Source: Levilactobacillus wangkuiensis (GTDB lineage: Bacteria > Bacillota > Bacilli > Lactobacillales > Lactobacillaceae). Taken from it: DNA of 64,000 nt. A program made the position numbers and the translations under genes. Shown here piece after piece: positions 1-64,000 of this stretch; within the stretch, counting starts at the first letter, position 1; each line of letters opens with the position of its first letter. Below the pieces are notes generated by a model, which did not search any database, had not been told where the DNA came from, and saw only the letters and a program-made list of their open reading frames with translations. The stretch is from NCBI RefSeq assembly GCF_016861605.1, contig NZ_BOLM01000006.1:62001-126000 (forward strand), written 5' to 3'.

Positions 1-864
1 CCCTTCCTCCTTGTCGTTGAAGAAGAAGATGTCCCCACGCTTCATATCCTTTGGCTTAATCTTCCGGCCCATGTGGATCAGCGTGTAGGTCGTGCAGCTG
101 GACGTTGGTCCTAAGCGCACGCCAGACTTAGCGTAGATCCAGTGAATAAAGGATGAGCAGTCAAAGCGACGAGCTGCGATGCTGGAGCTCGTCCGGCCGC
201 CGCCCCACAAGTACTTGGACTGACCAACCAATGCGGAACCCGTCTTGATGGCCTTTTCAACCTTCTTGATGTTCCCCTTGAGGGCCTTTTGGTCCATGGT
301 CATGTACTTGGCACGAATCCAGTAATTCTTGTCGCCAACGTTGATCCGGTAGTACCCGGACTTGGATGGCGTGGTGTTTAATTCGACCCGCTTATCCACG
401 TGGTACCAGTGGCCGACGAGGTTCTTAGTGCTGGTACTCCCAGTCACTTTAGCACCCTTCAGTCCCTTAGGCTTATTGTAGAGCAAAATGTGTTTCTTGT
501 TGACCTTCATGGTGTAATCCATTTTGTTGGAATAACGAACCCACTTGTAAAAGGCATCTTGGCGAATCCACCCCCGGTTAGTCTTGTAGAAGACCCCGTG
601 ACCGTTCTTAGCAATCCGGCTAACCTTGAAATGGTGCTTGTACTCGTATTTAGCCGAAGCGGATTTCTTCATCCCCGTCTTGTACATCTTCTTGTAGAAG
701 CCGTACTTGGTGTGATACAACGTCTTGGTCTTGTTATAAACCTTGTTGTAAACGACTTTGTCCGCCGTATTGCTGGCTTGGGCTGTAACTGGTTGGGCCG
801 CAAATCCCGTGACCATCAAGCCGAGCGCGAAGAAGCCGCTCAATATGTACTTCACTTTATGCAC
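1..864 (-). CDS. NlpC/P60 cell-wall hydrolase, 3' end cut by window
   Basis: Secreted peptidoglycan hydrolase; NlpC/P60 enzymes cleave stem peptides between D-Glu and a diamino acid. 288 residues are visible and the C-terminus lies outside the window. The GTG start at 864 follows a strong AGGAGGG site. Residues 1-30 form a signal peptide ending near AQA. Residues 30-200 hold Tyr/Lys/Trp-rich SH3-like repeats that probably bind the wall. The catalytic domain starts near residue 215, with the Cys in RFDCSSFIHW close to residue 243. The His of the catalytic set would lie beyond the edge, so activity cannot be fully judged. Transcribed alone, away from gene 1154. Confidence 0.85.
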   Translation of the reverse strand, partial: MHKVKYILSGFFALGLMVTGFAAQPVTAQASNTADKVVYNKVYNKTKTLYHTKYGFYKKMYKTGMKKSASAKYEYKHHFKVSRIAKNGHGVFYKTNRGWIRQDAFYKWVRYSNKMDYTMKVNKKHILLYNKPKGLKGAKVTGSTSTKNLVGHWYHVDKRVELNTTPSKSGYYRINVGDKNYWIRAKYMTMDQKALKGNIKKVEKAIKTGSALVGQSKYLWGGGRTSSSIAARRFDCSSFIHWIYAKSGVRLGPTSSCTTYTLIHMGRKIKPKDMKRGDIFFFNDKEEG

Positions 865-1153
865 TGTGAATCCCTCCTGAATGGTTAACTATTTAGTTAT
901 GAAACGATGAATACAGGGTAATCCTACTAAATATTCGGGTTTCGGGGTAATGCGGTTTACCTTGCAGAAATCAGGTGGGAATGCACGGGCAGACTGATTG
1001 GTAACGTCCATTTAGTTCCGGTAAACTCAAGTTAGCTCAGGTTGTATCGCCTCCAAGGTGATGAACGATTATGGGCGACCAACTTACTTAGCGTTTTATA
1101 TAAATTTAAAAAGCCGCCGACGAGTTCGCCAGCGACTCTAGGAGGATGATTTT

Positions 1154-1576
1154 ATGCGGAAAATTACGAAACTAATGGCAGCAGGTTTAATCATTGCGAC
1201 TGTTGGGGCAGGCATGCCTGGTATTTCAGCTCAGGCGGCTTATAAACCGATACCTAAGTCACTTCGTGGAACCTGGAAGACTAAGGGCACTGCCACGTAT
1301 CGCCGGCAATTACATGTTAAAAGCCATTTTATTTACGAAACGTTTTCCTATAAAATTAGTAACCAATGGCAAGGTCTTGACTTGGGAATCGCTAAAGCGC
1401 ATCTGATTAAATCTAGTAAAAATACTTATTTAATCAAGGGCATCTCTACGAATTCTGGCAAAAACGGTGGTAATTTCAGTACTACCATTCACGTAAAAAA
1501 GAACGGAAAACACGTTTCGGTTAAGGGTATCGACGAAATAGGTACGGTTCATAAATATGTCTCATTCCATAAATAA
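1154..1576 (+). CDS. Small secreted protein, LRGxW family
   Basis: 140 residues with a clear signal peptide (MRKITKLMAAG then a hydrophobic stretch, cleavage near AQAA). The mature part is short, basic and beta-rich. It begins with the motif PKSLRGTWK, shared with the secreted proteins at 55663 and 62327, so these are probably paralogues. The ATG follows GGAGG by 7 bases. No membrane anchor, LPxTG or catalytic motif is seen. Function unknown; an extracellular or wall-associated role is inferred only from secretion. Confidence 0.75.
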   Translation: MRKITKLMAAGLIIATVGAGMPGISAQAAYKPIPKSLRGTWKTKGTATYRRQLHVKSHFIYETFSYKISNQWQGLDLGIAKAHLIKSSKNTYLIKGISTNSGKNGGNFSTTIHVKKNGKHVSVKGIDEIGTVHKYVSFHK

Positions 1577-1644
1577 TCCTTACACGAACCAAAAATATGT
1601 GGTACGCTAGCATCTCGTGGGAAATTTAAACGAGGAGCAACACA

Positions 1645-2148
1645 ATGCCTAAAAATTTCAAAGAAGAATTACTTTTCACAGCCGTTATGGCGGGACTCAT
1701 GGTCTTGGTCATGGCTGGCTACAACATCGCCCTAGCCGACGGATTTTCACACCACTTCATCCGTGAAGTCCTGACCGGCTACCCACTGGCCCTTATCGTC
1801 GCCGCCATTTGCGACCTGGGGATCATCGGCCCCGGCGTCAAATACATCTTTTTCCACTTTATCATTAACGATTACATGAAAAAGAAGCAGATTCGTATCG
1901 CCCTCACCATCTCAGTGATGATGGTTGCCGGCATGGTCACCCTGATGTCTCTGTTCGGGATGGTCGTTACCCAAAACTTCGGGAGCAACTTCTTCCTCAC
2001 TTACCTGCACACTTGGATTTTCAACCTGTTCATGGCCCTGCCATTACAGCTGCTGATTGTTGGGCCAATCGCCCGCGCTATCCTGGGTGCCGTGCAGAAG
2101 CGGACTGCCCCAGCCGAAGTCTTAGAAACCAAATCAGTCGAAGATTAA
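1645..2148 (+). CDS. DUF2798 family membrane protein
   Basis: 167-residue protein with four hydrophobic segments (about residues 10-30, 45-65, 82-108, 118-145). The duplicated layout, with each half beginning FT/LT-xxVMM and a following GxxxxxN, resembles DUF2798 proteins of lactobacilli. The role of that family is not known. ATG after a GAGGAG site; followed directly by a hairpin terminator at 2155-2192. Stands alone between two secreted or metabolic genes. Confidence 0.7.
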   Translation: MPKNFKEELLFTAVMAGLMVLVMAGYNIALADGFSHHFIREVLTGYPLALIVAAICDLGIIGPGVKYIFFHFIINDYMKKKQIRIALTISVMMVAGMVTLMSLFGMVVTQNFGSNFFLTYLHTWIFNLFMALPLQLLIVGPIARAILGAVQKRTAPAEVLETKSVED

Positions 2149-2154
2149 CTAACT

Positions 2155-2192
2155 AAACGTCGCCGCTACCAACAAGTAGTGGGGACGTTTTT
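2155..2192 (+). terminator. Rho-independent terminator after DUF2798 gene
   Basis: Arms AAACGTC and GACGTTT extend inward through CGCTAC/GTAGTGG, with G-U pairs, followed by a T run. Confidence 0.8.
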
Positions 2193-2219
2193 CTTTTTCG
2201 CGGTCCCACGCCAACGAAA

Positions 2220-2268
2220 AATAAGCAGTGCCAACCGGAATTTTTGCGGTTGGCACTGCTTTTAGTTT
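2220..2268 (-). terminator. Terminator of acetolactate decarboxylase
   Basis: Perfect 13-bp stem AGCAGTGCCAACC (2224-2236) with GGTTGGCACTGCT (2248-2260). T/A runs on both sides mean it can work in both directions. Confidence 0.85.
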
Positions 2269-2288
2269 TTATATTAATGATTGTGAAC

Positions 2289-3002
2289 TCAGTGCTCCGC
2301 CCGCCGAACATCCCCGACGATATCGTCACCACTGAAGTCGTGTTGGCGGTAAGCGGCGTCCGCAATCGGCAAGTGCTGAGCCAACGTGCTAAAAGGCTGA
2401 ACACTGACCTCACCATCAACGCTTTCAAAGTCTAGCAAATGACCGCCAAAGCTGTGATCAGCCGCCAGGAAGTGGTCGTGGAACCCAGCAACCGCAATGC
2501 CATCGTAGAGTTGGGGCGCGTAGTAGCCAATCAACGTGCCCTCGACCTCACCGCGCGAGAAAATCTGTTGTTGCTGCGCGGCTTGGGCCAACGTTTGATA
2601 CAGCGGCTCGGATTTAGCCACGGCCCGCGTGCGGATGGCGGTGAACAGTCCCGTAATTTTAACGGAGAAGAAGGCATTGTCCAGCTGCGCCAGTGCGCGA
2701 ATCTGCTGGTTGAGGTCGGCCTGACTGGCGCCCAGTACCGTCATCAACGGCTGGTAGTCGGCGTAGTGAACATTGGCAAAGGGCAGCGTGAAGTCACCCG
2801 CCACCTCATGGACTTCGCCTTGCGCGTTGACCTGGTACGGGTGGCCATCCAGAATAATCAGCTCGCCATCGAGACCTTCCCCAGTCCCAATGCCCGTGTC
2901 GCCATGCCGCAAGAGCTCAGCCATGGTCAGGGTGCCGGCTAACAATCCGGGCACCAGCAAGGCCAACGTGCCGTGTTGGTAAAGTGTCGTTGTATCTTTC
3001 AT
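2289..3002 (-). CDS. budA: Alpha-acetolactate decarboxylase
   Basis: Converts alpha-acetolactate to acetoin plus CO2, draining excess pyruvate to a neutral product in the cytoplasm. 237 residues, normal length. The zinc-binding motif GFHDHFLAADHSFGGH is complete (His175, His177, His188), as is the GxxDGELIxLDG motif near residue 45. ATG follows AAAGGAAG. No acetolactate synthase is adjacent, so the gene acts as a single unit here. It would link to the pyruvate oxidase and malolactic enzyme of this window through the pyruvate pool. The symbol alsD or aldB is also used for this family. Confidence 0.93.
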   Translation of the reverse strand: MKDTTTLYQHGTLALLVPGLLAGTLTMAELLRHGDTGIGTGEGLDGELIILDGHPYQVNAQGEVHEVAGDFTLPFANVHYADYQPLMTVLGASQADLNQQIRALAQLDNAFFSVKITGLFTAIRTRAVAKSEPLYQTLAQAAQQQQIFSRGEVEGTLIGYYAPQLYDGIAVAGFHDHFLAADHSFGGHLLDFESVDGEVSVQPFSTLAQHLPIADAAYRQHDFSGDDIVGDVRRAEH

Positions 3003-3073
3003 TAGTGTGCTTCCTTTCGCAGTGCTTTGCCTCTACAATACCGCGCGTAGTGGGGATTGCAAGGGGCATGCCT

Positions 3074-3108
3074 AGCAAAAAAGCCCATTCGCGGTTAAAC
3101 GAATGGAC
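3074..3108 (-). terminator. Terminator of nucleotidyltransferase gene
   Basis: On the minus strand TCCATTCG pairs with CGAATGGG and a run of T follows. Confidence 0.75.
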
Positions 3109-3147
3109 TTAAAATCAGGCCATATCAGATTTGTTCTGGAGATGTTG

Positions 3148-3708
3148 CTAGCGTTCCGCAACCCGCAGCCGCGGCCAGGTCCGTTGCCACTGTTTGGCCG
3201 CCATTCGCTGCTGATAAATCGCGAGGTGCTCAGCATCCTGCTGGTAAAAGGAGATCGGTCGACACCGCAGATTGACCAGGTCAGCCACGCCATGGGGTGC
3301 AATCAATTTGACCGCATCCCCATTCAGGTAGGCGCCGACGCAGGTGGGCACCTCAACGAAATGACCAATGGCATCGGCCACGGACGTGAACTCGGGCGCA
3401 TCATTGAAATCATAATGCGCCATGTAGACCTCATTTTTCACCTGCCACTGGTACTGTGGTGCCAGCTGTGTCAGGTGTTCGTAAATTTTCAAGTCATCGC
3501 TGACCGGCCGCTCAGGATCAAAGAAAACCACATCAATGTCGCTAAGCAGCTGAAGCGGTTGCCCGCTCAACGATTGCCAGACCGTGTTGCGAATACTCCC
3601 CGCTGCCAACGCCCCTTGCTTGAGGTGGCAGTCGCGGATAAACCGTAGAATCTGCATGAGTTCTAGGTTAGCGGTAATGATGGCTTGGACTTGGGATTCG
3701 GGTGTCAT
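3148..3708 (-). CDS. Nucleotidyltransferase family protein (COG3575-like)
   Basis: 186 residues. The polymerase-beta-like fold is suggested by GSIRNTVW near residue 38 followed by SDIDVVFFD near residue 56, where the Asp-x-Asp would bind metal. The C-terminal part resembles the uncharacterised COG3575 family. Substrate unknown. ATG after AGGAGG. Terminator on the 3' side; a separate terminator isolates it from the Mor-like gene upstream. Confidence 0.75.
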   Translation of the reverse strand: MTPESQVQAIITANLELMQILRFIRDCHLKQGALAAGSIRNTVWQSLSGQPLQLLSDIDVVFFDPERPVSDDLKIYEHLTQLAPQYQWQVKNEVYMAHYDFNDAPEFTSVADAIGHFVEVPTCVGAYLNGDAVKLIAPHGVADLVNLRCRPISFYQQDAEHLAIYQQRMAAKQWQRTWPRLRVAER

Positions 3709-3751
3709 TGGTGGGACCTCCTGTGGGTGTTGTTTAATCTAGTATAACGCC

Positions 3752-3788
3752 AAAAAAGACGCTTGGGCTCAAGTCCAAACGTCTTTTC
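3752..3788 (-). terminator. Terminator of Mor-like gene
   Basis: Minus strand: AAAAGACG...CGTCTTTT hairpin extended by TTGG/CCAA, followed by T residues. Confidence 0.75.
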
Positions 3789-4061
3789 TTATTTCTCCTC
3801 GCCATGTTCTTCGCGATGTTTCTGAATGATCTGGCGAATCCAGCGCTGCGAGTATTCATATTTTTTGGTTAACTCAGCCAGGTTGTGACCGTCGTATTCC
3901 TCAACGATTTGTTCGGCGACCTTGTCACGGTTGTAAAGGCGCATCGGAAATGAAATTTGCCGGCCCCGGTACATCTCATAAATCTTCTCGGTTAACTCTT
4001 CGCCCACTAACTCATAGAGTTGGGCGTATGATTCCTGTAATAAATCAACCCGCATTCCCAT
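3789..4061 (-). CDS. Mor-type transcription activator
   Basis: 90 residues, acidic then basic. The order of helices and the phrase NLAELTKKYEYSQRWIRQII near the C-terminus match the helix-turn-helix of the Mor/MotA activator family, first known from phage Mu middle transcription. Chromosomal Mor-like proteins are common in lactobacilli and their targets are mostly unknown. ATG follows GAGGAG with 8 bases between. It is not next to phage genes. Confidence 0.75.
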   Translation of the reverse strand: MGMRVDLLQESYAQLYELVGEELTEKIYEMYRGRQISFPMRLYNRDKVAEQIVEEYDGHNLAELTKKYEYSQRWIRQIIQKHREEHGEEK

Positions 4062-4197
4062 TGAGCATTCTCCTCATCATAATGTTTTTTGCCTTTATAG
4101 CGTACCAAAGGTGTACGGCCGATAAAACTGTGTTCGACCTTACACCCATAAGGTATTATTCCAATTTAGCATCTAACTCGATGTGAATTCTCTCTTG

Positions 4198-4203
4198 TAT
4201 AAT
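4198..4203 (+). promoter_or_regulatory. Possible -10 box before amidase gene
   Basis: TATAAT preceded by TTG, 112 bases before the amidase start. No good -35 box is visible, so this is tentative. Confidence 0.35.
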
Positions 4204-4314
4204 TCCTTTTCTTTTAAATGAACCCTACAATTCTTGTGCCATTTGGCGTATCATTAATTCAGTTAATCAGCTGAACTGATAACGATTCACATCACAACAT
4301 GAGGAGTTCTACAT

Positions 4315-5004
4315 ATGAGAACCTGGAAATTGGGTTTAGCAGCAGCCCTACTCTTACTGCCATTGACCTTTGGGACCACGTCCGCTGCGGCCAAAACGAC
4401 CACGGCAACTGCCAAAGCAACCACCACGAAGACCACTAAAACGGCGAAGCGCACGACCCCGAAGAAAAATTATCTAATCGTCATGGGCCACGGTGCCGGT
4501 GACCCTGGTGCCCGCGGCAATGGGACGACCGAAGCTCATTTTTTGCGGCAACACATGCTGCCTCAGCTGCGGAAGTACGCCAAGGAAGTTAAGCACAGCA
4601 CCATCACCTTCTATAATCCCAAGCACAACCTGGTCAGCGACACGCTCTACCACCACAAGGGTAGCTACAAGCTGAACAAGCACACGACCGTCATCATGTT
4701 CCATCTGGACGCCCCTGCCGGTCACGGTGGCCACGTCATCATTCACAAGAAGCACCCCACGGCCCGTGACAAACGCTTGGCCAAGGTCATCAAGAAATAC
4801 GTTGGCTTGAACCGGGCATACAACGGCTACAGTTTCCGGACCAACCTGCGGAACTGCAACGTGTTGCGACGTCGAGGCATCGACTACAGTCTGGTCGAAT
4901 CCGGCTTTATCACGAACAAGACTGACGTTAAACATCTGAAGAAGCACATGGCTAAGATTGCCAAGGGTGATATTGAAGCTATCACTAATGAGAAGATCAA
5001 GTAG
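4315..5004 (+). CDS. Secreted N-acetylmuramoyl-L-alanine amidase (Amidase_3)
   Basis: 229 residues: signal peptide 1-27, Thr/Lys/Ala-rich linker to about residue 52, then an Amidase_3 domain that cuts the amide bond between MurNAc and L-Ala in peptidoglycan. Zinc-site motifs are in place: MGHGAGDPGA (His), TEAHFLR (Glu), MFHLDAP (His), and VESGFITN holding the catalytic Glu. No wall-binding repeats follow, so the cationic linker may provide attachment. ATG after GAGGAG. Probably a housekeeping autolysin rather than a phage lysin, because it carries a signal peptide. Confidence 0.87.
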   Translation: MRTWKLGLAAALLLLPLTFGTTSAAAKTTTATAKATTTKTTKTAKRTTPKKNYLIVMGHGAGDPGARGNGTTEAHFLRQHMLPQLRKYAKEVKHSTITFYNPKHNLVSDTLYHHKGSYKLNKHTTVIMFHLDAPAGHGGHVIIHKKHPTARDKRLAKVIKKYVGLNRAYNGYSFRTNLRNCNVLRRRGIDYSLVESGFITNKTDVKHLKKHMAKIAKGDIEAITNEKIK

Positions 5005-5091
5005 GCGGGTTGTAGTCCTCAACGGTTTACATGACGTTAAACCACCACTCACCATTAATTTTCGTTAGCCATGTACACCTATCAACTCGTC

Positions 5092-5140
5092 AAAAATAGA
5101 CAGCTCCACACTGGATTTTCCAATGTGAGGCTGTCTTCTT
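5092..5140. terminator. Bidirectional terminator between convergent genes
   Basis: AGACAGC...GCTGTCT outer arms with CCACACTGGA/TCCAATGTGAGG inside, lying between the amidase and the YfhO-like gene. Confidence 0.8.
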
Positions 5141-5157
5141 TAATTCTCATTTGATCT

Positions 5158-8100
5158 CTATTTCCGCCGCCGAACCATGCTAACCGTTCCAGTCACAATC
5201 AAGACCACGACACCCAGTCCCGTCAACCACTGGCCCACGCGTAAGCCCGGTGTACGATACGTCAGGCGGATCCGGTGGGTACCTGCTGGCAACCTTGCGC
5301 CAACAAAACCGACGTTGACCTTAGTCGTGGGGGTCACTTTCCCATCTACCATTAGGTGCCAGCCCGTAGAATACGGAATCGATGTCGTCAGAACACTGGC
5401 CTGTTGGGCCTGAGACGTTCCTGTCACGGTATTCTCATGAACCCGCAACTGATGTAGTCCCTGATGCTTCAGAGTTTGCATCCGCTGATCATAGGTCTTG
5501 CCAAATGGGACCGCAATTAGCTTGGCCGACTTGAACGTAAGTTGCTTCACGCCTTGGAAGGTCACGCGAATCGTTTGCCGCGGCTGCTTGGTGTACCCCA
5601 GATTCAGGAGCACGCGCCGTTGCGGCTGGTAATCCGACAGGTTACTTTGCCCCAATTGACGATAGCTGGTGACATTTTGCTTACTGCCGACCGTAAGTGT
5701 GTAGGCCCCATCGTTTAGGTTCCAGAGGGCATTCCGTAACCGATTCAGACGGGCGATTCCCGTGAAGGCACTGTTACGAAAGGCCTGCGTCTTCTGGGTG
5801 CCACGATACTTATCAATGACCCCGAATCCCTGTGCCTGGATGCCCCGTAATTCCAAATAAACCTCGGTACCGCGCGTGGTCTTCGACCGCTTCACAGTCA
5901 AATTGACCGCAATCGGCTGATTCTGGTTATCACTGGTCAGTTGCCGCAAACCGTGCGCATTTTTCTTTTGATTGGCCCGCAGAATTTGCCGATTCTCTCG
6001 TGTCAATCGCCGCAACCGGGGCCGGTCCGTTTCAATGCTTACGGAACGATCGAGGTTATGCTTACGCAACGATGGCTTTTGAATTTGGTCCGGCGCCGGA
6101 TCTAACTGATTATTTTGCTGACGATACGTGACCACCTTGGCTAAACTCGTCAGCGCAAGCTGGGAATCGCTGTCCGCTGCGTACTTTACTTCACGCTGCC
6201 AACTGTGGTAGGTCGTGGTGGGGACGCCCTTAGCGCCACCCGCCACTAATGCGCCGGCAGTTAGCGCCTGCTCGCGGTCACTCCCATTAAGCCGGTTGAA
6301 CTGACCGTTTCGCAGTTGCTTTAGCTGAACGTATGCCAACGGTAAGGCGTTCTTGGACTGGAGCACGGCCGTATCATAGGCGTTACCGAGTCCGTGGACG
6401 GGTTGATCACGATACGTGACGCGTTGTCCGTGCTGCGTCGCTGGCTGATAGCCGTACGGAAGTGCCTGCATCCCCAGTTGATTGCCGCGGGCAAAGATTG
6501 TTCGCACGCCCAACAAATTATTCAACGTCGTACGGCTATCCGCTTGGTTAATCGGCTTGTTCATCTGAAATTGCGCATTGCCCAGCGCCTGACTGAAATC
6601 GCCAACCGCCCCATTTTGCACGGAGAAGTAGCTCATGATGTCATGGCTCCCCAGGTTCATCCCCAAGTTGGTCTTCGCGTCATCACTATAGTAATAGTAT
6701 TTACTGGTGGCGCTACGGCTGAACCCGGATTGCCGGTTGGTAAACTGTTGTGCCCCGTCGTAGAAGTTCTTTTGAAATTTCGTTGCCACTCCGCGGGTCA
6801 ACAACTGTTGGCTGGCACCGCCCGAGTTGGGACTGTAATAGCCGTACCCATTGGTCACGATATTCAAGCTCAACAATGCCAACAAGCTCCCCAGCAACTG
6901 ACGCGATGACCAGTGGAACACGACCCCACAAATCAGCGCCCCCAGCGTGACCAGTAGTAGCCCGTACATGGTGAAATCATGAACATGATTGTTGAAAATG
7001 AACCCGTTGGCTGCCCATACAACTACCAGTAGGCTCAGCACACTAGCAATCATGACCTGTAAGTCCCCACGGGTCAGTGTCGTCACATGGTCCAACAGGT
7101 GCATGGTCGCCAGGCCAAACGCCAGATTGCCTAGCAATAACCAGCGTTGCGAGGGCGTCGTGCCGCCGTTCATGAGTGCTGGGACTGCCGGGATGAGGAG
7201 TCCCGCCGCCAGGAGCAGTAAGCCCACATTTAACCACAGGTACTGCTGGAAATGTCGGAGCACGTAGACGATACCCAGAAAAACCAGGCCGCTCACACCC
7301 AGATTGACCCAAAAGCGCATCGGGTTCCCGGTCGTCACCAGCGCATTGGGAAGGCGAAGGTAATAATCAAACGGAAATAGCTTGTACCCATTGGCGAATT
7401 GGCCCCCGGCCCGCGTGGATCCTAGCGCACCTAGCACGGATGGGATAAACAGGCTCCCCGCCAGCAGAAAGCCCGTCACACCGGCACCCACCAAACGCCG
7501 CACCGTTTGCCACAGGGGCAACGGTCGGAGACTCAGATAGCGTAAGACGGCGTAGATCAGGCTGCCGATAGCTAGGATGTAAGCAAAGTAGAAGTTACTG
7601 ACCAACGCCAGGCCCGTGAATACCGCTAATGGCACCCAGGACCGCCCCCGTAAGACGTGGTCGATACCATACGCCAGCAACGGAAACAGAATCATGGGCA
7701 AGAGAAAGAACGGATGCCGAATGCTGACGTACAAGCTATAACCAGTGAAGGTGTAGGCCAAGGTCCCCAGTAACGCGCTAGTCGGCCGGAAATCTCGTTG
7801 CCGCGCGAAGAATAGAAAGGCCAAGCCACTCGCGTAGAGCCGCAGTAAAATCAGACAATTATACCCGAACTCCAACATATGCCGTGGAAACAGCGCAATC
7901 AGGTAGCTGAATGGATCTCCGAGCACGTAATAGGAAAAGGTCGTCACCTTGTCGGCCCCCAGACCCAGGTCCCAGGACCAGCCAGTGAGGCTTCCCTGAT
8001 GCAGCCAGGTGTAGAACTTTTCCAATACGGGATAGTGTTGCGCCAGGCCGTCCCCTTCCCAAATAAACGATTTTCCAGTCAAAATAAAAATGCCGTACAA

Positions 8101-8163
8101 CAGGCCGGCTAATACGATAAACATCCCCGTATAGTACAGATAATTCTCCCTTGAACGTTTCAT
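5158..8163 (-). CDS. yfhO: YfhO-family polytopic membrane protein
   Basis: 1001 residues. Residues 10-430 contain about 12 membrane segments and the early motif WEGDGLAQHYP, typical of YfhO. Residues 440-965 form a large extracellular region, and a final membrane helix is capped by RRRK. YfhO of Bacillus is needed for glycosylation of lipoteichoic acid (established). Here the same outer-leaflet glycosyl-transfer role is inferred. ATG after GGGGAG. Monocistronic, convergent with the amidase gene. The wall-polymer transferase at 11753 is functionally related. Confidence 0.85.
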   Translation of the reverse strand: MKRSRENYLYYTGMFIVLAGLLYGIFILTGKSFIWEGDGLAQHYPVLEKFYTWLHQGSLTGWSWDLGLGADKVTTFSYYVLGDPFSYLIALFPRHMLEFGYNCLILLRLYASGLAFLFFARQRDFRPTSALLGTLAYTFTGYSLYVSIRHPFFLLPMILFPLLAYGIDHVLRGRSWVPLAVFTGLALVSNFYFAYILAIGSLIYAVLRYLSLRPLPLWQTVRRLVGAGVTGFLLAGSLFIPSVLGALGSTRAGGQFANGYKLFPFDYYLRLPNALVTTGNPMRFWVNLGVSGLVFLGIVYVLRHFQQYLWLNVGLLLLAAGLLIPAVPALMNGGTTPSQRWLLLGNLAFGLATMHLLDHVTTLTRGDLQVMIASVLSLLVVVWAANGFIFNNHVHDFTMYGLLLVTLGALICGVVFHWSSRQLLGSLLALLSLNIVTNGYGYYSPNSGGASQQLLTRGVATKFQKNFYDGAQQFTNRQSGFSRSATSKYYYYSDDAKTNLGMNLGSHDIMSYFSVQNGAVGDFSQALGNAQFQMNKPINQADSRTTLNNLLGVRTIFARGNQLGMQALPYGYQPATQHGQRVTYRDQPVHGLGNAYDTAVLQSKNALPLAYVQLKQLRNGQFNRLNGSDREQALTAGALVAGGAKGVPTTTYHSWQREVKYAADSDSQLALTSLAKVVTYRQQNNQLDPAPDQIQKPSLRKHNLDRSVSIETDRPRLRRLTRENRQILRANQKKNAHGLRQLTSDNQNQPIAVNLTVKRSKTTRGTEVYLELRGIQAQGFGVIDKYRGTQKTQAFRNSAFTGIARLNRLRNALWNLNDGAYTLTVGSKQNVTSYRQLGQSNLSDYQPQRRVLLNLGYTKQPRQTIRVTFQGVKQLTFKSAKLIAVPFGKTYDQRMQTLKHQGLHQLRVHENTVTGTSQAQQASVLTTSIPYSTGWHLMVDGKVTPTTKVNVGFVGARLPAGTHRIRLTYRTPGLRVGQWLTGLGVVVLIVTGTVSMVRRRK

Positions 8164-8456
8164 TAATCTCTCCCCTTATATGTAAAACCAACCGCAGAGT
8201 TCTCCACACTCTGTAAGTTGTGCCTTTCTTCACTATAGGGGTTACTTTCATGGTGGACAAGAAGATAGCGCTATTTTTAACAAAACATTATCCCGTGTAA
8301 TCTTATTGCAATGGTTTATTAACACTTGTAATCTATGTATATCCGAAATTATTATCGGCAACTATTAGGGCCCAGGTTCTGCCTCCGCCAACATCAACTT
8401 GACCAATTGCTTAATTCTTGATCCTATGCCTGCTAACTACGGTGGTTACGGATTTT
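8164..8456. other. Intergenic region without recognised gene
   Basis: AT-rich 290 bp between divergent genes. No confident promoter, hairpin or coding segment was recognised. A 13-codon reading MPANYGGYGFYVL starts at 8426 and overlaps the next gene in another frame, which hints at a damaged 5' end. Confidence 0.4.
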
Positions 8457-9068
8457 ATGTTTTATAACTACAAGAAAGGTACTAAGCTAAACAACAGTGG
8501 TTTCTATATTCGTAACAATCAGATCTTCAATATGAACCCACAAATGTTGCATGTTGCTGAACCCGACATTCTCAATAACACGGACAACGCAAATGCTGAG
8601 AAGGCTCTGAAGTACGCCCCCTCTTATGCATTGTTCACTGTCGGTACCACAAATCACACCATGGATGACATTCACGTCGATGGTAACCAGATTTACACCT
8701 TGGAAAATGATAAAACTCCAGCCAATCAAGATGGCAAGACCATCACAGAAAAAGCTGCGGACATCCATTCCAGCTCCAACATGCGTGTCAAGGGTGTCGG
8801 TGCAAAAGATTGGACTAATGCCAATCCAGCTCGAACTGTAATTGCTAAGGGTACCTCAGGTAACGAAGCTGCCCACGGATCATACACACAATCCATTTAT
8901 GGTGTACAACCAGATGGCCAGCAATTCTTAATTGCTAATGTAACTTCTTCAAAGAACCTTCCCTACAGCTACCCATTGAGTAGTAAAAACGGATACAGCC
9001 CCGCTGTTCCTGATGTCACTGTTGGTTATGAATCAGCCAATGGCAACATTTACGTACCTTATATTTAA
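8457..9068 (+). CDS. Hypothetical protein, possibly 5'-truncated
   Basis: 203 residues from the ATG at 8457; no family recognised. The protein is rich in Asn, Gly, Ser and Tyr, has no Cys and resembles an extracellular beta-rich domain, yet it has neither signal peptide nor convincing ribosome site. A TTG at 8418 would extend it by 13 residues (MILCLLTTVVTD...), also without a ribosome site. Lower GC than its neighbours. The likeliest reading is the C-terminal part of a secreted protein that has lost its start. Confidence 0.45.
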   Translation: MFYNYKKGTKLNNSGFYIRNNQIFNMNPQMLHVAEPDILNNTDNANAEKALKYAPSYALFTVGTTNHTMDDIHVDGNQIYTLENDKTPANQDGKTITEKAADIHSSSNMRVKGVGAKDWTNANPARTVIAKGTSGNEAAHGSYTQSIYGVQPDGQQFLIANVTSSKNLPYSYPLSSKNGYSPAVPDVTVGYESANGNIYVPYI

Positions 9069-9116
9069 TCGGACTTAATTCGTTTCAAATATTAGGCTAA
9101 TAAGCGTTAGCACAAC

Positions 9117-9158
9117 AAAAAGGAGTTTCTAATCTTGACGATTAGAAACTCCTTTTTT
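9117..9158. terminator. Strong bidirectional terminator
   Basis: Perfect stem AAGGAGTTTCTAATC / GATTAGAAACTCCTT with a 5-base loop and A/T runs on both sides, between convergent genes. Confidence 0.9.
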
Positions 9159-9193
9159 GTGCATTTTGCTGTTCTCATAACTATCTTACAAAA

Positions 9194-10129
9194 TTAATCA
9201 CGAACCACTAGTTTTGCATACTTATCTGGGAAGCGTGCAATCGCAAACGTTGCCATTCGACCATCACTTGTGCGAGTTATAGCGGCACCAATTTTTGCTT
9301 CGACAAAGTAATTTTTCTTCGTTACTCCTTGCTGCCCCCATATATCAGAGTGAGGGGTAAAGATAGAGGATAAATCTTCTGCCATATCAACTTTATTACC
9401 AATGTGAAGATACGTTCTTGCCTTATTTGTTCCATACCCCATATTCTCAATACCATTTTGCTTCAATAAATTAAATAAGAACTGCGCCCCTGGCGATGTA
9501 ATATTATTAAAACCTTGATTATCTGTTAAATCACCAAGATACACATTCTGGTTATTCTTTTCAGTATTGGGGAATAATTCTGATTCCGAGGAAAAGTGAA
9601 CATTACTTTCAAGCACATCATTCAAAATCGTCTTTGCTAACTGCATTGTCTTCGCGTCTGGTTTCGCACCCATACCCATACTAAGAATAGCTTTTTTAGC
9701 CATTGCCTCATAGGTACTAGGCGTCTGAGTAGTCGTTGGAGTTGGAGTCGTAGCAGCATTTGTACTTACAGCCTTAGTCAAGTATCCGCGCCAAATCCAT
9801 CCCTGAAGGGTTCCATCGGCACTCTTCACATGATAATAAATTGCCGAGTTCCCTTTGTTCTTGCGATACAGCTTTTCATGTGCATCCGTATACCAGGTCA
9901 CGGTCGGCGTTACATCGTTATTACTGTACCGGATTCCCAAATGTTTTGAGTACCGTGCACCCTTGGTAGCCGTGTACGTATGCTGCTTCATACTCTTACG
10001 CCAAACCAGTTTTACTGAATGAGATCTAGCAGCTGAATACTGACTGTTAGCTGATGCCGATACGCTAGTAGCGCCCCAAGCCCCGGCTACAACCCCCACC
10101 GTCATAATTGCTTGCATAACTCTTTTCAT
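9194..10129 (-). CDS. Secreted surface protein with SH3-like region
   Basis: 311 residues. Signal peptide 1-27 (cleavage after SASA). Residues 38-120 form a Tyr/Trp-rich SH3-like or SLAP-type wall-binding region with WRKSMKQHTY and LQGWIWRGYL. A Thr/Pro linker covers about 122-140. A C-terminal domain of 165 residues is not recognised; it contains KTMQLAKTILNDVLESN and an FNxI...GAQFLFNLL stretch. ATG after GGAGGG. No LPxTG. Probably wall-attached through the N-terminal domain. Confidence 0.65.
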   Translation of the reverse strand: MKRVMQAIMTVGVVAGAWGATSVSASANSQYSAARSHSVKLVWRKSMKQHTYTATKGARYSKHLGIRYSNNDVTPTVTWYTDAHEKLYRKNKGNSAIYYHVKSADGTLQGWIWRGYLTKAVSTNAATTPTPTTTQTPSTYEAMAKKAILSMGMGAKPDAKTMQLAKTILNDVLESNVHFSSESELFPNTEKNNQNVYLGDLTDNQGFNNITSPGAQFLFNLLKQNGIENMGYGTNKARTYLHIGNKVDMAEDLSSIFTPHSDIWGQQGVTKKNYFVEAKIGAAITRTSDGRMATFAIARFPDKYAKLVVRD

Positions 10130-10299
10130 GATTGTTTCCCTCCCATATTAATGTTAGTCTATCACTAAATGCTTCAACTTAGAATGTGTTTAACCCTTAA
10201 ACTATCCTCAAAATTCATTCATGTCTGATTCATGCTGACTTCAACAATCGTTTTTAACATCTCTTTTCTGCGACGAATCCTATTAAAATCGTCGATAAT

Positions 10300-10347
10300 C
10301 AAAAATTCCTACCTAGCTGATTTTAATCTCTAGGTAGGAACATTTTT
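10300..10347. terminator. Hairpin with 11-bp stem and T run
   Basis: TTCCTACCTAG (10306-10316) pairs with CTAGGTAGGAA (10330-10340). No intact gene precedes it on the plus strand; it may be left from a deleted gene. Confidence 0.7.
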
Positions 10348-10353
10348 ATTTGA

Positions 10354-10572
10354 AGCAACTCCATTGAAACTCTTCATAACGATACCGAAGACATTGCCTT
10401 TCTAGCCGATATTCTACGTCTCCGCTACATTAATGCGTACACGGTCCCCAAGACATGTTCCAAGCTCCTAATCTCCGAAAGGACCTTTGATCGATACCAA
10501 AATGACGCCTTATTCGCTTTCGCCCTGGCTTGCCCTTTCAATTTAATTGTTTATATCAACCATAAAATGTAG
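10354..10572 (+). pseudogene. ArpU-like phage regulator, C-terminal remnant
   Basis: An open stretch of 72 codons without a start codon. It reads DTEDIAFLADILRLRYIN, then ISERTFDRYQNDALFAFALA. This matches the end of ArpU-type phage late regulators, where RTFYRY..NEAL..FA is the recognition helix region. A complete protein would be about twice as long. The N-terminal half is absent and a terminator hairpin lies just upstream, so it cannot be expressed as such. It is the only phage trace in the window and suggests an old excised or decayed prophage. Confidence 0.55.
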
Positions 10573-10863
10573 TATCCTTATACCCTATGTTAATATATTC
10601 GATTAATCTAATCTTCTCCTCTTGAACAGCCAGGAAGGCGTTATTTAGGGTCGGGGTAACAACTAATCAATAACGATTGGTCTCACCTGAAACCCCAAAT
10701 TATTATATTTGTCACTTCAAAAAAATGGCCGATTATTGGCGTTTTCTCCCCTGAGTTCAGGATTACTATTTAAGTAAGATTTCTTCAGGTCACAGCAGCC
10801 TTTCTAACCAGCTGCGGCCTCTTCTGAAACCTTATATCTTATTTTAAAGGGAAGTCTCACGTC
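10573..10863. other. Upstream region of wall-polymer operon
   Basis: 291 bp. Near 10792-10816 a small hairpin CAGCAGC...GCTGCGG is visible. No clear -35/-10 pair could be assigned and no coding sequence is seen. Confidence 0.35.
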
Positions 10864-11741
10864 ATGCATATCCTCATTAACATTACACCTGAAACCCAAT
10901 TAAGCTGGCCTCATCTAACAACGCTGATTGAAGAAATTAGATCACAACATTTCAAAAAACTATCATTAAATCTGCAACTACCTCTAACACAGCATTTATC
11001 GATTGAGCAACGCGTAACGGCTTCAAACTGGTCATTGTCTGTAAACCAGCCACCCTTAATTTCCACTTACTACCGGGTGCTCTCCAACAGTGGCACAGCT
11101 TAGCAACCCTTCATCCCCAAGCTATTATCAGCCTTGCCAGCTTTGACAATAGCCGTTCACCGTACGATCAAATCCATGATTATGTTAATCATCATCAAGC
11201 GAACAGCCTACAAACGACTTTTTCAGCCTTAGCAGGCCCAGTAACCTCATCAACTGTTTTGTGGAGTTTACAAAAGTACACAATTTTACCTGATCTCCCC
11301 AGTTCCCACCAATTAGCCCAACAGCTCCAACCCACTGGTGTTCTCCTACCTGTCAGTTTACTCCAATCTAAGTATCCTTTAGTCTCACTGAACCAGACGC
11401 TGTCTGCGTTTCAGTCCGCCGCTGAAGTTGTCCGGCTATGTGTTCCAACGTTTATAACGCAAGCTTGGGCTGCCACAACGCCGCTGGCCTGGCTAGACCA
11501 ACTGCAAACTGTTGATGTCACGGGATTAGATACCGCTTGGCAACCACTTTTTACTCACTACCTGCAGCAGCAATTAACCTCAATCCTGGCAACTACCACC
11601 CCCCACCGGCTGACATCTGCAGAGCATATTCGTCTCCTACAGCAAGTTCAACAATTAACAAACAAACCAGTCCATCCCTGGACGCGGCTGGCTCTACTCC
11701 AACACATCTCGCCACAACTGGCCCATCTATTGTTCCACTAA
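10864..11741 (+). pseudogene. Frameshifted gene preceding wall-polymer transferase
   Basis: Two open segments in different frames make one gene of about 292 codons. Frame one runs from the ATG at 10864 to a stop at 11101. The downstream frame stays open from about 11076 (GALQQWHSLATLHPQ...) to the TAA at 11739. A single missing base near 11070-11085 would restore one protein. No slippery heptamer is visible there, so programmed frameshifting is unlikely; a mutation or sequencing error is more likely. The product is Leu/Gln/Thr-rich, soluble and not recognised. Its stop lies 11 bases before the next start, so it belongs to that operon. Confidence 0.65.
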
Positions 11742-11752
11742 GGAGATCACCT

Positions 11753-14047
11753 ATGAAATTCAGTTTAATTACGCCAGTAAAGGCCGAAGAACTCCCCCAG
11801 CTTCTAGCACTCAAACAAAATCTATCCCAGCAAACCATGCAGGATTTCGAATGGCTAATTGCGACCGACTTAACTTTGGATCTGCAAAGTCCTACCTGGC
11901 AGACGCCGTTTCCGATTCGTTTAACCCAACCAACCGTTCCAACCATCGGTGCGGCACGTAATGCTGCACTGGCGAGTGCCAAGGGTGACTGGCTTGTGTT
12001 CATGGACAGTGATGACTACTTATTACCGGAGGCATTAGCCCACTTGGATGGTACCACCGCCTTAACGCCCACTGTCATGGCTGACCTGCATCAATACCCG
12101 ACCTATGAACCACACACTGCCTTTATCAACACCCTTTCCCAAACAATCGCGCGGGATAACTTACCCAAAGGCACAGGTTCTAAAGGCAAGAAGATCACCT
12201 ATCGCCCACTCGATTTACCCGCAGACCTAACTACCGAAACGCCAAGTGATTTACCAATTAAGGCACAGAACTGGTTGAATTATAAATATCGGCTCTATCA
12301 AGACACCACTCGCTGGGATAATTTCAAACGTCAACTGTCAATTGCTGGTAAGGTCATCAATCGCGAACTCGTGCAGCAAGCCAAGATTCAATTTGATGCG
12401 ACGAACCCTTTGTACCCGGATAGTCTTTTCCTCACACAAGTCATGGCCCACACATCAGCTTATCTTCAACTGGCTAATCCGACCTATATTCGTGTCAGAC
12501 ACAACGATCCAATCAATGCACCTTCTGTACACCAATTACCCACACCTAACCGTTGGCATGATCGACTAGCTGCCTGGCAACTTAGTCTAGACCAACTTTC
12601 CGCTGGTGATTTGCGCGATGCCTTTGCCACTTACACACTAAACCGGCTGCATCGCTACTTGTATAAGTCCCTGTCCACCAACACCGACGATACCATCGCT
12701 GACCCCCAGGATTTAGCCGTACAGCTTCAGCGATACCTTCAATCAATTGATACGCCGAGCAGCTTTCAGGCTATGCCGCTATTAAGCCGACAAATTTTGC
12801 ATCACTTTCAACAGCATGGTACCATCCCCCAGGGACAAATTAATACGATTGTGCGGCTTCGTCAGTTGCGCCGAGTCATCAAGCATCACGGACGCGGCGT
12901 GACGCGCTTGGCCTACGACTGGTGGTTCACGAAACTACCCGTTAGGCCAAAAACGATTCTTTACGAGTCCTTTTTAGGTCGCAACTTTTCTGACAGTCCC
13001 AAGGCTATTTATCAGCATCTGCAAGCAAACTATCCCGGTAAATTCAAACACATCTGGGTTATGGCCGACCACACAGATACTGGCCCCGGTAATCAGCCTG
13101 ATACCAAGGTGGTTAAGCGCTTTGGCTGGCGCTACATGTACTACTTGGCCACCGCCAGGTATCAAGTTATCAATATGCGACAACCAAAGTGGTTTATCAA
13201 ACGCCCCGGAACAAAATTTCTCGCCACCTGGCACGGCACACCTTTAAAGCACTTGGTTTTTGATATGGATAACGTTGCTAGTGCTAATCCACACTACAAG
13301 GAAATCTTCTATCAGCAATCTCGCCAATGGGACTACCTGATCACCGCCAATCAATTTTCTGTTGATGTCTTCGAACACGCCTTTATGTATCCGACGCAAA
13401 AAATGTTATCAACCGGCTACCCACGCAATGATATTCTCAGCGCCCCAGACAAGACCAGCCAAGCGAATAACATCAAGCAAAAGCTGGGGATTCCTCTAGA
13501 CAAAAAGGTTATCCTGTACGCACCGACCTGGCGCGATGATGATTATTATAGTGTTGGTAATTACAAATTCACTTTGAAGCTCGACATTCCTCGATTAAAA
13601 AGAGAATTAGGTCAAGACTATGTCCTTGTACTCAGAACCCACTACTTTATTACTGATCACCTTGATACAACCGGCTTTGGCGACTTTGTTTACAACGAGT
13701 CCAGCTACGATGACATTAGCGAGTTATATCTGATTTCCGATGTCCTCATTACTGACTACTCCAGCGTTTTCTTTGATTACGCTATTCTAAAACGACCAAT
13801 TCTCTATTTTGTTTACGACTACGAAAAGTACCGCAGTGTTTTACGTGGCTTCTACCTCAACATGGAGACAGATCTGCCAGGCCCCCTGCTAAAAACCAAT
13901 GACGAGGTACTCAGTGCCCTACACAATCTACCTGCTGTTGAAAGACAATACCGTGACGCCTATCAGCAGTTCAGCAAGCGGTTCAATGCTTGGGAAGACG
14001 GTCATGCCACCCAGCGTGTCGTCAACACCTTCTTTGATTTAAAGTAA
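11753..14047 (+). CDS. GT2 glycosyltransferase / CDP-glycerol transferase fusion
   Basis: 764 residues. N-terminal GT2-type domain (about 1-280) with MKFSLITPV, ARNAALASAKGDWLVFMDSDD (DSD = metal/nucleotide-sugar site). C-terminal domain (about 385-760) is CDP-glycerol:glycerophosphate transferase, TagF/TarF type, with ATWHGTPLKHL, LYAPTWRDD and LLITDYSSVFFDYA. The cytoplasmic enzyme would build a teichoic-acid-like or glycerol-phosphate-decorated glycan. The start is set by AAGGAG 8 bases before ATG at 11753; the frame is open further upstream, but that part overlaps the preceding gene in another frame. It forms an operon with the frameshifted gene upstream. Confidence 0.85.
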   Translation: MKFSLITPVKAEELPQLLALKQNLSQQTMQDFEWLIATDLTLDLQSPTWQTPFPIRLTQPTVPTIGAARNAALASAKGDWLVFMDSDDYLLPEALAHLDGTTALTPTVMADLHQYPTYEPHTAFINTLSQTIARDNLPKGTGSKGKKITYRPLDLPADLTTETPSDLPIKAQNWLNYKYRLYQDTTRWDNFKRQLSIAGKVINRELVQQAKIQFDATNPLYPDSLFLTQVMAHTSAYLQLANPTYIRVRHNDPINAPSVHQLPTPNRWHDRLAAWQLSLDQLSAGDLRDAFATYTLNRLHRYLYKSLSTNTDDTIADPQDLAVQLQRYLQSIDTPSSFQAMPLLSRQILHHFQQHGTIPQGQINTIVRLRQLRRVIKHHGRGVTRLAYDWWFTKLPVRPKTILYESFLGRNFSDSPKAIYQHLQANYPGKFKHIWVMADHTDTGPGNQPDTKVVKRFGWRYMYYLATARYQVINMRQPKWFIKRPGTKFLATWHGTPLKHLVFDMDNVASANPHYKEIFYQQSRQWDYLITANQFSVDVFEHAFMYPTQKMLSTGYPRNDILSAPDKTSQANNIKQKLGIPLDKKVILYAPTWRDDDYYSVGNYKFTLKLDIPRLKRELGQDYVLVLRTHYFITDHLDTTGFGDFVYNESSYDDISELYLISDVLITDYSSVFFDYAILKRPILYFVYDYEKYRSVLRGFYLNMETDLPGPLLKTNDEVLSALHNLPAVERQYRDAYQQFSKRFNAWEDGHATQRVVNTFFDLK

Positions 14048-14072
14048 CGGCGACACCTTCCCAAATACTGCT

Positions 14073-14110
14073 AAAACAGGCTGGAAGACTTCCGTTCAGG
14101 CCTGTTTTGC
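14073..14110 (+). terminator. Terminator of wall-polymer operon
   Basis: AAAACAGGC pairs with GCCTGTTTT, with GGAAGACTTCC in the loop. Confidence 0.7.
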
Positions 14111-14206
14111 TACTCAAATTACGAACAACAAACTTTCTCCGCCCATCGCCCACCGAACCTGCTAAGCTAATGGCCAAGAAGTCATTGAACATATGGGGGT
14201 GAGCGG

Positions 14207-14530
14207 ATGTCATATGTTTACCTAGGCACCGCAATTATCGGGGAACTCATTGGCACTAATTTACTCAAAGCAGCGGCCGGCTTCACCCGTTTTTGGCCGT
14301 CGGTGGGCGCCCTGATGGCGTATGGCATCTGCTTTTTCTTCCTATCGTTAGCCATGAAAAATATCGATCTAAACGTCGCCTATGCCATCTGGGCCGGCAT
14401 CGGGATCGTCATCACCACCGTGCTCGCCGTCATCCTCTGGCACGAGCCCATCAACTTCGCCAGCGTCCTCGGAATTATCCTGGTGGTAGTTGGCGTCATC
14501 GTGCTCAACCTTTACGGCCCCAACCACTGA
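14207..14530 (+). CDS. SMR family multidrug/guanidinium exporter
   Basis: 107 residues, four membrane helices, normal SMR length. The essential Glu sits in IIGELIGTNLLKAA (Glu13) in helix 1, and WAGIGIVITTVLAVILWHEP in helix 3-4 is typical. SMR proteins work as dimers exchanging cations for protons. The residues seen do not separate a drug exporter from a guanidinium exporter. Single gene, with no SMR partner beside it, so probably a homodimer. ATG after GGGGGTGA. Confidence 0.88.
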   Translation: MSYVYLGTAIIGELIGTNLLKAAAGFTRFWPSVGALMAYGICFFFLSLAMKNIDLNVAYAIWAGIGIVITTVLAVILWHEPINFASVLGIILVVVGVIVLNLYGPNH

Positions 14531-14738
14531 GCTTGGCTAGGCGGTAACGCACGCAAACTGCTCGACTATGGGCGGCAACCACCTGCACAAAATTGGTTTT
14601 GTCATAAGTATATTTATAAGGTGAATTAATGGCTATTCCGCTGTGGTCAAGCGTATACTGATTCTACGTTGTGTTTCCGACAACGTCTCATGTCACGGGC
14701 ACTGTTCCGTGGCCATCTATGGAATTGGAGGCTTCACT

Positions 14739-15521
14739 ATGACAAAAACGGTCGTCATCTTAGGTGCAGGTTCAGGGTTCGGTTTCGCTATCGCGCAGGC
14801 GTTTGGGCAACAGGGTAATCACGTGGTCTTGGCCGCGCGCCACGAGGATGCCCTCCAGCACATGACCGCTCAGCTGCGCGCCGCCGACATCAGTGCCGAC
14901 TGGCTGGTAGCCGACGCCACCAATTCACAATCGACCGCCGACCTCTTTCGGCAGGTCGTCCAACACTTTGGCGTCCCCGAAACCTTCGTCTACAACGTGG
15001 CTAACACCCAGCTGGACCGGCCACGGGACACACCCGTAACCCATATCGCCCAGGCCTTTGACGTCAACGTGCTTGGCGCGATTCGTACGACACGGCAGTT
15101 CTTGGATTTAGCCGATACTGACATCCCCCGCAACATTTTGATCACCGGGGGTGGCGCGGCCCTGAACCCAGTCAAGGCGACCACCACGCTGTCCCTGACC
15201 AAGGCCGCCCTGCGTAGCTACGTCTATTCCTTGGCCGACGAACTGGCTGACACGGCCGTTTACGTGGGCCTCATCACGATTCAAGGCATCTCCGGGACCA
15301 GTGACGCCATGCAACCGGCCAACGTGGCCACGGCCTACCTGCAGGCCGTGGCCGACCGGAACCAGACCGAACTGCGCTATCCCGCGGGAGAACAAACCGA
15401 GTCCGAGTTTTCCGCACTTAAAGCGGTCATGAACGATTCCAACCGCCTCCAAACCTTTCTCCAGGAACACCCCGGCGTTAACGCCTTTCTTCAGCAGCAT
15501 CCGGAATTTCTGGCAGACTAA
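14739..15521 (+). CDS. SDR-fold protein lacking catalytic Ser and Tyr
   Basis: 260 residues. The Rossmann motif GAGSGFGFAIAQAF near residue 10 supports NAD(P) binding. In the active-site stretch ITGGGAALNPV...TLSLTKAAL the Lys is kept, but the usual Tyr four residues before it is Leu and the Ser 13 further back is Gly. Oxidoreductase activity by the classical mechanism is therefore unlikely; a nucleotide-sensing or altered chemistry role is possible. The ATG at 14739 is preceded by TTGGAGG, unlike the upstream in-frame codons. Terminator at 15535. Confidence 0.75.
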   Translation: MTKTVVILGAGSGFGFAIAQAFGQQGNHVVLAARHEDALQHMTAQLRAADISADWLVADATNSQSTADLFRQVVQHFGVPETFVYNVANTQLDRPRDTPVTHIAQAFDVNVLGAIRTTRQFLDLADTDIPRNILITGGGAALNPVKATTTLSLTKAALRSYVYSLADELADTAVYVGLITIQGISGTSDAMQPANVATAYLQAVADRNQTELRYPAGEQTESEFSALKAVMNDSNRLQTFLQEHPGVNAFLQQHPEFLAD

Positions 15522-15534
15522 CTCACGTCAACAT

Positions 15535-15575
15535 TCGAGCAACTGTGGCTACCCTGCCGCGGTTGCTCGTTTTTC
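15535..15575 (+). terminator. Terminator of SDR gene
   Basis: CGAGCAAC pairs with GTTGCTCG (15562-15569), followed by TTTTT. Confidence 0.85.
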
Positions 15576-15609
15576 TTATCAAGTCCCGAATGTTCTGTGA
15601 CTTGATAAG
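15575..15609. repeat. 11-bp inverted repeat
   Basis: CTTATCAAGTC (15575-15585) and GACTTGATAAG (15599-15609) are perfectly complementary, 13 bases apart, right after the SDR terminator. No T run follows, so an operator or RNA hairpin is more likely than a second terminator. Confidence 0.6.
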
Positions 15610-15683
15610 GTCACCTACCGAACCGCCCGCTCCTACGCGCCGACTGGGTTGCCAGCATCGCCACTACTGCCCAAACAACTTAT

Positions 15684-15701
15684 TTGTGAAAATAATCACA
15701 T
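15684..15701. promoter_or_regulatory. Rex-like operator before aldehyde dehydrogenase
   Basis: TTGTGAAAATAATCACAT is close to the Rex box TTGTGAA-N4-TTCACAA (established for Gram-positive NADH/NAD sensing). It lies about 165 bases before the aldehyde dehydrogenase start, with a TATAAC possible -10 at 15719. A Crp/Fnr-type site (TGTGA-N6-TCACA) is the alternative reading. Confidence 0.5.
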
Positions 15702-15865
15702 TAACAACCAAAACGCGGTATAACAGAGTTGAGGGATAACCTCTACACCACAGAAAATTACCTAGCCAGTTAATTGCCTACTGGGTCAGGTGCGAGTCAT
15801 CACCTCGGCATCAATTTGGGGTCAAGTCAGTTTATCTTGACGATGTTGAAGGGAGTCTTATTGTT

Positions 15866-17341
15866 ATGTCCAAGAGTTCAGTTGCTTTGAAACACTATCA
15901 AATGTATATCAACGGTGAGTTTAAGGATTCGTCATCCGGTAATCTGATCACCGTGTTAAACCCAGCCACTGGGGAACCCATTTCCACGGTTCCAAGTGCC
16001 ACTTTAGACGAATGCCGAGAAGCTATCGACGCCGCCTATGAAGCGCAAAAGTCCTGGAAGAAAGTGCCTGCCGCAACCCGGGGCCAGTACCTGCACGACG
16101 TTGCGACCGAGGTTCGCAAGGATGCCGACCACTTGATTGCCATGCTCCAAGAGGAACAAGGCAAGGTCAAGGCGTTAGCTACCACGGAAATTATGTTCTC
16201 CGCCGACTACTTCGACTACATGGCCAGCGCATCACGGACCTACGAAGGCGAGATTCTGCAGTCCGACAACGCCAACGAAAATATCATGATTGCCAAGCAA
16301 CCTATCGGGGTCGCGGCCGGCATCTTGCCTTGGAACTTCCCATTCTTCCTGATTGCGCGGAAGATGGGGCCAGCCTTGGTTACCGGGAACACCATCGTCA
16401 TGAAACCAAGTACCGATACGCCTAATTTAGGCTTGGAATTTGCCAAGATCGTCGAAAAGGTTGGGATTCCTAAGGGTGTTGTCAACATCATCACCGGGCC
16501 CGGTTCGGTCATTGGTGACGAAATGTCTCGGAACAAGAAGGTTGGGATCATCAGTTTGACCGGATCCGTGAACTCCGGGAAGCGCGTCATGGAGGCCGCC
16601 GCCACCCACATGGCCAAGGTTTCCTTGGAATTAGGTGGCAAGGCGCCCGCTATCGTCTGCAAGGACGCCGACATCGACCTCGCCGTACAATCCATCATCG
16701 ACTCTCGGGTCGACAACAATGGTCAGCTCTGCAACAACTGTGAACGGGTCTACGTGCAAGAGGACGTTGCCGCTGAATTTACCAAGAAATTGGCCGATAA
16801 GATGGCCGCCGTTACCGTGGGCGATCCCATGAAGAACGAAGACATCGGCATGGGTCCCCTGATCAACCAAGGTGCCCTCGACAAGGTTGCCGGCATGGTC
16901 GACCGGGCCGTTGAAGCCGGTGGCAAGCTGGAAACTGGTGGGCACAAGGTTAAAATTGCCAACGGCTTCTACTACGAACCAACCGTCATTACCAACGTCA
17001 AGCAGGACTCTGAAATCGTGCAAGACGAAATCTTCGGTCCCGTTCTGCCAGTCTTGACCTTTAAGACCTTGGACGACGCCATCGACATGGCTAACGACAG
17101 TGACTTTGGCCTGACCTCTTCCATCTTCACCGAAAACATTGAGAACGCCATGCGGGCAGCTAACGAGCTCGAAGACGGCGAAACCTATATCAACCGCTTC
17201 AACTTCGAAGCCATGAACGGCTCCCACTCCGGCTGGAAGGAATCTGGTATCGGCGGCGACGACGGGAAGCACGGGATCGAAGAATTCCTGAACACCCACG
17301 TCATCTACCTGCAGGGTCACCCAGAAAAGACGCAAGCTTAG
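15866..17341 (+). CDS. aldA: NAD-dependent aldehyde dehydrogenase, AldA type
   Basis: 491 residues, standard ALDH length. Oxidises an aldehyde to the acid with NAD; the closest remembered relative is E. coli lactaldehyde/glycolaldehyde dehydrogenase AldA, with the shared stretches ILPWNFPFFLIARKM and ADYxDYMA. Catalytic Cys289 in GQLCNNCERV, general-base Glu255 in LELGGKAP and Asn157 in PWNFP are all present. ATG after GAAGGGAG. The alcohol dehydrogenase 240 bp downstream has its own leader, and together they suggest aldehyde/alcohol interconversion for redox balance. Terminator at 17354. Confidence 0.85.
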   Translation: MSKSSVALKHYQMYINGEFKDSSSGNLITVLNPATGEPISTVPSATLDECREAIDAAYEAQKSWKKVPAATRGQYLHDVATEVRKDADHLIAMLQEEQGKVKALATTEIMFSADYFDYMASASRTYEGEILQSDNANENIMIAKQPIGVAAGILPWNFPFFLIARKMGPALVTGNTIVMKPSTDTPNLGLEFAKIVEKVGIPKGVVNIITGPGSVIGDEMSRNKKVGIISLTGSVNSGKRVMEAAATHMAKVSLELGGKAPAIVCKDADIDLAVQSIIDSRVDNNGQLCNNCERVYVQEDVAAEFTKKLADKMAAVTVGDPMKNEDIGMGPLINQGALDKVAGMVDRAVEAGGKLETGGHKVKIANGFYYEPTVITNVKQDSEIVQDEIFGPVLPVLTFKTLDDAIDMANDSDFGLTSSIFTENIENAMRAANELEDGETYINRFNFEAMNGSHSGWKESGIGGDDGKHGIEEFLNTHVIYLQGHPEKTQA

Positions 17342-17353
17342 GGTAACCATGAA

Positions 17354-17386
17354 AGAAGATAATTCCCTTTCGAATTATCTTTTTTC
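17354..17386 (+). terminator. Terminator of aldehyde dehydrogenase gene
   Basis: AAGATAATTC / GAATTATCTT stem with T6. Confidence 0.85.
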
Positions 17387-17501
17387 TGTGATTGTGAATA
17401 AAGCGTTACCATTTTCTAAATCTGGGGTCAGTCCCGTTTCAGGACCGTGACCGCAGTCCTAGCAAGCAGTTGTTAGGCTTAACCTAAAAGTGGCGTTTTC
17501 A

Positions 17502-17515
17502 TGAAAGCGCTTGCT
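17502..17515. promoter_or_regulatory. cre-like catabolite repression site
   Basis: TGAAAGCGCTTGCT fits the CcpA site consensus TGWAARCGYTWWCW with one mismatch. It lies 63 bases before the alcohol dehydrogenase start, so carbon-source control of that gene is inferred. Confidence 0.65.
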
Positions 17516-17526
17516 TTTCGGACTCA

Positions 17527-17544
17527 TTGTGACATAATTATCAA
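17527..17544. promoter_or_regulatory. Half Rex-like site before alcohol dehydrogenase
   Basis: TTGTGACATAATTATCAA: the left half matches a Rex box, the right half is degenerate. Weak alone; noted because a better match precedes the neighbouring aldehyde dehydrogenase. Confidence 0.3.
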
Positions 17545-17577
17545 GTGTAAATAACTTTTAAAAACGAGGTGCCAATT

Positions 17578-18702
17578 ATGAAGATTCAAGCTGCAGTTGT
17601 TGATAAGCAAAATGCTGATTTTGAAATTCGTGATGACGTTGAACTGGCTGACATGGGTGCGGACGATATCCAAGTCCACATGGTTGCCAGTGGGATCTGC
17701 CACTCCGACGAAGCTTTACGTACCGGGGTCGCCACCATTGACTACCCCATCGTCTTGGGCCACGAAGGTTCCGGGATCGTTGAAAAGGTTGGGCCAGAAG
17801 TTACCCAATTCAAGCCCGGCGACCACGTTGTCTTAAGTTTCTACGGTTGTGGGAACTGCAAGAGCTGTCTGGCCGGGATGCCAACGCAGTGTGAAAACTA
17901 CGCTGCAAATAACCTGTCCGGGGTTCGTCCTGACGGGACCGCACACTTCACTGAAAATGGCCACGATGTCGCTGACATGTTCGACCAAAGTTCCTTCACC
18001 TCGACCACGGTCGTTCGGGAACGGAACGCTGTTAAGGTCGACAAGGACCTTGACTTACGGAAACTCGGACCGCTGGGCTGTGGCTACGTCACTGGTTCCG
18101 GGACTGTCCTCAACACCTTGAAGCCAAAGCCTGGCGACACCATCGCCGTCTTTGGGACTGGGGCCGTTGGGTTGGCTGCCATGATGGCCGGCCGCATCTC
18201 TGGTTGCACCAAAGTTATTGCCATTGACATCGTCGACTCTCGTTTGGACTTAGCCAAGGAACTCGGCGCCACCGACGTCATCAACAGTAAGAAGGTTGAC
18301 GACGTGGTCAAGGCTGTTCAAGACTTGACTGGCGGCTTCGGTGTCAACTACGCGGTCGACACGACCGGTGTTTCCAGCGTCATCTCCAACTCCATCCAAG
18401 CTTTAGCACAAGGTGGGGTCTCCGCTGCCATCGCCGTGACCGACCAACACATCGACCTCGACACTTGGAACGACCTGTGTGTCAACGACAAGAGCGTCAT
18501 CGGTGTTAACATGGGCGACTCCGTTCCACAAATCGACATCCCTCGTTTGATTGAGTTCTACAAGCTGGGCATGTTCGACTTCGACAAGACTGAAAAGTTC
18601 TACAAGTTCAGTCAAATCAACGAAGCCAACGCTGATTCCGTTTCCGGGAAGACCATCAAGCCAGTTCTGGTCATTGATGACAGCTACGTTCCTGGTAAAT
18701 AA
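17578..18702 (+). CDS. Zinc-dependent alcohol dehydrogenase (aryl/benzyl-alcohol type)
   Basis: 374 residues, zinc MDR family, NAD(P)-linked. Catalytic zinc ligands: Cys41 in GICHSD, His62 in GHEGSG and the Cys in LGPLGCGYVTGSG. Structural zinc Cys91, 94, 97, 105 in GCGNCKSCLAGMPTQC. The Rossmann motif is GTGAVGLAAMMAG. Overall it resembles aryl/benzyl alcohol dehydrogenases. ATG at 17578 chosen because the upstream GTG lies inside the ribosome site GAGGTG. Probably reduces aldehydes, complementing the upstream aldehyde dehydrogenase. cre-like and Rex-like signals precede it. Confidence 0.85.
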   Translation: MKIQAAVVDKQNADFEIRDDVELADMGADDIQVHMVASGICHSDEALRTGVATIDYPIVLGHEGSGIVEKVGPEVTQFKPGDHVVLSFYGCGNCKSCLAGMPTQCENYAANNLSGVRPDGTAHFTENGHDVADMFDQSSFTSTTVVRERNAVKVDKDLDLRKLGPLGCGYVTGSGTVLNTLKPKPGDTIAVFGTGAVGLAAMMAGRISGCTKVIAIDIVDSRLDLAKELGATDVINSKKVDDVVKAVQDLTGGFGVNYAVDTTGVSSVISNSIQALAQGGVSAAIAVTDQHIDLDTWNDLCVNDKSVIGVNMGDSVPQIDIPRLIEFYKLGMFDFDKTEKFYKFSQINEANADSVSGKTIKPVLVIDDSYVPGK

Positions 18703-18726
18703 TCAGACTTAATTCTCGTTAATAAA

Positions 18727-18760
18727 ACCGGGCTATCCTGTGAGGTAGTCCGGTTTTTTA
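18727..18760 (+). terminator. Terminator of alcohol dehydrogenase gene
   Basis: AAAACCGG...CCGGTTTT with ACTACC/GGTAGT-like inner pairing and a T run. Confidence 0.8.
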
Positions 18761-18791
18761 TGCTCTCAAGGTCAAATCCCCGGTCTGCCCT

Positions 18792-18819
18792 AAAGCGTTG
18801 TTTGAAAGCGTTGTTTGAA
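18792..18819. repeat. Two-unit tandem repeat
   Basis: AAAGCGTTGTTTG occurs twice head to tail. Each copy resembles a weak cre half-site. No coding role. Confidence 0.5.
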
Positions 18820-18855
18820 ATCCTTATCCGTTTCCGATTCTACAATTTTACACGG

Positions 18856-18931
18856 GATTGTAACATGTTTTTCCGGATTGTAACACCAACATGTTACAAT
18901 CCTCTTTACAGCTGTTACAATCGTCTATAAT
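18856..18931 (+). promoter_or_regulatory. TGTAACA operator array overlapping a promoter
   Basis: Four half-sites in 67 bp: GATTGTAACA (18856) and GGATTGTAACA (18875) forward, TGTTACAATCC (18892) and TGTTACAATC (18913) reversed. The middle two make a perfect 11-bp inverted repeat around six bases. A promoter TTTACA-N15-TATAAT (18905-18931) overlaps the last half-site. The array should control the MucBP gene at 19097. The regulator is unknown and not adjacent. Confidence 0.7.
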
Positions 18932-19096
18932 TACTATTATATCAGCATTTAGACAACCTTTCCCGATGCCTAGTTGTCAAAACAGTGGCAACTATTTTAG
19001 CCACGATATGTCTGCTGAATTATTTACTCACATTTAAATGTTTGTCCCCTTAATTAGTGGTAAGCTTAGCTTAAAGTTGATCCACGGGGAGCGCAC

Positions 19097-19825
19097 ATGA
19101 TGTTAAAAAAATGGTTGAGTCTATTGGGACTTTTTATCGTGATTGGGATTGTTGGCGGTGGTGCATTTAGTCAGTCGCAAACGGCCACCGAAAACGACCA
19201 AGAAAAACTACCCAAGAATTACGGAAAAGTGGTCGTGCACTATGTCTACGGGAAAAAGGGCCATCCCGCCAATGACCTGTGGAGCAGTCAGACGTTGACG
19301 GGGCGGATTGGCACGCACTACCAGACCAAGGCCGAGGATCTCTTGAATCACGAAGGCTACATGGTTCTCGCCGGCCACTCGAAGAACACCGCCGGAACAT
19401 TCAAGCACCACGTGACCCACGTCACCTACACCTATTGGGACTATTCTGAAATCCAACACGAATTCAAACACGGCGCCGACCTCATGCTGGACGTCACGGC
19501 TGACCACCGCATCGGGTTATTTGACCGGAACCTGCAGGATTGCGTGGAGGTCGTGATGGAACGGCCTAACTTTGCCAAACCATACTACGATGTCACCTTT
19601 TCCACGCGTAACGATACGAATCACGGCTCTGGTCTGAAGTCCTACCGCTACCGTTTCGGGACCACCACCCGCTTCAAGGATCCGCGAAATGGCAACATCT
19701 ACACCACCACCCTGACCCCCAAGGGTGGCATCACCTTCAAGGCTGTGGCGACCAAGCACTCTACCATGAATGAATTGGTGATTGTCAACGACCGGGGGAA
19801 ATTGGTGACGGCTAAGATTAAGTAG
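19097..19825 (+). CDS. Exported or membrane-anchored MucBP-domain protein
   Basis: 242 residues with an N-terminal membrane segment (residues 5-25). Residues 42-118 resemble one mucin-binding-protein (MucBP) repeat: KVVVHYVYGKKGHPANDL, then GRIGTHYQTKAEDL, ending in TYTYWDY. The second half is unrecognised. There is no LPxTG motif, so it is either anchored by the N-terminal helix or released. Two ATG codons in tandem follow GGGGAG; either can start. Controlled through the TGTAACA array upstream. Confidence 0.65.
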   Translation: MMLKKWLSLLGLFIVIGIVGGGAFSQSQTATENDQEKLPKNYGKVVVHYVYGKKGHPANDLWSSQTLTGRIGTHYQTKAEDLLNHEGYMVLAGHSKNTAGTFKHHVTHVTYTYWDYSEIQHEFKHGADLMLDVTADHRIGLFDRNLQDCVEVVMERPNFAKPYYDVTFSTRNDTNHGSGLKSYRYRFGTTTRFKDPRNGNIYTTTLTPKGGITFKAVATKHSTMNELVIVNDRGKLVTAKIK

Positions 19826-19910
19826 CCGATTATAATTGGCCGTGCTAAATAAATTCGGACATCAAAGGCGCCTGAGATTTTGTCTCGAGCGCCTTTCGTA
19901 TCTGTAATAA

Positions 19911-20411
19911 TTATTGATCCTCTGTCCCCGCAATTTCCTGTAAAAGTCGTTGGCACTGCTCCGCCACCGTACTGATCTCATCAAAACAAACGGCTTCACT
20001 CCCCAGTAAATCCCGACCCAGCCACCACTGCGTTAGCTGTGCACGACTAAACGGTCGAGCCTTAGTCTGGTTGCGTTTCACCGTTGTCGCAAAGGTCACG
20101 TCAAAATAACCGATTACCATGGCAGACCCCCACGCCTGCTTGAGATCCCGCAGAAATTCACCATACACCGAACGTTTCAGGATGCCTTCCAAAATAATCA
20201 CGGCGAATCCCTGTGCCCGGCCCCAGGCAACCAACTCGGCCATGACCGCGATAGCTGGCGTCCCTGCCGTATCCGGGGCGTGCAAAATTTTGCGTCGAAC
20301 CACATCCTGACTGATCAACAGAGCTGTCGACCCCAGAATGTGCTGTAACTGCCGCGCCGTCGTCGTTTTACCGGACCCGGAATTGCCGCGTAACACTATC
20401 AATTTGGTCAC
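19911..20411 (-). CDS. P-loop kinase-like protein
   Basis: 166 residues starting TKLIVLRGNSGSGKTTTARQLQ, a Walker A motif within 20 residues of the N-terminus, followed by a nucleoside-kinase-like core with EGILKRSVY and a lid-like KARPFSRAQ. Likely phosphotransferase of unknown substrate; zeta-toxin-like or uridine-kinase-like folds are alternatives. The GTG start at 20411 is chosen over the ATG at 20444 because that ATG overlaps an extended -10 box (TGGTATAAT, minus strand), so it would not be in the mRNA. Confidence 0.7.
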   Translation of the reverse strand: MTKLIVLRGNSGSGKTTTARQLQHILGSTALLISQDVVRRKILHAPDTAGTPAIAVMAELVAWGRAQGFAVIILEGILKRSVYGEFLRDLKQAWGSAMVIGYFDVTFATTVKRNQTKARPFSRAQLTQWWLGRDLLGSEAVCFDEISTVAEQCQRLLQEIAGTEDQ

Positions 20412-20442
20412 ACGTCCCACCCCTTTCAGCTTAGTTTTAGTC

Positions 20443-20451
20443 ATTATACCA
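20443..20451 (-). promoter_or_regulatory. Extended -10 promoter of kinase gene
   Basis: TGGTATAAT on the minus strand, 32 bases before the GTG start. It decides the start codon of the kinase-like gene. Confidence 0.6.
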
Positions 20452-20514
20452 CCCGCAAACTTAACGATTTAATTTGAACATTCACCACTTTAACCGTTCA
20501 GGGGACTGGTAAAA

Positions 20515-20534
20515 ATGATATCATCGTGATATCA
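20515..20534. promoter_or_regulatory. Operator of ribbon-helix-helix operon
   Basis: The 8-bp palindrome TGATATCA occurs at 20516-20523 and 20527-20534, 11 bases apart (one helical turn). This is the arrangement expected for cooperative binding by ribbon-helix-helix dimers, so autoregulation by the next gene is inferred. Confidence 0.65.
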
Positions 20535-20561
20535 TTAAGCTATCATCAGGAGGGCGTTATC

Positions 20562-20891
20562 ATGGCAAAAGAAGCTCAGAAGCGTTTTCTATTACGGCTA
20601 GATGAAAGCCTATTCAAACGGGTGGCGGACGCGGCGGACGCTGATGGTCGGAGCATCAACGCCTACATCGCGCAGGTCCTGGCGCGCGCGGCACCAGCGG
20701 GGAACTGGGAACAGCGGCAGTTGATTGGCCGCGCCATTGCCGGGAAAGAGCTGGACGTCAAATCCGGACTTGTTCTGGTCGCCGGTATTTACTATCGGTA
20801 TCTGCTGGAGGCCCCGGAGAAGCCGGACAAGGACGCCAACTACACGGTCATCGAGAGTCACGGGAATATTTTAACGTTGAAAAAAATCTAG
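20562..20891 (+). CDS. Ribbon-helix-helix DNA-binding protein
   Basis: 109 residues. Residues 5-42 (KRFLLRLDESLFKRVADAAD...SINAYIAQVLARA) form an Arc-type ribbon-helix-helix. The C-terminal 65 residues are unrecognised and end in KKI. ATG after AGGAGGG. The stop is 12 bases before the SPFH start, so both are cotranscribed. Likely autorepressor of the pair. It resembles an antitoxin in its N-terminal part, but the partner is not a toxin. Confidence 0.75.
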   Translation: MAKEAQKRFLLRLDESLFKRVADAADADGRSINAYIAQVLARAAPAGNWEQRQLIGRAIAGKELDVKSGLVLVAGIYYRYLLEAPEKPDKDANYTVIESHGNILTLKKI

Positions 20892-20903
20892 GGGGAATTG
20901 GAC

Positions 20904-21746
20904 ATGTTTGGGATTAGAATTGTTCGTCAAAATAATGAAGGATTAGTCGAGACGCTGGGAAAATACAAGCACACCGTCTTGCCCGGGATTCATTTTTACC
21001 TGCCCGGTATCCAAAAGATTCGTACCGTCAGTCTGGCGATGTCACCACTGGCTTTGCCTAACTACTCGGTCATCACCAAGGATAACGCCGACGTCTCGGC
21101 CAGCCTGACGCTGAACTATCACGTCACCAACGCCGTGAAATACCAGTACGAAAACACGGACTCCGTGGAATCCATGGCGCAACTGGTACGGGGCCACTTA
21201 CGGGACATCATTGGGCGGATGGACCTGAACCAAGCGCTAGGTTCCACGGCCAAGATCAACCAGGAACTGGCTACGGCCATCGGGGATTTGACCGACACCT
21301 ATGGCATCAACGTTGACCGGACCAACATTGACGAACTAACGCCATCCAAGGCGATTCAATCCGCCATGGATAAGCAATTGACGGCCGACCGGGAACGGAT
21401 TGCCGCCATCGCTAAGGCTGAGGGGGAAGCCAAGTCCATCGAATTGACCACCAAGGCCAAGAACGATGCCTTAATGGCCACCGCGACGGCCCAAGCCACC
21501 GCCACCCGGACCCGTGCCGACGCCGAAAAATATCGGATTGACACGGTGAACTCCAGTCTGGAATCAGCGACGAAGGAATTCTTCGAAAACCAATCGATTT
21601 CGGCTTTCAGTGACCTGGCTAACTCGCCGGCTAACGTGGTCGTCGTTCCAAGTGATCACGTTGCCGACCTGGGTCAGATTCCCGCCATTGGCGCGGCTTT
21701 GAAGACTGGATTGGCAACACCACCAGCTGCACCGGTTAAGAAATAG
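20904..21746 (+). CDS. SPFH/stomatin-like protein without membrane helix
   Basis: 280 residues. The SPFH/Band 7 domain runs about 5-190: VETLGKYKHTVLPGIHFYLP, then VITKDNADVSASLTLNYHV, and an Ala/Glu-rich coiled coil (DRERIAAIAKAEGEAKS) to residue 220. SPFH proteins form oligomeric rings or cages on membranes. Unlike stomatins it starts directly at MFGIRIVRQN without a membrane helix, so attachment would be peripheral. ATG at 20904 with GGGGG 8 bases upstream. In an operon with the ribbon-helix-helix gene; no NfeD partner is present. Confidence 0.8.
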   Translation: MFGIRIVRQNNEGLVETLGKYKHTVLPGIHFYLPGIQKIRTVSLAMSPLALPNYSVITKDNADVSASLTLNYHVTNAVKYQYENTDSVESMAQLVRGHLRDIIGRMDLNQALGSTAKINQELATAIGDLTDTYGINVDRTNIDELTPSKAIQSAMDKQLTADRERIAAIAKAEGEAKSIELTTKAKNDALMATATAQATATRTRADAEKYRIDTVNSSLESATKEFFENQSISAFSDLANSPANVVVVPSDHVADLGQIPAIGAALKTGLATPPAAPVKK

Positions 21747-21750
21747 AACC

Positions 21751-21808
21751 TAAAAATCAGCTTTTCACGAAACGCAAATACTGCGTTGGTGAGAAGCTGA
21801 TTTTTACG
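21751..21808 (+). terminator. Terminator of RHH-SPFH operon
   Basis: AAAAATCAGCTTTTCAC pairs with GTGAGAAGCTGATTTTT with G-U tolerance. Confidence 0.85.
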
Positions 21809-21896
21809 ATTCTAGCATCCAAAGCAATCCGCAAACAATCTTTCAGATTACGCGTAGAATAAAGACAGAACTTCTACATAGAAAGGTTATGTAATC

Positions 21897-22256
21897 ATGG
21901 TCACCCGCAAAGACATTTTCACCTATACGGAAGATAATTACGGCGTCACGCCTGAATACACCTTCAGCTCCTACCCGAAATATGCCGTCCTCAAGAATCG
22001 TCAGGGTAAATGGTTTGGCCTAGTCATGAATGTGCCCAAGGAGAAACTCGGTCTAACGGGCAAGGAAGAGGTCGATGTGTTAGACGTCAAGATTGACCCC
22101 GAGCTTGGCAGTATTCTCCGCAGCAAGCCGGGCTACCTCCCCGCCTACCACATGAACAAGGAACACTGGTTATCCATCGTACTGAATCAGGAAACGGATG
22201 CGGCTAATCTATTTCAGTTGTTGGACGGTAGTTATCAAACTGTTATTAAGTGCTAA
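21897..22256 (+). CDS. MmcQ/YjbR family protein
   Basis: 119 residues covering the whole MmcQ/YjbR (CyaY-like) fold: YTEDNYGVTPEYTFSSYPKYAVLKN at the start, WFGLVMNVPKEKLGL in the middle and PAYHMNKEHWLSIVL near the end. Members bind DNA in vitro but have no settled role. ATG preceded by GAAAGG. Single gene. Confidence 0.85.
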   Translation: MVTRKDIFTYTEDNYGVTPEYTFSSYPKYAVLKNRQGKWFGLVMNVPKEKLGLTGKEEVDVLDVKIDPELGSILRSKPGYLPAYHMNKEHWLSIVLNQETDAANLFQLLDGSYQTVIKC

Positions 22257-22342
22257 TTATTAATAACAAATGTCTACATCAATGATTATTATCTATCAAA
22301 AATCAGCTACCCACACAGAATGTCACCAGAAATAAGTGGTGA

Positions 22343-22545
22343 CAACCGGGACCCAAACTAGTATGAGCCGTGAGGGCGAGAAAAACGGACTCAGCCGTGG
22401 GATTTATTAGTGCTTTCGGAAACGAATGCACTAATAAATGGCGATTTTGAGACGTGATTTTCGGCTCAAAACGAGGTCCAAGACCGCTCCTCAGGCTTGG
22501 GCCGCCCTCCCCTCGCGTTCCAGTCCGTTTTTTTCGCCCGGTAAG
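22343..22545. repeat. Structured intergenic element, copy A
   Basis: Shares blocks CAGCCGTGGGA, TTTTGAGACGTGATTTTCGG and GGCTCAAA with copies at 31808 and 45855. The outer stem GGGCGAGAAAAACGGACT (22374-22391) pairs with AGTCCGTTTTTTTCGCCC (22522-22539) with one G-U pair. The inner stem ATTTATTAGTGC pairs with GCACTAATAAAT. No protein is supported here; the open frames are incidental. Confidence 0.75.
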
Positions 22546-22634
22546 GCGCTGCAGCTCGCCAATTTAAAATTTCCGGTTGACACCACTTTTTTCCAGGGGT
22601 ACACTAGCCTCAATTCAATAAATCGTCCGAAACA

Positions 22635-22910
22635 AACCATTGAGGTGGAGATCAAGATTATCGTGCACGTAAAGAGAGCCGTCGTTGCTGAGAGTACGGC
22701 CGAACGCAGGTAGTTAAATGGACCACCGAGGGCTTCCCCGAACCATTTTGCAGTACGGGAAGACGTGCGACATACGTCAGTTGTCAGGGAAATGTTAGTT
22801 TCCTGTGAAGAGGGGCGCGGTCTCTTTTTCGGGACCCGTCTAATTAAGGTGGCACCGCGGTTAAAACCGTCCTTAACACATTGGCTGTTGAGGACGGTTT
22901 TTTGTCTACA
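22635..22910 (+). ncRNA. T-box riboswitch leader, probable Trp specifier
   Basis: Contains the T-box sequence GGTGGCACCGCGG at 22848-22860. A terminator with stem AACCGTCCTTAACA / GTTGAGGACGGTT (22864-22903) and T6 follows, and the AGAGAG...GCTGAGAGT distal stem I signature lies near 22675-22700. In the specifier position, TGG (22719-22721) followed by ACC and then GAG matches the usual specifier-ACC pattern, which would read uncharged tRNA-Trp. The T-box call is firm; the specifier is read by eye. Controls the peptide-binding protein gene at 23004. Confidence 0.88.
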
Positions 22911-22933
22911 CTTTTTCCGAGGGGGATTCACCT

Positions 22934-23104
22934 ATGTTCAAACGATGGCAACGCTCATTATTCTTTCTAACCGACAAATTCAATCATTCTGGAGGAAAAA
23001 ATTATGAGTTTAGCACAACACAAGAAAGCACTCGCCCTTTGCGGCGGCATTATTCTAATCGGCGCCGGCGTCTTCGCCGTGACCGGTCACTCGCAATCCA
23101 CTAA
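22934..23104 (+). CDS. Possible short leader ORF overlapping oppA
   Basis: 56 codons starting ATG with GAGGGGG 8 bases upstream, reading MFKRWQRSLFFLTDKF and then an Arg-rich tail in another frame of oppA. It ends inside oppA, and the oppA ribosome site lies within it. Translation coupling is possible; a functional peptide is doubtful. Confidence 0.25.
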   Translation: MFKRWQRSLFFLTDKFNHSGGKNYEFSTTQESTRPLRRHYSNRRRRLRRDRSLAIH

Positions 23105-24644
23105 GAAGGTCGCGCAACACCTGAACCTATACGAAACGGCCACGATTTCCAGTCTCGACGTAGCCAAGATCACCGACAGCGTCTCCAGCAATACGCTCAG
23201 CCAAGTTGGCGAAGGCCTGTACCGCCTGAACGCCGACAGCGAGGCGCAAAATGCCCTGGCAACCAAGACGACCGTCAGTGACAGCGGCCACCACTACACC
23301 ATTAACTTGCGGCATAACGCCAAGTGGAGCAACGGCGACCCCGTCACGGCCCAGGACTTCGTTTACTCCTGGAAGCGGACGCTAGACCCCAAGTCTAAGT
23401 CAGAGTTCACTTATCAATTTGCGAATATCAAAAATGCCAGTGCCATCGCGGCCGGGAAGAAATCCCCCGCAACGTTGGGCGTTAAGGCCGTGGGTCGGTA
23501 CCAACTGAAGATCACCCTCAGCCGACCGGCATCCTACTTCAAGCAGATGCTAGCTAGCACCACCTACTATCCCCTGAACCAAAAGGCCGTCCAAAAGTAC
23601 GGGAAGACATACGGATCATCCGCGGCCACGACCGTTTACAACGGGCCCTTCGTTCTGAAAAACTGGAACGGAACCAGTGACAGCTGGAACTTAAAGAAGA
23701 ATCCAACCTACGTCGCTGCAAAAACCGTCAAGCTCAGCAGTATTAAATACCAGGTCATCAAGACCAGCTCGACGGCCTACAACCTGTACCAGTCCAAGCG
23801 ACTGGATGCGGTCACCCTCGACGGTGAACAGACCACGCAAAACAAACACAATCCGGACCTGAAGTCGTTGGCCGCTGGCCGTATCGGCTTCATCCAATAC
23901 AACGAACAGAACAAGATTGCCGCTAACCAGAACCTGCGGCGCGCCATCTCCCTGGCCATCAACCGCCAACAACTCGCGGACAAGGTCTTGAAGAACGGTT
24001 CACGACCAGCCAAAACGTTTGCCATTCACCACATGATGACCAACGCCAAGACGGGGAAGGACTTTACCACCGACGCCTACGTAAAGAATACCGCCGACCA
24101 CAACCCAACCCTGGCCAAGCAGCTTTACCAAAAGGCGCTGAAACAGTTGGGTAAGCAACAGTTGACCGTCACGATTACTTGCGGCGATGACGACACCACC
24201 AAGAACATCGCCGAATTTATCCAGAGCACCGTCAGCAGCACGCTGGGCCTCAAGGTCAACGTGTCCGCGATGCCATTTCCATCCATGCTGAGCAACGTTT
24301 CCAAGGGGAACTTCGAGCTCAACCTGACCGGCTGGAGCATGGACAACGCCGACCCGATTCAATCCCTGCAGATTCTATCCTCGACCAACAACTCCAACAT
24401 GGGCCACTACGACAACAAGACCTATGATCAGGCGCTGACCAAGTCCGAAGGTGTCGACGCGCTGAAGCCGACTGCCCGGTACCAAGACCTGTTAACGGCC
24501 GCCCGGACCGCCCTGCGTGACCAAGCCGTGACGCCACTTTACGAAGCGCGGACCAACACGCTGGTCAACCCCAAAATCAAGGGGGTCGTTTATAACAAAT
24601 TCAACGGGAGCCCCGATTACCAACACGCCTATGTCACTGATTAA
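23004..24644 (+). CDS. oppA: Oligopeptide ABC transporter substrate-binding protein
   Basis: 546 residues, full length for the OppA/DppA family (SBP_bac_5). Family landmarks: LNLYETATISSLD at the N-terminus, WSNGDPVTAQDFVYSWKRTLDP near 108, VYNGPFVLKNW near 215, and the ending VVYNKFNGSPDYQHAYV. Residues 9-27 are hydrophobic with a Cys at 13, but without a proper lipobox, so anchoring is by the helix or atypical lipidation. No permease or ATPase genes are adjacent: an orphan receptor that would feed a system elsewhere. The T-box implies induction on amino-acid shortage, probably tryptophan. Confidence 0.9.
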   Translation: MSLAQHKKALALCGGIILIGAGVFAVTGHSQSTKKVAQHLNLYETATISSLDVAKITDSVSSNTLSQVGEGLYRLNADSEAQNALATKTTVSDSGHHYTINLRHNAKWSNGDPVTAQDFVYSWKRTLDPKSKSEFTYQFANIKNASAIAAGKKSPATLGVKAVGRYQLKITLSRPASYFKQMLASTTYYPLNQKAVQKYGKTYGSSAATTVYNGPFVLKNWNGTSDSWNLKKNPTYVAAKTVKLSSIKYQVIKTSSTAYNLYQSKRLDAVTLDGEQTTQNKHNPDLKSLAAGRIGFIQYNEQNKIAANQNLRRAISLAINRQQLADKVLKNGSRPAKTFAIHHMMTNAKTGKDFTTDAYVKNTADHNPTLAKQLYQKALKQLGKQQLTVTITCGDDDTTKNIAEFIQSTVSSTLGLKVNVSAMPFPSMLSNVSKGNFELNLTGWSMDNADPIQSLQILSSTNNSNMGHYDNKTYDQALTKSEGVDALKPTARYQDLLTAARTALRDQAVTPLYEARTNTLVNPKIKGVVYNKFNGSPDYQHAYVTD

Positions 24645-24671
24645 CCATTTGAAATTGCTAGGGTATTACCA

Positions 24672-24699
24672 TTGCAGTGCCGGCCAAATACGGTATAAT
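24672..24699 (+). promoter_or_regulatory. Promoter of GtrA-like gene
   Basis: TTGCAG-N16-TATAAT, giving a leader of about 100 bases. Confidence 0.55.
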
Positions 24700-24807
24700 T
24701 GAGCTAGTAACTACAATTACACGTTTTCATAACTCAGGTGGGGCCCGGGGATTTTCACGACGGTTTCACCCAGCTAAGTGAAACGTCACAGAAAGGTTCC
24801 GGAATCT

Positions 24808-25317
24808 ATGGAAAGTCAACCCTTACGTCACGATCACTACCCGGCCTCGCAAGAAGAGTACGAAGCTGAGTTAACCGAAACGGAAAACGAATACGCTGCG
24901 CAACTCAAACAAGTCGAGGACAAGGTCCAAGGCCAAGCCGCTCGTTACCTGTTATTTGGGGCTATCTCTGTTGTCATCAACATCACGTTATTTTACCTGT
25001 TCTACCACACGATGGGCATTGGCTATCAATTAGCCAACTTCATCGACTGGCTGATCAGTGTCCAATGCTCCTTCTGGCTAGACCGGACATTTGTCTTCAA
25101 GCACAAGTCCGACAAGCCAATGCGGGAAATGGGTACGTTCTACATGACCCGAATCGCCACGTTCCTGTTGGAAACCGTCATCCTGTTCATGGGGATCTCT
25201 TGGTTGAACGCCAACGGGACTATGACCAAGGTCATCGGCCACGCGATTGCTTTGGTTTTGAACTTCTTCCTATCTAAGAAGCTTGTGTTCAAGAACCAAC
25301 CCGCTCCGGCTGATTAA
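24808..25317 (+). CDS. GtrA-like membrane protein
   Basis: 169 residues. A charged N-terminus (about 1-45, Glu/Gln-rich, possibly coiled coil) precedes four membrane helices with RYLLFGAISVVINITLFYLFY, CSFWLDRTFVFKH and FFLSKKLVFK, typical of GtrA. GtrA-type proteins help move polyprenyl-linked sugars across the membrane for glycosylation of surface polymers. ATG at 24808 preceded by AAAGG; the in-frame GTG at 24778 lacks a ribosome site. The N-terminal extension is longer than usual. Confidence 0.82.
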   Translation: MESQPLRHDHYPASQEEYEAELTETENEYAAQLKQVEDKVQGQAARYLLFGAISVVINITLFYLFYHTMGIGYQLANFIDWLISVQCSFWLDRTFVFKHKSDKPMREMGTFYMTRIATFLLETVILFMGISWLNANGTMTKVIGHAIALVLNFFLSKKLVFKNQPAPAD

Positions 25318-25332
25318 ATTTATGCTTATACA

Positions 25333-25376
25333 CAAAGGTGATTCACTCCAGTTTATCTGGAATGAACCACCTTTTT
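25333..25376 (+). terminator. Terminator of GtrA-like gene
   Basis: AAAGGTG...CACCTTT with an ATTCACTCCAG/CTGGAATGAA inner stem and T6. Confidence 0.8.
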
Positions 25377-25493
25377 TCGTGGCCAATCTACTTTGAATTA
25401 ACTATGTTTACATATTATCCTGTTAAAGAACCCATTCACACCAGACTAAGCGTACAATGGACTTAATTCTACAACACTGAGGAGCCCACCATC

Positions 25494-26063
25494 ATGCTAG
25501 TCTTCACCTTAACCGCCATTGGTATCTTCTTGGTTACTGACACCGACGACCTGGTCGTCCTGCTCCTACTGTGGCTGTCAGCCGAGACGCCGCGGGAACG
25601 ACACCACATTATTCTCGGCCAATACCTGGGAATTCTCACCCTGATTCTGGTCGCCTGGTTAGCTAGTCGGGGCGTCTTGCACTACAACCTAGCCGAATGG
25701 ACGCGCTGGTTGGGGGTGGTTCCCCTGACCCTGGGAATCACCGGTCTGTGGCGGTGGTGGCACGCGCGCCACACAACCGGCTTGCCACCTGCCTTAACGC
25801 GCGTGGTCAGCCTACCATTGGTCTGGTCGCTGACGATTGGTAACGGTGGCGATAACCTCAGCATCTACATCCCCTATTTTACCCGGCTCAACCATCCCGA
25901 GTTTGGTGGTGTCCTGGTCATTTTTCTGACCCTGATTGGCCTCTGGCTGATTGTTAGTCACCGCGTTGCCCAATCGCCCGCCGCCAGTCACTTTTTCGCG
26001 CGGTTTGGCGCCTGGTTGTCGCCACTTCTGTTCATTTGCGTGGGCCTCGCCATTTTGCTCTAA
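25494..26063 (+). CDS. cadD: CadD-family cadmium resistance transporter
   Basis: 189 residues, about five or six membrane segments. Landmarks of the CadD family: VTDTDDLVVLLLL near residue 15, GQYLGI near 42 and TIGNGGDNLSIYIPYF near 115. CadD proteins give cadmium resistance in staphylococci; in lactobacilli the physiological ion is less certain. No CadC/CadX-type regulator is adjacent. ATG after GAGGAG. The last codons lie just before a parS-like sequence. Confidence 0.82.
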   Translation: MLVFTLTAIGIFLVTDTDDLVVLLLLWLSAETPRERHHIILGQYLGILTLILVAWLASRGVLHYNLAEWTRWLGVVPLTLGITGLWRWWHARHTTGLPPALTRVVSLPLVWSLTIGNGGDNLSIYIPYFTRLNHPEFGGVLVIFLTLIGLWLIVSHRVAQSPAASHFFARFGAWLSPLLFICVGLAILL

Positions 26064-26064
26064 G

Positions 26065-26080
26065 TGTTTCACATGGAACA
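26065..26080. other. parS-like site, two mismatches
   Basis: TGTTTCACATGGAACA compared with the ParB (Spo0J) site TGTTTCACGTGAAACA. Binding would be weaker than at an exact site. Confidence 0.45.
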
Positions 26081-26158
26081 TTTTTTCGGTTACGGCCCAC
26101 CGCCTCGGCGAATTACGTTATAATTGAGGGACTAAATGCGTTTTTATGGGAGGAAAAC

Positions 26159-26863
26159 ATGGACGACGAAGGTGCACCACTCTTCACATTAGGCATCGGT
26201 CCGGACGGCGAGCCCTGGGTCAAGGCCGCTGCGGCGACGCAAACTATCAAGGATTCGGCTGCCTACAGCACCGCGCTCGGACTCTTGATCAACGAGATGC
26301 GCGACAAGCTCAACCTGACCGATGACAAGGCCTTCCATGCATTCATGGCATTGGCCCTCAAGCAGACACCGGAGAGCCCAGCCCCCCGGCAAAAACCAGC
26401 GACCACCCACGTGACCCTCTCCGGTAAAAATCTGCGGACGGGCCAGCGGGAAACGCATGATATTGTGTTCGCTGATCTAGTCGACGTGGCCGGCAACGAG
26501 GACGTTGTTTACCTGACGCTCAAAAACACCATGATGGGCATCATCATGAACGACGCCTATCAGGCCACCAAGCTGGCTATGGGCAAGCGCGACTTCAAGT
26601 ATTTTCTCGACGAGGCCAACCTGACCTTTGCCCTCTACGCCTATCCCGCCGACATCAAGGCGCTGCACAATATCTTTGCCTACGCTCGGCAGCATCAGTT
26701 ATTCACCAAGCTCGCGACCGATGAGTACGCGGCAGAAGACGTGCCGGATACGCCCGCTGAGTTCGACAACTTCATGCAGTCGGTCTTCGATGACATGTCA
26801 GCTGACGACCCGGACGATGGCGGTGCGGGTGATAACGTGGTACCCTTTCGACCGAAAGATTAA
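26159..26863 (+). CDS. Hypothetical cytoplasmic protein
   Basis: 234 residues, no family recognised. Acidic overall with a very acidic tail (DDMSADDPDDGG) ending VVPFRPKD. No signal peptide or membrane helix. The ATG at 26159 has GGGAGGA directly before it, and a TATAAT at 26119-26124 gives a short leader; the open frame upstream of the ATG is therefore untranslated. Terminator at 26882. Confidence 0.7.
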   Translation: MDDEGAPLFTLGIGPDGEPWVKAAAATQTIKDSAAYSTALGLLINEMRDKLNLTDDKAFHAFMALALKQTPESPAPRQKPATTHVTLSGKNLRTGQRETHDIVFADLVDVAGNEDVVYLTLKNTMMGIIMNDAYQATKLAMGKRDFKYFLDEANLTFALYAYPADIKALHNIFAYARQHQLFTKLATDEYAAEDVPDTPAEFDNFMQSVFDDMSADDPDDGGAGDNVVPFRPKD

Positions 26864-26881
26864 GTTGAAAATAACCAAAAG

Positions 26882-26928
26882 AATCCCTACCTAACGGCAA
26901 TTGTTCGTCATTAGGTGGGGATTTTAAT
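26882..26928. terminator. Terminator between convergent genes
   Basis: AATCCCTACCTAA pairs with TTAGGTGGGGATT, with T/A runs on both sides. Confidence 0.85.
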
Positions 26929-26935
26929 TTGCCCA

Positions 26936-27871
26936 CTAATCGCCAAATCTAGCCGCAAAGGGCACCATCAGTTTGTCCAACAGCTCATGATTCAACGTAA
27001 CTTGCCACCAGTCCGCTGGTACCGGTTGGTCTGGGTGCGCGACGGACATGAGCGAGCCCGCCACCGTCGCAATGGTATCCACGTCCCCACCCAGATTGAC
27101 CGCGGCCAACAGCCCGGTCCGCAAATCCTGGTAATTTAAGGCCACCCAGACGGCTGCCTCTAGGGTATCCACCACGTAACCCGATGTTTTAATTGCGGAA
27201 ACCGGTAGCTGACCAAAACCGCTCGTAAACAATCGCTGGTAGGCCGACAGCTCCTGTGCCATTACCGGTTCGGCAGCAAACACCGCCAGCACTCGCGCCT
27301 GCACCGTCTTTAGTGCGGTTACTAACGTGTGTCCTTGCAATAGTTCATGGAGGATTTCCAAATAAATGACACTGCCAACGACCGCTCGCGGATGGCCGTG
27401 CGTGACGGTGGTCATGGCAATTGACTGGCGCATGCGCTCATCGATTGGCTGTCGCGCAAGCGTAAATGCCAACGGGGCAATTCGCATCAACGCCCCATTG
27501 CCATTGGCGTTTTCTGATGCATCCCCACACTGGACCGCGGGCACGTGGTTAATGGCATGTTGGCGAACGGCATGGGCACAGGTGCGGCCCACATCAAAGG
27601 TCACCCCCCGCGGCGTCCATTCACCAAACATCATATAGCGTTCAAACTTGTTTAGCAGGTCATCAGCACTCCCCCGTTCCAAAATATTTTGAATTAGGCA
27701 CAGGGTCATCGACGTATCGTCTGACCAACTCCCCATCGGTTGCGACCAGGTTCCTTCACCGGTCATCCCCAGCAACTGATACTGACCCCGCTGTTTCATT
27801 TCCGCCGGGACGCCTAAAGCATCGGCAACGGCCGCCACCCGAAGACTATTTAGAATTTCTGCTTTTTTCAT
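26936..27871 (-). CDS. ADP-ribosylglycohydrolase family protein
   Basis: 311 residues, whole family domain. Metal-site motifs: GSWSDDTSMTLCLI near residue 47 and NLGGDVDTIATVAGSL near residue 262, both diagnostic. Removes ADP-ribose from proteins or small molecules. No ADP-ribosyltransferase or macrodomain gene is adjacent, so the substrate is unknown. ATG after AGGAGGAG. Codirectional with the LysE exporter upstream, but separated from it by a terminator. Confidence 0.88.
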   Translation of the reverse strand: MKKAEILNSLRVAAVADALGVPAEMKQRGQYQLLGMTGEGTWSQPMGSWSDDTSMTLCLIQNILERGSADDLLNKFERYMMFGEWTPRGVTFDVGRTCAHAVRQHAINHVPAVQCGDASENANGNGALMRIAPLAFTLARQPIDERMRQSIAMTTVTHGHPRAVVGSVIYLEILHELLQGHTLVTALKTVQARVLAVFAAEPVMAQELSAYQRLFTSGFGQLPVSAIKTSGYVVDTLEAAVWVALNYQDLRTGLLAAVNLGGDVDTIATVAGSLMSVAHPDQPVPADWWQVTLNHELLDKLMVPFAARFGD

Positions 27872-27931
27872 GGGCTCCTCCTTTGAATCCGAACTATTCT
27901 CCCTCTAATTTACACCTAAAATGGGTAAACA

Positions 27932-27959
27932 AAAACGGTCCCTAGTCTCAGGACCGTTC
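27932..27959 (-). terminator. Terminator of LysE-type gene
   Basis: Minus strand AACGGTCC / GGACCGTT with a T run. Confidence 0.8.
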
Positions 27960-27967
27960 ACTAATTT

Positions 27968-28585
27968 CTAAATCACCATTAATACCACTTGATACAGCAA
28001 GTAGGCCCCGTAAAGCATCACGACAACCCCAGAAATAATGTTGACCCACATCAGGAAACGTTGTGGTAGGCGTTCCTTTAGGAGTCCCAGAATCAGCGTG
28101 ATGCCGAAGAACCAGATGGCCGTGGCTGAAACCACGCCCGAAATAAATGGTGTGACTTGCGTATTGCTCAACGACCCCCGCATCGCTCCGAACATCAGAC
28201 TGGTATCGATAATGGCTTGCGGATTGGCCCAGGTCACGACCCACGCGTTGATCAAGGACTTTTTCATCGGCAACGCCGTGTTGGCGCTCTCTAACTTAAA
28301 GCTCGCCGCCGACCGCAAGATGCCAAACCCAATCCAGATGACCAATAATCCACCCAGAAACATGATGATTAGTTTAAACATTTCGTGGGCACTGATGATC
28401 GCCCCCATGCCGAAGAAACCGGCCAGAGTCAGTGCCGTATCGGCAAACCAGACCATTAACGTGACGGGCCAGGCCCGCTTTAGTGGCTGGTTGATGGCAT
28501 TGTTAAAGACGAATAAATTTTGCATCCCGATGGAGGATACCAAGGCCAGACTCAACAGGAGGCCGCGTAAATAAATCGCTGACAT
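27968..28585 (-). CDS. LysE/ArgO-family amino acid exporter
   Basis: 205 residues with six membrane segments. Family signatures: SIGMQNLFVFNNAI near residue 18 and WANPQAIIDTSLMFGAM near residue 118, matching the LysE/ArgO motif around the Asn-Pro-x-Ala. Exports basic amino acids or related compounds. ATG preceded by GGGAAAGTGGG. The upstream region holds several hairpins that could be a regulatory leader. No LysG/ArgP-type activator is adjacent. Confidence 0.85.
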   Translation of the reverse strand: MSAIYLRGLLLSLALVSSIGMQNLFVFNNAINQPLKRAWPVTLMVWFADTALTLAGFFGMGAIISAHEMFKLIIMFLGGLLVIWIGFGILRSAASFKLESANTALPMKKSLINAWVVTWANPQAIIDTSLMFGAMRGSLSNTQVTPFISGVVSATAIWFFGITLILGLLKERLPQRFLMWVNIISGVVVMLYGAYLLYQVVLMVI

Positions 28586-29005
28586 ATGAACCCACTTTCC
28601 CTCTAGGCCCTTATGCCGCTAGTTGCCCCGAGATTTTTTCAGTATCTGACAAGCATAACAAACCTTCTGTGAAAATTAAAGAAAAACTAGAACTGTCTGA
28701 GGGCTGAATCGTTATTGGCCATACCTTTGGGCCCAAACCAGCGACTATCGCTTTTCTTCTGAATCCCTTCCCAATGACTTGGGGTTTCCTAGTAGCGTCA
28801 GCCAACATCAGCTAGCTTAAATGTTTTCACTTGATTTTAATTGTTTTCTAATCTAAAATTCATTTAAGAGTTCCGTTAATCGTTTCCTTCTAGCCACCAG
28901 CGGAACCATCTAAAACGAGAAAGAATGCGATTAATGTGAAGAACGCAGCATCTAACACCCCATTACTGAAGACCCTTAGTCAACCTAGATGGGAAGTCCC
29001 GTTAT
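28586..29005. other. Divergent intergenic region with hairpin cluster
   Basis: 420 bp. On the side of the exporter gene: the palindrome TTTGGGCCCAAA (28726-28737), GCGACTATCGC (28741-28751) and CCCAA-TGAC-TTGGG (28770-28783) within 60 bases, which on the minus strand would form successive hairpins about 150-200 bases before the exporter start. No known riboswitch is recognised. The part next to the ABC-F gene is AT-rich and may hold its leader. Confidence 0.5.
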
Positions 29006-30499
29006 ATGCCAAAAATTACCTTACACCACCTGACCTTCGGCTTTGATACGAATGCCAGCTTACTCTTTGATCATGTTGAATTATCGTTAGAATCCCAGTG
29101 GAAACTGGGCTTAGTCGGCCGCAACGGCCGGGGAAAGACCACGCTGTTTAATCTGTTGCGGGGGCGCTTACCCTACCAGGGTACCATCACTGGCAACCAG
29201 AACTATGTGTATTTTCCCGCCACCGTCGCTGATCCTAGCCAGTCGGCCACTGCCGTCCTGCAGGCCATTTCACCGGTCGCCGATTGGCAGCTCGAACGTG
29301 AGCTTCGCCAACTCGACCTGGACCCTGCACGGCTCACACAACCCTTTGCCTCGCTCTCCGGTGGGGAACAAACCAAGGCGCTCCTCGCCATTTTATTTGC
29401 TGACGACCAGGCCTATCCGCTGATCGATGAACCCACCAATCACCTCGACCTCCCCAGTCGCCAACGGGTCGCCGCCTACCTGCGGAGCAAGCGCCAGGGC
29501 TTCATCGTCGTCAGCCATGACCGCCACTTTCTCAATCAGGTGACCGACCACACGCTCGCCATCGAACGCCAGCAGGTCATCCTCTACCACGGCAACTTCG
29601 CCGTTTACGAGGAGCAGAAACAGCGCCGCGACGCTTTCGAAGAGGAACGCGATGCACGCTTGAAAAAGGAAGCCGACCGCTTACAACACGTCGCGATTGA
29701 CCGCACCAACTGGGCCAAAATCACCGAAAGCCGCGCCCATGGCAATCCTCACGAGAAAAATAGCGGCTGGGGCGCCGTCGGCAGTAGTACCCTCCCCGCC
29801 AAAATGATGAAACGGGCCCGCAACCTGGAACGCCGCCGTGACCGGGAACTGAAGGCCACCGAGGGGCTCCGCCAAAATATTGAGCATGTGGCCCCCCTCA
29901 CCCTGACGCCCGTCCCGACCCATTACCAGCCACTCCTCCATGTCGCCGACTTCTCGCTGTGGTACGGCGACCGGCAGCTATTTCAACCCATCTCGTTTGA
30001 CCTCGAACAGGGTGACCGGCTGGCCATCATTGGCCCCAACGGTAGCGGCAAATCTTCCTTCCTGCACTATCTGCGGGGGACCTTTGCCGGGACCGCTACC
30101 GGCGTTGCCGAGTTGAAACCGCAGCTGTCCTTGAGCCTGACCCGACAACTTTCAGCGGACAATCAGGGATCACTGACGGCATTTGCCACGGCCCACCACC
30201 TGGACCGCAATGCCTTGTTGAACGCCCTCAAGAAGCTGGGCTTGCCACGCGACGTTTTCCACACCCCCATCGAGCAAATGAGCATGGGGCAACAGAAAAA
30301 GGTCGAGCTCGCCCAATCGCTGATCACGCCGGCCAACCTGTTCATTTGGGATGAGCCGCTCAACTACCTTGACGTCTTCAATCAGGAGCAGCTGACCACT
30401 CTGGTGACCACGGCCGCCCCCACGCTATTATTCGTGGAGCACGACCAACAGTTTGTGACGGACGTGGCAACGCAGGTGATTGAATTAGACCCTAAATAA
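29006..30499 (+). CDS. ABC-F ribosomal protection protein, Lsa type
   Basis: 497 residues: two ABC ATPase domains and no membrane segment, so ABC-F. Domain 1: Walker A GLVGRNGRGKTTL, signature LSGGEQ, Walker B LIDEPTNHLD. Domain 2: Walker A GPNGSGKSS, signature MSMGQQKK, Walker B IWDEPLNYLD. The start TLHHLTFGFDTNASLLFD and the length fit the Lsa/Vga/Msr resistance branch better than housekeeping ABC-F proteins. These displace ribosome-targeting drugs; lincosamide/streptogramin/pleuromutilin protection is inferred, not shown. ATG after GATGGGAAG. Confidence 0.85.
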   Translation: MPKITLHHLTFGFDTNASLLFDHVELSLESQWKLGLVGRNGRGKTTLFNLLRGRLPYQGTITGNQNYVYFPATVADPSQSATAVLQAISPVADWQLERELRQLDLDPARLTQPFASLSGGEQTKALLAILFADDQAYPLIDEPTNHLDLPSRQRVAAYLRSKRQGFIVVSHDRHFLNQVTDHTLAIERQQVILYHGNFAVYEEQKQRRDAFEEERDARLKKEADRLQHVAIDRTNWAKITESRAHGNPHEKNSGWGAVGSSTLPAKMMKRARNLERRRDRELKATEGLRQNIEHVAPLTLTPVPTHYQPLLHVADFSLWYGDRQLFQPISFDLEQGDRLAIIGPNGSGKSSFLHYLRGTFAGTATGVAELKPQLSLSLTRQLSADNQGSLTAFATAHHLDRNALLNALKKLGLPRDVFHTPIEQMSMGQQKKVELAQSLITPANLFIWDEPLNYLDVFNQEQLTTLVTTAAPTLLFVEHDQQFVTDVATQVIELDPK

Positions 30500-30504
30500 T
30501 CGTA

Positions 30505-30535
30505 AAAAGGCTGTGCTTCTGCACAGTCTTTTTGA
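30505..30535 (+). terminator. Terminator of ABC-F gene
   Basis: AAAAAGGCTGTGC pairs with GCACAGTCTTTTT around a TTCT loop. Confidence 0.88.
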
Positions 30536-30615
30536 CTCTAAACTTGTTTTGATGTCCCTTGCTGTAGTATTGACCGCTGACTTCACCTCAATGTGCCAGC
30601 CATCGCCCATTTTCC

Positions 30616-30710
30616 TTCAAGTATACTTAAAGAAATTAGTCATTTACCATAGTTCTTCAAGTATACTTGATAAAAATCGAATTCTCACCATTTCTTCAAG
30701 TATACTTGAA
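30616..30710. repeat. Three 16-bp palindromes spaced 40 and 39 bp
   Basis: TTCAAGTATACTTAAA (30616), TTCAAGTATACTTGAT (30656) and TTCAAGTATACTTGAA (30695), the last extended to a perfect 26-bp palindrome. Centres are 40 and 39 bp apart. They lie in a convergent intergenic region just after the LysR gene stop, not before any visible gene start. Likely protein-binding sites; protein unknown. Confidence 0.8.
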
Positions 30711-30724
30711 GAAATTTCAGCCCC

Positions 30725-31609
30725 CTATTCTCCCAACGTCGTTCGCAATACCGCCAACACTTGTTGCTGGGTTGGTGTCAACACGTGGGAGTCGCGGTAA
30801 ACGATGCTGGCAATAAACTCTGGCTGGGCATCATCCAACAATTCCAGCTGAACCACGTCGTCACGGTGCTGAGCGCCAATCGCTGTCAGGAAGGTCACGC
30901 CAACATTTTGGGCGACTAAGTTCATGATGACGTGGGTGTCGTTGGCCCGGAAGACCACCTCAGGCCGAAAATGATTGCGTCGCGTAAACTGGTTAAAGGC
31001 CGTGTTGTGGACAAAGCTACTATTAAATAGAACAAACTTTTCGTGTCTTAATTCACTAAAGTAAATGCGCTGCCGTTTGGCTAGGGGGTGATCCGCTGCC
31101 ACAAAAATCCGAAACGGTTGCCGGTCAAACGCCTCGGCCACCAACGACTTATAGCTCAACGGCGCCGTGGATCCCAACAATGCTAGGTCTGCCTGACCGT
31201 CCCGCAACGCCTGCCGTAACCACACCGACCCGCCCTCCAGCGTCTGTAGATTGGCCAGCATCCCCTGCGCCTGCAAATGGGCCGCCACCCGCGGAAAGTA
31301 ATGATTTTCAATGATTGGGGGTAGTCCTAATACGGTCTGATCCTGCGTCAGATGCGTGATTTCTTGGTGCGTCAGGTCGAGCTCGGCCAGGATTGCCCGC
31401 GCATGGACCGCCAGCTGCTCACCGCTAGCCGTCACGCCCAAATCGTTATGCGTCCGGTCGCGTAGCACCAATTTGGTCTGAAATTCCGCCTCCAACCGTT
31501 TGATGGCCATGGTAATGGTCGGCTGGGTCACCCCAAAATCTTGCGCGACTTTGGAAAAGTTTTTGGTTTGGGTTAAGTCAGAAAAATAAGCTAGGTCCTT
31601 CGTGTTCAT
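30725..31609 (-). CDS. mleR: LysR-type regulator of malolactic locus (MleR-like)
   Basis: 294 residues. Helix-turn-helix at 15-45 (NFSKVAQDFGVTQPTITMAIKRLE), then a LysR substrate domain. Divergent from the malolactic enzyme gene, the arrangement known for MleR in lactic acid bacteria, so activation by L-malate is inferred. The ATG at 31609 follows GGGGG; a TTG two codons earlier is less suitable. A dyad ACTATA-N15-TATAGT in the shared upstream region is a candidate binding site. The symbol rests on context. Confidence 0.8.
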   Translation of the reverse strand: MNTKDLAYFSDLTQTKNFSKVAQDFGVTQPTITMAIKRLEAEFQTKLVLRDRTHNDLGVTASGEQLAVHARAILAELDLTHQEITHLTQDQTVLGLPPIIENHYFPRVAAHLQAQGMLANLQTLEGGSVWLRQALRDGQADLALLGSTAPLSYKSLVAEAFDRQPFRIFVAADHPLAKRQRIYFSELRHEKFVLFNSSFVHNTAFNQFTRRNHFRPEVVFRANDTHVIMNLVAQNVGVTFLTAIGAQHRDDVVQLELLDDAQPEFIASIVYRDSHVLTPTQQQVLAVLRTTLGE

Positions 31610-31678
31610 TTTCAATCCCCCTAATGTCGGTGTTTATAGATTCATTATAAATTATTTTTATATCAACCGCTATGTTTG

Positions 31679-31705
31679 ACTATAACTAGCTTGGCCAACT
31701 ATAGT
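31679..31705. promoter_or_regulatory. Candidate LysR operator
   Basis: ACTATA (31679-31684) and TATAGT (31700-31705) form a dyad in the divergent mleR-mleS region, containing T-N11-A spacings typical of LysR sites. Confidence 0.5.
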
Positions 31706-31807
31706 AAGACTTGTAAAGTTGAAACGGTGATTGACGTTTAGAATCACTAACAGCTAAATTAACATTCACGAATGAATCATTACTAAATAAACAGCACACA
31801 CCACTTT

Positions 31808-31979
31808 ATGGGTTAAACCTATTTCAGCCGCAGGACCGGTGAAAATGAGCTTAGCCGTGGGAGTGGCCTTAGCGGTTTACCGCTTAGACCACTGCTATCT
31901 TTGAGACGTGACTTTCGGCTCAAAGTAAGTCTGGAGACCGCCCTTTGGCTCCAGGCGGCGCCCACAACGTTTAACCCAT
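31808..31979. repeat. Structured intergenic element, copy B
   Basis: Core blocks as in copies A and C: TTAGCCGTGGGAG, TTAGCGGTTTACCGCTTAGA, CTTTGAGACGTGACTTTCGG, GGAGACCGCC. Here the closing stem is ATGGGTTAAAC (31808-31818) with GTTTAACCCAT (31969-31979). It ends 29 bases before the malolactic enzyme start, so it would lie in that gene's leader or over its promoter. Confidence 0.75.
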
Positions 31980-32008
31980 TAAATTGAAATTTGGAGGAAA
32001 AATAATTT

Positions 32009-33646
32009 ATGAATTCAGCAGCTAGCATTTTAAATAACCCCTTCTTAAACAAGGGTACCGCCTTTACCACAGCCGAACGCCAAGCCCTCGGCCTCGTCGG
32101 CACCCTGCCGAGCCATGTCCAAACGCTGGACGAACAGGCGACTCAGGCCTATGCCCAGTATCAAAGTAAGGCCAACAATCTTGAAAAGCGGCTCTTTTTA
32201 ATGACCATCTTCAATGAAAACCGGACGCTGTTCTTCAAGCTGATGGCCGACCACGTGGTGGAATTCATGCCCATCGTGTACGACCCCACGGTAGCCGACG
32301 CCATCGAAGAATACAGCCACCTGTTCACAGACCCGCAAAATGCGGCCTTCATTTCCGTGGACGACCCCGACAACATCGAAGCAACGCTGAAGAACGCCGC
32401 TGACGGCCGAGACATTCGCTTGGTCGTGGTCACCGATGCCGAAGGAATTCTGGGCATGGGCGACTGGGGCGTCAACGGGGTCGACATCGCCGTGGGCAAG
32501 CTGATGGTGTACACCGCTGCGGCTGGTATCGACCCGGCCCAGGTTCTGCCCGTCAGCATTGATGCCGGAACCAACAATCAAAAATTGCTGGACGACCCGC
32601 TGTACCTGGGGAACCATCATCGTCGCATGGCCGGTGACGACTACCTCGCTATTATTGATAAATTTGTGACCGCCGAACGCAAGCTGTTCCCTGAATCCCT
32701 GCTGCACTGGGAAGACTTCGGTCGTGGCAACGCGCAGGTCATTCTCGACAAATACCAAGACCAATTTCTCACCTTCAACGACGATATCCAGGGGACTGGA
32801 ATGGTCGTGCTCGCCGGCATTCTGGGCGCCCTCAACATTTCTCACGAGTCTATCACCGAGCAAAAATTCGTGACGTTCGGTGCCGGAACCGCCGGCATGG
32901 GGATTGCCAACCAGATTCTCGACGAACTCATGCGGGCCGGCCTGTCCGAGACCGAAGCCCGTAGCCATTTCTACGCCGTCGACCGGCAGGGCCTGTTGTT
33001 CACCGACACCCCTGACCTGACCGCCGCCCAACGGCCGTTCACGCGTGACCGGTCCGAATTTGCTAACGCCGATGAGCTCACGAGCTTAGCCGCCGTAGTC
33101 CACACGATTCATCCGACCGTTCTGATTGGCACGTCGACGCAGCCGGGCACGTTTACCGAGGCCATCGTCAAGGACATGGCTGCCCACACGCCGCGGCCAA
33201 TTATTTTCCCACTGTCTAACCCCACGAAACTCGCCGAAGCAACCGCAGCTGACCTGATCAAATGGACGGACGGCCAGGCACTGATTGCGACCGGGATTCC
33301 TGCCGGCGACGTGGACTACCAGGGCACGACCTACCACATTGGTCAGGGCAATAACGCGCTGATGTACCCTGGCCTGGGCTTCGGCCTGATTGCCGCCACA
33401 GCCAAGGTTTTGAACGGCGAAACGCTCTCCGCCGCCTGCCATGCCCTGGGTGGCCTGGTCGACGCCAGCCAACCCGGTGCCGCGGTCTTACCCCCCGTTG
33501 ACCAACTGACGACCTTCTCCCAGACGCTGGCCGAAATCGTGGCCCAAAGTGTTCTGGACCAGGGCCTGAACAAGGAACCCATTAGTGACGCCAAGCAGGC
33601 CGTGGCTGAAATGAAGTGGACCCCCGGTTACCCTGAAAATAACTAG
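32009..33646 (+). CDS. mleS: Malolactic enzyme
   Basis: 545 residues. Decarboxylates L-malate directly to L-lactate and CO2 with NAD and Mn, giving pH homeostasis and proton motive force. The beginning ([16 protein letters not shown]...RQALGLVG) and [21 protein letters not shown] match lactobacillus malolactic enzymes rather than ordinary malic enzymes. Metal/NAD motifs: [55 protein letters not shown] after GGAGGA. Usually followed by a malate permease gene mleP; none is present here, so malate uptake must be encoded elsewhere. Confidence 0.93.
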
Positions 33647-33669
33647 TCTTAGAAATCCACATGCCTTCC

Positions 33670-33697
33670 TTGTATCCTCGCGTCAAAGTCCTATGAT
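33670..33697 (+). promoter_or_regulatory. Promoter of small gene 33721
   Basis: TTGTAT-N16-TATGAT, 24 bases upstream of the start. Confidence 0.5.
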
Positions 33698-33720
33698 TGA
33701 CACCAAGGGAAGGCGTTCAC

Positions 33721-33924
33721 ATGACTCAAGAAGCAGCACTAAAGCTACTAGCAGAAAACGGCTTGGCCCATACACGCGCATCGCTGGCCCGTCTATTGGC
33801 GGACGGCCGGGTCCATGGTAGTGGCGATGCGATTGACGGGGATTCGCTAAGGACCTACATCACTACCTACCGAGGCTTTCAATACAACCGTAACTCGGCA
33901 CTGTTCAGAGGGCCACTGTTGTAA
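33721..33924 (+). CDS. Small hypothetical protein
   Basis: 67 residues, soluble, unrecognised. Residues 3-30 (EAALKLLAENGLAHTRASLARLLADG) look like paired helices of a small DNA-binding fold, but this is weak. Own promoter at 33670, ribosome site GGGAAGG, and a strong terminator directly after the stop support real expression. Confidence 0.6.
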   Translation: MTQEAALKLLAENGLAHTRASLARLLADGRVHGSGDAIDGDSLRTYITTYRGFQYNRNSALFRGPLL

Positions 33925-33963
33925 AAAAAGATTGATCTCAGCGAACTGAGGTCAATCTTTTTT
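33924..33963 (+). terminator. Terminator of small gene 33721
   Basis: AAAAAGATTGATCTCAG pairs with CTGAGGTCAATCTTTTT. Confidence 0.88.
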
Positions 33964-34180
33964 TGGTGCATACTACGTTGTTTGGCGAGAAACAAATAAC
34001 GTTATATCGAACCATTTAAATACTGATATGGAGGGCTTTCAGGCGGTTATTCGCCCCAACTCTGGTACACTGAATTTCGTAGAGAAGTTAATGACGACCG
34101 GCAAATCTAATTGTAAGGGACTGGGGCTTATGACGTGAGTTGTAAGAGCGTTTCACCATACCATGCGAAAGGAGGTTGCC

Positions 34181-34336
34181 TTGTCTTGGATAGCTGTCAC
34201 GTTACTTGACCTAGTTGCTTTTGGCGTTGTTCTGATATCGCTCTGTACTTTATTGGTACATCGATTGACGAGCCTCGTTAAGGCTATCGTTAAGTTACAA
34301 AAGACGTGGCATGAGTTTAAACATCCGGACAAATAA
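34181..34336 (+). CDS. Putative holin-like type I toxin
   Basis: 51 residues starting MSWIAVTLLDLVAFGVVLIS, a single membrane helix followed by a basic tail (LVKAIVKLQKTWHEFKHPDK). Length and layout, with AFG inside the helix, resemble the Hol_Tox/TxpA group of type I toxins. The TTG start is preceded by AGGAGG with a 5-base gap; an ATG at 34163 in frame would add six residues but has no site. A long leader and an opposite-strand RNA sharing its terminator complete the type I arrangement. Too short for ordinary gene finders. Confidence 0.6.
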   Translation: MSWIAVTLLDLVAFGVVLISLCTLLVHRLTSLVKAIVKLQKTWHEFKHPDK

Positions 34337-34378
34337 AAATCGTCCTCTAAACTTTCAACGGGTTTAGGACGATTTTTG
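34334..34378. terminator. Shared terminator of toxin mRNA and antisense RNA
   Basis: AAAAATCGTCC...GGACGATTTTT with TAAAC/GTTTA inside and T runs on both strands. Confidence 0.85.
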
Positions 34379-34452
34379 TTTGCTATAAAACTGTTGGTCG
34401 TGAATAACGACTCTGCCATTGGCGGGGGTGCTCGAACACCTTCGCCTTTGTT
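34337..34452 (-). ncRNA. Predicted antisense antitoxin RNA
   Basis: Minus-strand promoter TTGGGA-N18-TATACT (34488 to 34459) would start an RNA near 34452 that ends at the shared terminator, about 110 bases long. It overlaps the toxin mRNA only at the 3' end, as in txpA/RatA-type pairs. It contains a hairpin GGTG-TTCGAG-CACC. Predicted from sequence only. Confidence 0.5.
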
Positions 34453-34572
34453 GCGTTCAGTATACCATGAGAAGCAGCTGATTCCCAATATTTAAAACCA
34501 CTCTTACTCATCTCGATAACAAATCACCACAAATTTTCCCTTCACTAAGCCTTCACATTTTCAACAACTTCC

Positions 34573-34680
34573 GGTATACTAAGTCTCAACAAAACTTCCG
34601 AAAGCGGGTTGCGACCCGTCATGTTACTAGTAGCACGCCTACTAGGCTGGAATAGCCTAAGGAGTGCTTTTTTGATGCTT
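34573..34680 (+). promoter_or_regulatory. Attenuator-like leader of CynX-type transporter
   Basis: A TATACT -10 at about 34573 is followed by a 90-base leader. It holds GGGT-TGCG-ACCC, then two mutually exclusive pairings: CTAGTAG-CACGC-CTACTAG, or a larger hairpin AGCAC...TAGGCT-GGAA-AGCCTA...GTGCT ended by TTTTTT. The transporter's ribosome site AAGGAG sits inside the second hairpin, one turn before the ATG. Control of transcription, translation or both is inferred. No known riboswitch class recognised. Confidence 0.6.
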
Positions 34681-35811
34681 AAAAATCCAAAAGTTTTACT
34701 GATTCTGGCCACGGCTATGAACCTGCGTCTCGCCATCACCGCCGTGACGCCCCTCTTCACCGCTATCCAGCGGTCGCTGCACGTGACAAGTTCACTGACC
34801 GCGTTACTGATTACCTTGCCCCTACTGTGTTTTTCACTAGGCGCTATCGCAACACCTCATCTGATTCAGCGCTTTGGCCCAACTACCCTACTCTGGACCA
34901 CCAATGCGCTCCTCTTACTCGCCAGTTTGTTGCGTCCCGTGACGACTGACCTGCTTTTAACAACCACCATTGTCATCGGCCTAGCCGTCGCAATCTTAAA
35001 CGTCCTGGTTCCAACTTTGATCGCGCAAACGACCGTTACCGGCGCTACTCGCCTGACCAGTGCCTACGCCGTTACCATGAACGTCGTCGCGGCACTGGGC
35101 ACCGCCATCGCCATCCCCCTAGCAACGCAATTTAGCTGGCAACTCGTGCTCCAAGGATTCGGCTTACCCGCCCTGGTCACGCTTGCCCTGTTGTGGTGGG
35201 CACCCCACCATCTTTTTGCCCAACCAACTACTGATTCTGCCCCGTCCGTTAGTTTGCGAGCCACCCTACAACACGACAAGCAGGCACGTTGGCTCACGGT
35301 GTTCATGGGCCTGCAGTCGTTGATTTTCTACAGTCTAACAACCTGGTTACCGACGATTTTTCACGCTCTGGACGCCACAACTGCCACGTCTGGCAACCTA
35401 TTGGCCGTCTTCCAACTGGTCGGCATCCCCGCCGCACTGGTGTTGACCCGGGTAACCAACTTACGATACCTTCTGTGGAGCCTGCTAGTCGGTTACGCAG
35501 TTGGGGGGCTCACGCTCCTGTGGCCCGGCCTCGGTTGGTGGCTAGCTGCCGGGCTATTGGGGTTCACCAGCTCACTGATTTTCACGCTGGCACTGACCCT
35601 CATCGCTACCAGTAGTTCTCACGTAAACGCCATCGCCAACCGTTCTGCCGTTGCCCAGTCGCTGGGCTATTTACTGGCGGCGGTTGGTCCGGTATTGCTA
35701 GGTCAAATTCACGATTTCACCGGCAGCTGGGGACCCGTCCTCGGTGTTCTTGGTGGCCTAGTGCTCCTAACGATTGGCGTCGGCTTACGGCTGACTCGCA
35801 CATCGCATTAA
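34675..35811 (+). CDS. MFS transporter, CynX/NimT family
   Basis: 378 residues with about 12 membrane helices. The start LKNPKVLLILATAMNLRLAITAVTPLF is typical of the CynX/NimT branch (cyanate, nitroimidazole and related anion or drug transport). The ATG at 34675 follows AAGGAG; an in-frame ATG at 34621 lies in the leader without a ribosome site. Substrate unknown. Expression probably depends on the alternative hairpins of the leader. Terminator at 35827. Confidence 0.8.
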   Translation: MLKNPKVLLILATAMNLRLAITAVTPLFTAIQRSLHVTSSLTALLITLPLLCFSLGAIATPHLIQRFGPTTLLWTTNALLLLASLLRPVTTDLLLTTTIVIGLAVAILNVLVPTLIAQTTVTGATRLTSAYAVTMNVVAALGTAIAIPLATQFSWQLVLQGFGLPALVTLALLWWAPHHLFAQPTTDSAPSVSLRATLQHDKQARWLTVFMGLQSLIFYSLTTWLPTIFHALDATTATSGNLLAVFQLVGIPAALVLTRVTNLRYLLWSLLVGYAVGGLTLLWPGLGWWLAAGLLGFTSSLIFTLALTLIATSSSHVNAIANRSAVAQSLGYLLAAVGPVLLGQIHDFTGSWGPVLGVLGGLVLLTIGVGLRLTRTSH

Positions 35812-35826
35812 TTCACCGCTAACCCA

Positions 35827-35870
35827 AACAACGCCAGCCCTAGTCACTAGTGACCGAGCTGGCGTTGTTT
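35827..35870 (+). terminator. Terminator of CynX-type gene
   Basis: CAACGCCAGC pairs with GCTGGCGTTG; the loop holds the palindrome GTCACTAGTGAC. Its T tract runs into a parS-like site. Confidence 0.8.
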
Positions 35871-35881
35871 CATGTGAAACA
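35866..35881. other. parS-like site, one mismatch
   Basis: TGTTTCATGTGAAACA differs from the canonical ParB site at one position. It overlaps the end of the preceding terminator. Confidence 0.65.
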
Positions 35882-35903
35882 TTCTATTCTATTGGCTAAA
35901 ATT

Positions 35904-36266
35904 CTAATACGTGGTCACGACAGCTGACATGATCTGCCAGTTGCCGGCAATCTGTTGAATCACCATCTCCGTATTCAACGGCCACGCATGTTTACCACTG
36001 CCATGGATGCTGGCAGTGACGCGGTTCTGCCCAACTAATTGCCAGCCCGTAGCGGTCGGTTGCATCGTCACGTGTTCTTCCACGGAAGAAAAGTAACGCA
36101 TCGTGCCCTGGTCCAGTTCCCGTAGCCATTCCGCCCGGGGCTGAACGTAGCCAGTCATGTGGGTCAGCGTAAAGTCCGGGCCCAGCAAACGGTCCAACGC
36201 CATTGTGTCATCGGCGGCCATGGCGGTATTGTACGCGCGGTACAGGTTTAAAATTTCTTCGTTCAT
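35904..36266 (-). CDS. NTF2-like (SnoaL/DUF4440) protein
   Basis: 120 residues forming a whole NTF2-like fold: an N-terminal helix pair (EEILNLYRAYNTAMAADD...LLGPDF) followed by strands ending GNWQIMSAVVTTY. Such proteins bind small ligands or act as isomerases; specificity cannot be told. Follows the SDR gene 36346 by 80 bases on the same strand and may be cotranscribed with it, which would place it in the MerR-controlled set. Confidence 0.75.
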   Translation of the reverse strand: MNEEILNLYRAYNTAMAADDTMALDRLLGPDFTLTHMTGYVQPRAEWLRELDQGTMRYFSSVEEHVTMQPTATGWQLVGQNRVTASIHGSGKHAWPLNTEMVIQQIAGNWQIMSAVVTTY

Positions 36267-36345
36267 CTAAATAGCCCTCTTCTGATTAATTGCATTCAGG
36301 CCAGGATTCCTCATCATTCAAACTCCACTGGCCGGCCTCACGCCC

Positions 36346-36951
36346 CTATTTCCGGTTAATGCCTAAGCTGTCACGGGAACCCAACGTTTCGTCATGAGCC
36401 AACCGCATCACCAGGTCGGCAATGCTCTTACGCGACACGTCTTGGCCCCCAAATGGTTCACCCTTCTTAGTGACCTCATAGTCGGTATCATTGCCGCCAT
36501 CAAACCAACCCGGACGAATGACCGTATAGTTCAGGTCGGAGGCTTCAATCACATCCGCCGCAGCCCGGTAACCGCGTAGCATGGGGTTGCTTTGCAGGTT
36601 ACCACTGGCACCCAGGCTAGCAGGAATTTCGTTATAAATGCCCATGGAGGCAATGAATAACAGCCGTTTGACGCCAACCGCATCCATCGCGCTCACCAAG
36701 CTTTGGGCCATGCCCGCCAGGTTGCCACTCAACGCCGCGAACACCACGTCTTGACCCTGCAAGGCCGTCTTCAACGTTACCGCATCGGTCACACTGCCAG
36801 CTAGAGTCCGCTCACGGTCGGTATTCAAGCTGCCCAACCGGTTCGTGCTCCGTGCCATCAGAGTCAGTTGATCGTCCGTATTGTCTAAAAAGTATTGCCG
36901 GGTGACACTGCCCACAGAACCCGTTGCGCCAATGATTAAGATGTTTGTCAT
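36346..36951 (-). CDS. NAD(P)H-binding atypical SDR
   Basis: 201 residues. Starts MTNILIIGATGSVGSVTRQYF, an atypical-SDR glycine motif, and carries VKRLLFIASMGIYNE and YTVIRPGWFDGG of the NAD(P)-binding/epimerase-like family. The ATG at 36951 follows GGAGGAAA. Role likely in quinone or aldehyde redox stress; the homologue at 44874 shares its layout and both have MerR-type promoters. Weak alternative: a NAD(P) sensor rather than an enzyme. Confidence 0.78.
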   Translation of the reverse strand: MTNILIIGATGSVGSVTRQYFLDNTDDQLTLMARSTNRLGSLNTDRERTLAGSVTDAVTLKTALQGQDVVFAALSGNLAGMAQSLVSAMDAVGVKRLLFIASMGIYNEIPASLGASGNLQSNPMLRGYRAAADVIEASDLNYTVIRPGWFDGGNDTDYEVTKKGEPFGGQDVSRKSIADLVMRLAHDETLGSRDSLGINRK

Positions 36952-36985
36952 ACTGATTTCCTCCAACTCGTTTTTGAATAACCTT

Positions 36986-37016
36986 AGTGTAGCGCCTTGC
37001 AGTTACTTCAAGGCAA
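36986..37016 (-). promoter_or_regulatory. MerR-type promoter of SDR 36346
   Basis: Minus strand TTGCCT-N19-TACACT; the 19-bp spacer holds the dyad CCTTGAAG...CAAGG. Over-long spacing is the hallmark of MerR-activated promoters. Confidence 0.75.
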
Positions 37017-37030
37017 GCCCTATTTTGAAA

Positions 37031-38371
37031 TTAATTTTTTTGCCGTTCTCCCGGAACAATCAAGAAGATAGCTGCTAACATCGCCAGCCCCAGCAGGACG
37101 GCACCCATGAGGATGGCGTGCTGGAACCCAACGACTTGCCCGCTAAACAAACTCTGCGTCGTTACCAGAACCGACAGCCCAACTGAGCCCCCAATCTGAT
37201 GCATCACGTTGACGACCCCCGAAGCGGCCCCAGCGTCAGTCCCCCGCGTATGGGCAACCCCAGCTGCCGTAAAGGGACTCAGCGAAAGCCCTTGGCCTAC
37301 ACCGATAACCACCATGGGCGCAGCAATCCCCCACCAGTAGCCCGTTTCGGATGCGAAGAAGCTCAACCAGAGCATCCCCGTTGCCGTCAACGCAATCCCG
37401 GTGACCAGAAGACCCCCATTGCCCCATTTAGTCGTCAACCGGGCGACCTGTAGGGCAATGATAAAGTTAACGATGGTCAGTGGGAAGAAGGCCACGCCAG
37501 CCATCAACGCGCTGAAGCCCAATTGATTTTGCATCAGCTGTGGCGTGATGAACCAGAAGCCCATCATCGCGCCCAAGTAGAGAAACCGGCCCACGTAGAC
37601 GCCAATCCGCTCACGGTCGGTAAACAATCGCAGCGGCATAATGGGTTGACCCGTCCGGTACTCCTGGTAAATGAAAAGGACTAAGAAGAGCACGGCTAAC
37701 AGAAAGGCCGGCAGTTTGGCCCAGTCACCAATGATGCTGTAGACCAAGGCACTCATCCCAATTAAGGAACTAAAGGTCCCCAGCCAATCTAATTTTCCAG
37801 ACTGACCATTGTCCTTATTTAAATGCTTAACGGCCAAATAGAACATCCAGATACTAATTGGGACATTCATAAAGAAGCCCACCCGCCAGGTCAACAGACT
37901 AGCGAAGATTCCGCCAATGACCAGGCTGACGCTGGCACCGATACCGGCCATGGCCCCGTAGTACGCAATCGCCTTGGTCCGTTCGGCACCCTCGTAGGTG
38001 TCCATCAGAATCGCCAGCGTGGTTGGTGCCAAAATGGCCGAACCCACGCCTTGAAACGCCCGTGAGGCAATGATCATCGGCGCATTAACAGCTAACCCGA
38101 CTAGCAGTGACCCGAGGCCAAACAGAATCAGCCCCAGCTCGAAGACCCGCCGCCGGCCAAATAAATCTCCGGCCCGACCACCCAGCAACAGGAAGCCACC
38201 GAATGTCAGCGAATAGGCGCTGCTGACCCAGGACAGGGTTGCCTGATTTAAGTGTAAGTCTTGGACAATCTTGACCGTCCCCGTGCAGATGATCGAGTTG
38301 TCCAAGAGAATCATGAAGTAACTCATTAAGATGACCAATAAAATCCAGTCGAATCGTTTTTGCTTTGCCAT
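37031..38371 (-). CDS. MFS drug exporter, DHA2-like
   Basis: 446 residues, about 12-14 membrane helices. Motif A as GGRAGDLFGRRRVF near residue 65; the motif C-like GIGASVSLVIGG near 147. The first helix, with DNSIICTGTVKIVQDL, is typical of EmrB/QacA-type proton antiporters. Exports toxic compounds, substrate unknown. ATG after GAGGAG. Its own MerR-type promoter at 38406 suggests induction with the redox genes nearby. Confidence 0.82.
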   Translation of the reverse strand: MAKQKRFDWILLVILMSYFMILLDNSIICTGTVKIVQDLHLNQATLSWVSSAYSLTFGGFLLLGGRAGDLFGRRRVFELGLILFGLGSLLVGLAVNAPMIIASRAFQGVGSAILAPTTLAILMDTYEGAERTKAIAYYGAMAGIGASVSLVIGGIFASLLTWRVGFFMNVPISIWMFYLAVKHLNKDNGQSGKLDWLGTFSSLIGMSALVYSIIGDWAKLPAFLLAVLFLVLFIYQEYRTGQPIMPLRLFTDRERIGVYVGRFLYLGAMMGFWFITPQLMQNQLGFSALMAGVAFFPLTIVNFIIALQVARLTTKWGNGGLLVTGIALTATGMLWLSFFASETGYWWGIAAPMVVIGVGQGLSLSPFTAAGVAHTRGTDAGAASGVVNVMHQIGGSVGLSVLVTTQSLFSGQVVGFQHAILMGAVLLGLAMLAAIFLIVPGERQKN

Positions 38372-38405
38372 AATTTTGCTCCTCGTCTTTAAGTTGATGA
38401 TTAGG

Positions 38406-38436
38406 AGTTTAGACCTTCACCTGAACTTTAAGGCAA
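38406..38436 (-). promoter_or_regulatory. MerR-type promoter of MFS exporter
   Basis: Minus strand TTGCCT-N19-TAAACT with the dyad CCTTAAAG...GAAGG in the spacer. Confidence 0.75.
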
Positions 38437-38499
38437 GGGTGAATTTAAAAAAATATCGATTTCAATAAGCCATTTTAGTTGCAAACAGCCAGCTATTCC

Positions 38500-38517
38500 T
38501 GTACAGTTTATTGTACA
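38500..38517. promoter_or_regulatory. YefM operator
   Basis: TGTACA at 38500-38505 and 38512-38517, centres 12 bp apart. This matches the known YefM/YoeB operator arrangement in E. coli. Confidence 0.75.
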
Positions 38518-38529
38518 AGGAGGGATAGT

Positions 38530-38799
38530 ATGCAAGCTGTAAATTACTCGAATTTTCGTCAAAATTTAAAATCATATCTGCAAACCATCAACGAAGATTC
38601 TGAACCCTTTATCGTTACAACTAAAGACTCCAAAGATGATGTGGTCGTTCTTTCCGTCGAAGAGTATGACTCATTAGTTGAAACTGCCAAAATCACTTCA
38701 AATGCTTATTTAATGGACAAAATCAGACGTAGTGATAAACAATTTTCTCAAGGTCAGTTTAAGGAACACGAGTTGATTGATGAGGATGCCGATGAATAA
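38530..38799 (+). CDS. yefM: YefM-type antitoxin
   Basis: 89 residues. Residues 1-55 (QAVNYSNFRQNLKSYLQTINEDSEPFIVTT...VVVLSVEEYDSL) are the Phd/YefM DNA-binding fold; the acidic C-terminus wraps the toxin. The ATG at 38530 follows GGAGGG and sits 12 bases after the operator. Overlaps the toxin gene by 8 bases (ATGAATAA), giving coupled translation. Represses its own operon and neutralises YoeB. Confidence 0.92.
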   Translation: MQAVNYSNFRQNLKSYLQTINEDSEPFIVTTKDSKDDVVVLSVEEYDSLVETAKITSNAYLMDKIRRSDKQFSQGQFKEHELIDEDADE

Positions 38800-39049
38800 A
38801 AGTTGGTCTGACGATGCCTGGGCTGACTATATGTATTGGCACGACTCAGGTAATAAACAAATGATCAAACGTATTAATCGGATTCTCAACGACATTGATC
38901 GCCACCCATTCACTGGCATCGGCAAACCAGAACCACTTAAATTTGAACTGACCGGGAAATGGTCACGCCGAATTAATAGTGAACATCGAATTATTTACCG
39001 GGTTGAAGAAGATGTTATTTACATTTACGCAGCCAGATCTCATTATTAA
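38792..39049 (+). CDS. yoeB: YoeB mRNA endoribonuclease toxin
   Basis: 85 residues, RelE/YoeB fold, full length. Cuts mRNA at the ribosomal A site when freed from YefM. Landmarks: WSDDAWADYMYW at the start, GIGKPEPLKFELTGKWSRRI in the middle and the ending IYAARSHY. The Glu (GKPEPLK), Arg (HRIIYRV) and terminal His-Tyr expected of YoeB are present, so the toxin looks active. The internal ATG at 38792 is chosen over the ATG at 38777 because it matches the start of YoeB proteins. Confidence 0.92.
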   Translation: MNKSWSDDAWADYMYWHDSGNKQMIKRINRILNDIDRHPFTGIGKPEPLKFELTGKWSRRINSEHRIIYRVEEDVIYIYAARSHY

Positions 39050-39057
39050 ACACATAA

Positions 39058-39113
39058 ATATGCCAATGAAATTGTTTTGATTCAAGACAATTTCATTGGC
39101 ACATTTTTAAACT
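39058..39113. terminator. Terminator of yefM-yoeB
   Basis: TGCCAATGAAATTGT pairs with ACAATTTCATTGGCA, with T-rich flanks on both strands. Confidence 0.88.
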
Positions 39114-39124
39114 TCATTTTTTAC

Positions 39125-39325
39125 TTAATGCTTGGGACACGATGACTTTCCCCCACCATCAGTATCCGTCAGCCGTCCGACTTTTCCACAATCTAAATAG
39201 TTCATCATTTCCTGAACATCGGTAAATACTGGTGAGTCATCCGGAATTTTTCCTAGTTCCTTGGCCTTGACCAGAGCCATCGCTCGTCTAGTTGTTTCAT
39301 TTGGCTCTACTTTCTCTGGTGTCAT
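39125..39325 (-). CDS. Orphan RelB/DinJ-like antitoxin fragment
   Basis: 66 residues. RRAMALVKAKELGKIPDDSPVF, then TDVQEMMNYLD, looks like the toxin-binding C-terminal half of RelB/DinJ antitoxins, but the N-terminal ribbon-helix-helix is missing. The tail (GGGKSSCPKH) is unusual. No YafQ/RelE gene follows. ATG at 39325 with GAGG ten bases upstream. Could be a decayed antitoxin or an independent small protein. Confidence 0.5.
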   Translation of the reverse strand: MTPEKVEPNETTRRAMALVKAKELGKIPDDSPVFTDVQEMMNYLDCGKVGRLTDTDGGGKSSCPKH

Positions 39326-39412
39326 CGGATCACATCCTCTGATAGCATTATGACACAGAAATAGCACTTGATAGATATAGACAACTCACAAAGCATATCT
39401 GGGACCCTGAGT

Positions 39413-39985
39413 CTACTTTGATTTTTTCAATCGCGTCCGAATCCGACTCAACGACACCGGGGTCATCCCCAAATAAGACGCCACCAGATGCAGCGGCACC
39501 CGGTCCAAGATTTCCGGGGCATCGACTGCCAACTTCTGGTAACGCTCAACCGGCGAATACTGAAGCTGGTCGAAGAAAATGTTGCGGTAGGCGATGAACC
39601 GTTCGCAAACGAACCGCGTAACGGCGGGTTCAATCGCCGGATACTTTTGTTGAATACGGTCGGCATCTGCCCGACTGAGCATCAGGACCTCAGTGTCCTC
39701 GAAACTCTCAATGGAAAAGCCACTGGGCTGGCCCAGGTAGAAGCTTTCAAAGGAAGAAACCAGCTGATTCTCGAAGAAAAATTGGAGAGTTACATCCTTG
39801 CCCGCACTATTGTGCCAGAGCCGCAGCGCCCCTTGCGTGATGATAAAAATTTCGGTGGCCACGTCCCCCTCCGCGAGTAGCGTCGTGCCCGCAGGAACCT
39901 TTTTAGTGACAAACAAATTCTGTAGCTCTGCCCAGTGCGCGCCAATTTCCGGAAATTTTTGAACTAAGTAGGCTGGTGCGACCAT
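39413..39985 (-). CDS. Crp/Fnr family regulator
   Basis: 190 residues. Cyclic-nucleotide-binding-type beta roll at 15-115 (VPAGTTLLAEGDVATEIFIITQGALRLW) followed by a short helix-turn-helix at 165-186 (HLVASYLGMTPVSLSRIRTRL). No Fnr-type cysteine cluster, so it does not sense oxygen by an iron-sulfur centre. Divergent from the NAD(P)H oxidoreductase 40085, with a palindrome between them. ATG at 39985 after GGGGACGG. Likely controls that oxidoreductase. Confidence 0.8.
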   Translation of the reverse strand: MVAPAYLVQKFPEIGAHWAELQNLFVTKKVPAGTTLLAEGDVATEIFIITQGALRLWHNSAGKDVTLQFFFENQLVSSFESFYLGQPSGFSIESFEDTEVLMLSRADADRIQQKYPAIEPAVTRFVCERFIAYRNIFFDQLQYSPVERYQKLAVDAPEILDRVPLHLVASYLGMTPVSLSRIRTRLKKSK

Positions 39986-40011
39986 GTTGCCGTCCCCTTT
40001 CACTGACCCCG

Positions 40012-40025
40012 TTAACATATGTTAA
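40012..40025. promoter_or_regulatory. Palindromic operator TTAACATATGTTAA
   Basis: Perfect 14-bp palindrome in the divergent region between the Crp/Fnr-type regulator and the oxidoreductase. Candidate site for that regulator. Confidence 0.6.
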
Positions 40026-40084
40026 TGCCGATGACGGGCACCCCGTCTATACTCACTGTATTAACTAAAAACGAGGTCTTACTT

Positions 40085-40675
40085 ATGAAAACTGTTATCG
40101 TCTTTGATCATCCCTACACCGCAACTGCTGGCAACAACGTGCCCCACCACCGCTCATTCTTGGCGGCATTACTGAAACGCGTCATGACCCAGCTGCGTCA
40201 GGAAAATAATGAAATTGATTTAATAGATCTGCATGCGGATGGCTTCAATCCGGTCATGTCCGCCGCCGACCTCAGCAATTGGCGCCGTGGACAGGCCATC
40301 GACCCGCAAGTCGCCGACTACCAGCAACGCCTGCTCGCGGCCGACCGGATCATCTTCATGTTCCCAGTTTGGTGGGAAGTCATGCCGGCCATGACCAAGG
40401 GTTTTCTCGACAAGGTTTACGCCAAGGGACAACTGTATCAGGCCGACACCATGAAGACCAAGCTGACCAAGCAGCCGCAGATTGACATCATCACGACCAT
40501 GAGCACGCCCAACCTACTTTATCGCCTGGTGTTTGGCGCGCCGCTAGCCAAGCTCCTCTTCCGGGGCACCTTCCTGAAGACGCGCCTCTGGCATTTCAAA
40601 TGGCACAACTTCGCCCAAGTCGAGAAGAAAACGTTGGCGCAGCGGCAACAGATTCTACAGAAATTCACCATTTAA
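40085..40675 (+). CDS. NAD(P)H-dependent flavin oxidoreductase (Flavodoxin_2)
   Basis: 196 residues of the quinone reductase/flavodoxin-2 family. FMN-site landmarks: VFDHPYTATAGNN-like phosphate loop, FMFPVWWEVMPAMTKGFLDKVYAKG near residue 100. Reduces quinones or other acceptors with NAD(P)H. The ATG at 40085 follows CGAGG; an upstream in-frame ATG overlaps the operator and is rejected. Probably regulated by the divergent Crp/Fnr-type gene. Confidence 0.82.
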   Translation: MKTVIVFDHPYTATAGNNVPHHRSFLAALLKRVMTQLRQENNEIDLIDLHADGFNPVMSAADLSNWRRGQAIDPQVADYQQRLLAADRIIFMFPVWWEVMPAMTKGFLDKVYAKGQLYQADTMKTKLTKQPQIDIITTMSTPNLLYRLVFGAPLAKLLFRGTFLKTRLWHFKWHNFAQVEKKTLAQRQQILQKFTI

Positions 40676-40679
40676 TTCT

Positions 40680-40722
40680 TAAAAACACGTTCTAACTAAT
40701 TGAAGTTACAACGTGTTTTTGT
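40680..40722 (+). terminator. Terminator of oxidoreductase gene
   Basis: AAAAACACGTT pairs with AACGTGTTTTT. Confidence 0.8.
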
Positions 40723-40873
40723 TATTAATCATTAATTTTTACGGCTAACGGTTGGGCCCACAGCTCGGGCACCCGTCCCTTTCCCCATATCTATTATACC
40801 ATGGCCGTCCGGCGAAAAACAGACTGGTCATTGCCGCCAAAGCGCGTAAACTAGAGGCCTCGGAGGTGATTGG

Positions 40874-42682
40874 ATGGCACAATCAGAGGCTCACCATCTA
40901 CAGGAGATTTATCAACGGCTAATGACCGACAGTCAGCGACTCACCCAACAATTGGCCGAACTGACCGTCACGGCCCGCGCCATGAAGCAACAGCTCAATG
41001 GTGAGGGCCACCTCGACCTGGGGACCTTCAGTGATCAACTAGAGACCTTTGCCAGTATCGAGGCCGGCAACCGGCAAATTGATGCCCTGAACGCCCGCCA
41101 CGATACGGCCGTCACCCGTTTGGCCCACGCGCAATTACTCTTGCCCCAAGCCTACTTTGCCAAACTGCAACTCGACTTTGGCGACGGCGATGCGGAGGCC
41201 CTCTATCTCGGCAAGGTCGGCTACACCGATGAAAATACCAACGACCTGATTTACGATTGGCGTGCTCCCGTGGCCGACGCGTACTACGCCAACCGGACCG
41301 GAGCGACCAGCTATCAGGCTAATGGGCGCACTATCCCCGTGACGGTGACCCAGCGGCAACAATTTATCATCGACCACGACCAGCTCCAACAGGTCATCGA
41401 CACCAACGCGGCCATCGGCGACCCGCTGTTACTAGACGTGCTCGCCAGTAATCGCAGCGGTGGCTTGCAGGAAATCACGGCCACCATCCAACAGGAACAA
41501 AACGCCATCATCCGTGAAAGTAGCCAGTCCACCGTCCTGGTCGACGGCGTGGCCGGTAGTGGCAAGACGTCCGTGCTCCTACAGCGCGTAGCCTACCAAC
41601 TGTATCGCCATCGCGATAGCTGGACACCCGAAGACATCCTGATTCTGACCCCCAACGTCGCCTTCAGCCGCTACATTCGCGGTGTATTACCGGCGTTAGG
41701 TGAGGCCGAACCGCTGAGCACGACCTACCTACATTTGGTCCAATCCTGGGGCCGGCGGTTTGGGGTGACCATCCCAACCACGGCTGGCAACCACCTCGCC
41801 GAACTGGCGCAAATTATTCAAGAACCCTTGGTCCAAACGCCAGCCGGTCTCGCCCCAGCGGCGTACGCACAATCCAATGACCGCACGGCGCTCCTGTCCC
41901 GTATGCAACGGGCCTGGCGCTGGCTACAGGCCGTCGACCGCGTGCCGGAAGACATCAACGAGTGGCTCGACTGGCCGGCATTTGCGCAGGAACTGGGATT
42001 GGCTGAACTGACCCCCTATGACCAACTCTACCTTCTGCTTCGCTTCACGAACTTCCAGCAAACCACCACCGCGGCGCTCTTTGTGGACGAGGCCCAGGAC
42101 TACGCCGCTGACACCTGGCTATTCCTGACGGCCCTCTACCACAACGCCGACCTCACCATCGTGGGCGACCACCGCCAACGGCTTACGGGCCAGGCCGTCA
42201 CGATTGCCGACTACTTTGACCCGGCCCAAACGGCGGTGCGCCATCTCACCACCAGCTACCGCGCAACCGGTGAGATCACACGCTTCTTCGCCCAGTTTGC
42301 GGGGGATTGGCGAACCACGATTCAGGCGGTCCAGACCGCCGGCACGGCACCGCAAGTCTTGGAAAACGCCGATTTGACAAACGTGCTTGCGGACCTACCA
42401 GCGACCACTGGCCAAAGCATTGGTATCCTGACACCCTCGCCGCAACGGGCAACTGAGCTCGCCGCGCAATTGCCCGCCGCCCAACTGCTTACGGGTGAAG
42501 GCACCCGAACCGTTCGCCCAGGCACCAATGTCATACCGCTGACCGTGGCCAAGGGCTTGGAGTTTGACTTCGCCGTGGTCATCGACTGGACGGCCCCCTT
42601 CTATACGGACGACCCCCTCGGCGACAATCGCCGGTATGTGGCGGCTTCTCGGGGAACTAAGGGTTTGATTCTAATTAAATAA
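40874..42682 (+). CDS. helD: HelD-like UvrD/Rep-type ATPase
   Basis: 602 residues. An N-terminal coiled coil (1-110), a lead-in with YIGKVGYTDENTNDL-type sequence and YDWRAPVADAYY typical of HelD, Walker A VDGVAGSGKTSVLLQR near 232, Walker B LFVDEAQDY near 400 and a C-terminal motif VAKGLEFDFAVVIDW. HelD frees stalled RNA polymerase from DNA (established in Bacillus). About 170 residues shorter than B. subtilis HelD; gaps in the middle are likely. ATG after GGAGGTGAT. Single gene with its own terminator. Confidence 0.87.
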   Translation: MAQSEAHHLQEIYQRLMTDSQRLTQQLAELTVTARAMKQQLNGEGHLDLGTFSDQLETFASIEAGNRQIDALNARHDTAVTRLAHAQLLLPQAYFAKLQLDFGDGDAEALYLGKVGYTDENTNDLIYDWRAPVADAYYANRTGATSYQANGRTIPVTVTQRQQFIIDHDQLQQVIDTNAAIGDPLLLDVLASNRSGGLQEITATIQQEQNAIIRESSQSTVLVDGVAGSGKTSVLLQRVAYQLYRHRDSWTPEDILILTPNVAFSRYIRGVLPALGEAEPLSTTYLHLVQSWGRRFGVTIPTTAGNHLAELAQIIQEPLVQTPAGLAPAAYAQSNDRTALLSRMQRAWRWLQAVDRVPEDINEWLDWPAFAQELGLAELTPYDQLYLLLRFTNFQQTTTAALFVDEAQDYAADTWLFLTALYHNADLTIVGDHRQRLTGQAVTIADYFDPAQTAVRHLTTSYRATGEITRFFAQFAGDWRTTIQAVQTAGTAPQVLENADLTNVLADLPATTGQSIGILTPSPQRATELAAQLPAAQLLTGEGTRTVRPGTNVIPLTVAKGLEFDFAVVIDWTAPFYTDDPLGDNRRYVAASRGTKGLILIK

Positions 42683-42690
42683 TGAGCTTG

Positions 42691-42727
42691 CAAAAGGCGC
42701 ACATCTAATTGATGTGCGTCTTTTTAA
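42691..42727. terminator. Terminator of helD and of ADH operon
   Basis: AAAGGCGCACATC pairs with GATGTGCGTCTTT; lies between convergent genes. Confidence 0.85.
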
Positions 42728-42760
42728 TAATTGTATTATTAATAATTAGATCGATTAGAA

Positions 42761-43804
42761 TTATTCACTAATCACTAACAACGACTTAATGGCTTCCCGC
42801 TTATCCATAGCGGCGTAGGCGTCGGCCACGTGATCAAGGTCAAACCGCTTCGTGAAGACCTTCCCTGGGTGGATCTCACCCTTCAAAACGGCATCCAGCA
42901 AGACGGCACGGTCGTAAGTGGTGACGGAAGCAATCCCGCCGCGCAGGCCGATGTTCTTCCAGAACAAGTTGTTGGTGTTCATTTCGGCTTTCTGAGGAAC
43001 CCCGACACGGCCCACCACGGCCCCGGACCGGGCAACTTTCACCGCTGTCTCAACGGATTGTTCTGTCCCGACACATTCGAGCACGGCGTCAGCCCCGGCG
43101 CCATCGGTCAGGTCCATCACGCGTTTAACCGCGTCATCGCCCCGTTCGGCAACGATATCGGTCGCACCAAATTCCGTGGCTAAGGCTTGGCGGTCGGCGT
43201 GCCGACTCATGGCGATGATGCGCTTGGCACCCCGCAATTTAGCCGCAATCACCCCACACAAGCCCACGGCACCGTCGCCCATCACAACAACCGTGTCACC
43301 GTCTTTGACTTCGGCGGTCGCAGCGGCATGGTAACCGGTCGCCATAACATCAGCCAACGTTAACAGGTCGTTCAGTTGGGCGTCGGAGTAGTCGCTGGGC
43401 TGACCCGGAACCTTGACCAAGGCCCAGTCAGCGTTCTTAAACCGTAAGTATTCACCCTGGTAGCCCACGATTTCATCGTCGGTTCGAGCATTTTCACAGT
43501 CGCCATCGAAGCCGGCTAAACAAGCCGCACAATGGCCACAGCCGTGGGTGAACGGTGCAATGACAAAGTCACCAGGCTGGACGTTGGTGACGGCGCTCCC
43601 AACCGTTTCCACGATGCCAATGGCTTCATGGCCGACTGGCGTATTCTTTTGGCGGTCGTTAATGCCGCGGTACCACCAGAGGTCGGAACCACAGACACAG
43701 GCGCGCACAATTTTTAAAACGGCGTCAGTTGGGTTCTTGACGGTTGGCTTGGGTAATTCTTGGGCTTCCACTTTGCCCGGTTCAACGAAGACTGCTGTTT
43801 TCAT
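42761..43804 (-). CDS. Zinc-dependent alcohol dehydrogenase
   Basis: 347 residues, MDR family. Catalytic zinc: Cys38 (ACVCGSD) and His59-Glu60 (GHEAIG). Structural zinc GCGHCAACLAGFDGDC. Rossmann motif GDGAVGLCGVIAA near 180. The aromatic DLWWYRGI near residue 41 suggests a larger substrate pocket. Follows the flavodoxin gene by 51 bases on the same strand, so both start from the MerR-type promoter at 44366. An AdhR-like link between MerR and alcohol/aldehyde detoxification is inferred. ATG after GGAGGA. Confidence 0.83.
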   Translation of the reverse strand: MKTAVFVEPGKVEAQELPKPTVKNPTDAVLKIVRACVCGSDLWWYRGINDRQKNTPVGHEAIGIVETVGSAVTNVQPGDFVIAPFTHGCGHCAACLAGFDGDCENARTDDEIVGYQGEYLRFKNADWALVKVPGQPSDYSDAQLNDLLTLADVMATGYHAAATAEVKDGDTVVVMGDGAVGLCGVIAAKLRGAKRIIAMSRHADRQALATEFGATDIVAERGDDAVKRVMDLTDGAGADAVLECVGTEQSVETAVKVARSGAVVGRVGVPQKAEMNTNNLFWKNIGLRGGIASVTTYDRAVLLDAVLKGEIHPGKVFTKRFDLDHVADAYAAMDKREAIKSLLVISE

Positions 43805-43855
43805 AGGTTATCCTCCAATATTTTTCTAACTGTCATTGATCTATCAGACAAGGGG

Positions 43856-44332
43856 TTACTTAAAGCTTTCCCACCACGTCGTCAGCGGCTGGTTCGCCGT
43901 GGCCAAATCACCCGCGGTCAGGCCAAGGCCTGGGACCACGTTTGCTTGTGGAGCTAGATTGGCGAAGTCGGCTTCATAATCGCCCGGTGTCCCGGCGTCC
44001 GTGTAAAATGGCGCCAGCGTGCCGGTATAGGTGGCGAGTCGCCCTAACAGGCTGCGGACCGGCGTGGCCACCTTACCCGACCAAACGGGACCACCAACCA
44101 GAATCGTGTCAAACTGCGTGAGGTCAGGCAGTTTGCTAGTTAATTCCGGCAAGTCACCGCTGGCTAATTGTTGGTTTGCCACGTCCGAAGTCGCGTACAT
44201 ATCCTGGGGAAAGGTTCCCGCTGGGACGGTCAGCTCGACCTGGGTCGCGCCCGTCACTCGTTGCAGCGCTGTTGCTAGTTTAGCGGTGTTTCCGGACCAT
44301 GAATAATCAACGATCAACACTTTTGTTGGCAT
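43856..44332 (-). CDS. Flavodoxin-like protein
   Basis: 158 residues. The FMN phosphate loop is DYSWSGNTAKLA near residue 9 and the second loop VGGPVWSGKVATPVRSLL near 78. Electron carrier or small reductase with FMN. First gene of a two-gene unit with the zinc ADH, right after the MerR gene. ATG after AAAAGGGG. Confidence 0.82.
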   Translation of the reverse strand: MPTKVLIVDYSWSGNTAKLATALQRVTGATQVELTVPAGTFPQDMYATSDVANQQLASGDLPELTSKLPDLTQFDTILVGGPVWSGKVATPVRSLLGRLATYTGTLAPFYTDAGTPGDYEADFANLAPQANVVPGLGLTAGDLATANQPLTTWWESFK

Positions 44333-44365
44333 GATAAAATCCCCTTTTTCTAATCTGTTACCTCT

Positions 44366-44396
44366 AGCATACGACCTTACAGTTACTTGAAGGCAA
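44366..44396 (-). promoter_or_regulatory. MerR-type promoter of flavodoxin-ADH unit
   Basis: Minus strand TTGCCT-N19-TATGCT with the dyad CCTTGAAG...GTAAGG in the spacer. Confidence 0.78.
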
Positions 44397-44403
44397 GGGA
44401 AAG

Positions 44404-44853
44404 TTAGAAGTTATGGTCACTTTCATCCTCCGGTGTATCATCTTGCTTGGCAACCTTATCGGCGTGCTCACGCTCCAGTGCCCGCAATTCCTCCTCGGTA
44501 GATTCCATGTGATCATAGAAGTGATTGAGCTTGTAATTCAGGTGGTCAATGGCCGCTTGGAGGTCGTCGCGCTTTTCTTCCATGACCCCCAGCTGTTCCT
44601 GTAAGAGGGCCTTTTGTTCCTTGGTATTATCTTCTTGCGCATCAAATAATTGAATGTAACGACGGAGATTTTCAATGCTCATCCCCGCGGCCCGCATCTG
44701 CGTCACGAAGCGAATCCGCCGAATGATTCGGTCGTCAATATCCCGGTTGCCCACCGGCGTCCGGTCAATGGCGGGAATCAGGGATTCCTTTTCGTAGTAA
44801 CGAATGGCTGCGGAAGAGACCCCCGTTTTTTCACTGGCTTCTTTAATATTCAT
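44404..44853 (-). CDS. MerR family transcriptional regulator
   Basis: 149 residues. MerR DNA-binding domain at 1-70 (IKEASEKTGVSSAAIRYYEKESLIPAI, then DDRIIRRIRFVTQMRAAGMSIENLRRYIQL), dimerisation coiled coil 80-120, and a short acidic tail without metal-binding Cys. Resembles the NmlR/AdhR/YyaN group that senses reactive aldehydes or quinones, but without a clear sensing Cys here. Downstream of the SDR 44874 by 20 bases, hence in its operon. Four promoters with the expected 19-bp spacing in the window are candidate targets. ATG after AAGGAG. Confidence 0.87.
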   Translation of the reverse strand: MNIKEASEKTGVSSAAIRYYEKESLIPAIDRTPVGNRDIDDRIIRRIRFVTQMRAAGMSIENLRRYIQLFDAQEDNTKEQKALLQEQLGVMEEKRDDLQAAIDHLNYKLNHFYDHMESTEEELRALEREHADKVAKQDDTPEDESDHNF

Positions 44854-44873
44854 GTCAATTCAGCTCCTTCAGC

Positions 44874-45527
44874 TTAGTAGACGGGCCGGTCTTGCCCCTC
44901 AGTTGCGGGGTCCGCCATCCCAATACTATCACGACTGTAGCGGGTCGGGTCCGCAATCATCTTCAACACGATGTCGGCCACGCTGGCCCGTGAACCAGAG
45001 ACGCCTTCGTATGGCTGGTCCTTGGTCGTCACGGTGTAACTAATGCCACGGTCATTCAACCAGGGCAACCGCAGCGTCGTGTAGTCCAACCCGGAATCGG
45101 CTAGCAGCGTATCGGACCGCCGTGCGGGTGCCATCCCGGCCCCAATCATGTCCAAATTCCAACGGCCAAACGCCCCACCGACTTCGTTGTAAATCCCTAG
45201 AACGTTGGTAAACAGCACCCGTTCAACGTGGGTCGCCTGCATGGCACTGATAACGTTCTTCGTCAGGCGATTTTGACCATCGTGATCGACGACCGCCACG
45301 AAAACCAGGTCTTGCCCGGCCATGGCGGATTGCACAGCAGCTTCATCGGTGATGTCGCCGTCAATCAGGGTCACGCGGGGATTGTCCCGTAACTGACTGA
45401 GGCGGCTGGCATCGCGTAGGAACAGGGTCAGGTCAACATCTTTAAAGGTCGGTTCAGTTAAAATTCGGTTTTCAACTAACCGAGCGATCTGCCCGTTAGC
45501 GGCTAAAATCAAAATGTTTTTAAGCAT
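44874..45527 (-). CDS. NAD(P)H-binding atypical SDR
   Basis: 217 residues. Starts MLKNILILAANGQIARLVENRI (AANGQIA replaces the usual GATGxxG), with VERVLFTNVLGIYNEV and YTTLRLPWLNDRG as in its paralogue 36346. First gene of an operon with merR. The ATG at 45527 follows AAGGAG; the open frame continues upstream over the promoter and is rejected. Confidence 0.8.
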   Translation of the reverse strand: MLKNILILAANGQIARLVENRILTEPTFKDVDLTLFLRDASRLSQLRDNPRVTLIDGDITDEAAVQSAMAGQDLVFVAVVDHDGQNRLTKNVISAMQATHVERVLFTNVLGIYNEVGGAFGRWNLDMIGAGMAPARRSDTLLADSGLDYTTLRLPWLNDRGISYTVTTKDQPYEGVSGSRASVADIVLKMIADPTRYSRDSIGMADPATEGQDRPVY

Positions 45528-45605
45528 TATTTTAAGACTCCTTTGTCTGGGCCAATCAGTGTTCAATCCGCTTGGCAGCTTGGTGACGCACAACTGAATG
45601 ACCCT

Positions 45606-45636
45606 AGGTTACCCCTTGATGTGCACTTTAAGGCAA
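45606..45636 (-). promoter_or_regulatory. MerR-type promoter of SDR-merR operon
   Basis: Minus strand TTGCCT-N19-TAACCT with the dyad CCTTAAAGTGCAC...CAAGG. Implies autoregulation of merR. Confidence 0.75.
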
Positions 45637-45749
45637 GGGAAACGGTGAACATTTTTTAAAATAAATGACATTTTCCTAATTATTAGGCACAACGATTGCC
45701 GGCATTGGCCAAGTTTTAAAGTGTTAAGGACATACTTTGTCGTTGAAGC

Positions 45750-45794
45750 AAAAAGCACCACAACCCCTAACAATCCAGAGTCTGTGGTGCTTTA
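45750..45794 (-). terminator. Hairpin terminator downstream of TetR gene
   Basis: AAAGCACCACA pairs with TGTGGTGCTTT. Confidence 0.8.
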
Positions 45795-45854
45795 GCGTGT
45801 TTTTTAAGTAACAAATAGAAGGTAGCCAACTTATTGCGTAGCGGTAAAAAACCA

Positions 45855-46033
45855 GTGTCAGCCGCAGGGTTGGTGAAAATAAGGTCAGCCGTGGGAGTTA
45901 TCTTAGCGGTTTACCGCTTAGATAACTGATATCTTTGAGACGCGCTCCTCAGCGGCTCAAAGTAAGCCCGGAGACCGCTTTTTGGCTCGGGGCGTTCGCC
46001 CACAGCGTCCCGCCTTATTTTCACCAACCCGGA
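45855..46033. repeat. Structured intergenic element, copy C
   Basis: Outer stem GGGTTGGTGAAAATAAGG (45867-45884) pairs perfectly with CCTTATTTTCACCAACCC (46013-46030). Inner stem GTTATC-TTA-GCGG...CCGC-TTA-GATAAC. Shared core CAGCCGTGGGAGT, ATCTTTGAGACG, GGCTCAAAGTAAG, GGAGACCGC with copies A (22343) and B (31808). Confidence 0.78.
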
Positions 46034-46059
46034 GGCGTAGTCACCCCGCCATTTAGCCG

Positions 46060-46704
46060 TTACACAATCAAAGCGTAGGTCTCGCGGAACTCGCGTAGCA
46101 CCGTCGCCTCGAACCCTGCAACCTGCTTCACATCCAGTTGCGCCTGACTACTAGGAGCCAATAAGCCGGCCAGTTGGAAATGCAGCGTAGACTCCAGGTA
46201 CTCACCGGCCTGGTCCAGCGACAACTGCCGGTTGCGGACCTGATCCAGTACCCCGTGAATCAGCGTTTCCGCCTGAAAAATCACATAGTCTGGCGTGTAC
46301 AAGTCATAGATAAACTGACTGGCTTGCGCTTGCCCCACGTAAATGCGCAACTGTTCAAAGTAGTCGTGATAGGCTGCCGTGAACGTGGCAGACAATTCCG
46401 GGTAGCCCTTGCGCAGGTCGGTCGTAAACGTGGTGGTCGTTGAACCCATCAGTAACAACGAATCGAGCCAGATCGGCAGAAAGGTCGCCGGGGAAAATTG
46501 CTTGGGCACGGGATGTTCCGCGATAAATTTCAGATGACGGTCCACCACCGCCTGGACGATGTCGTCCTTGTTCTTAAAGTATAGGTAGAGACTGGCCCGG
46601 CTGATGCCAACTGCTGTGGCCAGTTTGTTCATGGATAGTTTTTGAAACCCTTGGATCAAAATGACGTGACTCAGTTTACTGGTCAGGTCTCTTTGGTTAA
46701 TCAT
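46060..46704 (-). CDS. TetR family regulator
   Basis: 214 residues. Helix-turn-helix at about 20-50 (MNKLATAVGISRASLYLYFKNKDDI); the ligand domain is unrecognised. ATG at 46704 after GAGGAG. It may control pyruvate oxidase, which lies immediately upstream on the same strand, or an unlinked gene. TTAGAC-N17-GTCTAA at 46748-46776 upstream of the start is a possible own operator. Confidence 0.83.
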   Translation of the reverse strand: MINQRDLTSKLSHVILIQGFQKLSMNKLATAVGISRASLYLYFKNKDDIVQAVVDRHLKFIAEHPVPKQFSPATFLPIWLDSLLLMGSTTTTFTTDLRKGYPELSATFTAAYHDYFEQLRIYVGQAQASQFIYDLYTPDYVIFQAETLIHGVLDQVRNRQLSLDQAGEYLESTLHFQLAGLLAPSSQAQLDVKQVAGFEATVLREFRETYALIV

Positions 46705-46814
46705 CGCGTTCAACTCCTCTACCTCTAGAATACCATTTACCAACTAGTTAGACTACTGGCTATGCTATTTGTCTAAATTTCTTAAGCAGACGATGACGCA
46801 ATTAGTGAACTAAC

Positions 46815-46859
46815 GCAAAAAATGCGAGCCCCAACTATCTGGGAACTCGCATTTTGTCA
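46815..46859 (-). terminator. Terminator of pyruvate oxidase gene
   Basis: AAAATGCGAG pairs with CTCGCATTTT. Confidence 0.85.
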
Positions 46860-46872
46860 TTTCAGATTCAAA

Positions 46873-48633
46873 TTACAAGTTGTCGCCCTGGGCTCGCAGT
46901 AATTCGCCTAAAGCGGGCTGTGCTTTCAAGTCGATGTGCGTCTCCTTGGCGTAGGCATCCACGGCGTCTTGCCCGTAGAGCTTGGCGTCCAGTGGCATGA
47001 AGGCCGTGCCGATCGGGTCGTCGTCCTTGATGACGGCGTTGACCACGATTGGCTTACGGTTACCCTTGGCCTGCAGATCCTTGATTTGGTCAAAGACCGT
47101 TTCGACCTCTTGGTTGTTGGTGACCGTGAAGCCAATGGCACCCAGGCCTTCGCCCACCTTAGCCCAGTCGGCATCGGTCAAATCGACCCCGTACAGGTGT
47201 TGCTTCGTGTCGACCTGTTCCCGGTAGATGAAACCGAAGCGCCGGTTGCTGAAGACCACGTTGATGACGGGCAATTGATAACGCGCTTCGGTAATGATAT
47301 CGGGCGCGACCATCGCAAAGCCGCCATCCCCGGACAGTGACCAGGATTGGGCGTCGGGCACGCTTAACGCCCCGGCTAACCCAGCTGGCAGGCCGTAGCC
47401 CATCGTGGCAAATAAACCAGATAAGGCGAAACGTTGGTCTTGATCCATCGGCAAGCCACGAACGGCCCATTCAGACACGTTCCCGGTATCGACCCCGTAA
47501 GTATCCTTAGGACCGACCATGGACGCAATCTTCTTGGTCACGGCTTCTGGCGCCAGACCGTGACTGTCATCGGCAGCCAGTTGATCGAGCCATTGGTTCC
47601 AGTTAGCCTTGTTTTGCCGGTTGGCCGTCAGCCAAGTCGTTTCTGGTAATGTTTCACCCGTAGCAATCATGGCCTGCAGGTAACTCTTGGCGTCACTGAT
47701 CACGGCGTAATCGACCGGCACCATTTTACCAATATCGAAGGAATTATCATTAACTTGAATGATCTTAATATTCTTTGGCCAGAACTGAGCGAATGGGAAT
47801 TCGGAACCCAGGAAGAGAATCAAGTCCGTGTGTTGTAAGGCTTCAAAGCCGGACTTGGACCCCAAACGACCAAACGTCCCGATAGCATTCGGATGATTCG
47901 TGGGGATCACCCCGGTAGCGGGCACCGTGTTGATAACGGGGATATTAAATTGCTCACTGAACTTGACCAGTTCGTCCCGCGCACCGAGTAAGCCCCGGCC
48001 CGCGTAGATCAACGGGTGCTTAGCGGCCTTGAGTAATTTCATGGTCGCAGTCACTGCGGCTGGATCGATGGTTTCGCTAAACGTGTTGGAAACGACGTTT
48101 GGCGTCTTGACGGGTTCGTAGTCAATTTCGGTGGCAGCCAGGTCTTCGGGAATGATGACCACGGCTGGGCCCTTTTGGCGGTAAGCTTCACGAATGGCTT
48201 GGTTGACCACGTAAGGCAGTTGTTCCGCCGTGGTGGCCGTGCGGTTGTACACGGCCACGTCGCTAAACATTGGCGTCTCGTCCATTTCTTGGAAGTAGTT
48301 CGTGTTCATCGTAGCCTGAGGAACTTGGCCGACCAGGGCCAAAACGGGGACGTGGTCCATTTTGGCATCGTACAAGCCATTGAAGAGGTGCGTGGCACCA
48401 GGGCCCGCGGACCCAAAGGCCACACCGATCTTACCGGTGAACTTGGCGTCAGCCGCGGCGGCTAAGGCCCCGACTTCTTCGTGACGGACCTGAATATAAT
48501 CGATGTGATCCTTTTCTAAATACAGACCTTCTACGGTATGGTTAATTGACCCACCGGGAATGCCGTAAATGTGGTTCACATCCCATGCTTCTAAAACCTT
48601 AACTAGCGCTTGTCCTGCAATCATTTTTGCCAT
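46873..48633 (-). CDS. pox: Pyruvate oxidase
   Basis: 586 residues. Pyruvate + phosphate + O2 gives acetyl phosphate, CO2 and hydrogen peroxide, using ThDP, FAD and Mg. Landmarks: HIYGIPGGSINH, VRHEEVGALAAAADAK (cofactor-activating Glu), GSAGPGATHLFNGLYDAKMDHVPV region, LSGDGGFAM...NVVFSNRRFGFI (ThDP/Mg motif). The ATG at 48633 is used; an upstream GTG abuts the ribosome site AAGGAG. Aerobic energy gain and peroxide output are expected. No acetate kinase is nearby. Confidence 0.93.
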   Translation of the reverse strand: MAKMIAGQALVKVLEAWDVNHIYGIPGGSINHTVEGLYLEKDHIDYIQVRHEEVGALAAAADAKFTGKIGVAFGSAGPGATHLFNGLYDAKMDHVPVLALVGQVPQATMNTNYFQEMDETPMFSDVAVYNRTATTAEQLPYVVNQAIREAYRQKGPAVVIIPEDLAATEIDYEPVKTPNVVSNTFSETIDPAAVTATMKLLKAAKHPLIYAGRGLLGARDELVKFSEQFNIPVINTVPATGVIPTNHPNAIGTFGRLGSKSGFEALQHTDLILFLGSEFPFAQFWPKNIKIIQVNDNSFDIGKMVPVDYAVISDAKSYLQAMIATGETLPETTWLTANRQNKANWNQWLDQLAADDSHGLAPEAVTKKIASMVGPKDTYGVDTGNVSEWAVRGLPMDQDQRFALSGLFATMGYGLPAGLAGALSVPDAQSWSLSGDGGFAMVAPDIITEARYQLPVINVVFSNRRFGFIYREQVDTKQHLYGVDLTDADWAKVGEGLGAIGFTVTNNQEVETVFDQIKDLQAKGNRKPIVVNAVIKDDDPIGTAFMPLDAKLYGQDAVDAYAKETHIDLKAQPALGELLRAQGDNL

Positions 48634-48824
48634 AATCACTCGCACTCCTTAATGGTCATCGCGGCTAACAAATCCTGGTCGAAATGCCTCAAACTTACTT
48701 AACAGTGACATCATAGTCCACTGTTTGGGGAAAAGCCAGTAATTCCACTTACTTTTTGTTAGTGATTAATTTCACAGCAACCGCTTACAGTGAAAACCGG
48801 ACAAACACGGGTTAGCTACCCCGT

Positions 48825-49655
48825 TTAGTCTTTAATTGAGGTCGTATCAAATTTTACGTTGGCGTTGGGCCCCGCAACCTTGGTCAGGACATACCCCGAC
48901 TCATTGCCCACCGCGTAATGGTAGTAGCCAAAGTAGTCATTTCTAATTTTGACAGCCTTGGGCGACACCTGCGTATACGGCCTAGGGAAGATTTTGCGGC
49001 TGGTTTTTTGGTAGTTAAGCGACTGATTGTTGGGGTTATCGACTGCGCCTGTAAAAGCATAACTCTCAACCTTAATCATTTCCTGTTTGACTCGGGCATT
49101 CTTTTTCACGATCTCTACGGCAAACGGTAGTGGTCGGGGCTTTTTAAATTCGGTCTGCGCCGTACGCGCCAACAGCCGTTGATAATTGGCGATGATTCGT
49201 CTATCCGTCTTCACCGCTGCATAACTAACAACGGTGGCGTTTTGGTCAGTCTTCAAAATCTTTTTCTCCGCAGCCAAAGCCCCCTTAATTGACGTGAGCA
49301 GTGCTCGGCGCTTTTGGGTAAACGCTCGCTTCGCCATTGCCGTGCCCTTTTGCTTCAACTGTTTAACAGATAGCTTAGCGGCGTCCGCTAATGTGAACGA
49401 CGCGGGGACCTGAAGCGCTGTGGCCTTGCCATTTTGGGTGATCGTTATCGAGGTCAACGTCGACCTTGAACTCGGTTGCGCGGTTCCCTTAATGCCGTAC
49501 CAAACTTGGCTCTTCGCCGTTTGCCCAGTTTTACCAAATGCTATTTCATCCCCACTGGTACGCTGATTCTGCCGATTACTCGCCTGATGCCCACAAGCCG
49601 CTAGCGTCAAAGATAGCAAGGCAATCAGCCCTAACATGATGTTTCTTTTCATCAT
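48825..49655 (-). CDS. Lipoprotein of unknown function
   Basis: 276 residues. Lipoprotein signal peptide ending LTLAAC at Cys21. The mature part is basic, with an internal helical Lys/Ala-rich region (residues 90-140) and beta-rich ends; no family recognised. Two ATG codons in tandem can start it. Contains an YFGYYHYAVGNESGYVL segment near the C-terminus. Not operonic with pyruvate oxidase. Confidence 0.72.
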   Translation of the reverse strand: MMKRNIMLGLIALLSLTLAACGHQASNRQNQRTSGDEIAFGKTGQTAKSQVWYGIKGTAQPSSRSTLTSITITQNGKATALQVPASFTLADAAKLSVKQLKQKGTAMAKRAFTQKRRALLTSIKGALAAEKKILKTDQNATVVSYAAVKTDRRIIANYQRLLARTAQTEFKKPRPLPFAVEIVKKNARVKQEMIKVESYAFTGAVDNPNNQSLNYQKTSRKIFPRPYTQVSPKAVKIRNDYFGYYHYAVGNESGYVLTKVAGPNANVKFDTTSIKD

Positions 49656-49718
49656 TACACACTCGTTTCCAGAGACCGGTTACCGTCCCACCTATTTTTC
49701 AAATTAAGTTTAATCATA

Positions 49719-49758
49719 AGCCCCTAAGATTGAAATTACCATTCAACCTTAGGGGCTC
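49719..49758. repeat. Hairpin with long stem
   Basis: AAGCCCCTAAGATTGAAA pairs with TTCAACCTTAGGGGCTC. The T run is weak; it lies before the lipoprotein start. Confidence 0.55.
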
Positions 49759-49782
49759 ACTTGATTATGCTGAATTTATAGA

Positions 49783-49828
49783 AAAAACCGGCCATCCACC
49801 CGTGACTTGCGCGTGATTGCCGGTTCAA
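49783..49828 (-). terminator. Terminator of small gene 49850
   Basis: Minus strand GAACCGGC...GCCGGTTTTTTC. Confidence 0.75.
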
Positions 49829-49849
49829 AACTATTTGAAAATTTCATAT

Positions 49850-50032
49850 TTATTTTTCAAATTGCTGGTCCAGTAGCTTAGCTAATTGTGTCTCTGTCAA
49901 ATCTGGCCGCGACGCTGCAGAAACCAGTCTCTTCTTAAGCATCGTTACAAACGCCGGATCCAATTCTGATTCGGAATAGACTCTGGGTTTGACTGGCTGT
50001 CTGCCACCAGTTTTATCTTTTGACCGTTTCAC
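49850..50032 (-). CDS. Small basic hypothetical protein
   Basis: 60 residues from a GTG start preceded by TAGGAG with an 8-base gap. Basic N-terminus (KRSKDKTGGRQPVKPR) and a helical C-terminus (PAFVTMLKKRL, LTETQLAKLLDQQF). Not recognised. Lies downstream of lacM, beyond the lacLM terminator. Confidence 0.5.
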   Translation of the reverse strand: MKRSKDKTGGRQPVKPRVYSESELDPAFVTMLKKRLVSAASRPDLTETQLAKLLDQQFEK

Positions 50033-50092
50033 ACTGCTCACTCCTAACCTAGTCACTACCTGAATCATACTAGCCGGCTGGACAAACACAAC

Positions 50093-50135
50093 CAAAAAGA
50101 ACCGGCCCCAAGCATCTCGGTCGGTTCTCTCATAT
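50093..50135 (-). terminator. Terminator of lacLM
   Basis: Minus strand GAGAACCG...CGGTTCTTTTT. Confidence 0.8.
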
Positions 50136-50143
50136 TTGTCTAG

Positions 50144-53027
<2,884 letters not shown>

Positions 53028-53177
53028 TCAGATGCCAGTGAAGAAAGATTTAATTGTAATTAAGGAAGTGACTGAATTGATTTTGGCTAAATTGGTTCGC
53101 GATGATGCGAAAAAAGCCGACCGACCACTCGGGTCAACCGACTTGCGTTTAATTATTTATGACTGAGTGGCCCTAGC

Positions 53178-54035
53178 CTACCGCCGCAGAATTTCATGGA
53201 TGGCATCGGGGAAGGTCGTCAACGGCCGGCCTAAGACGTCGGGCAGATCACTGGATTCGACATCCAGCTCACCATCGCGCATCATGGCTTGCATCGACGA
53301 CAACACCTCAACCATCTCTGGGGCCATGCCCGCTGCGGACAGGGATTCTCGGTAGGTTGCGTCATCCACGCTCTTAAAGGTGAAGGACTTTCCGGTCACC
53401 TTCCACAGGGTTTCCGCCAGGTCCGCGTAAGTCCGGGGTTCCCCACCGAATTCGTACACGGCCTTGGGGTCTGCCATCGTCATGACCCGCGCGGCACCTT
53501 CAGCATATTCCCGTTCGAGTGCGAAGCTAATCTTCCCATGACCCGCCGCGTAAACCGCGTTTTGGCCATGAACACCGGCCTTCAGGTAGTTGGTTTCATT
53601 TTCCAAGTACCAGGCGTTACGCAGAAAACTGTAACGCAGGCCACTGGCCTTCAGAAGTTTTTCCGTGGCGACGTGATCCACGGATAGTGGCGACTTCGCC
53701 GTGTCAGCGTGGGCAAAGCTGGTGTAGGCAACGAAGTCCACCCCGGCCTTTTGTGCTGCGGTGACCACGTTGGCGTGTTGCTGTTGCCGGGAGACCTCGC
53801 CCCCAGGGACGGATGAAATGAATAGGAGCCGGTCAATACCCGTCAAGGCTTGTTCTAAAGCAGCTTCGTCGTTGTAGTCGGCCTGACGAACGGTGACTTC
53901 GGCTGGTAAGACCTGTTGCCCCTTGCTGGCGTTACGGACAATGGCAATGATATCGCTAGCATCGACAGTCTTTAACAAGTCATTGATGACCAACTGACCA
54001 AAGCGGCCGGTTGCGGCTGAAATTGCATATTTCAT
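53178..54035 (-). CDS. NmrA-like SDR, quinone oxidoreductase 2 type
   Basis: 285 residues. Start MKYAISAATGRFGQLVINDL with NAD(P) motif AATGRFG; RLLFISSVPGGE and YSFLRNAWYLEN match the QorB/NmrA-like group that reduces quinones or senses NADP. Third protein of atypical-SDR type in the window, but without the MerR promoter. ATG after GGAGAT. The insertion element begins about 40 bases upstream of the start, so its original promoter may be lost. Confidence 0.8.
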   Translation of the reverse strand: MKYAISAATGRFGQLVINDLLKTVDASDIIAIVRNASKGQQVLPAEVTVRQADYNDEAALEQALTGIDRLLFISSVPGGEVSRQQQHANVVTAAQKAGVDFVAYTSFAHADTAKSPLSVDHVATEKLLKASGLRYSFLRNAWYLENETNYLKAGVHGQNAVYAAGHGKISFALEREYAEGAARVMTMADPKAVYEFGGEPRTYADLAETLWKVTGKSFTFKSVDDATYRESLSAAGMAPEMVEVLSSMQAMMRDGELDVESSDLPDVLGRPLTTFPDAIHEILRR

Positions 54036-54191
54036 AATTGATGATCTCCTTATTTTATTAAAGACTAAGCAGAAAACCTGCGATTTTAATCGCGGGATGA
54101 ATGCCAGAACTTAATAATCCTCCTCGAAACATACGTTCCCCTGGGTAGCTAAATATGGTATACTAAATCCAATCTACAGGGGAGGTTTCCA

Positions 54192-55412
54192 TTGGTTAAA
54201 TTAGGGCGAACAATTAAGCTGAGACTCTATCCAGACACGAATCAAGCAAAACAATTTTTGGCAATGAGCCAGGAATACCAACGTGTAGCTAATATTGTCA
54301 GTCAATGGATTTTTGACCATGAATTTCAGTTAAGCTGGTTAAAAATCAACCACCAGCTGTACAAACAATTCAGAAAAGAATCACCGCTCAACAGCCAGAT
54401 GGTCCAATCCGTTTTTCGGACAGTTGTGGCTCGCTACAAGACAGTTCAAGAACAGTTGAAACAGCATCCTTACCGTTACAAGAACGAGGAAAAAAAGTGG
54501 GTTCAAGTTCCTAGAGACCTGAACTGGTTGGTGACCCCCATCCAGTTTCGTCGGCCACAAGCAGATTTGGTACGTCAGAGTAATTACTCTTTTGTAGACA
54601 AGATGCAACAGATTTCAATCACCACTCTAGGCAAACGAACTAAGTTGGGGTTCACTGATAAAGGATTCGAGAAGTACTTCACTGACGACTGGAAACTGGG
54701 TACCGCTAAGCTAGTCCACACTCAGGGTAAGTGGTTTTTGCACATCGGTATCACAAAGGAAACTAGTGATTTCAATCCCAAGGATAGCCCTCAAATTGTG
54801 GGCATTGACCGTGGCCTGCGCTTTCTAGCGACTATCTTTGATAGTGAAGGCAAGACACTATTCTTTGATGGTCAAAAAATCTTACTTAGGCGAAAGAAGT
54901 TCCTGGAGATTCGTCGACAACTACAAAGTAAGGGTACTAAGTCTGCCAAGAAAAAGTTAAAACGGCTAGCGCAACGAGAGAACCGCTGGATGACCGATGT
55001 GAATCATTGGTTAGCTAAGACACTCGTTACACGATATGGCTCACACACACTTTTTGTCCTGGAAGACTTAACCAACGTAACATTCAACACCGATGATCTG
55101 CCTAAGTCCTTACGAAACAGCCATCGTTCCTGGTCTTTCTTCCAGCTAGAATCATTCTTAACGTACAAGGCTCAGGCTATTCAGAGCACCGTCGTAAAAG
55201 TGAATCCAGCATTCACTTCGCAGAGATGTCCGAAGTGTGGCCTAGTTGAGAAGACTAATCGTCATCACGAAACTCACGAGTATTGGTGCTCTCAATGTCA
55301 GTATCGTTGTAACGATGATCGATTAGGAGCAATGAATATTGAGATGCTTGGTCGAGATTGGTTGAATGGTGTCAAACGACCAAAGATTAAAAAGTTAACA
55401 GCTGCTGGGTAA
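54192..55412 (+). CDS. tnpB: TnpB RNA-guided nuclease of insertion element
   Basis: 406 residues, full length. RuvC catalytic residues appear intact: Asp206 (GIDRGLRF), Glu291 (FVLEDL), Asp376 (DRLGAMNI). Zinc finger Cys346, 349, 366, 369. TnpB proteins cut DNA guided by an RNA made from the element's right end (established for ISDra2). The TTG start is preceded by GGGGAGG, with a TATACT promoter before it. Lower GC than neighbours, consistent with transfer. Confidence 0.9.
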   Translation: MVKLGRTIKLRLYPDTNQAKQFLAMSQEYQRVANIVSQWIFDHEFQLSWLKINHQLYKQFRKESPLNSQMVQSVFRTVVARYKTVQEQLKQHPYRYKNEEKKWVQVPRDLNWLVTPIQFRRPQADLVRQSNYSFVDKMQQISITTLGKRTKLGFTDKGFEKYFTDDWKLGTAKLVHTQGKWFLHIGITKETSDFNPKDSPQIVGIDRGLRFLATIFDSEGKTLFFDGQKILLRRKKFLEIRRQLQSKGTKSAKKKLKRLAQRENRWMTDVNHWLAKTLVTRYGSHTLFVLEDLTNVTFNTDDLPKSLRNSHRSWSFFQLESFLTYKAQAIQSTVVKVNPAFTSQRCPKCGLVEKTNRHHETHEYWCSQCQYRCNDDRLGAMNIEMLGRDWLNGVKRPKIKKLTAAG

Positions 55413-55550
55413 ACCTAGTAGTTAAACGGGTAGCCGTCAATTACCCGATGATGTTGCCACTACGAGTAGGAATGCCTAACCGGCATGTTGGACTACTGTG
55501 TCGCCAGACACGTGAGCGACAAGCCTCTGACTTCATTCAGAGGCAATTGA
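55413..55550 (+). ncRNA. Probable omega RNA region of the TnpB element
   Basis: About 140 bases between the tnpB stop and the right end, rich in hairpins: GGGTAGCCGTCAATTACCC, CTACGAGTAGG-type and CCTCTGA/TCAGAGG. By analogy with ISDra2 this would be the scaffold, with the guide taken from the flank after about 55550. Not verified. Confidence 0.5.
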
Positions 55551-55625
55551 CAAATAACAGAGATTAGTATAGTTACCTGTTACTTTAAAGTCAACAAGTT
55601 TGTCTCACCCAATTTTCTGGCCTGC

Positions 55626-55657
55626 TAAAAAAGACTGGAACTCCCCAGTCTTTTGTC
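55626..55657 (-). terminator. Terminator of secreted protein gene 55663
   Basis: Minus strand AAAAGACTGG / CCAGTCTTTT with T6. Confidence 0.85.
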
Positions 55658-55662
55658 ATCAG

Positions 55663-56067
55663 TTATTTATGATACCAGCCCAGATAATCGTATTTACTGG
55701 ACCAGGCATTCTTGAATTCGAGTTTTTTATTTTTCGTCACGATTTGGAGGCGGGCATCATTATCGGTCAGCTCCCCATTTTTGTAAATCCCCTTCAGTTT
55801 GTAAGTGTTCTTACCAACCTTTTGGTATTTTAGATTTGTCCAGGAGGTCTCCGCAGACTTCGCCCGTGACAGGTGGATGGTCTTGGCACTCACTTTGAAG
55901 TGCATGACAATCTTCGTCCCCTGGTCATGGTACTGTCGTTGCCAATTGCCCCGTAGCGCTTTGGGAGTGCCGGAGTGCCAGGCCGCCGCGTTCGCCGTAC
56001 TAGACGCAACACCGCCGACCATCACCGTAGTTAAGGCAACCACCATCATTTGTCCCAACTTTTTCAT
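55663..56067 (-). CDS. Small secreted protein, LRGxW family
   Basis: 134 residues with signal peptide (MKKLGQMMVVAL..., cleavage near ANAA). Mature start WHSGTPKALRGNWQRQY carries the LRGxW motif shared with genes 1154 and 62327. It ends GWYHK, like FHK of gene 1154. Function unknown. The ATG at 56067 follows GGAGGATG. Confidence 0.75.
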   Translation of the reverse strand: MKKLGQMMVVALTTVMVGGVASSTANAAAWHSGTPKALRGNWQRQYHDQGTKIVMHFKVSAKTIHLSRAKSAETSWTNLKYQKVGKNTYKLKGIYKNGELTDNDARLQIVTKNKKLEFKNAWSSKYDYLGWYHK

Positions 56068-56185
56068 GTTCTCATCCTCCAAGAGAATTCAATTCAGCTT
56101 TTAGTGACTTCCGTTGACTGGTCTTCGCCATTAGTATACCCCGAGCGGTTAAAAATTTCCGCTATTAACTACCACAAATTTTGGA

Positions 56186-56222
56186 CAGAAAAAAGCGCGT
56201 TGCCCCTGGGAGGAAACGCGTC
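56186..56222 (-). terminator. Terminator of DeoR-type gene
   Basis: Minus strand ACGCGTT...AACGCGC then T6. Confidence 0.7.
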
Positions 56223-56232
56223 GACGTGATGC

Positions 56233-56982
56233 TTAGACCACTGTTAAATTTAGTGATTGTTGCCGGAGAAAATCAGCGGTTGCGGGCGCAATCCCGTCAT
56301 CCGTAATGACCGTAGAAACGGCAGTCAGCGGAAACTGCTGAATCAGGCTCGGCTTTTGAAATTTGCTGGCGTCGGTCAGGACAATCAGGTCATCAGCCCG
56401 TTGCGCCATCTCTTGGGCCGCCTCGGTCCGGAGAATGTTAGCCCCCGAGAAGCCATTGGTCTGATCAAAGCCATCGGTGCCGACAAAGAGCTGTTCCACG
56501 TGGAAGGATTGGAGCAGTTGCTTGGTCAATGAGCCCACCACGACCTGGGATTCCGGCTGGTACTTGCCACCCAGGACGAAGACGTCCAGGTTCGGATAAC
56601 TCGACACAAAGTTCGCAATATAGTAGGAATTGGTAACGATGGTCACCCGCTTTTCCTGCTGGCCTAACGTGTCTGCTAGAAGCGCGCAGGCCGAGCCGGA
56701 TTCGATCATGATGGTCGTGCTATCGGCGACCAACTTAGCTGCAGCTACTGCAATGTGCTGCTTCTCCTCGTGGTGCTGAGCCAACCGGTAGTTCAAATCA
56801 TCCGGATTGTTGACCACCGCAAACCCGTGCTGTCGCTGCAATAGGCCCTCCGCTTCCAATTCCGTGAGGTCCTTACGCATGGTCACCAGCGAGACCTGCG
56901 TCCGCTGGGCCAAGTCGGTCACCGCCACCTTGCGCTGCTGATTTACGATTTGAATGATCTGTTCGCGCCGTTCGTTGGCCAT
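56233..56982 (-). CDS. DeoR/GlpR family transcriptional regulator
   Basis: 249 residues. Helix-turn-helix 5-55 (RREQIIQIVNQQRKVAVTDLAQRTQVSLVTMRKDL) and a sugar-phosphate sensor domain with IESGSACALLAD and FVGTDGFDQTNGF. Represses sugar genes in relatives, but no sugar operon adjoins it, so its targets are unknown. ATG after AAAGGAG. Two CCCGGG palindromes lie upstream of its start. Confidence 0.85.
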   Translation of the reverse strand: MANERREQIIQIVNQQRKVAVTDLAQRTQVSLVTMRKDLTELEAEGLLQRQHGFAVVNNPDDLNYRLAQHHEEKQHIAVAAAKLVADSTTIMIESGSACALLADTLGQQEKRVTIVTNSYYIANFVSSYPNLDVFVLGGKYQPESQVVVGSLTKQLLQSFHVEQLFVGTDGFDQTNGFSGANILRTEAAQEMAQRADDLIVLTDASKFQKPSLIQQFPLTAVSTVITDDGIAPATADFLRQQSLNLTVV

Positions 56983-57103
56983 TAGGAAAAACTCCTTTCG
57001 ATAGAAAGTAAAATTCGTCGTCTTTCCTTCTAGTCTACGCTAAAACCGGCGAGAACGGTAGGCTGGATTGACCGGCACCTATCACGCTAAGTGTCGCGAA
57101 AAA

Positions 57104-57118
57104 TATAACCCGGGTTAA
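57104..57118. promoter_or_regulatory. TATAACCCGGGTTAA palindrome, site 1
   Basis: First of three near-identical sites flanking the XRE gene. On the minus strand GGGTTATAT resembles a -10 region upstream of the DeoR-type gene. Confidence 0.6.
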
Positions 57119-57150
57119 TTTCTCGGACTGGCTCTCGAAATTTTGGCCGA

Positions 57151-57165
57151 TATAACCTGGGTTAA
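57151..57165. promoter_or_regulatory. TATAACCTGGGTTAA palindrome, site 2
   Basis: One base different from sites 1 and 3; centre 47 bp from site 1. Confidence 0.6.
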
Positions 57166-57166
57166 C

Positions 57167-57733
57167 TTACCAACCTCCATGCTGACCGGCGTTCCACCCA
57201 GCCCGGACGCTCCCCGGAATTGCGGCCATCGCGGCCGAAACGTCCATACTGATCATCGGTAGAACCATTAACGCGATTAGTCCAATGCTTAACCAGATGA
57301 CGACTCGAGATAGTGGGACCCGGTGCTGCTTTTGATTGGCGTAAATGGCCAGTAATAAGCTCACAAAGACAATTATGAGCGGCAGTTGGACCAATTCCTC
57401 AGCATCTTCGTAACCAATGCCTAGCGCCCAGGTGATCAGAAAACCAATGGCCCCCCAGAATAGACCACCATAGATAATTCGACCCACCGGACCAATATCT
57501 TCGTCCTTTTTAACGGTCAACTTGGTCATCAACTCAGCGTCCCCACGAATCAGCTGGTCGATGGACAAGTGAAAGAGGTCGCTGATGGCAACCACATTGG
57601 CAAAACTTGGTAAGGCCGCTCCCCGTTCCCATTTAGAAATCGATTGCCGAGAAATTTGGAGTTGGTCGGCGAGTTCCTGCTGTGACCAGTGCCGCTGCTC
57701 CCGTTGTTGCTTTAACGCTTCACGAATTTTCAT
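57167..57733 (-). CDS. XRE regulator with membrane domain
   Basis: 188 residues. XRE helix-turn-helix at 1-60 (KIREALKQQREQRHWSQQELADQLQISRQSISKWERG), then about three membrane helices (GGLFWGAIGFLITWALGI, LIIVFVSLLLAIYA, VVIWLSIGLIALMVLPMI). A membrane-tethered regulator, perhaps sensing envelope state. ATG at 57733 after GAGGAGG. The palindromes on both sides are its likely operators. Confidence 0.83.
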   Translation of the reverse strand: MKIREALKQQREQRHWSQQELADQLQISRQSISKWERGAALPSFANVVAISDLFHLSIDQLIRGDAELMTKLTVKKDEDIGPVGRIIYGGLFWGAIGFLITWALGIGYEDAEELVQLPLIIVFVSLLLAIYANQKQHRVPLSRVVIWLSIGLIALMVLPMISMDVSAAMAAIPGSVRAGWNAGQHGGW

Positions 57734-57830
57734 GATGCTGCCTCCTCTGAACATCTCCATCATACCAAACATTCCGGGCACGACACCGAACCGTCTAGTT
57801 GTCAGCAACATCACCCGTCATTTTGCTAAA

Positions 57831-57845
57831 TATAACCCGGGTTAA
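57831..57845. promoter_or_regulatory. TATAACCCGGGTTAA palindrome, site 3
   Basis: About 100 bases before the XRE start; on the minus strand it overlaps a TATATT -10-like box, so autoregulation is likely. Confidence 0.65.
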
Positions 57846-57934
57846 CCCGCCAATTCACCCCGTATTTCCGGTGCATTTCGCCCATTTTTCAGGTATACTA
57901 GGCGTATTAGCATTTTCGAAAGGAGCCGGTTCCC

Positions 57935-58837
57935 ATCCACAAAAAACTCATTAAAAGTAGTCTCGGTTTGTTAGCCTTAGGCCTGGCAATCGGCAGTGGC
58001 TTACTAGCCGCCCGCGCCCAAACGGAAAAGCCCAGCGCCCTGGTCAAGGTCGGCGACTACACGGCCAGCACGGACTTTTTGAACCTCAGTGCTTACTACC
58101 AGACCACCCGGCCGGTGACGGTCAAGGTCGCCTACTTTCCAACCTACAAGTCAGGACACCCGATTCGGCAAAAGCTCACCCTGCCGGCGGGCATCACGGT
58201 AGCCGGTAACCTAACGACCACGAAGTCTGGCAGCTATCTAGTTCCTAGCCTCCAATTATTCTTAGCACGACTGAGTTACGCGGCGCTGGCCAACAGCGCC
58301 AAGGCCGGCTATACGATTGATCCCGGCGATAGCGCCTACGATCCCCAAGCCACCATCACCGATACCGCCAAGCTGTCCGCATTCAAGCGGGTCAAGGCTC
58401 CGGACTACATGCCGGGTTACAGCCACGGTGATCTCTACATTGGCGGTGCCGACGCGGCGTTGAGTCCCATTGAACCGGATAGCCAGAGTATTCGGGTCAC
58501 CCCGGATGGCTACCTGGAAGTCCTAAAGTATGATGCCAAGGCCAACGCAGGACTGGGCTTCTACCAGAAACCCATTGGCATGGCCAAAATCACCAAGACA
58601 GACTTTCACGACCCCTACCGGACGTTGTACTTTAGTCATGATATCCAGGGGGTCAAGACGACTCGGGTTCACCACTCGGGTAACGCGCAATACAAATTAA
58701 CCTTAAAGAACCTCCACACGCCACAGCATACCAAGGGCAACCCGGAGACGGGGACCGCGGGAACGTTTGATAGTCTCTACCGCATCGGCGGCCAGGCCTA
58801 CTACACATTCATTGGTTACGATGGCGTCAGTGATTAA
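57935..58837 (+). CDS. Secreted protein with apparent ATC start
   Basis: 300 residues if read from ATC at 57935: HKKLIKSSLGLLALGLAIGS then ARAQ, a normal signal peptide. AAAGGAG lies 9 bases before ATC. The first standard start in frame, TTG at 57968, would remove all the positive residues of the signal peptide and lacks a ribosome site. So either a rare ATC start is used or a mutation has destroyed an ATG. The mature protein is Tyr/Gly/Asp-rich and beta-like; no family recognised. Short terminator follows. Confidence 0.6.
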   Translation: MHKKLIKSSLGLLALGLAIGSGLLAARAQTEKPSALVKVGDYTASTDFLNLSAYYQTTRPVTVKVAYFPTYKSGHPIRQKLTLPAGITVAGNLTTTKSGSYLVPSLQLFLARLSYAALANSAKAGYTIDPGDSAYDPQATITDTAKLSAFKRVKAPDYMPGYSHGDLYIGGADAALSPIEPDSQSIRVTPDGYLEVLKYDAKANAGLGFYQKPIGMAKITKTDFHDPYRTLYFSHDIQGVKTTRVHHSGNAQYKLTLKNLHTPQHTKGNPETGTAGTFDSLYRIGGQAYYTFIGYDGVSD

Positions 58838-58862
58838 GCTCTCAACTGAGGGCTTTTTATTT
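58836..58862 (+). terminator. Short terminator of secreted gene 57935
   Basis: AAGCTCTC-AACT-GAGGGCTT with T run; reaches into the 3' end of the convergent GNAT gene. Confidence 0.65.
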
Positions 58863-59285
58863 TGCCGTCAACCGCTTCACAAAATAGGTCGTGGTGATCC
58901 CGGCAAACGGGAGATCTGCCAGCGTGCCGTAAATTTGGTACCCGCATTTTTCGTAAAAGCCGACCGCCTGATAGCTCCGAGTAGACAGCGTGATATTGAT
59001 GATGTGCCGGTCACGCGCCACTTGTTCGGCGGCTTGAATCAACTGCGTCCCCAATCGTTGGCCGCGGTAGTCCCGAGCGACCGCCAGCTTGGCAATGTCC
59101 AAATGAGCGTAACGCCGGCGCATCAGAATTCCTCCGACCAAACGCTCGCCGTCATAGGCCCCAATGGCGAGGACCTCCCCGACCTTACCCTCATAATCAA
59201 AGTGATTCTCGGCAAACTGCTGGGTGAAGATGCCTTTGAGAAAGAGGTCTAGTTCCAGTGAATCGATTCGCTTGAGTGTGGCCAT
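58857..59285 (-). CDS. GNAT family N-acetyltransferase
   Basis: 142 residues. Acetyl-CoA site RDYRGQRLGTQLIQAAEQVA near 90 and the C-terminal SYQAVGFYEKCGYQIYG are characteristic. Substrate unknown. ATG after AGGAGG. Convergent with the secreted protein gene. Confidence 0.85.
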   Translation of the reverse strand: MATLKRIDSLELDLFLKGIFTQQFAENHFDYEGKVGEVLAIGAYDGERLVGGILMRRRYAHLDIAKLAVARDYRGQRLGTQLIQAAEQVARDRHIINITLSTRSYQAVGFYEKCGYQIYGTLADLPFAGITTTYFVKRLTAK

Positions 59286-59495
59286 GGTGGTTCCTCCTTA
59301 ATTGATGATGCCCCTATTTTAGCGGATTAGTCTTAACATTGCGATAACGGCTGTTTGGGTCAGCAGTCTGAACAGTCGACCAATTGATGGGTAAAACGAT
59401 TCTTTCCCGCTGAGCCGCTGTTCGTGCTACACTCACAGCAAGTGAGCGAACCCACTCAACAAGCCTTCCTAGCCACTCGAAAGGAGTCCATTCCT

Positions 59496-59609
59496 ATGCT
59501 GATTAAACTTATCACGTCCTTTGCTGCTTTATTTATCACAGTTTCCCTCGTGACGTTGGGTAGTTGTGGCAATGTGACAACCGCTAAGAAATCAAAGCCA
59601 AACGCCTAG
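59496..59609 (+). CDS. Small lipoprotein-like peptide
   Basis: 37 residues: a hydrophobic segment ending LGSC, which fits a lipobox, then NVTTAKKSKPNA. ATG after AAAGGAG and followed by a strong terminator, both supporting expression. Function unknown; similar in layout to the 43-residue peptide at 60283. Confidence 0.6.
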   Translation: MLIKLITSFAALFITVSLVTLGSCGNVTTAKKSKPNA

Positions 59610-59615
59610 CCTGCC

Positions 59616-59668
59616 ACACCATCAAAAAGCCTCACCCCGACTTGTTATTGTCGTGGTGCGGCTTTTGC
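59616..59668. terminator. Terminator of small lipoprotein gene
   Basis: AAAAGCC...GGCTTTT type hairpin with CCCGAC/GTCG inside, between convergent genes. Confidence 0.75.
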
Positions 59669-59672
59669 GTCT

Positions 59673-59927
59673 CTATGACTTTAACCAATCACTAATTAAC
59701 GCTTCATACGTCTGGATCAACTGCTCCTGTTCCACGAATTTACCCAACAAGTTAATCGAGTTCATTTCCTTTTGGAAAACGGGATTCTGAACCGTGAGTT
59801 GGCACGTCCGCTGTGTATCCGACTTTCCCGCTAGCATCAGCCACCTAACCACATTTGCCGGTGACTGCAGGGCGGTAAACGTATCAATCGGCGTGGTCGT
59901 CAGCAGGTCAAAGAGATGATCCGCCAT
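59673..59927 (-). CDS. Small hypothetical protein
   Basis: 84 residues, all helical in appearance (VVRWLMLAGKSDTQRTCQL, FVEQEQLIQTYEALISDWL). It could be the end of a TetR-like regulator whose DNA-binding part is gone; a stop lies 17 codons upstream in frame. Ribosome site weak. A TATATT box precedes it on the minus strand. Confidence 0.45.
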   Translation of the reverse strand: MADHLFDLLTTTPIDTFTALQSPANVVRWLMLAGKSDTQRTCQLTVQNPVFQKEMNSINLLGKFVEQEQLIQTYEALISDWLKS

Positions 59928-60282
59928 TTTTCTGTCGGTGATTGCCCTCAGTTGCTGGTCGGGTTCGCCAACGCCTTAAATATAGCAGAGCTTTCTTTCA
60001 GCCACCACATGCAGCTGCCTTTTAGTGGCTATATCATTGATATGCCACGGATAGTAACGTTATCACAAATCGCCAACAATTCTACGACCTATCCATGGTA
60101 ACTGACTAAGGAAATTGTTGGACTTAACTATTGCTCTGTAAATGGACCCCAGATGACAGTCAGTTACCCATTATGTCCAACTTTTCTGGAAAAATCGGGC
60201 AATGTTAGCCGCCCAAAATAGCTTTTTACCGGATACCGGTCCCTTTTCGTGGTATACTCACTGCCAAAGAAGGGCGGCCCTC
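59928..60282. other. Intergenic region with interleaved inverted repeats
   Basis: 355 bp without a gene. AGCCAC...GTGGCT forms a hairpin near 60001-60030. GGTAACTGACT (60097) pairs with AGTCAGTTACC (60158), and GTTGGAC (60117) with GTCCAAC (60175), in an A-B-A'-B' order. A TATACT box near 60254 precedes the small peptide gene at 60283. Confidence 0.5.
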
Positions 60283-60414
60283 ATGAAACGAATCCTTAAG
60301 ATCATTCTTGCTATTTTGATTCTGGGCGCCACGGCTAGTGTGGTCCTGACCCATCGAACCACCACTACCGCGGTTAGTCCCAATGACTTGACTCAAAACG
60401 AAAAGGTCGTCTGA
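60283..60414 (+). CDS. Small membrane-anchored peptide
   Basis: 43 residues: MKRILKIILAILILGATASV membrane segment and a polar tail (RTTTTAVSPNDLTQNEKVV). ATG preceded by GGGCGG-type site and a TATACT promoter about 29 bases upstream. The terminator overlaps its last codons. Function unknown. Confidence 0.6.
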   Translation: MKRILKIILAILILGATASVVLTHRTTTTAVSPNDLTQNEKVV

Positions 60415-60436
60415 AAAAAATTCAGACGACCTTTTG
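60400..60436. terminator. Terminator overlapping gene end
   Basis: AAGGTCGTCTGAA pairs with TTCAGACGACCTT; the stop codon lies in the stem. Confidence 0.88.
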
Positions 60437-60450
60437 TTTCACGTGAAACA
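60435..60450. other. parS site (exact consensus)
   Basis: TGTTTCACGTGAAACA, identical to the ParB/Spo0J binding site known from Bacillus. It loads ParB and SMC and marks the origin side of the chromosome. It lies directly after a terminator and before the end of the DMT transporter gene. Confidence 0.9.
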
Positions 60451-60453
60451 CTT

Positions 60454-61344
60454 TTAATTAATTTGACCTCGGCGCCGCATGCTCCAAACGTTTGGTAAAA
60501 TTACCGCGCCAATGATGACCAGTACCCCTACGATTTGGGGCCAATCGACCGTCTCACCCAACAGGATAAAGGCCACCGTGATGGATGATGGCAATTCTAG
60601 TGACGACAGGATTGGGCCAATTCCTAGCTCCAAGTACGGCATAAAGATGGAGTAGGCCACCAGCGGAAAGACCATCGAGAACAGGGCAATCAACACGCCC
60701 CACAAAATGGTATTGCCGGTCACTTTGGCCGTCACAATCTGCGGTCCCCAGACGATGGAAATCAGAATGAATGCCCCAATACATAACAGCCAGGTCTTGC
60801 TCAAGGCATCCAAGTTATTGCCCAGACTGGCCGTAAACTGCATGGTGCAGGCGTACGCGCACGCCGCTAGGAAGCTGAAGAACAGCCCCAGTGGCGACAG
60901 CGCCTGCGTAATCGGGAAGAGTCCCGCCGCCAGGACCGTCCCTATCAGAACCAGGACAATGCTCAGTACCTGGACCCGTGACGGCCATTGCCGGTGAATC
61001 ACCGCGCCCAGTAGAACGGACAACCAAACGGCCTGCATCAACATGACGGCCGCGGCCGCCACCGGAATTAATTTCAACGACTGGATATAGAACGTATTGG
61101 TAAACCCGGAAGCTGTACCCGCCGCAATCACCAGCCCAATCTGTTTCCAATTGGTGTGCTGATACCGCAGCCACTGCCGCCGCGCAAAATGAATCACGCC
61201 GAGAATAATGACGGCACTTAGAAACGACCAGAACAGGAGCGGTCCGTTGACCACGCCTTCACGCGCCGCAATTTTAAATAATGATGCTGGAATCCCAAAG
61301 CTCACCGCGCCTAACCCGACAAACAAGGGTGCTAATTTTTTCAA
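60454..61344 (-). CDS. EamA/DMT superfamily transporter
   Basis: 296 residues, ten membrane helices in two EamA repeats; second-repeat motif GPILSSLELPSSITVAFILLGE near 240. Exports metabolites of unknown identity. The start is a TTG with GAGGTGAG 4 bases upstream, so expression may be modest. Confidence 0.83.
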   Translation of the reverse strand: MKKLAPLFVGLGAVSFGIPASLFKIAAREGVVNGPLLFWSFLSAVIILGVIHFARRQWLRYQHTNWKQIGLVIAAGTASGFTNTFYIQSLKLIPVAAAAVMLMQAVWLSVLLGAVIHRQWPSRVQVLSIVLVLIGTVLAAGLFPITQALSPLGLFFSFLAACAYACTMQFTASLGNNLDALSKTWLLCIGAFILISIVWGPQIVTAKVTGNTILWGVLIALFSMVFPLVAYSIFMPYLELGIGPILSSLELPSSITVAFILLGETVDWPQIVGVLVIIGAVILPNVWSMRRRGQIN

Positions 61345-61400
61345 AAACTCACCTCATCTAAAAAATCTCACCTATCTATTATACATCACCAGCGCCATGC

Positions 61401-61406
61401 TATAAT
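61401..61406 (+). promoter_or_regulatory. -10 box of TPM-domain gene
   Basis: TATAAT 31 bases before the start codon; no clear -35. Confidence 0.45.
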
Positions 61407-61436
61407 GGTGTCAGAATAAGTGAAGAGGCGAGCGTG

Positions 61437-62195
61437 ATGGGTAAGATCAAAACACTGTTGATCATCTGGTTCACGGCCATTGCCGGAATCTGCGGGCTAC
61501 TGAACGCCCAAGCGGCTCCGGTCGTGCGGGACCAGGCGAACCTGTTATCCCCCCAGCAGAAAAGCGAGATTAGACGAATCAATCATCAGTGGGCCCAGAC
61601 CCGCCACCAGCCGCAACTTTGGGTCTACACCTACAGCCACCTCAGCACGCCCCTCGCCGGTTTTGACTACCAGGATCCCTTTAACACCGCGGGAAATGAG
61701 CTGGGCGACCGCGTTTTACACCGATTAGCCCAACAACAGTTAGCCGGCAAAACGACTGATGGCGACCACCAGATTGCCGTCATCCAACGGCAACAGCGGT
61801 TGCAACAACGAATCTCATTTATCCTGGTCTACCCGGACAATGGCTGGCATACGGTCATCTATCCCTCAGAAGACCTCTATCACAGTGTTTCTGACCTCAA
61901 TAAGACCTTTCTGACCTGGCACCTGCCGAACAAGGTCGGCACCGCGGCCGCGACCATGGCCGTCTTCAACCGCTACCAGCCCTTCATCAGCAAGCACATC
62001 GCCAAGGTCAAAACGGTTAAAACCGGCCCAAACTGGGATCGGGTCACGTTCATCTTGTTCCTCCCGTTTCTCATGTGGGGCTTGATCAAGCTCTTCCGGC
62101 AGCCCATCTACCTGGAAACCTCGCCGTACGATTGGTTTGGCGAAGATGCCGTTTGGCGGGCGTCTGACCCGACCTATCCGCGTTGGTGGTATTAA
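61437..62195 (+). CDS. TPM-domain membrane protein
   Basis: 252 residues. Signal/anchor helix 5-24, then a TPM (TLP18.3/Psb32/MOLO-1) domain starting APVVRDQANLLSPQQKSEIRRIN and continuing to about 165, and a membrane helix near 205-222. The C-terminal tail is aromatic (YDWFGEDAVWRASDPTYPRWWY) and unusual. TPM domains act in membrane-protein repair or signalling. The ATG at 61437 is preferred to the GTG immediately before it because of spacing from GAGG. Confidence 0.75.
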   Translation: MGKIKTLLIIWFTAIAGICGLLNAQAAPVVRDQANLLSPQQKSEIRRINHQWAQTRHQPQLWVYTYSHLSTPLAGFDYQDPFNTAGNELGDRVLHRLAQQQLAGKTTDGDHQIAVIQRQQRLQQRISFILVYPDNGWHTVIYPSEDLYHSVSDLNKTFLTWHLPNKVGTAAATMAVFNRYQPFISKHIAKVKTVKTGPNWDRVTFILFLPFLMWGLIKLFRQPIYLETSPYDWFGEDAVWRASDPTYPRWWY

Positions 62196-62269
62196 TGGCA
62201 AAAAACGGTTAGCCGTTTTAAGCGGAACTGGCTGCCTTTTGTCGCACGTTTCGGTCATATAAATAAGAA

Positions 62270-62312
62270 CATCAAAAATGAGTCTGGAATTTTCTCCAGG
62301 CTCATTTAATTA
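62270..62312. terminator. Bidirectional terminator
   Basis: AAATGAGTCTGGA pairs with TCCAGGCTCATTT, between convergent genes. Confidence 0.85.
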
Positions 62313-62326
62313 TTAATAATAATATA

Positions 62327-62839
62327 TTAGTTATTAATTTTTAAATTGGCATATCGTTTAGCCAGCCGTTTGCTTTGGAAGGCGACCCCATCAGTCTTCA
62401 ACTGTGCCCCGCTCTGAATCTCGAGGAGGGGCAGCCACTTTCCACCAACGCGCTGTTGGATTTGACGGAAGTACCCGCCATGACCGTCCCAGGTATTCCA
62501 GCCGGTCACCCGCGTCCAACGTCCGTGCTGGTAGCGCACCGGATAGGCAATGAGCCAGGTTGGATGGGCTCGGCGTTGCGCCGCGGACATCTTTAACGGC
62601 AACTTTTTTGCGTGAGTTCCGGCCTTAAAGCCGTCATCATTGAGACTGCGCGCAGATATCTGAATCCGCCGGTACCGGTGATATTCGTACCGGTACCAGG
62701 TCCCGCGCAACGCCTGTGGAAACGTCCGCAGCGTCTGTTGCGGCTTGGCTGCGCGGGCGTGCTCCATTGACGTGGCGACCTCCAGCCCAACCACCACAGA
62801 AAAGATAATTGCTAAGATGACTAACCACTTTGCCTTCAT
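62327..62839 (-). CDS. Secreted protein, LRGxW family
   Basis: 170 residues with an N-terminal signal/anchor (KWLVILAIIFSVVVGLEVATS). Mature motif FPQALRGTWYRYEYHRYRR shares LRGTW with 1154 and LRGNW with 55663. The rest is Tyr/Arg/Trp-rich. ATG at 62839 after GGGAGG. Divergent from the two similar genes at 63083 and 63611. Confidence 0.72.
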   Translation of the reverse strand: MKAKWLVILAIIFSVVVGLEVATSMEHARAAKPQQTLRTFPQALRGTWYRYEYHRYRRIQISARSLNDDGFKAGTHAKKLPLKMSAAQRRAHPTWLIAYPVRYQHGRWTRVTGWNTWDGHGGYFRQIQQRVGGKWLPLLEIQSGAQLKTDGVAFQSKRLAKRYANLKINN

Positions 62840-62924
62840 TTTCACTCGACCTCCCCGAATGCCTGTTGGAACTTCTAGCAAATCTATTACAGCATAGCAC
62901 TAACGAAAATAACAGTGATATGTC

Positions 62925-62987
62925 CTATAAATTTGCTTATATTCACACTTATAGATTCGCTATATATCAGATTATAAGCTTGCTTAT
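62925..62987. repeat. Three 15-bp AT-rich repeats spaced 23-24 bp
   Basis: TATAAATTTGCTTATA, TATAGATTCGCTATA and TATAAGCTTGCTTAT. Centres are about 23.5 and 23 bp apart. Each is a near-palindrome. They sit between divergent secreted-protein genes and probably bind a regulator. Confidence 0.65.
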
Positions 62988-63029
62988 TTCTAGTGCAATC
63001 GACACGCCATCCACCCGTGCAACCTCCCC

Positions 63030-63057
63030 TTGAAACGTCGCCTCACACTCGTATACT
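63030..63057 (+). promoter_or_regulatory. Promoter of secreted gene pair
   Basis: TTGAAA-N16-TATACT, 25 bases before the ATG at 63083. Confidence 0.65.
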
Positions 63058-63082
63058 GGAGACATATGAAAGGGGATTCATT

Positions 63083-63595
63083 ATGAAAAAGATTGTTTAT
63101 TCAACTTTGGCCATCAGCGCCGTCCTCACGGGGTTAGTGGCGCTGGCGCCTAGCACCACCGCTAGTGCCAAGACGAAGCTCTACACCAATAGTAAGACCC
63201 TTCGGAACCATAAGTATAGGTATTCTTATCAGAATGCCTATACTGGCACCGGTAAATGGGGCTATAAACGTCTACATTTTTCCAAACATAGCGTCCATTT
63301 TGCCACCAAAACCAAACGTAACGGCAAATGGAAACATGCTAAAATTGCTGCAAAGTATTACTACGTTCGCCACCATAATGGTTGGTACGAATTTGGCGCC
63401 CGTGAAAGCGACGACGTTTACTTGATCAAGCCTAGTTGGCGCTACCTCAACGGCCATAAGCACTGGACTCTTGGAGAGTTTGACCCGTCCAACGATCACG
63501 GCGGTTATGGTCAAGCGCCTTACAACGTCTGGACCTACACAACCTACATGAATAATAAAGGTTGGCACTACACAATCAATCATCAGCCTAGCTAA
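63083..63595 (+). CDS. Secreted Tyr/Lys/His-rich protein
   Basis: 170 residues, signal peptide to about residue 29 (TASA). The mature part, with KTLRNHKYRYSYQNAYTGTG, looks like a diverged LRGxW-type start. HDHGGY-like and WTLGEFDPSNDHGGYGQ segments follow. Similar pieces (WDGHGGYFRQ) occur in the protein at 62327, supporting paralogy. ATG after GAAAGGGG. Followed 15 bases later by another secreted gene in the same operon. Confidence 0.72.
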   Translation: MKKIVYSTLAISAVLTGLVALAPSTTASAKTKLYTNSKTLRNHKYRYSYQNAYTGTGKWGYKRLHFSKHSVHFATKTKRNGKWKHAKIAAKYYYVRHHNGWYEFGARESDDVYLIKPSWRYLNGHKHWTLGEFDPSNDHGGYGQAPYNVWTYTTYMNNKGWHYTINHQPS

Positions 63596-63610
63596 AGGAG
63601 CCTCTTAAAA

Positions 63611-64000
63611 ATGAAACTAACCCATCTAGCTATCACCGGTCTTGCGCTCATCACCCTCGTCCCACTTGGCATCCCCACGACGGCCAACGCGAAAAGTACG
63701 ACGCTGCCTCGGACCATCCGTAGCCACACCTGGTATCGCCTAACTGACGGCAGCCAAGGCGGCTTCCACGACAAGACGACGTTCAAGGGGAACCACTTCA
63801 CCATCAAGGTCAAGGGGACTAACCTGCGCTACCACTGGCATTTCAGTGGGTTAAAGAAGCACACCGCCACCACTTACTATGGTCGCCTGCACTATGCCAA
63901 GAAACATTCTGCACTCGTCAAAATCAAGATTTTTAGCAAGTCACATTTCGATATCATTCAGAAACACACGCCTAATCTCGCCGGCAACTACACAGGCAAT
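63611..64000 (+). CDS. Secreted protein, 3' end cut by window
   Basis: 130 residues visible. Signal peptide MKLTHLAITGLALITLVPLG to TANA, then PRTIRSHTWYRLTDGSQGG, a diverged member of the same family. ATG after AAAGGAG that overlaps the previous stop region. The C-terminus lies beyond the window. Confidence 0.7.
   Translation, partial: MKLTHLAITGLALITLVPLGIPTTANAKSTTLPRTIRSHTWYRLTDGSQGGFHDKTTFKGNHFTIKVKGTNLRYHWHFSGLKKHTATTYYGRLHYAKKHSALVKIKIFSKSHFDIIQKHTPNLAGNYTGN

Follow-up and report, generated by a model that had tools for sequence, protein, structure and literature searches.

Covarying, modular intergenic repeats in Lactobacillaceae, probably a BOX/MITE-like mobile family

Three related elements in a 64,000-nucleotide stretch of the Levilactobacillus wangkuiensis genome (the window, by which we mean this whole stretch) belong to a family of folded repeats with high copy number, intergenic position in the stretches examined, covariation at the level of the family and at least two subtypes. 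Presence or absence of its members differs between species, crowns differ inside a conserved shell, and many copies are surrounded by arms specific to their locus. We consider it probable that these are short, non-coding and non-autonomous modular mobile repeats of Lactobacillaceae, BOX/MITE-like in character, that spread in trans, nest into one another and become near-neutral once placed.

The basic unit is predicted to be a branched fold in which outer arms and a closing stem enclose two or three hairpins. Its spread would depend on a putative trans-acting factor recognising the fold of one strand, as transcribed RNA or as single-stranded DNA. New or exchanged units would settle preferentially inside existing palindromes, so that an old shell would serve a new crown as its outer arms, and most copies would decay nearly neutrally after placement. 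We give only tentative and limited credence to a structure-templated class of mobile element, in which a folded RNA or single strand would be the substrate, would enter palindrome loops and would build hierarchies of shells by nesting; if this were true, locus-specific inverted arms would replace target-site duplications, and whole helices would covary.

Copies in the window and in the source genome

The preliminary description reported a three-copy element at 22343-22545, 31808-31979 and 45855-46033 (copies A, B and C). All three copies and the arms quoted for them are present, while the number three has to be replaced by at least 300 for the genome as a whole. Inside the window, the core pattern TTTGAGACG..GGCTCAAA occurs 3 times against 0.00 expected, and R1, a covariance model built from 31 rows of the source genome that include copies A, B and C, detected these loci and no fourth, its other three matches being opposite-strand echoes.

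The predicted fold of copy C has an outer arm, the closing stem GCCGTGGG/CCCACAGC and three hairpins, two of which have the motif GAGAC..GGCTC in common (Table 1). The arms of this copy pair without mismatch over 18 bp (45867-45884 with 46013-46030), those of copy A pair over 18 bp including one G·T, and the further-out arm of copy B pairs over 11 bp. Fold z-scores were -8.3 for C, -7.7 for A and -4.8 for B, each beating all 200 dinucleotide shuffles. The outer arms quoted earlier for A and C hold, whereas the pair quoted for B (ATGGGTTAAAC/GTTTAACCCAT) is a further-out layer and no homologue of the A and C arms, so that the quoted comparison of the three mixes two layers. The homologous 5′ arm of copy B, GGACCGGTGAAAATGAGCT, has lost its 3′ partner, which is still present at the orthologous site in two sister species. 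The genes around copy C are TetR-type and NAD-binding, the gene after copy B is that of malic enzyme and the gene after copy A that of a solute-binding protein.

Table 1. Elements in the window and their parts (window coordinates; pairs of the copy C shell junction were counted in A3, the 31-copy alignment)
Feature	Position	Strand	Basis
Copy C, type I element (core unit)	45859..46038	+	R1 200.8 bits, E 6e-44; fold z -8.3
Copy C, shell junction GCC[GCA], 5′ side, with mismatches	45861..45866	+	read from fold
Copy C, outer arm, 5′ side (GGGTTGGTGAAAATAAGGT)	45867..45885	+	sequence and fold
Copy C, outer arm, 3′ side	46012..46030	+	sequence and fold
Copy C, closing stem, 5′ side (GCCGTGGG)	45888..45895	+	fold; kept across species (helix 2)
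Copy C, closing stem, 3′ side (CCCACAGC)	45999..46006	+	fold; helix 2 of cross-species alignment
Copy C, crown hairpin 1	45896..45927	+	fold; helix 3 of cross-species alignment
Copy C, crown hairpin 2 (CTTTGAGAC..GGCTCAAAG)	45933..45962	+	fold; helix 4 of cross-species alignment
Copy C, crown hairpin 3 (GGAGACCGC..GGCTC)	45966..45993	+	fold; helix 5 of cross-species alignment
Copy A, type I element with divergent arms	22365..22549	+	R1 129 bits; arms 22374-22391 / 22522-22539
Copy B, type I element, 3′ side of arm lost	31825..31979	+	R1 124.4 bits over 31825-32000; orthologues
Copy B, further-out inverted arm, 5′ side (ATGGGTTAAAC)	31808..31818	+	sequence
Copy B, further-out inverted arm, 3′ side (GTTTAACCCAT)	31969..31979	+	sequence
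Copy B, homologue of A/C outer arm, 5′ side only (GGACCGGTGAAAATGAGCT)	31833..31851	+	sequence and orthologues

The source genome (3.14 Mb; malic enzyme identity of 98% with both L. mulengensis and L. lanxiensis) was then searched by BLAST with copy C, and the best 40 of 230 candidates, C included, were all full-length or nearly so. All 150 matches scored with R1 (type I), among 1687 first-look candidates, were accepted (lowest 116.8 bits), as were all 150 scored among 1489 candidates (lowest 163.9 bits) with R2, a covariance model built from the second subtype, type II. No pair of entries from the two lists starts within 185 bases of each other, and because the lists share no matches, the source genome holds at least 300 copies. 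At a length of ~185 bp, 300 copies make up at least about 1.8% of the 3.14 Mb. On the complete contig C6 (191,324 bases) there are 22 loci after merging of strand duplicates, with none added by R2, and ~360 copies per genome are extrapolated from this density. Units measure about 150-190 bp, and nested ones reach about 270 bp. According to a simple gene caller, the overlap with predicted genes exceeds 60 bp for none of the 88 matches in the stretches of the source genome.

Covariation in the family and change at single sites

Alignment A4 contains 20 copies, one per genome from 20 species. In this set, whose members except C are the best model matches, a choice that favours well-paired copies, 96.8% of paired cells are standard pairs; shifting the partner by one column lowers pairing to 46-48%. 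Both sides have changed in 36 of 54 pairs (type I), and the covariation score of 0.518, against 0.187 for shuffled alignments, was reached by none of 500 shuffles. The covarying stems proposed from three copies are thereby supported in 20 species. Across these species the sequence of the outer arm is rewritten with its complementarity kept, and the hairpin sequences and the closing stem are conserved. Within the source genome, both-side changes were found in 27 of 62 pairs of alignment A3 (type I, 31 copies) and, for type II, in 36 of 57 pairs (22 copies; 0/500 shuffles as high); the two subtypes follow a common plan.

Extreme covariation of the kind seen in A4 is what a functional RNA family would produce, its copies being transcribed as part of an mRNA or as small RNAs, with the fold regulating a neighbour and selection acting at each locus. 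Some copies indeed lie just upstream of a ribosome-binding site, as copy B does 30 bp before the malic enzyme gene. We nevertheless regard this explanation as unlikely, given how single sites have changed. Mapping of 52 of 65 element clusters onto L. lanxiensis and L. mulengensis gave 94 site-by-species rows of orthologous intervals. Interval length agrees within 50 bases in 45 of these rows, a point for functional RNA, and differs by 150 or more in 24. The site-level test used the 27 rows that contain a single element and differ in length by no more than 25. At paired positions, single changes kept the pairing in 58 of 167 cases, against a fraction of 0.375 expected from flank mutations; in the 19 rows free of bursts the count was 36 of 102, against 0.388. 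Single changes in fixed copies gave G·T about as often as A·C (90 vs 82). The lack of a pairing preference and the near equality of G·T and A·C both speak against functional RNA, as does lineage-specific presence at the sites compared across the genus.

Two further results concern the same rows. Paired changes came in bursts in 8 of the 27, with 54 both-side pairs against ~1.8 expected. In the 19 no-burst rows, paired positions diverge less than the flanks, at 4.3% vs 10.7%, the lower figure being biased downwards because this subset was picked for few double changes; such a difference would fit some constraint at the level of the site and counts in favour of functional RNA.

We also compared the two kinds of mismatch that distinguish one strand from the other. 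In 147 full-length type I copies, sampled strand-symmetrically with nhmmer and with pairs mapped by mafft, G·T exceeds A·C (233 vs 169). The excess is found in near-intact copies (0-7 non-Watson-Crick pairs, n=85; 99 vs 40), where functional RNA would also predict it, in contrast to degenerate copies (more than 7 such pairs, n=62; 134 vs 129). A set of the source genome's own copies chosen by BLAST gave 29 vs 19 (p 0.19), and the cross-species set chosen by covariance model gave 36 vs 6, a count that is not relied on alone because such selection favours G·U. The p-values for strand polarity overstate significance because the counts share ancestry. Relative to co-directional neighbour genes, 19 copies have the same orientation and 27 the opposite one, which is no bias and differs from the constant orientation of riboswitch-like elements; the remaining 42 of the 88 matches lie between divergent genes (22), between convergent genes (13) or at stretch edges (7).

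Since pairing is not preferred at fixed sites and orientation is not biased, the structure looks selected in propagating copies and not locus by locus. These results suggest that one strand's fold counted during propagation and not at the individual sites, with decay after settling. The selected structure of the preliminary description therefore stands as covariation of the family and finds no support as selection at each site (36/102 against 0.388; 19 against 27), a warning that covariation alone is no proof of RNA function at a locus.

Inverted arms, crown exchange and site occupancy

Beyond the unit, many copies extend into imperfect inverted arms that differ by locus. The complementarity between a copy's own flanks was reached by none of 2000 random matchings, either for type I (46 copies) or for type II (48 copies), and control intergenic midpoints gave no signal (1063/2000). 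The signal persisted in 30-base windows whose start lay 26 (type I) and 24 (type II) bases beyond the unit; with the start at 34 bases, the type I signal was gone (174/2000). A GGGTTAAAC layer is common to many type I copies, and windows from 18 bases out lie past it. Next to the unit, 26 of 46 type I copies surpassed 95% of cross pairings; from 18 bases out 13 of 46 did so, as did 15 of 48 type II copies in windows from the edge. Because only 13/46 and 15/48 do so, inverted arms are a property of part of the copies. Read by eye, the shells of about 14 of 47 type II copies are type I shells, and further type II copies lie in unrelated sequences. The arm first quoted for copy B is part of this outer, locus-specific layer. 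The locus-specific arms are best accounted for by insertion into palindromes that already existed, some of them older elements, with arm-templated synthesis as the rival source.

Type II units replace the crown inside type I shells, and the composite is predicted to fold as one stacked structure. At orthologous sites the same shell was found with a type I or a type II crown at contig C6 51593-51710 (compared with L. lanxiensis), at clusters 54 and 17, and at copy B. L. mulengensis has a rewritten copy A, with identities of 93% and 99.7% in the two flanks, and L. lanxiensis has copy C as a tandem doublet. In 60 comparisons of the source genome's own copies, a type I copy was present in 50 intervals, and for 26 of them the orthologue was closer than every paralogue in the stretches analysed; stretches G020 C2 and G026 C12, which are not syntenic with the source genome's C2, served as extra copies only. 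The inspected differences between sister species looked like deletions, tandem copies or exchanges, with no clean new insertion among them. No target-site duplication was readable at the sites inspected, which included no clean recent empty site, the empty sites of other species being too diverged.

Occupancy of sites varies across the genus. One intergenic site with two elements measures 800 bp in the source genome and 776 bp in L. lanxiensis, and its orthologues measure 72-154 bp in 11/11 other species fetched (lengths include ~25 bases of each anchor; a twelfth species, G011, was located and stands outside the count). At a second site, read by eye, differing elements occur in differing species and none in seven. 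Upstream of malic enzyme, no element was seen in 11/11 other Levilactobacillus species aligned, and the two sister species carry one different from that of the source genome.

The clustering of paired changes in bursts (54 pairs in 8 of the 27 rows), the varying crowns inside conserved shells and the locus-specific inverted arms could also arise from palindrome-driven DNA dynamics, in which template switching and gene conversion would keep arms complementary and copy crowns, covariation being a mutational by-product. The complementary strand of copy C, taken as DNA, folds almost equally well (-51.2 vs -55.2 kcal/mol), as this explanation would have it. We judge it improbable, to the same degree as functional RNA, because it leaves the spread to hundreds of places and the lineage-specific occupancy unexplained, and because the conserved hairpins and closing stem, together with the G·T excess of near-intact copies, point to selection on one strand.

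At window positions 18769-19018 (C6:80769-81018) lies a 249-bp stretch with inverted repeats around GATTGTAACATGT/ACATGTTACAATC and no R1 match, which the orthologous site of L. lanxiensis lacks, and ~10 kb (window ~4167-14097) are missing from the collinear place in that species. Locus L007 (C28 7150-8000) is a head-to-tail array of truncated type I 5′ halves, some with type II starts, that adjoins one complete copy.

Candidate mobilisers, known repeats and distribution

REP, REPIN and BIME repeats, associated with RAYT, are palindromic intergenic repeats with short hairpins that form inverted or tandem arrays. The present elements resemble them in being palindromic and intergenic, in inverted or tandem arrays, and differ from them in unit size (about 150-190 nt vs short hairpins) and in that no Y1 transposase was found in the source genome. 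That they are REP/REPIN-type repeats moved by an IS200/IS605-like (Y1, RAYT) transposase is very improbable, for although their hairpin-rich intergenic arrays resemble REPINs or BIMEs and a Y1 protein (PF01797) is present in 23 of 35 genus genomes, the source genome has at least 300 copies yet no PF01797 match, and the two genus genomes without R1 matches (G021 and G031) do have one. A Y1 transposase as mobiliser is thus unsupported. A search for an autonomous parent, in which arms would enclose an ORF, found none in 2.18 Mb, less than the whole genome; 12 arm separations over 450 bp, read by eye, were arms of neighbouring copies or chance.

The closest working analogue is the pneumococcal BOX repeat. 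In the available part of PMC3049150, BOX elements are described as many-copied, folded and composite, with an inner module absent or repeated between strains, as inserting into one another and as having slow present-day insertion. The likeness lies in outer modules around a variable inner module, shared here in plan only, and the comparison concerns plan and description and not module sequences. BOX belongs to streptococci and has the order boxA-boxB-boxC with a variable number of boxB, whereas the Levilactobacillus repeats belong to Lactobacillaceae and have a multi-hairpin crown. In the latter, unlike BOX, a whole crown is swapped for another full unit, and whole helices covary between species.

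The earlier suggestion of a MITE-like element is supported. As far as the available parts of PMC3049150 and PMC10969869 describe the MITEs RUP, Nezha and QMITE2, the present repeats resemble them in being short, non-coding and dispersed, with inverted ends, a strong fold and a presence that varies between species; unlike them, they gave no target-site duplication or parental transposase and are not AT-rich, the G+C of matches being 0.50-0.67 against 0.51 in the window. As for the constant terminal inverted repeats of MITEs, inverted arms are present, but the outermost arms are locus-specific in many copies, and covariation of the arms makes the ends variable in sequence. Among small structured interspersed repeats we class the family as a new variant, and not as a member of BOX or of the MITEs.

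Structured RNAs of Rfam share a covarying multi-stem fold with the repeats, but no family reaches its gathering score: a gathering-threshold scan of the window and six further loci gave 0 matches, in keeping with the earlier statement that no named family is recognised, and a permissive scan around copy C gave one chance match off the element. In the available text of the MITE review PMC10969869, the main text lacks 'Lactobac', 'Lactoc' and 'plantarum', and the part seen of the stem-loop family survey PMC2267715 has one Lactobacillus, L. johnsonii, in a table row. An incomplete search of titles and abstract openings returned nothing on such a repeat family in Lactobacillaceae, and the family is apparently undescribed. 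The three outcomes named beforehand as refuting the preliminary description (no further copies, no covariation, a match to a described repeat) did not occur. Exchangeable crowns and locus-specific arms open two questions to testing: whether the mobile unit can be a nucleic-acid fold and nothing more, and how strong covariation arises in elements apparently near-neutral at each site.

Searching relatives with R1, the model that includes the three copies, extended the family from the source genome to the genus. At E 0.01, 33 of 35 Levilactobacillus genomes match, the source genome counted, as against 1 of 23 genomes from other families of the order (two weak matches, best 7e-4). The large searches applied stricter filters and scored few candidates per genome; there, 78 of 301 genomes of the family draw (Lactobacillaceae by named loci) match at 1e-4, spread over 12 of 40 genera, and 22 of 395 genomes of the order draw match at 1e-6, all 22 in the same family, Lactobacillaceae. 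Among the named loci given to the model (56 of 80), matches lie in Levilactobacillus and Lactiplantibacillus. The family thus extends to two common food bacteria, L. brevis, in which all 46 scored R1 matches of strain CD0817 (G003) held, and L. plantarum, of which strain EGD-AQ4 carries a copy with a fold z of -5.5. Plasmid and phage collections searched with copy C gave no match.

Copies from other Levilactobacillus genomes (L080-L089) are about 155 nt long in 9 of 10 cases and 181 in L084, and several have two crown hairpins when read by eye. A third subtype was noticed at L196:10525-10706, L199:9117-9301, L199:10951-11133 and L194:11552-11736; its arm junction (GCCGGAGG..CCGCAGGC) resembles the type I junction with the sides swapped.
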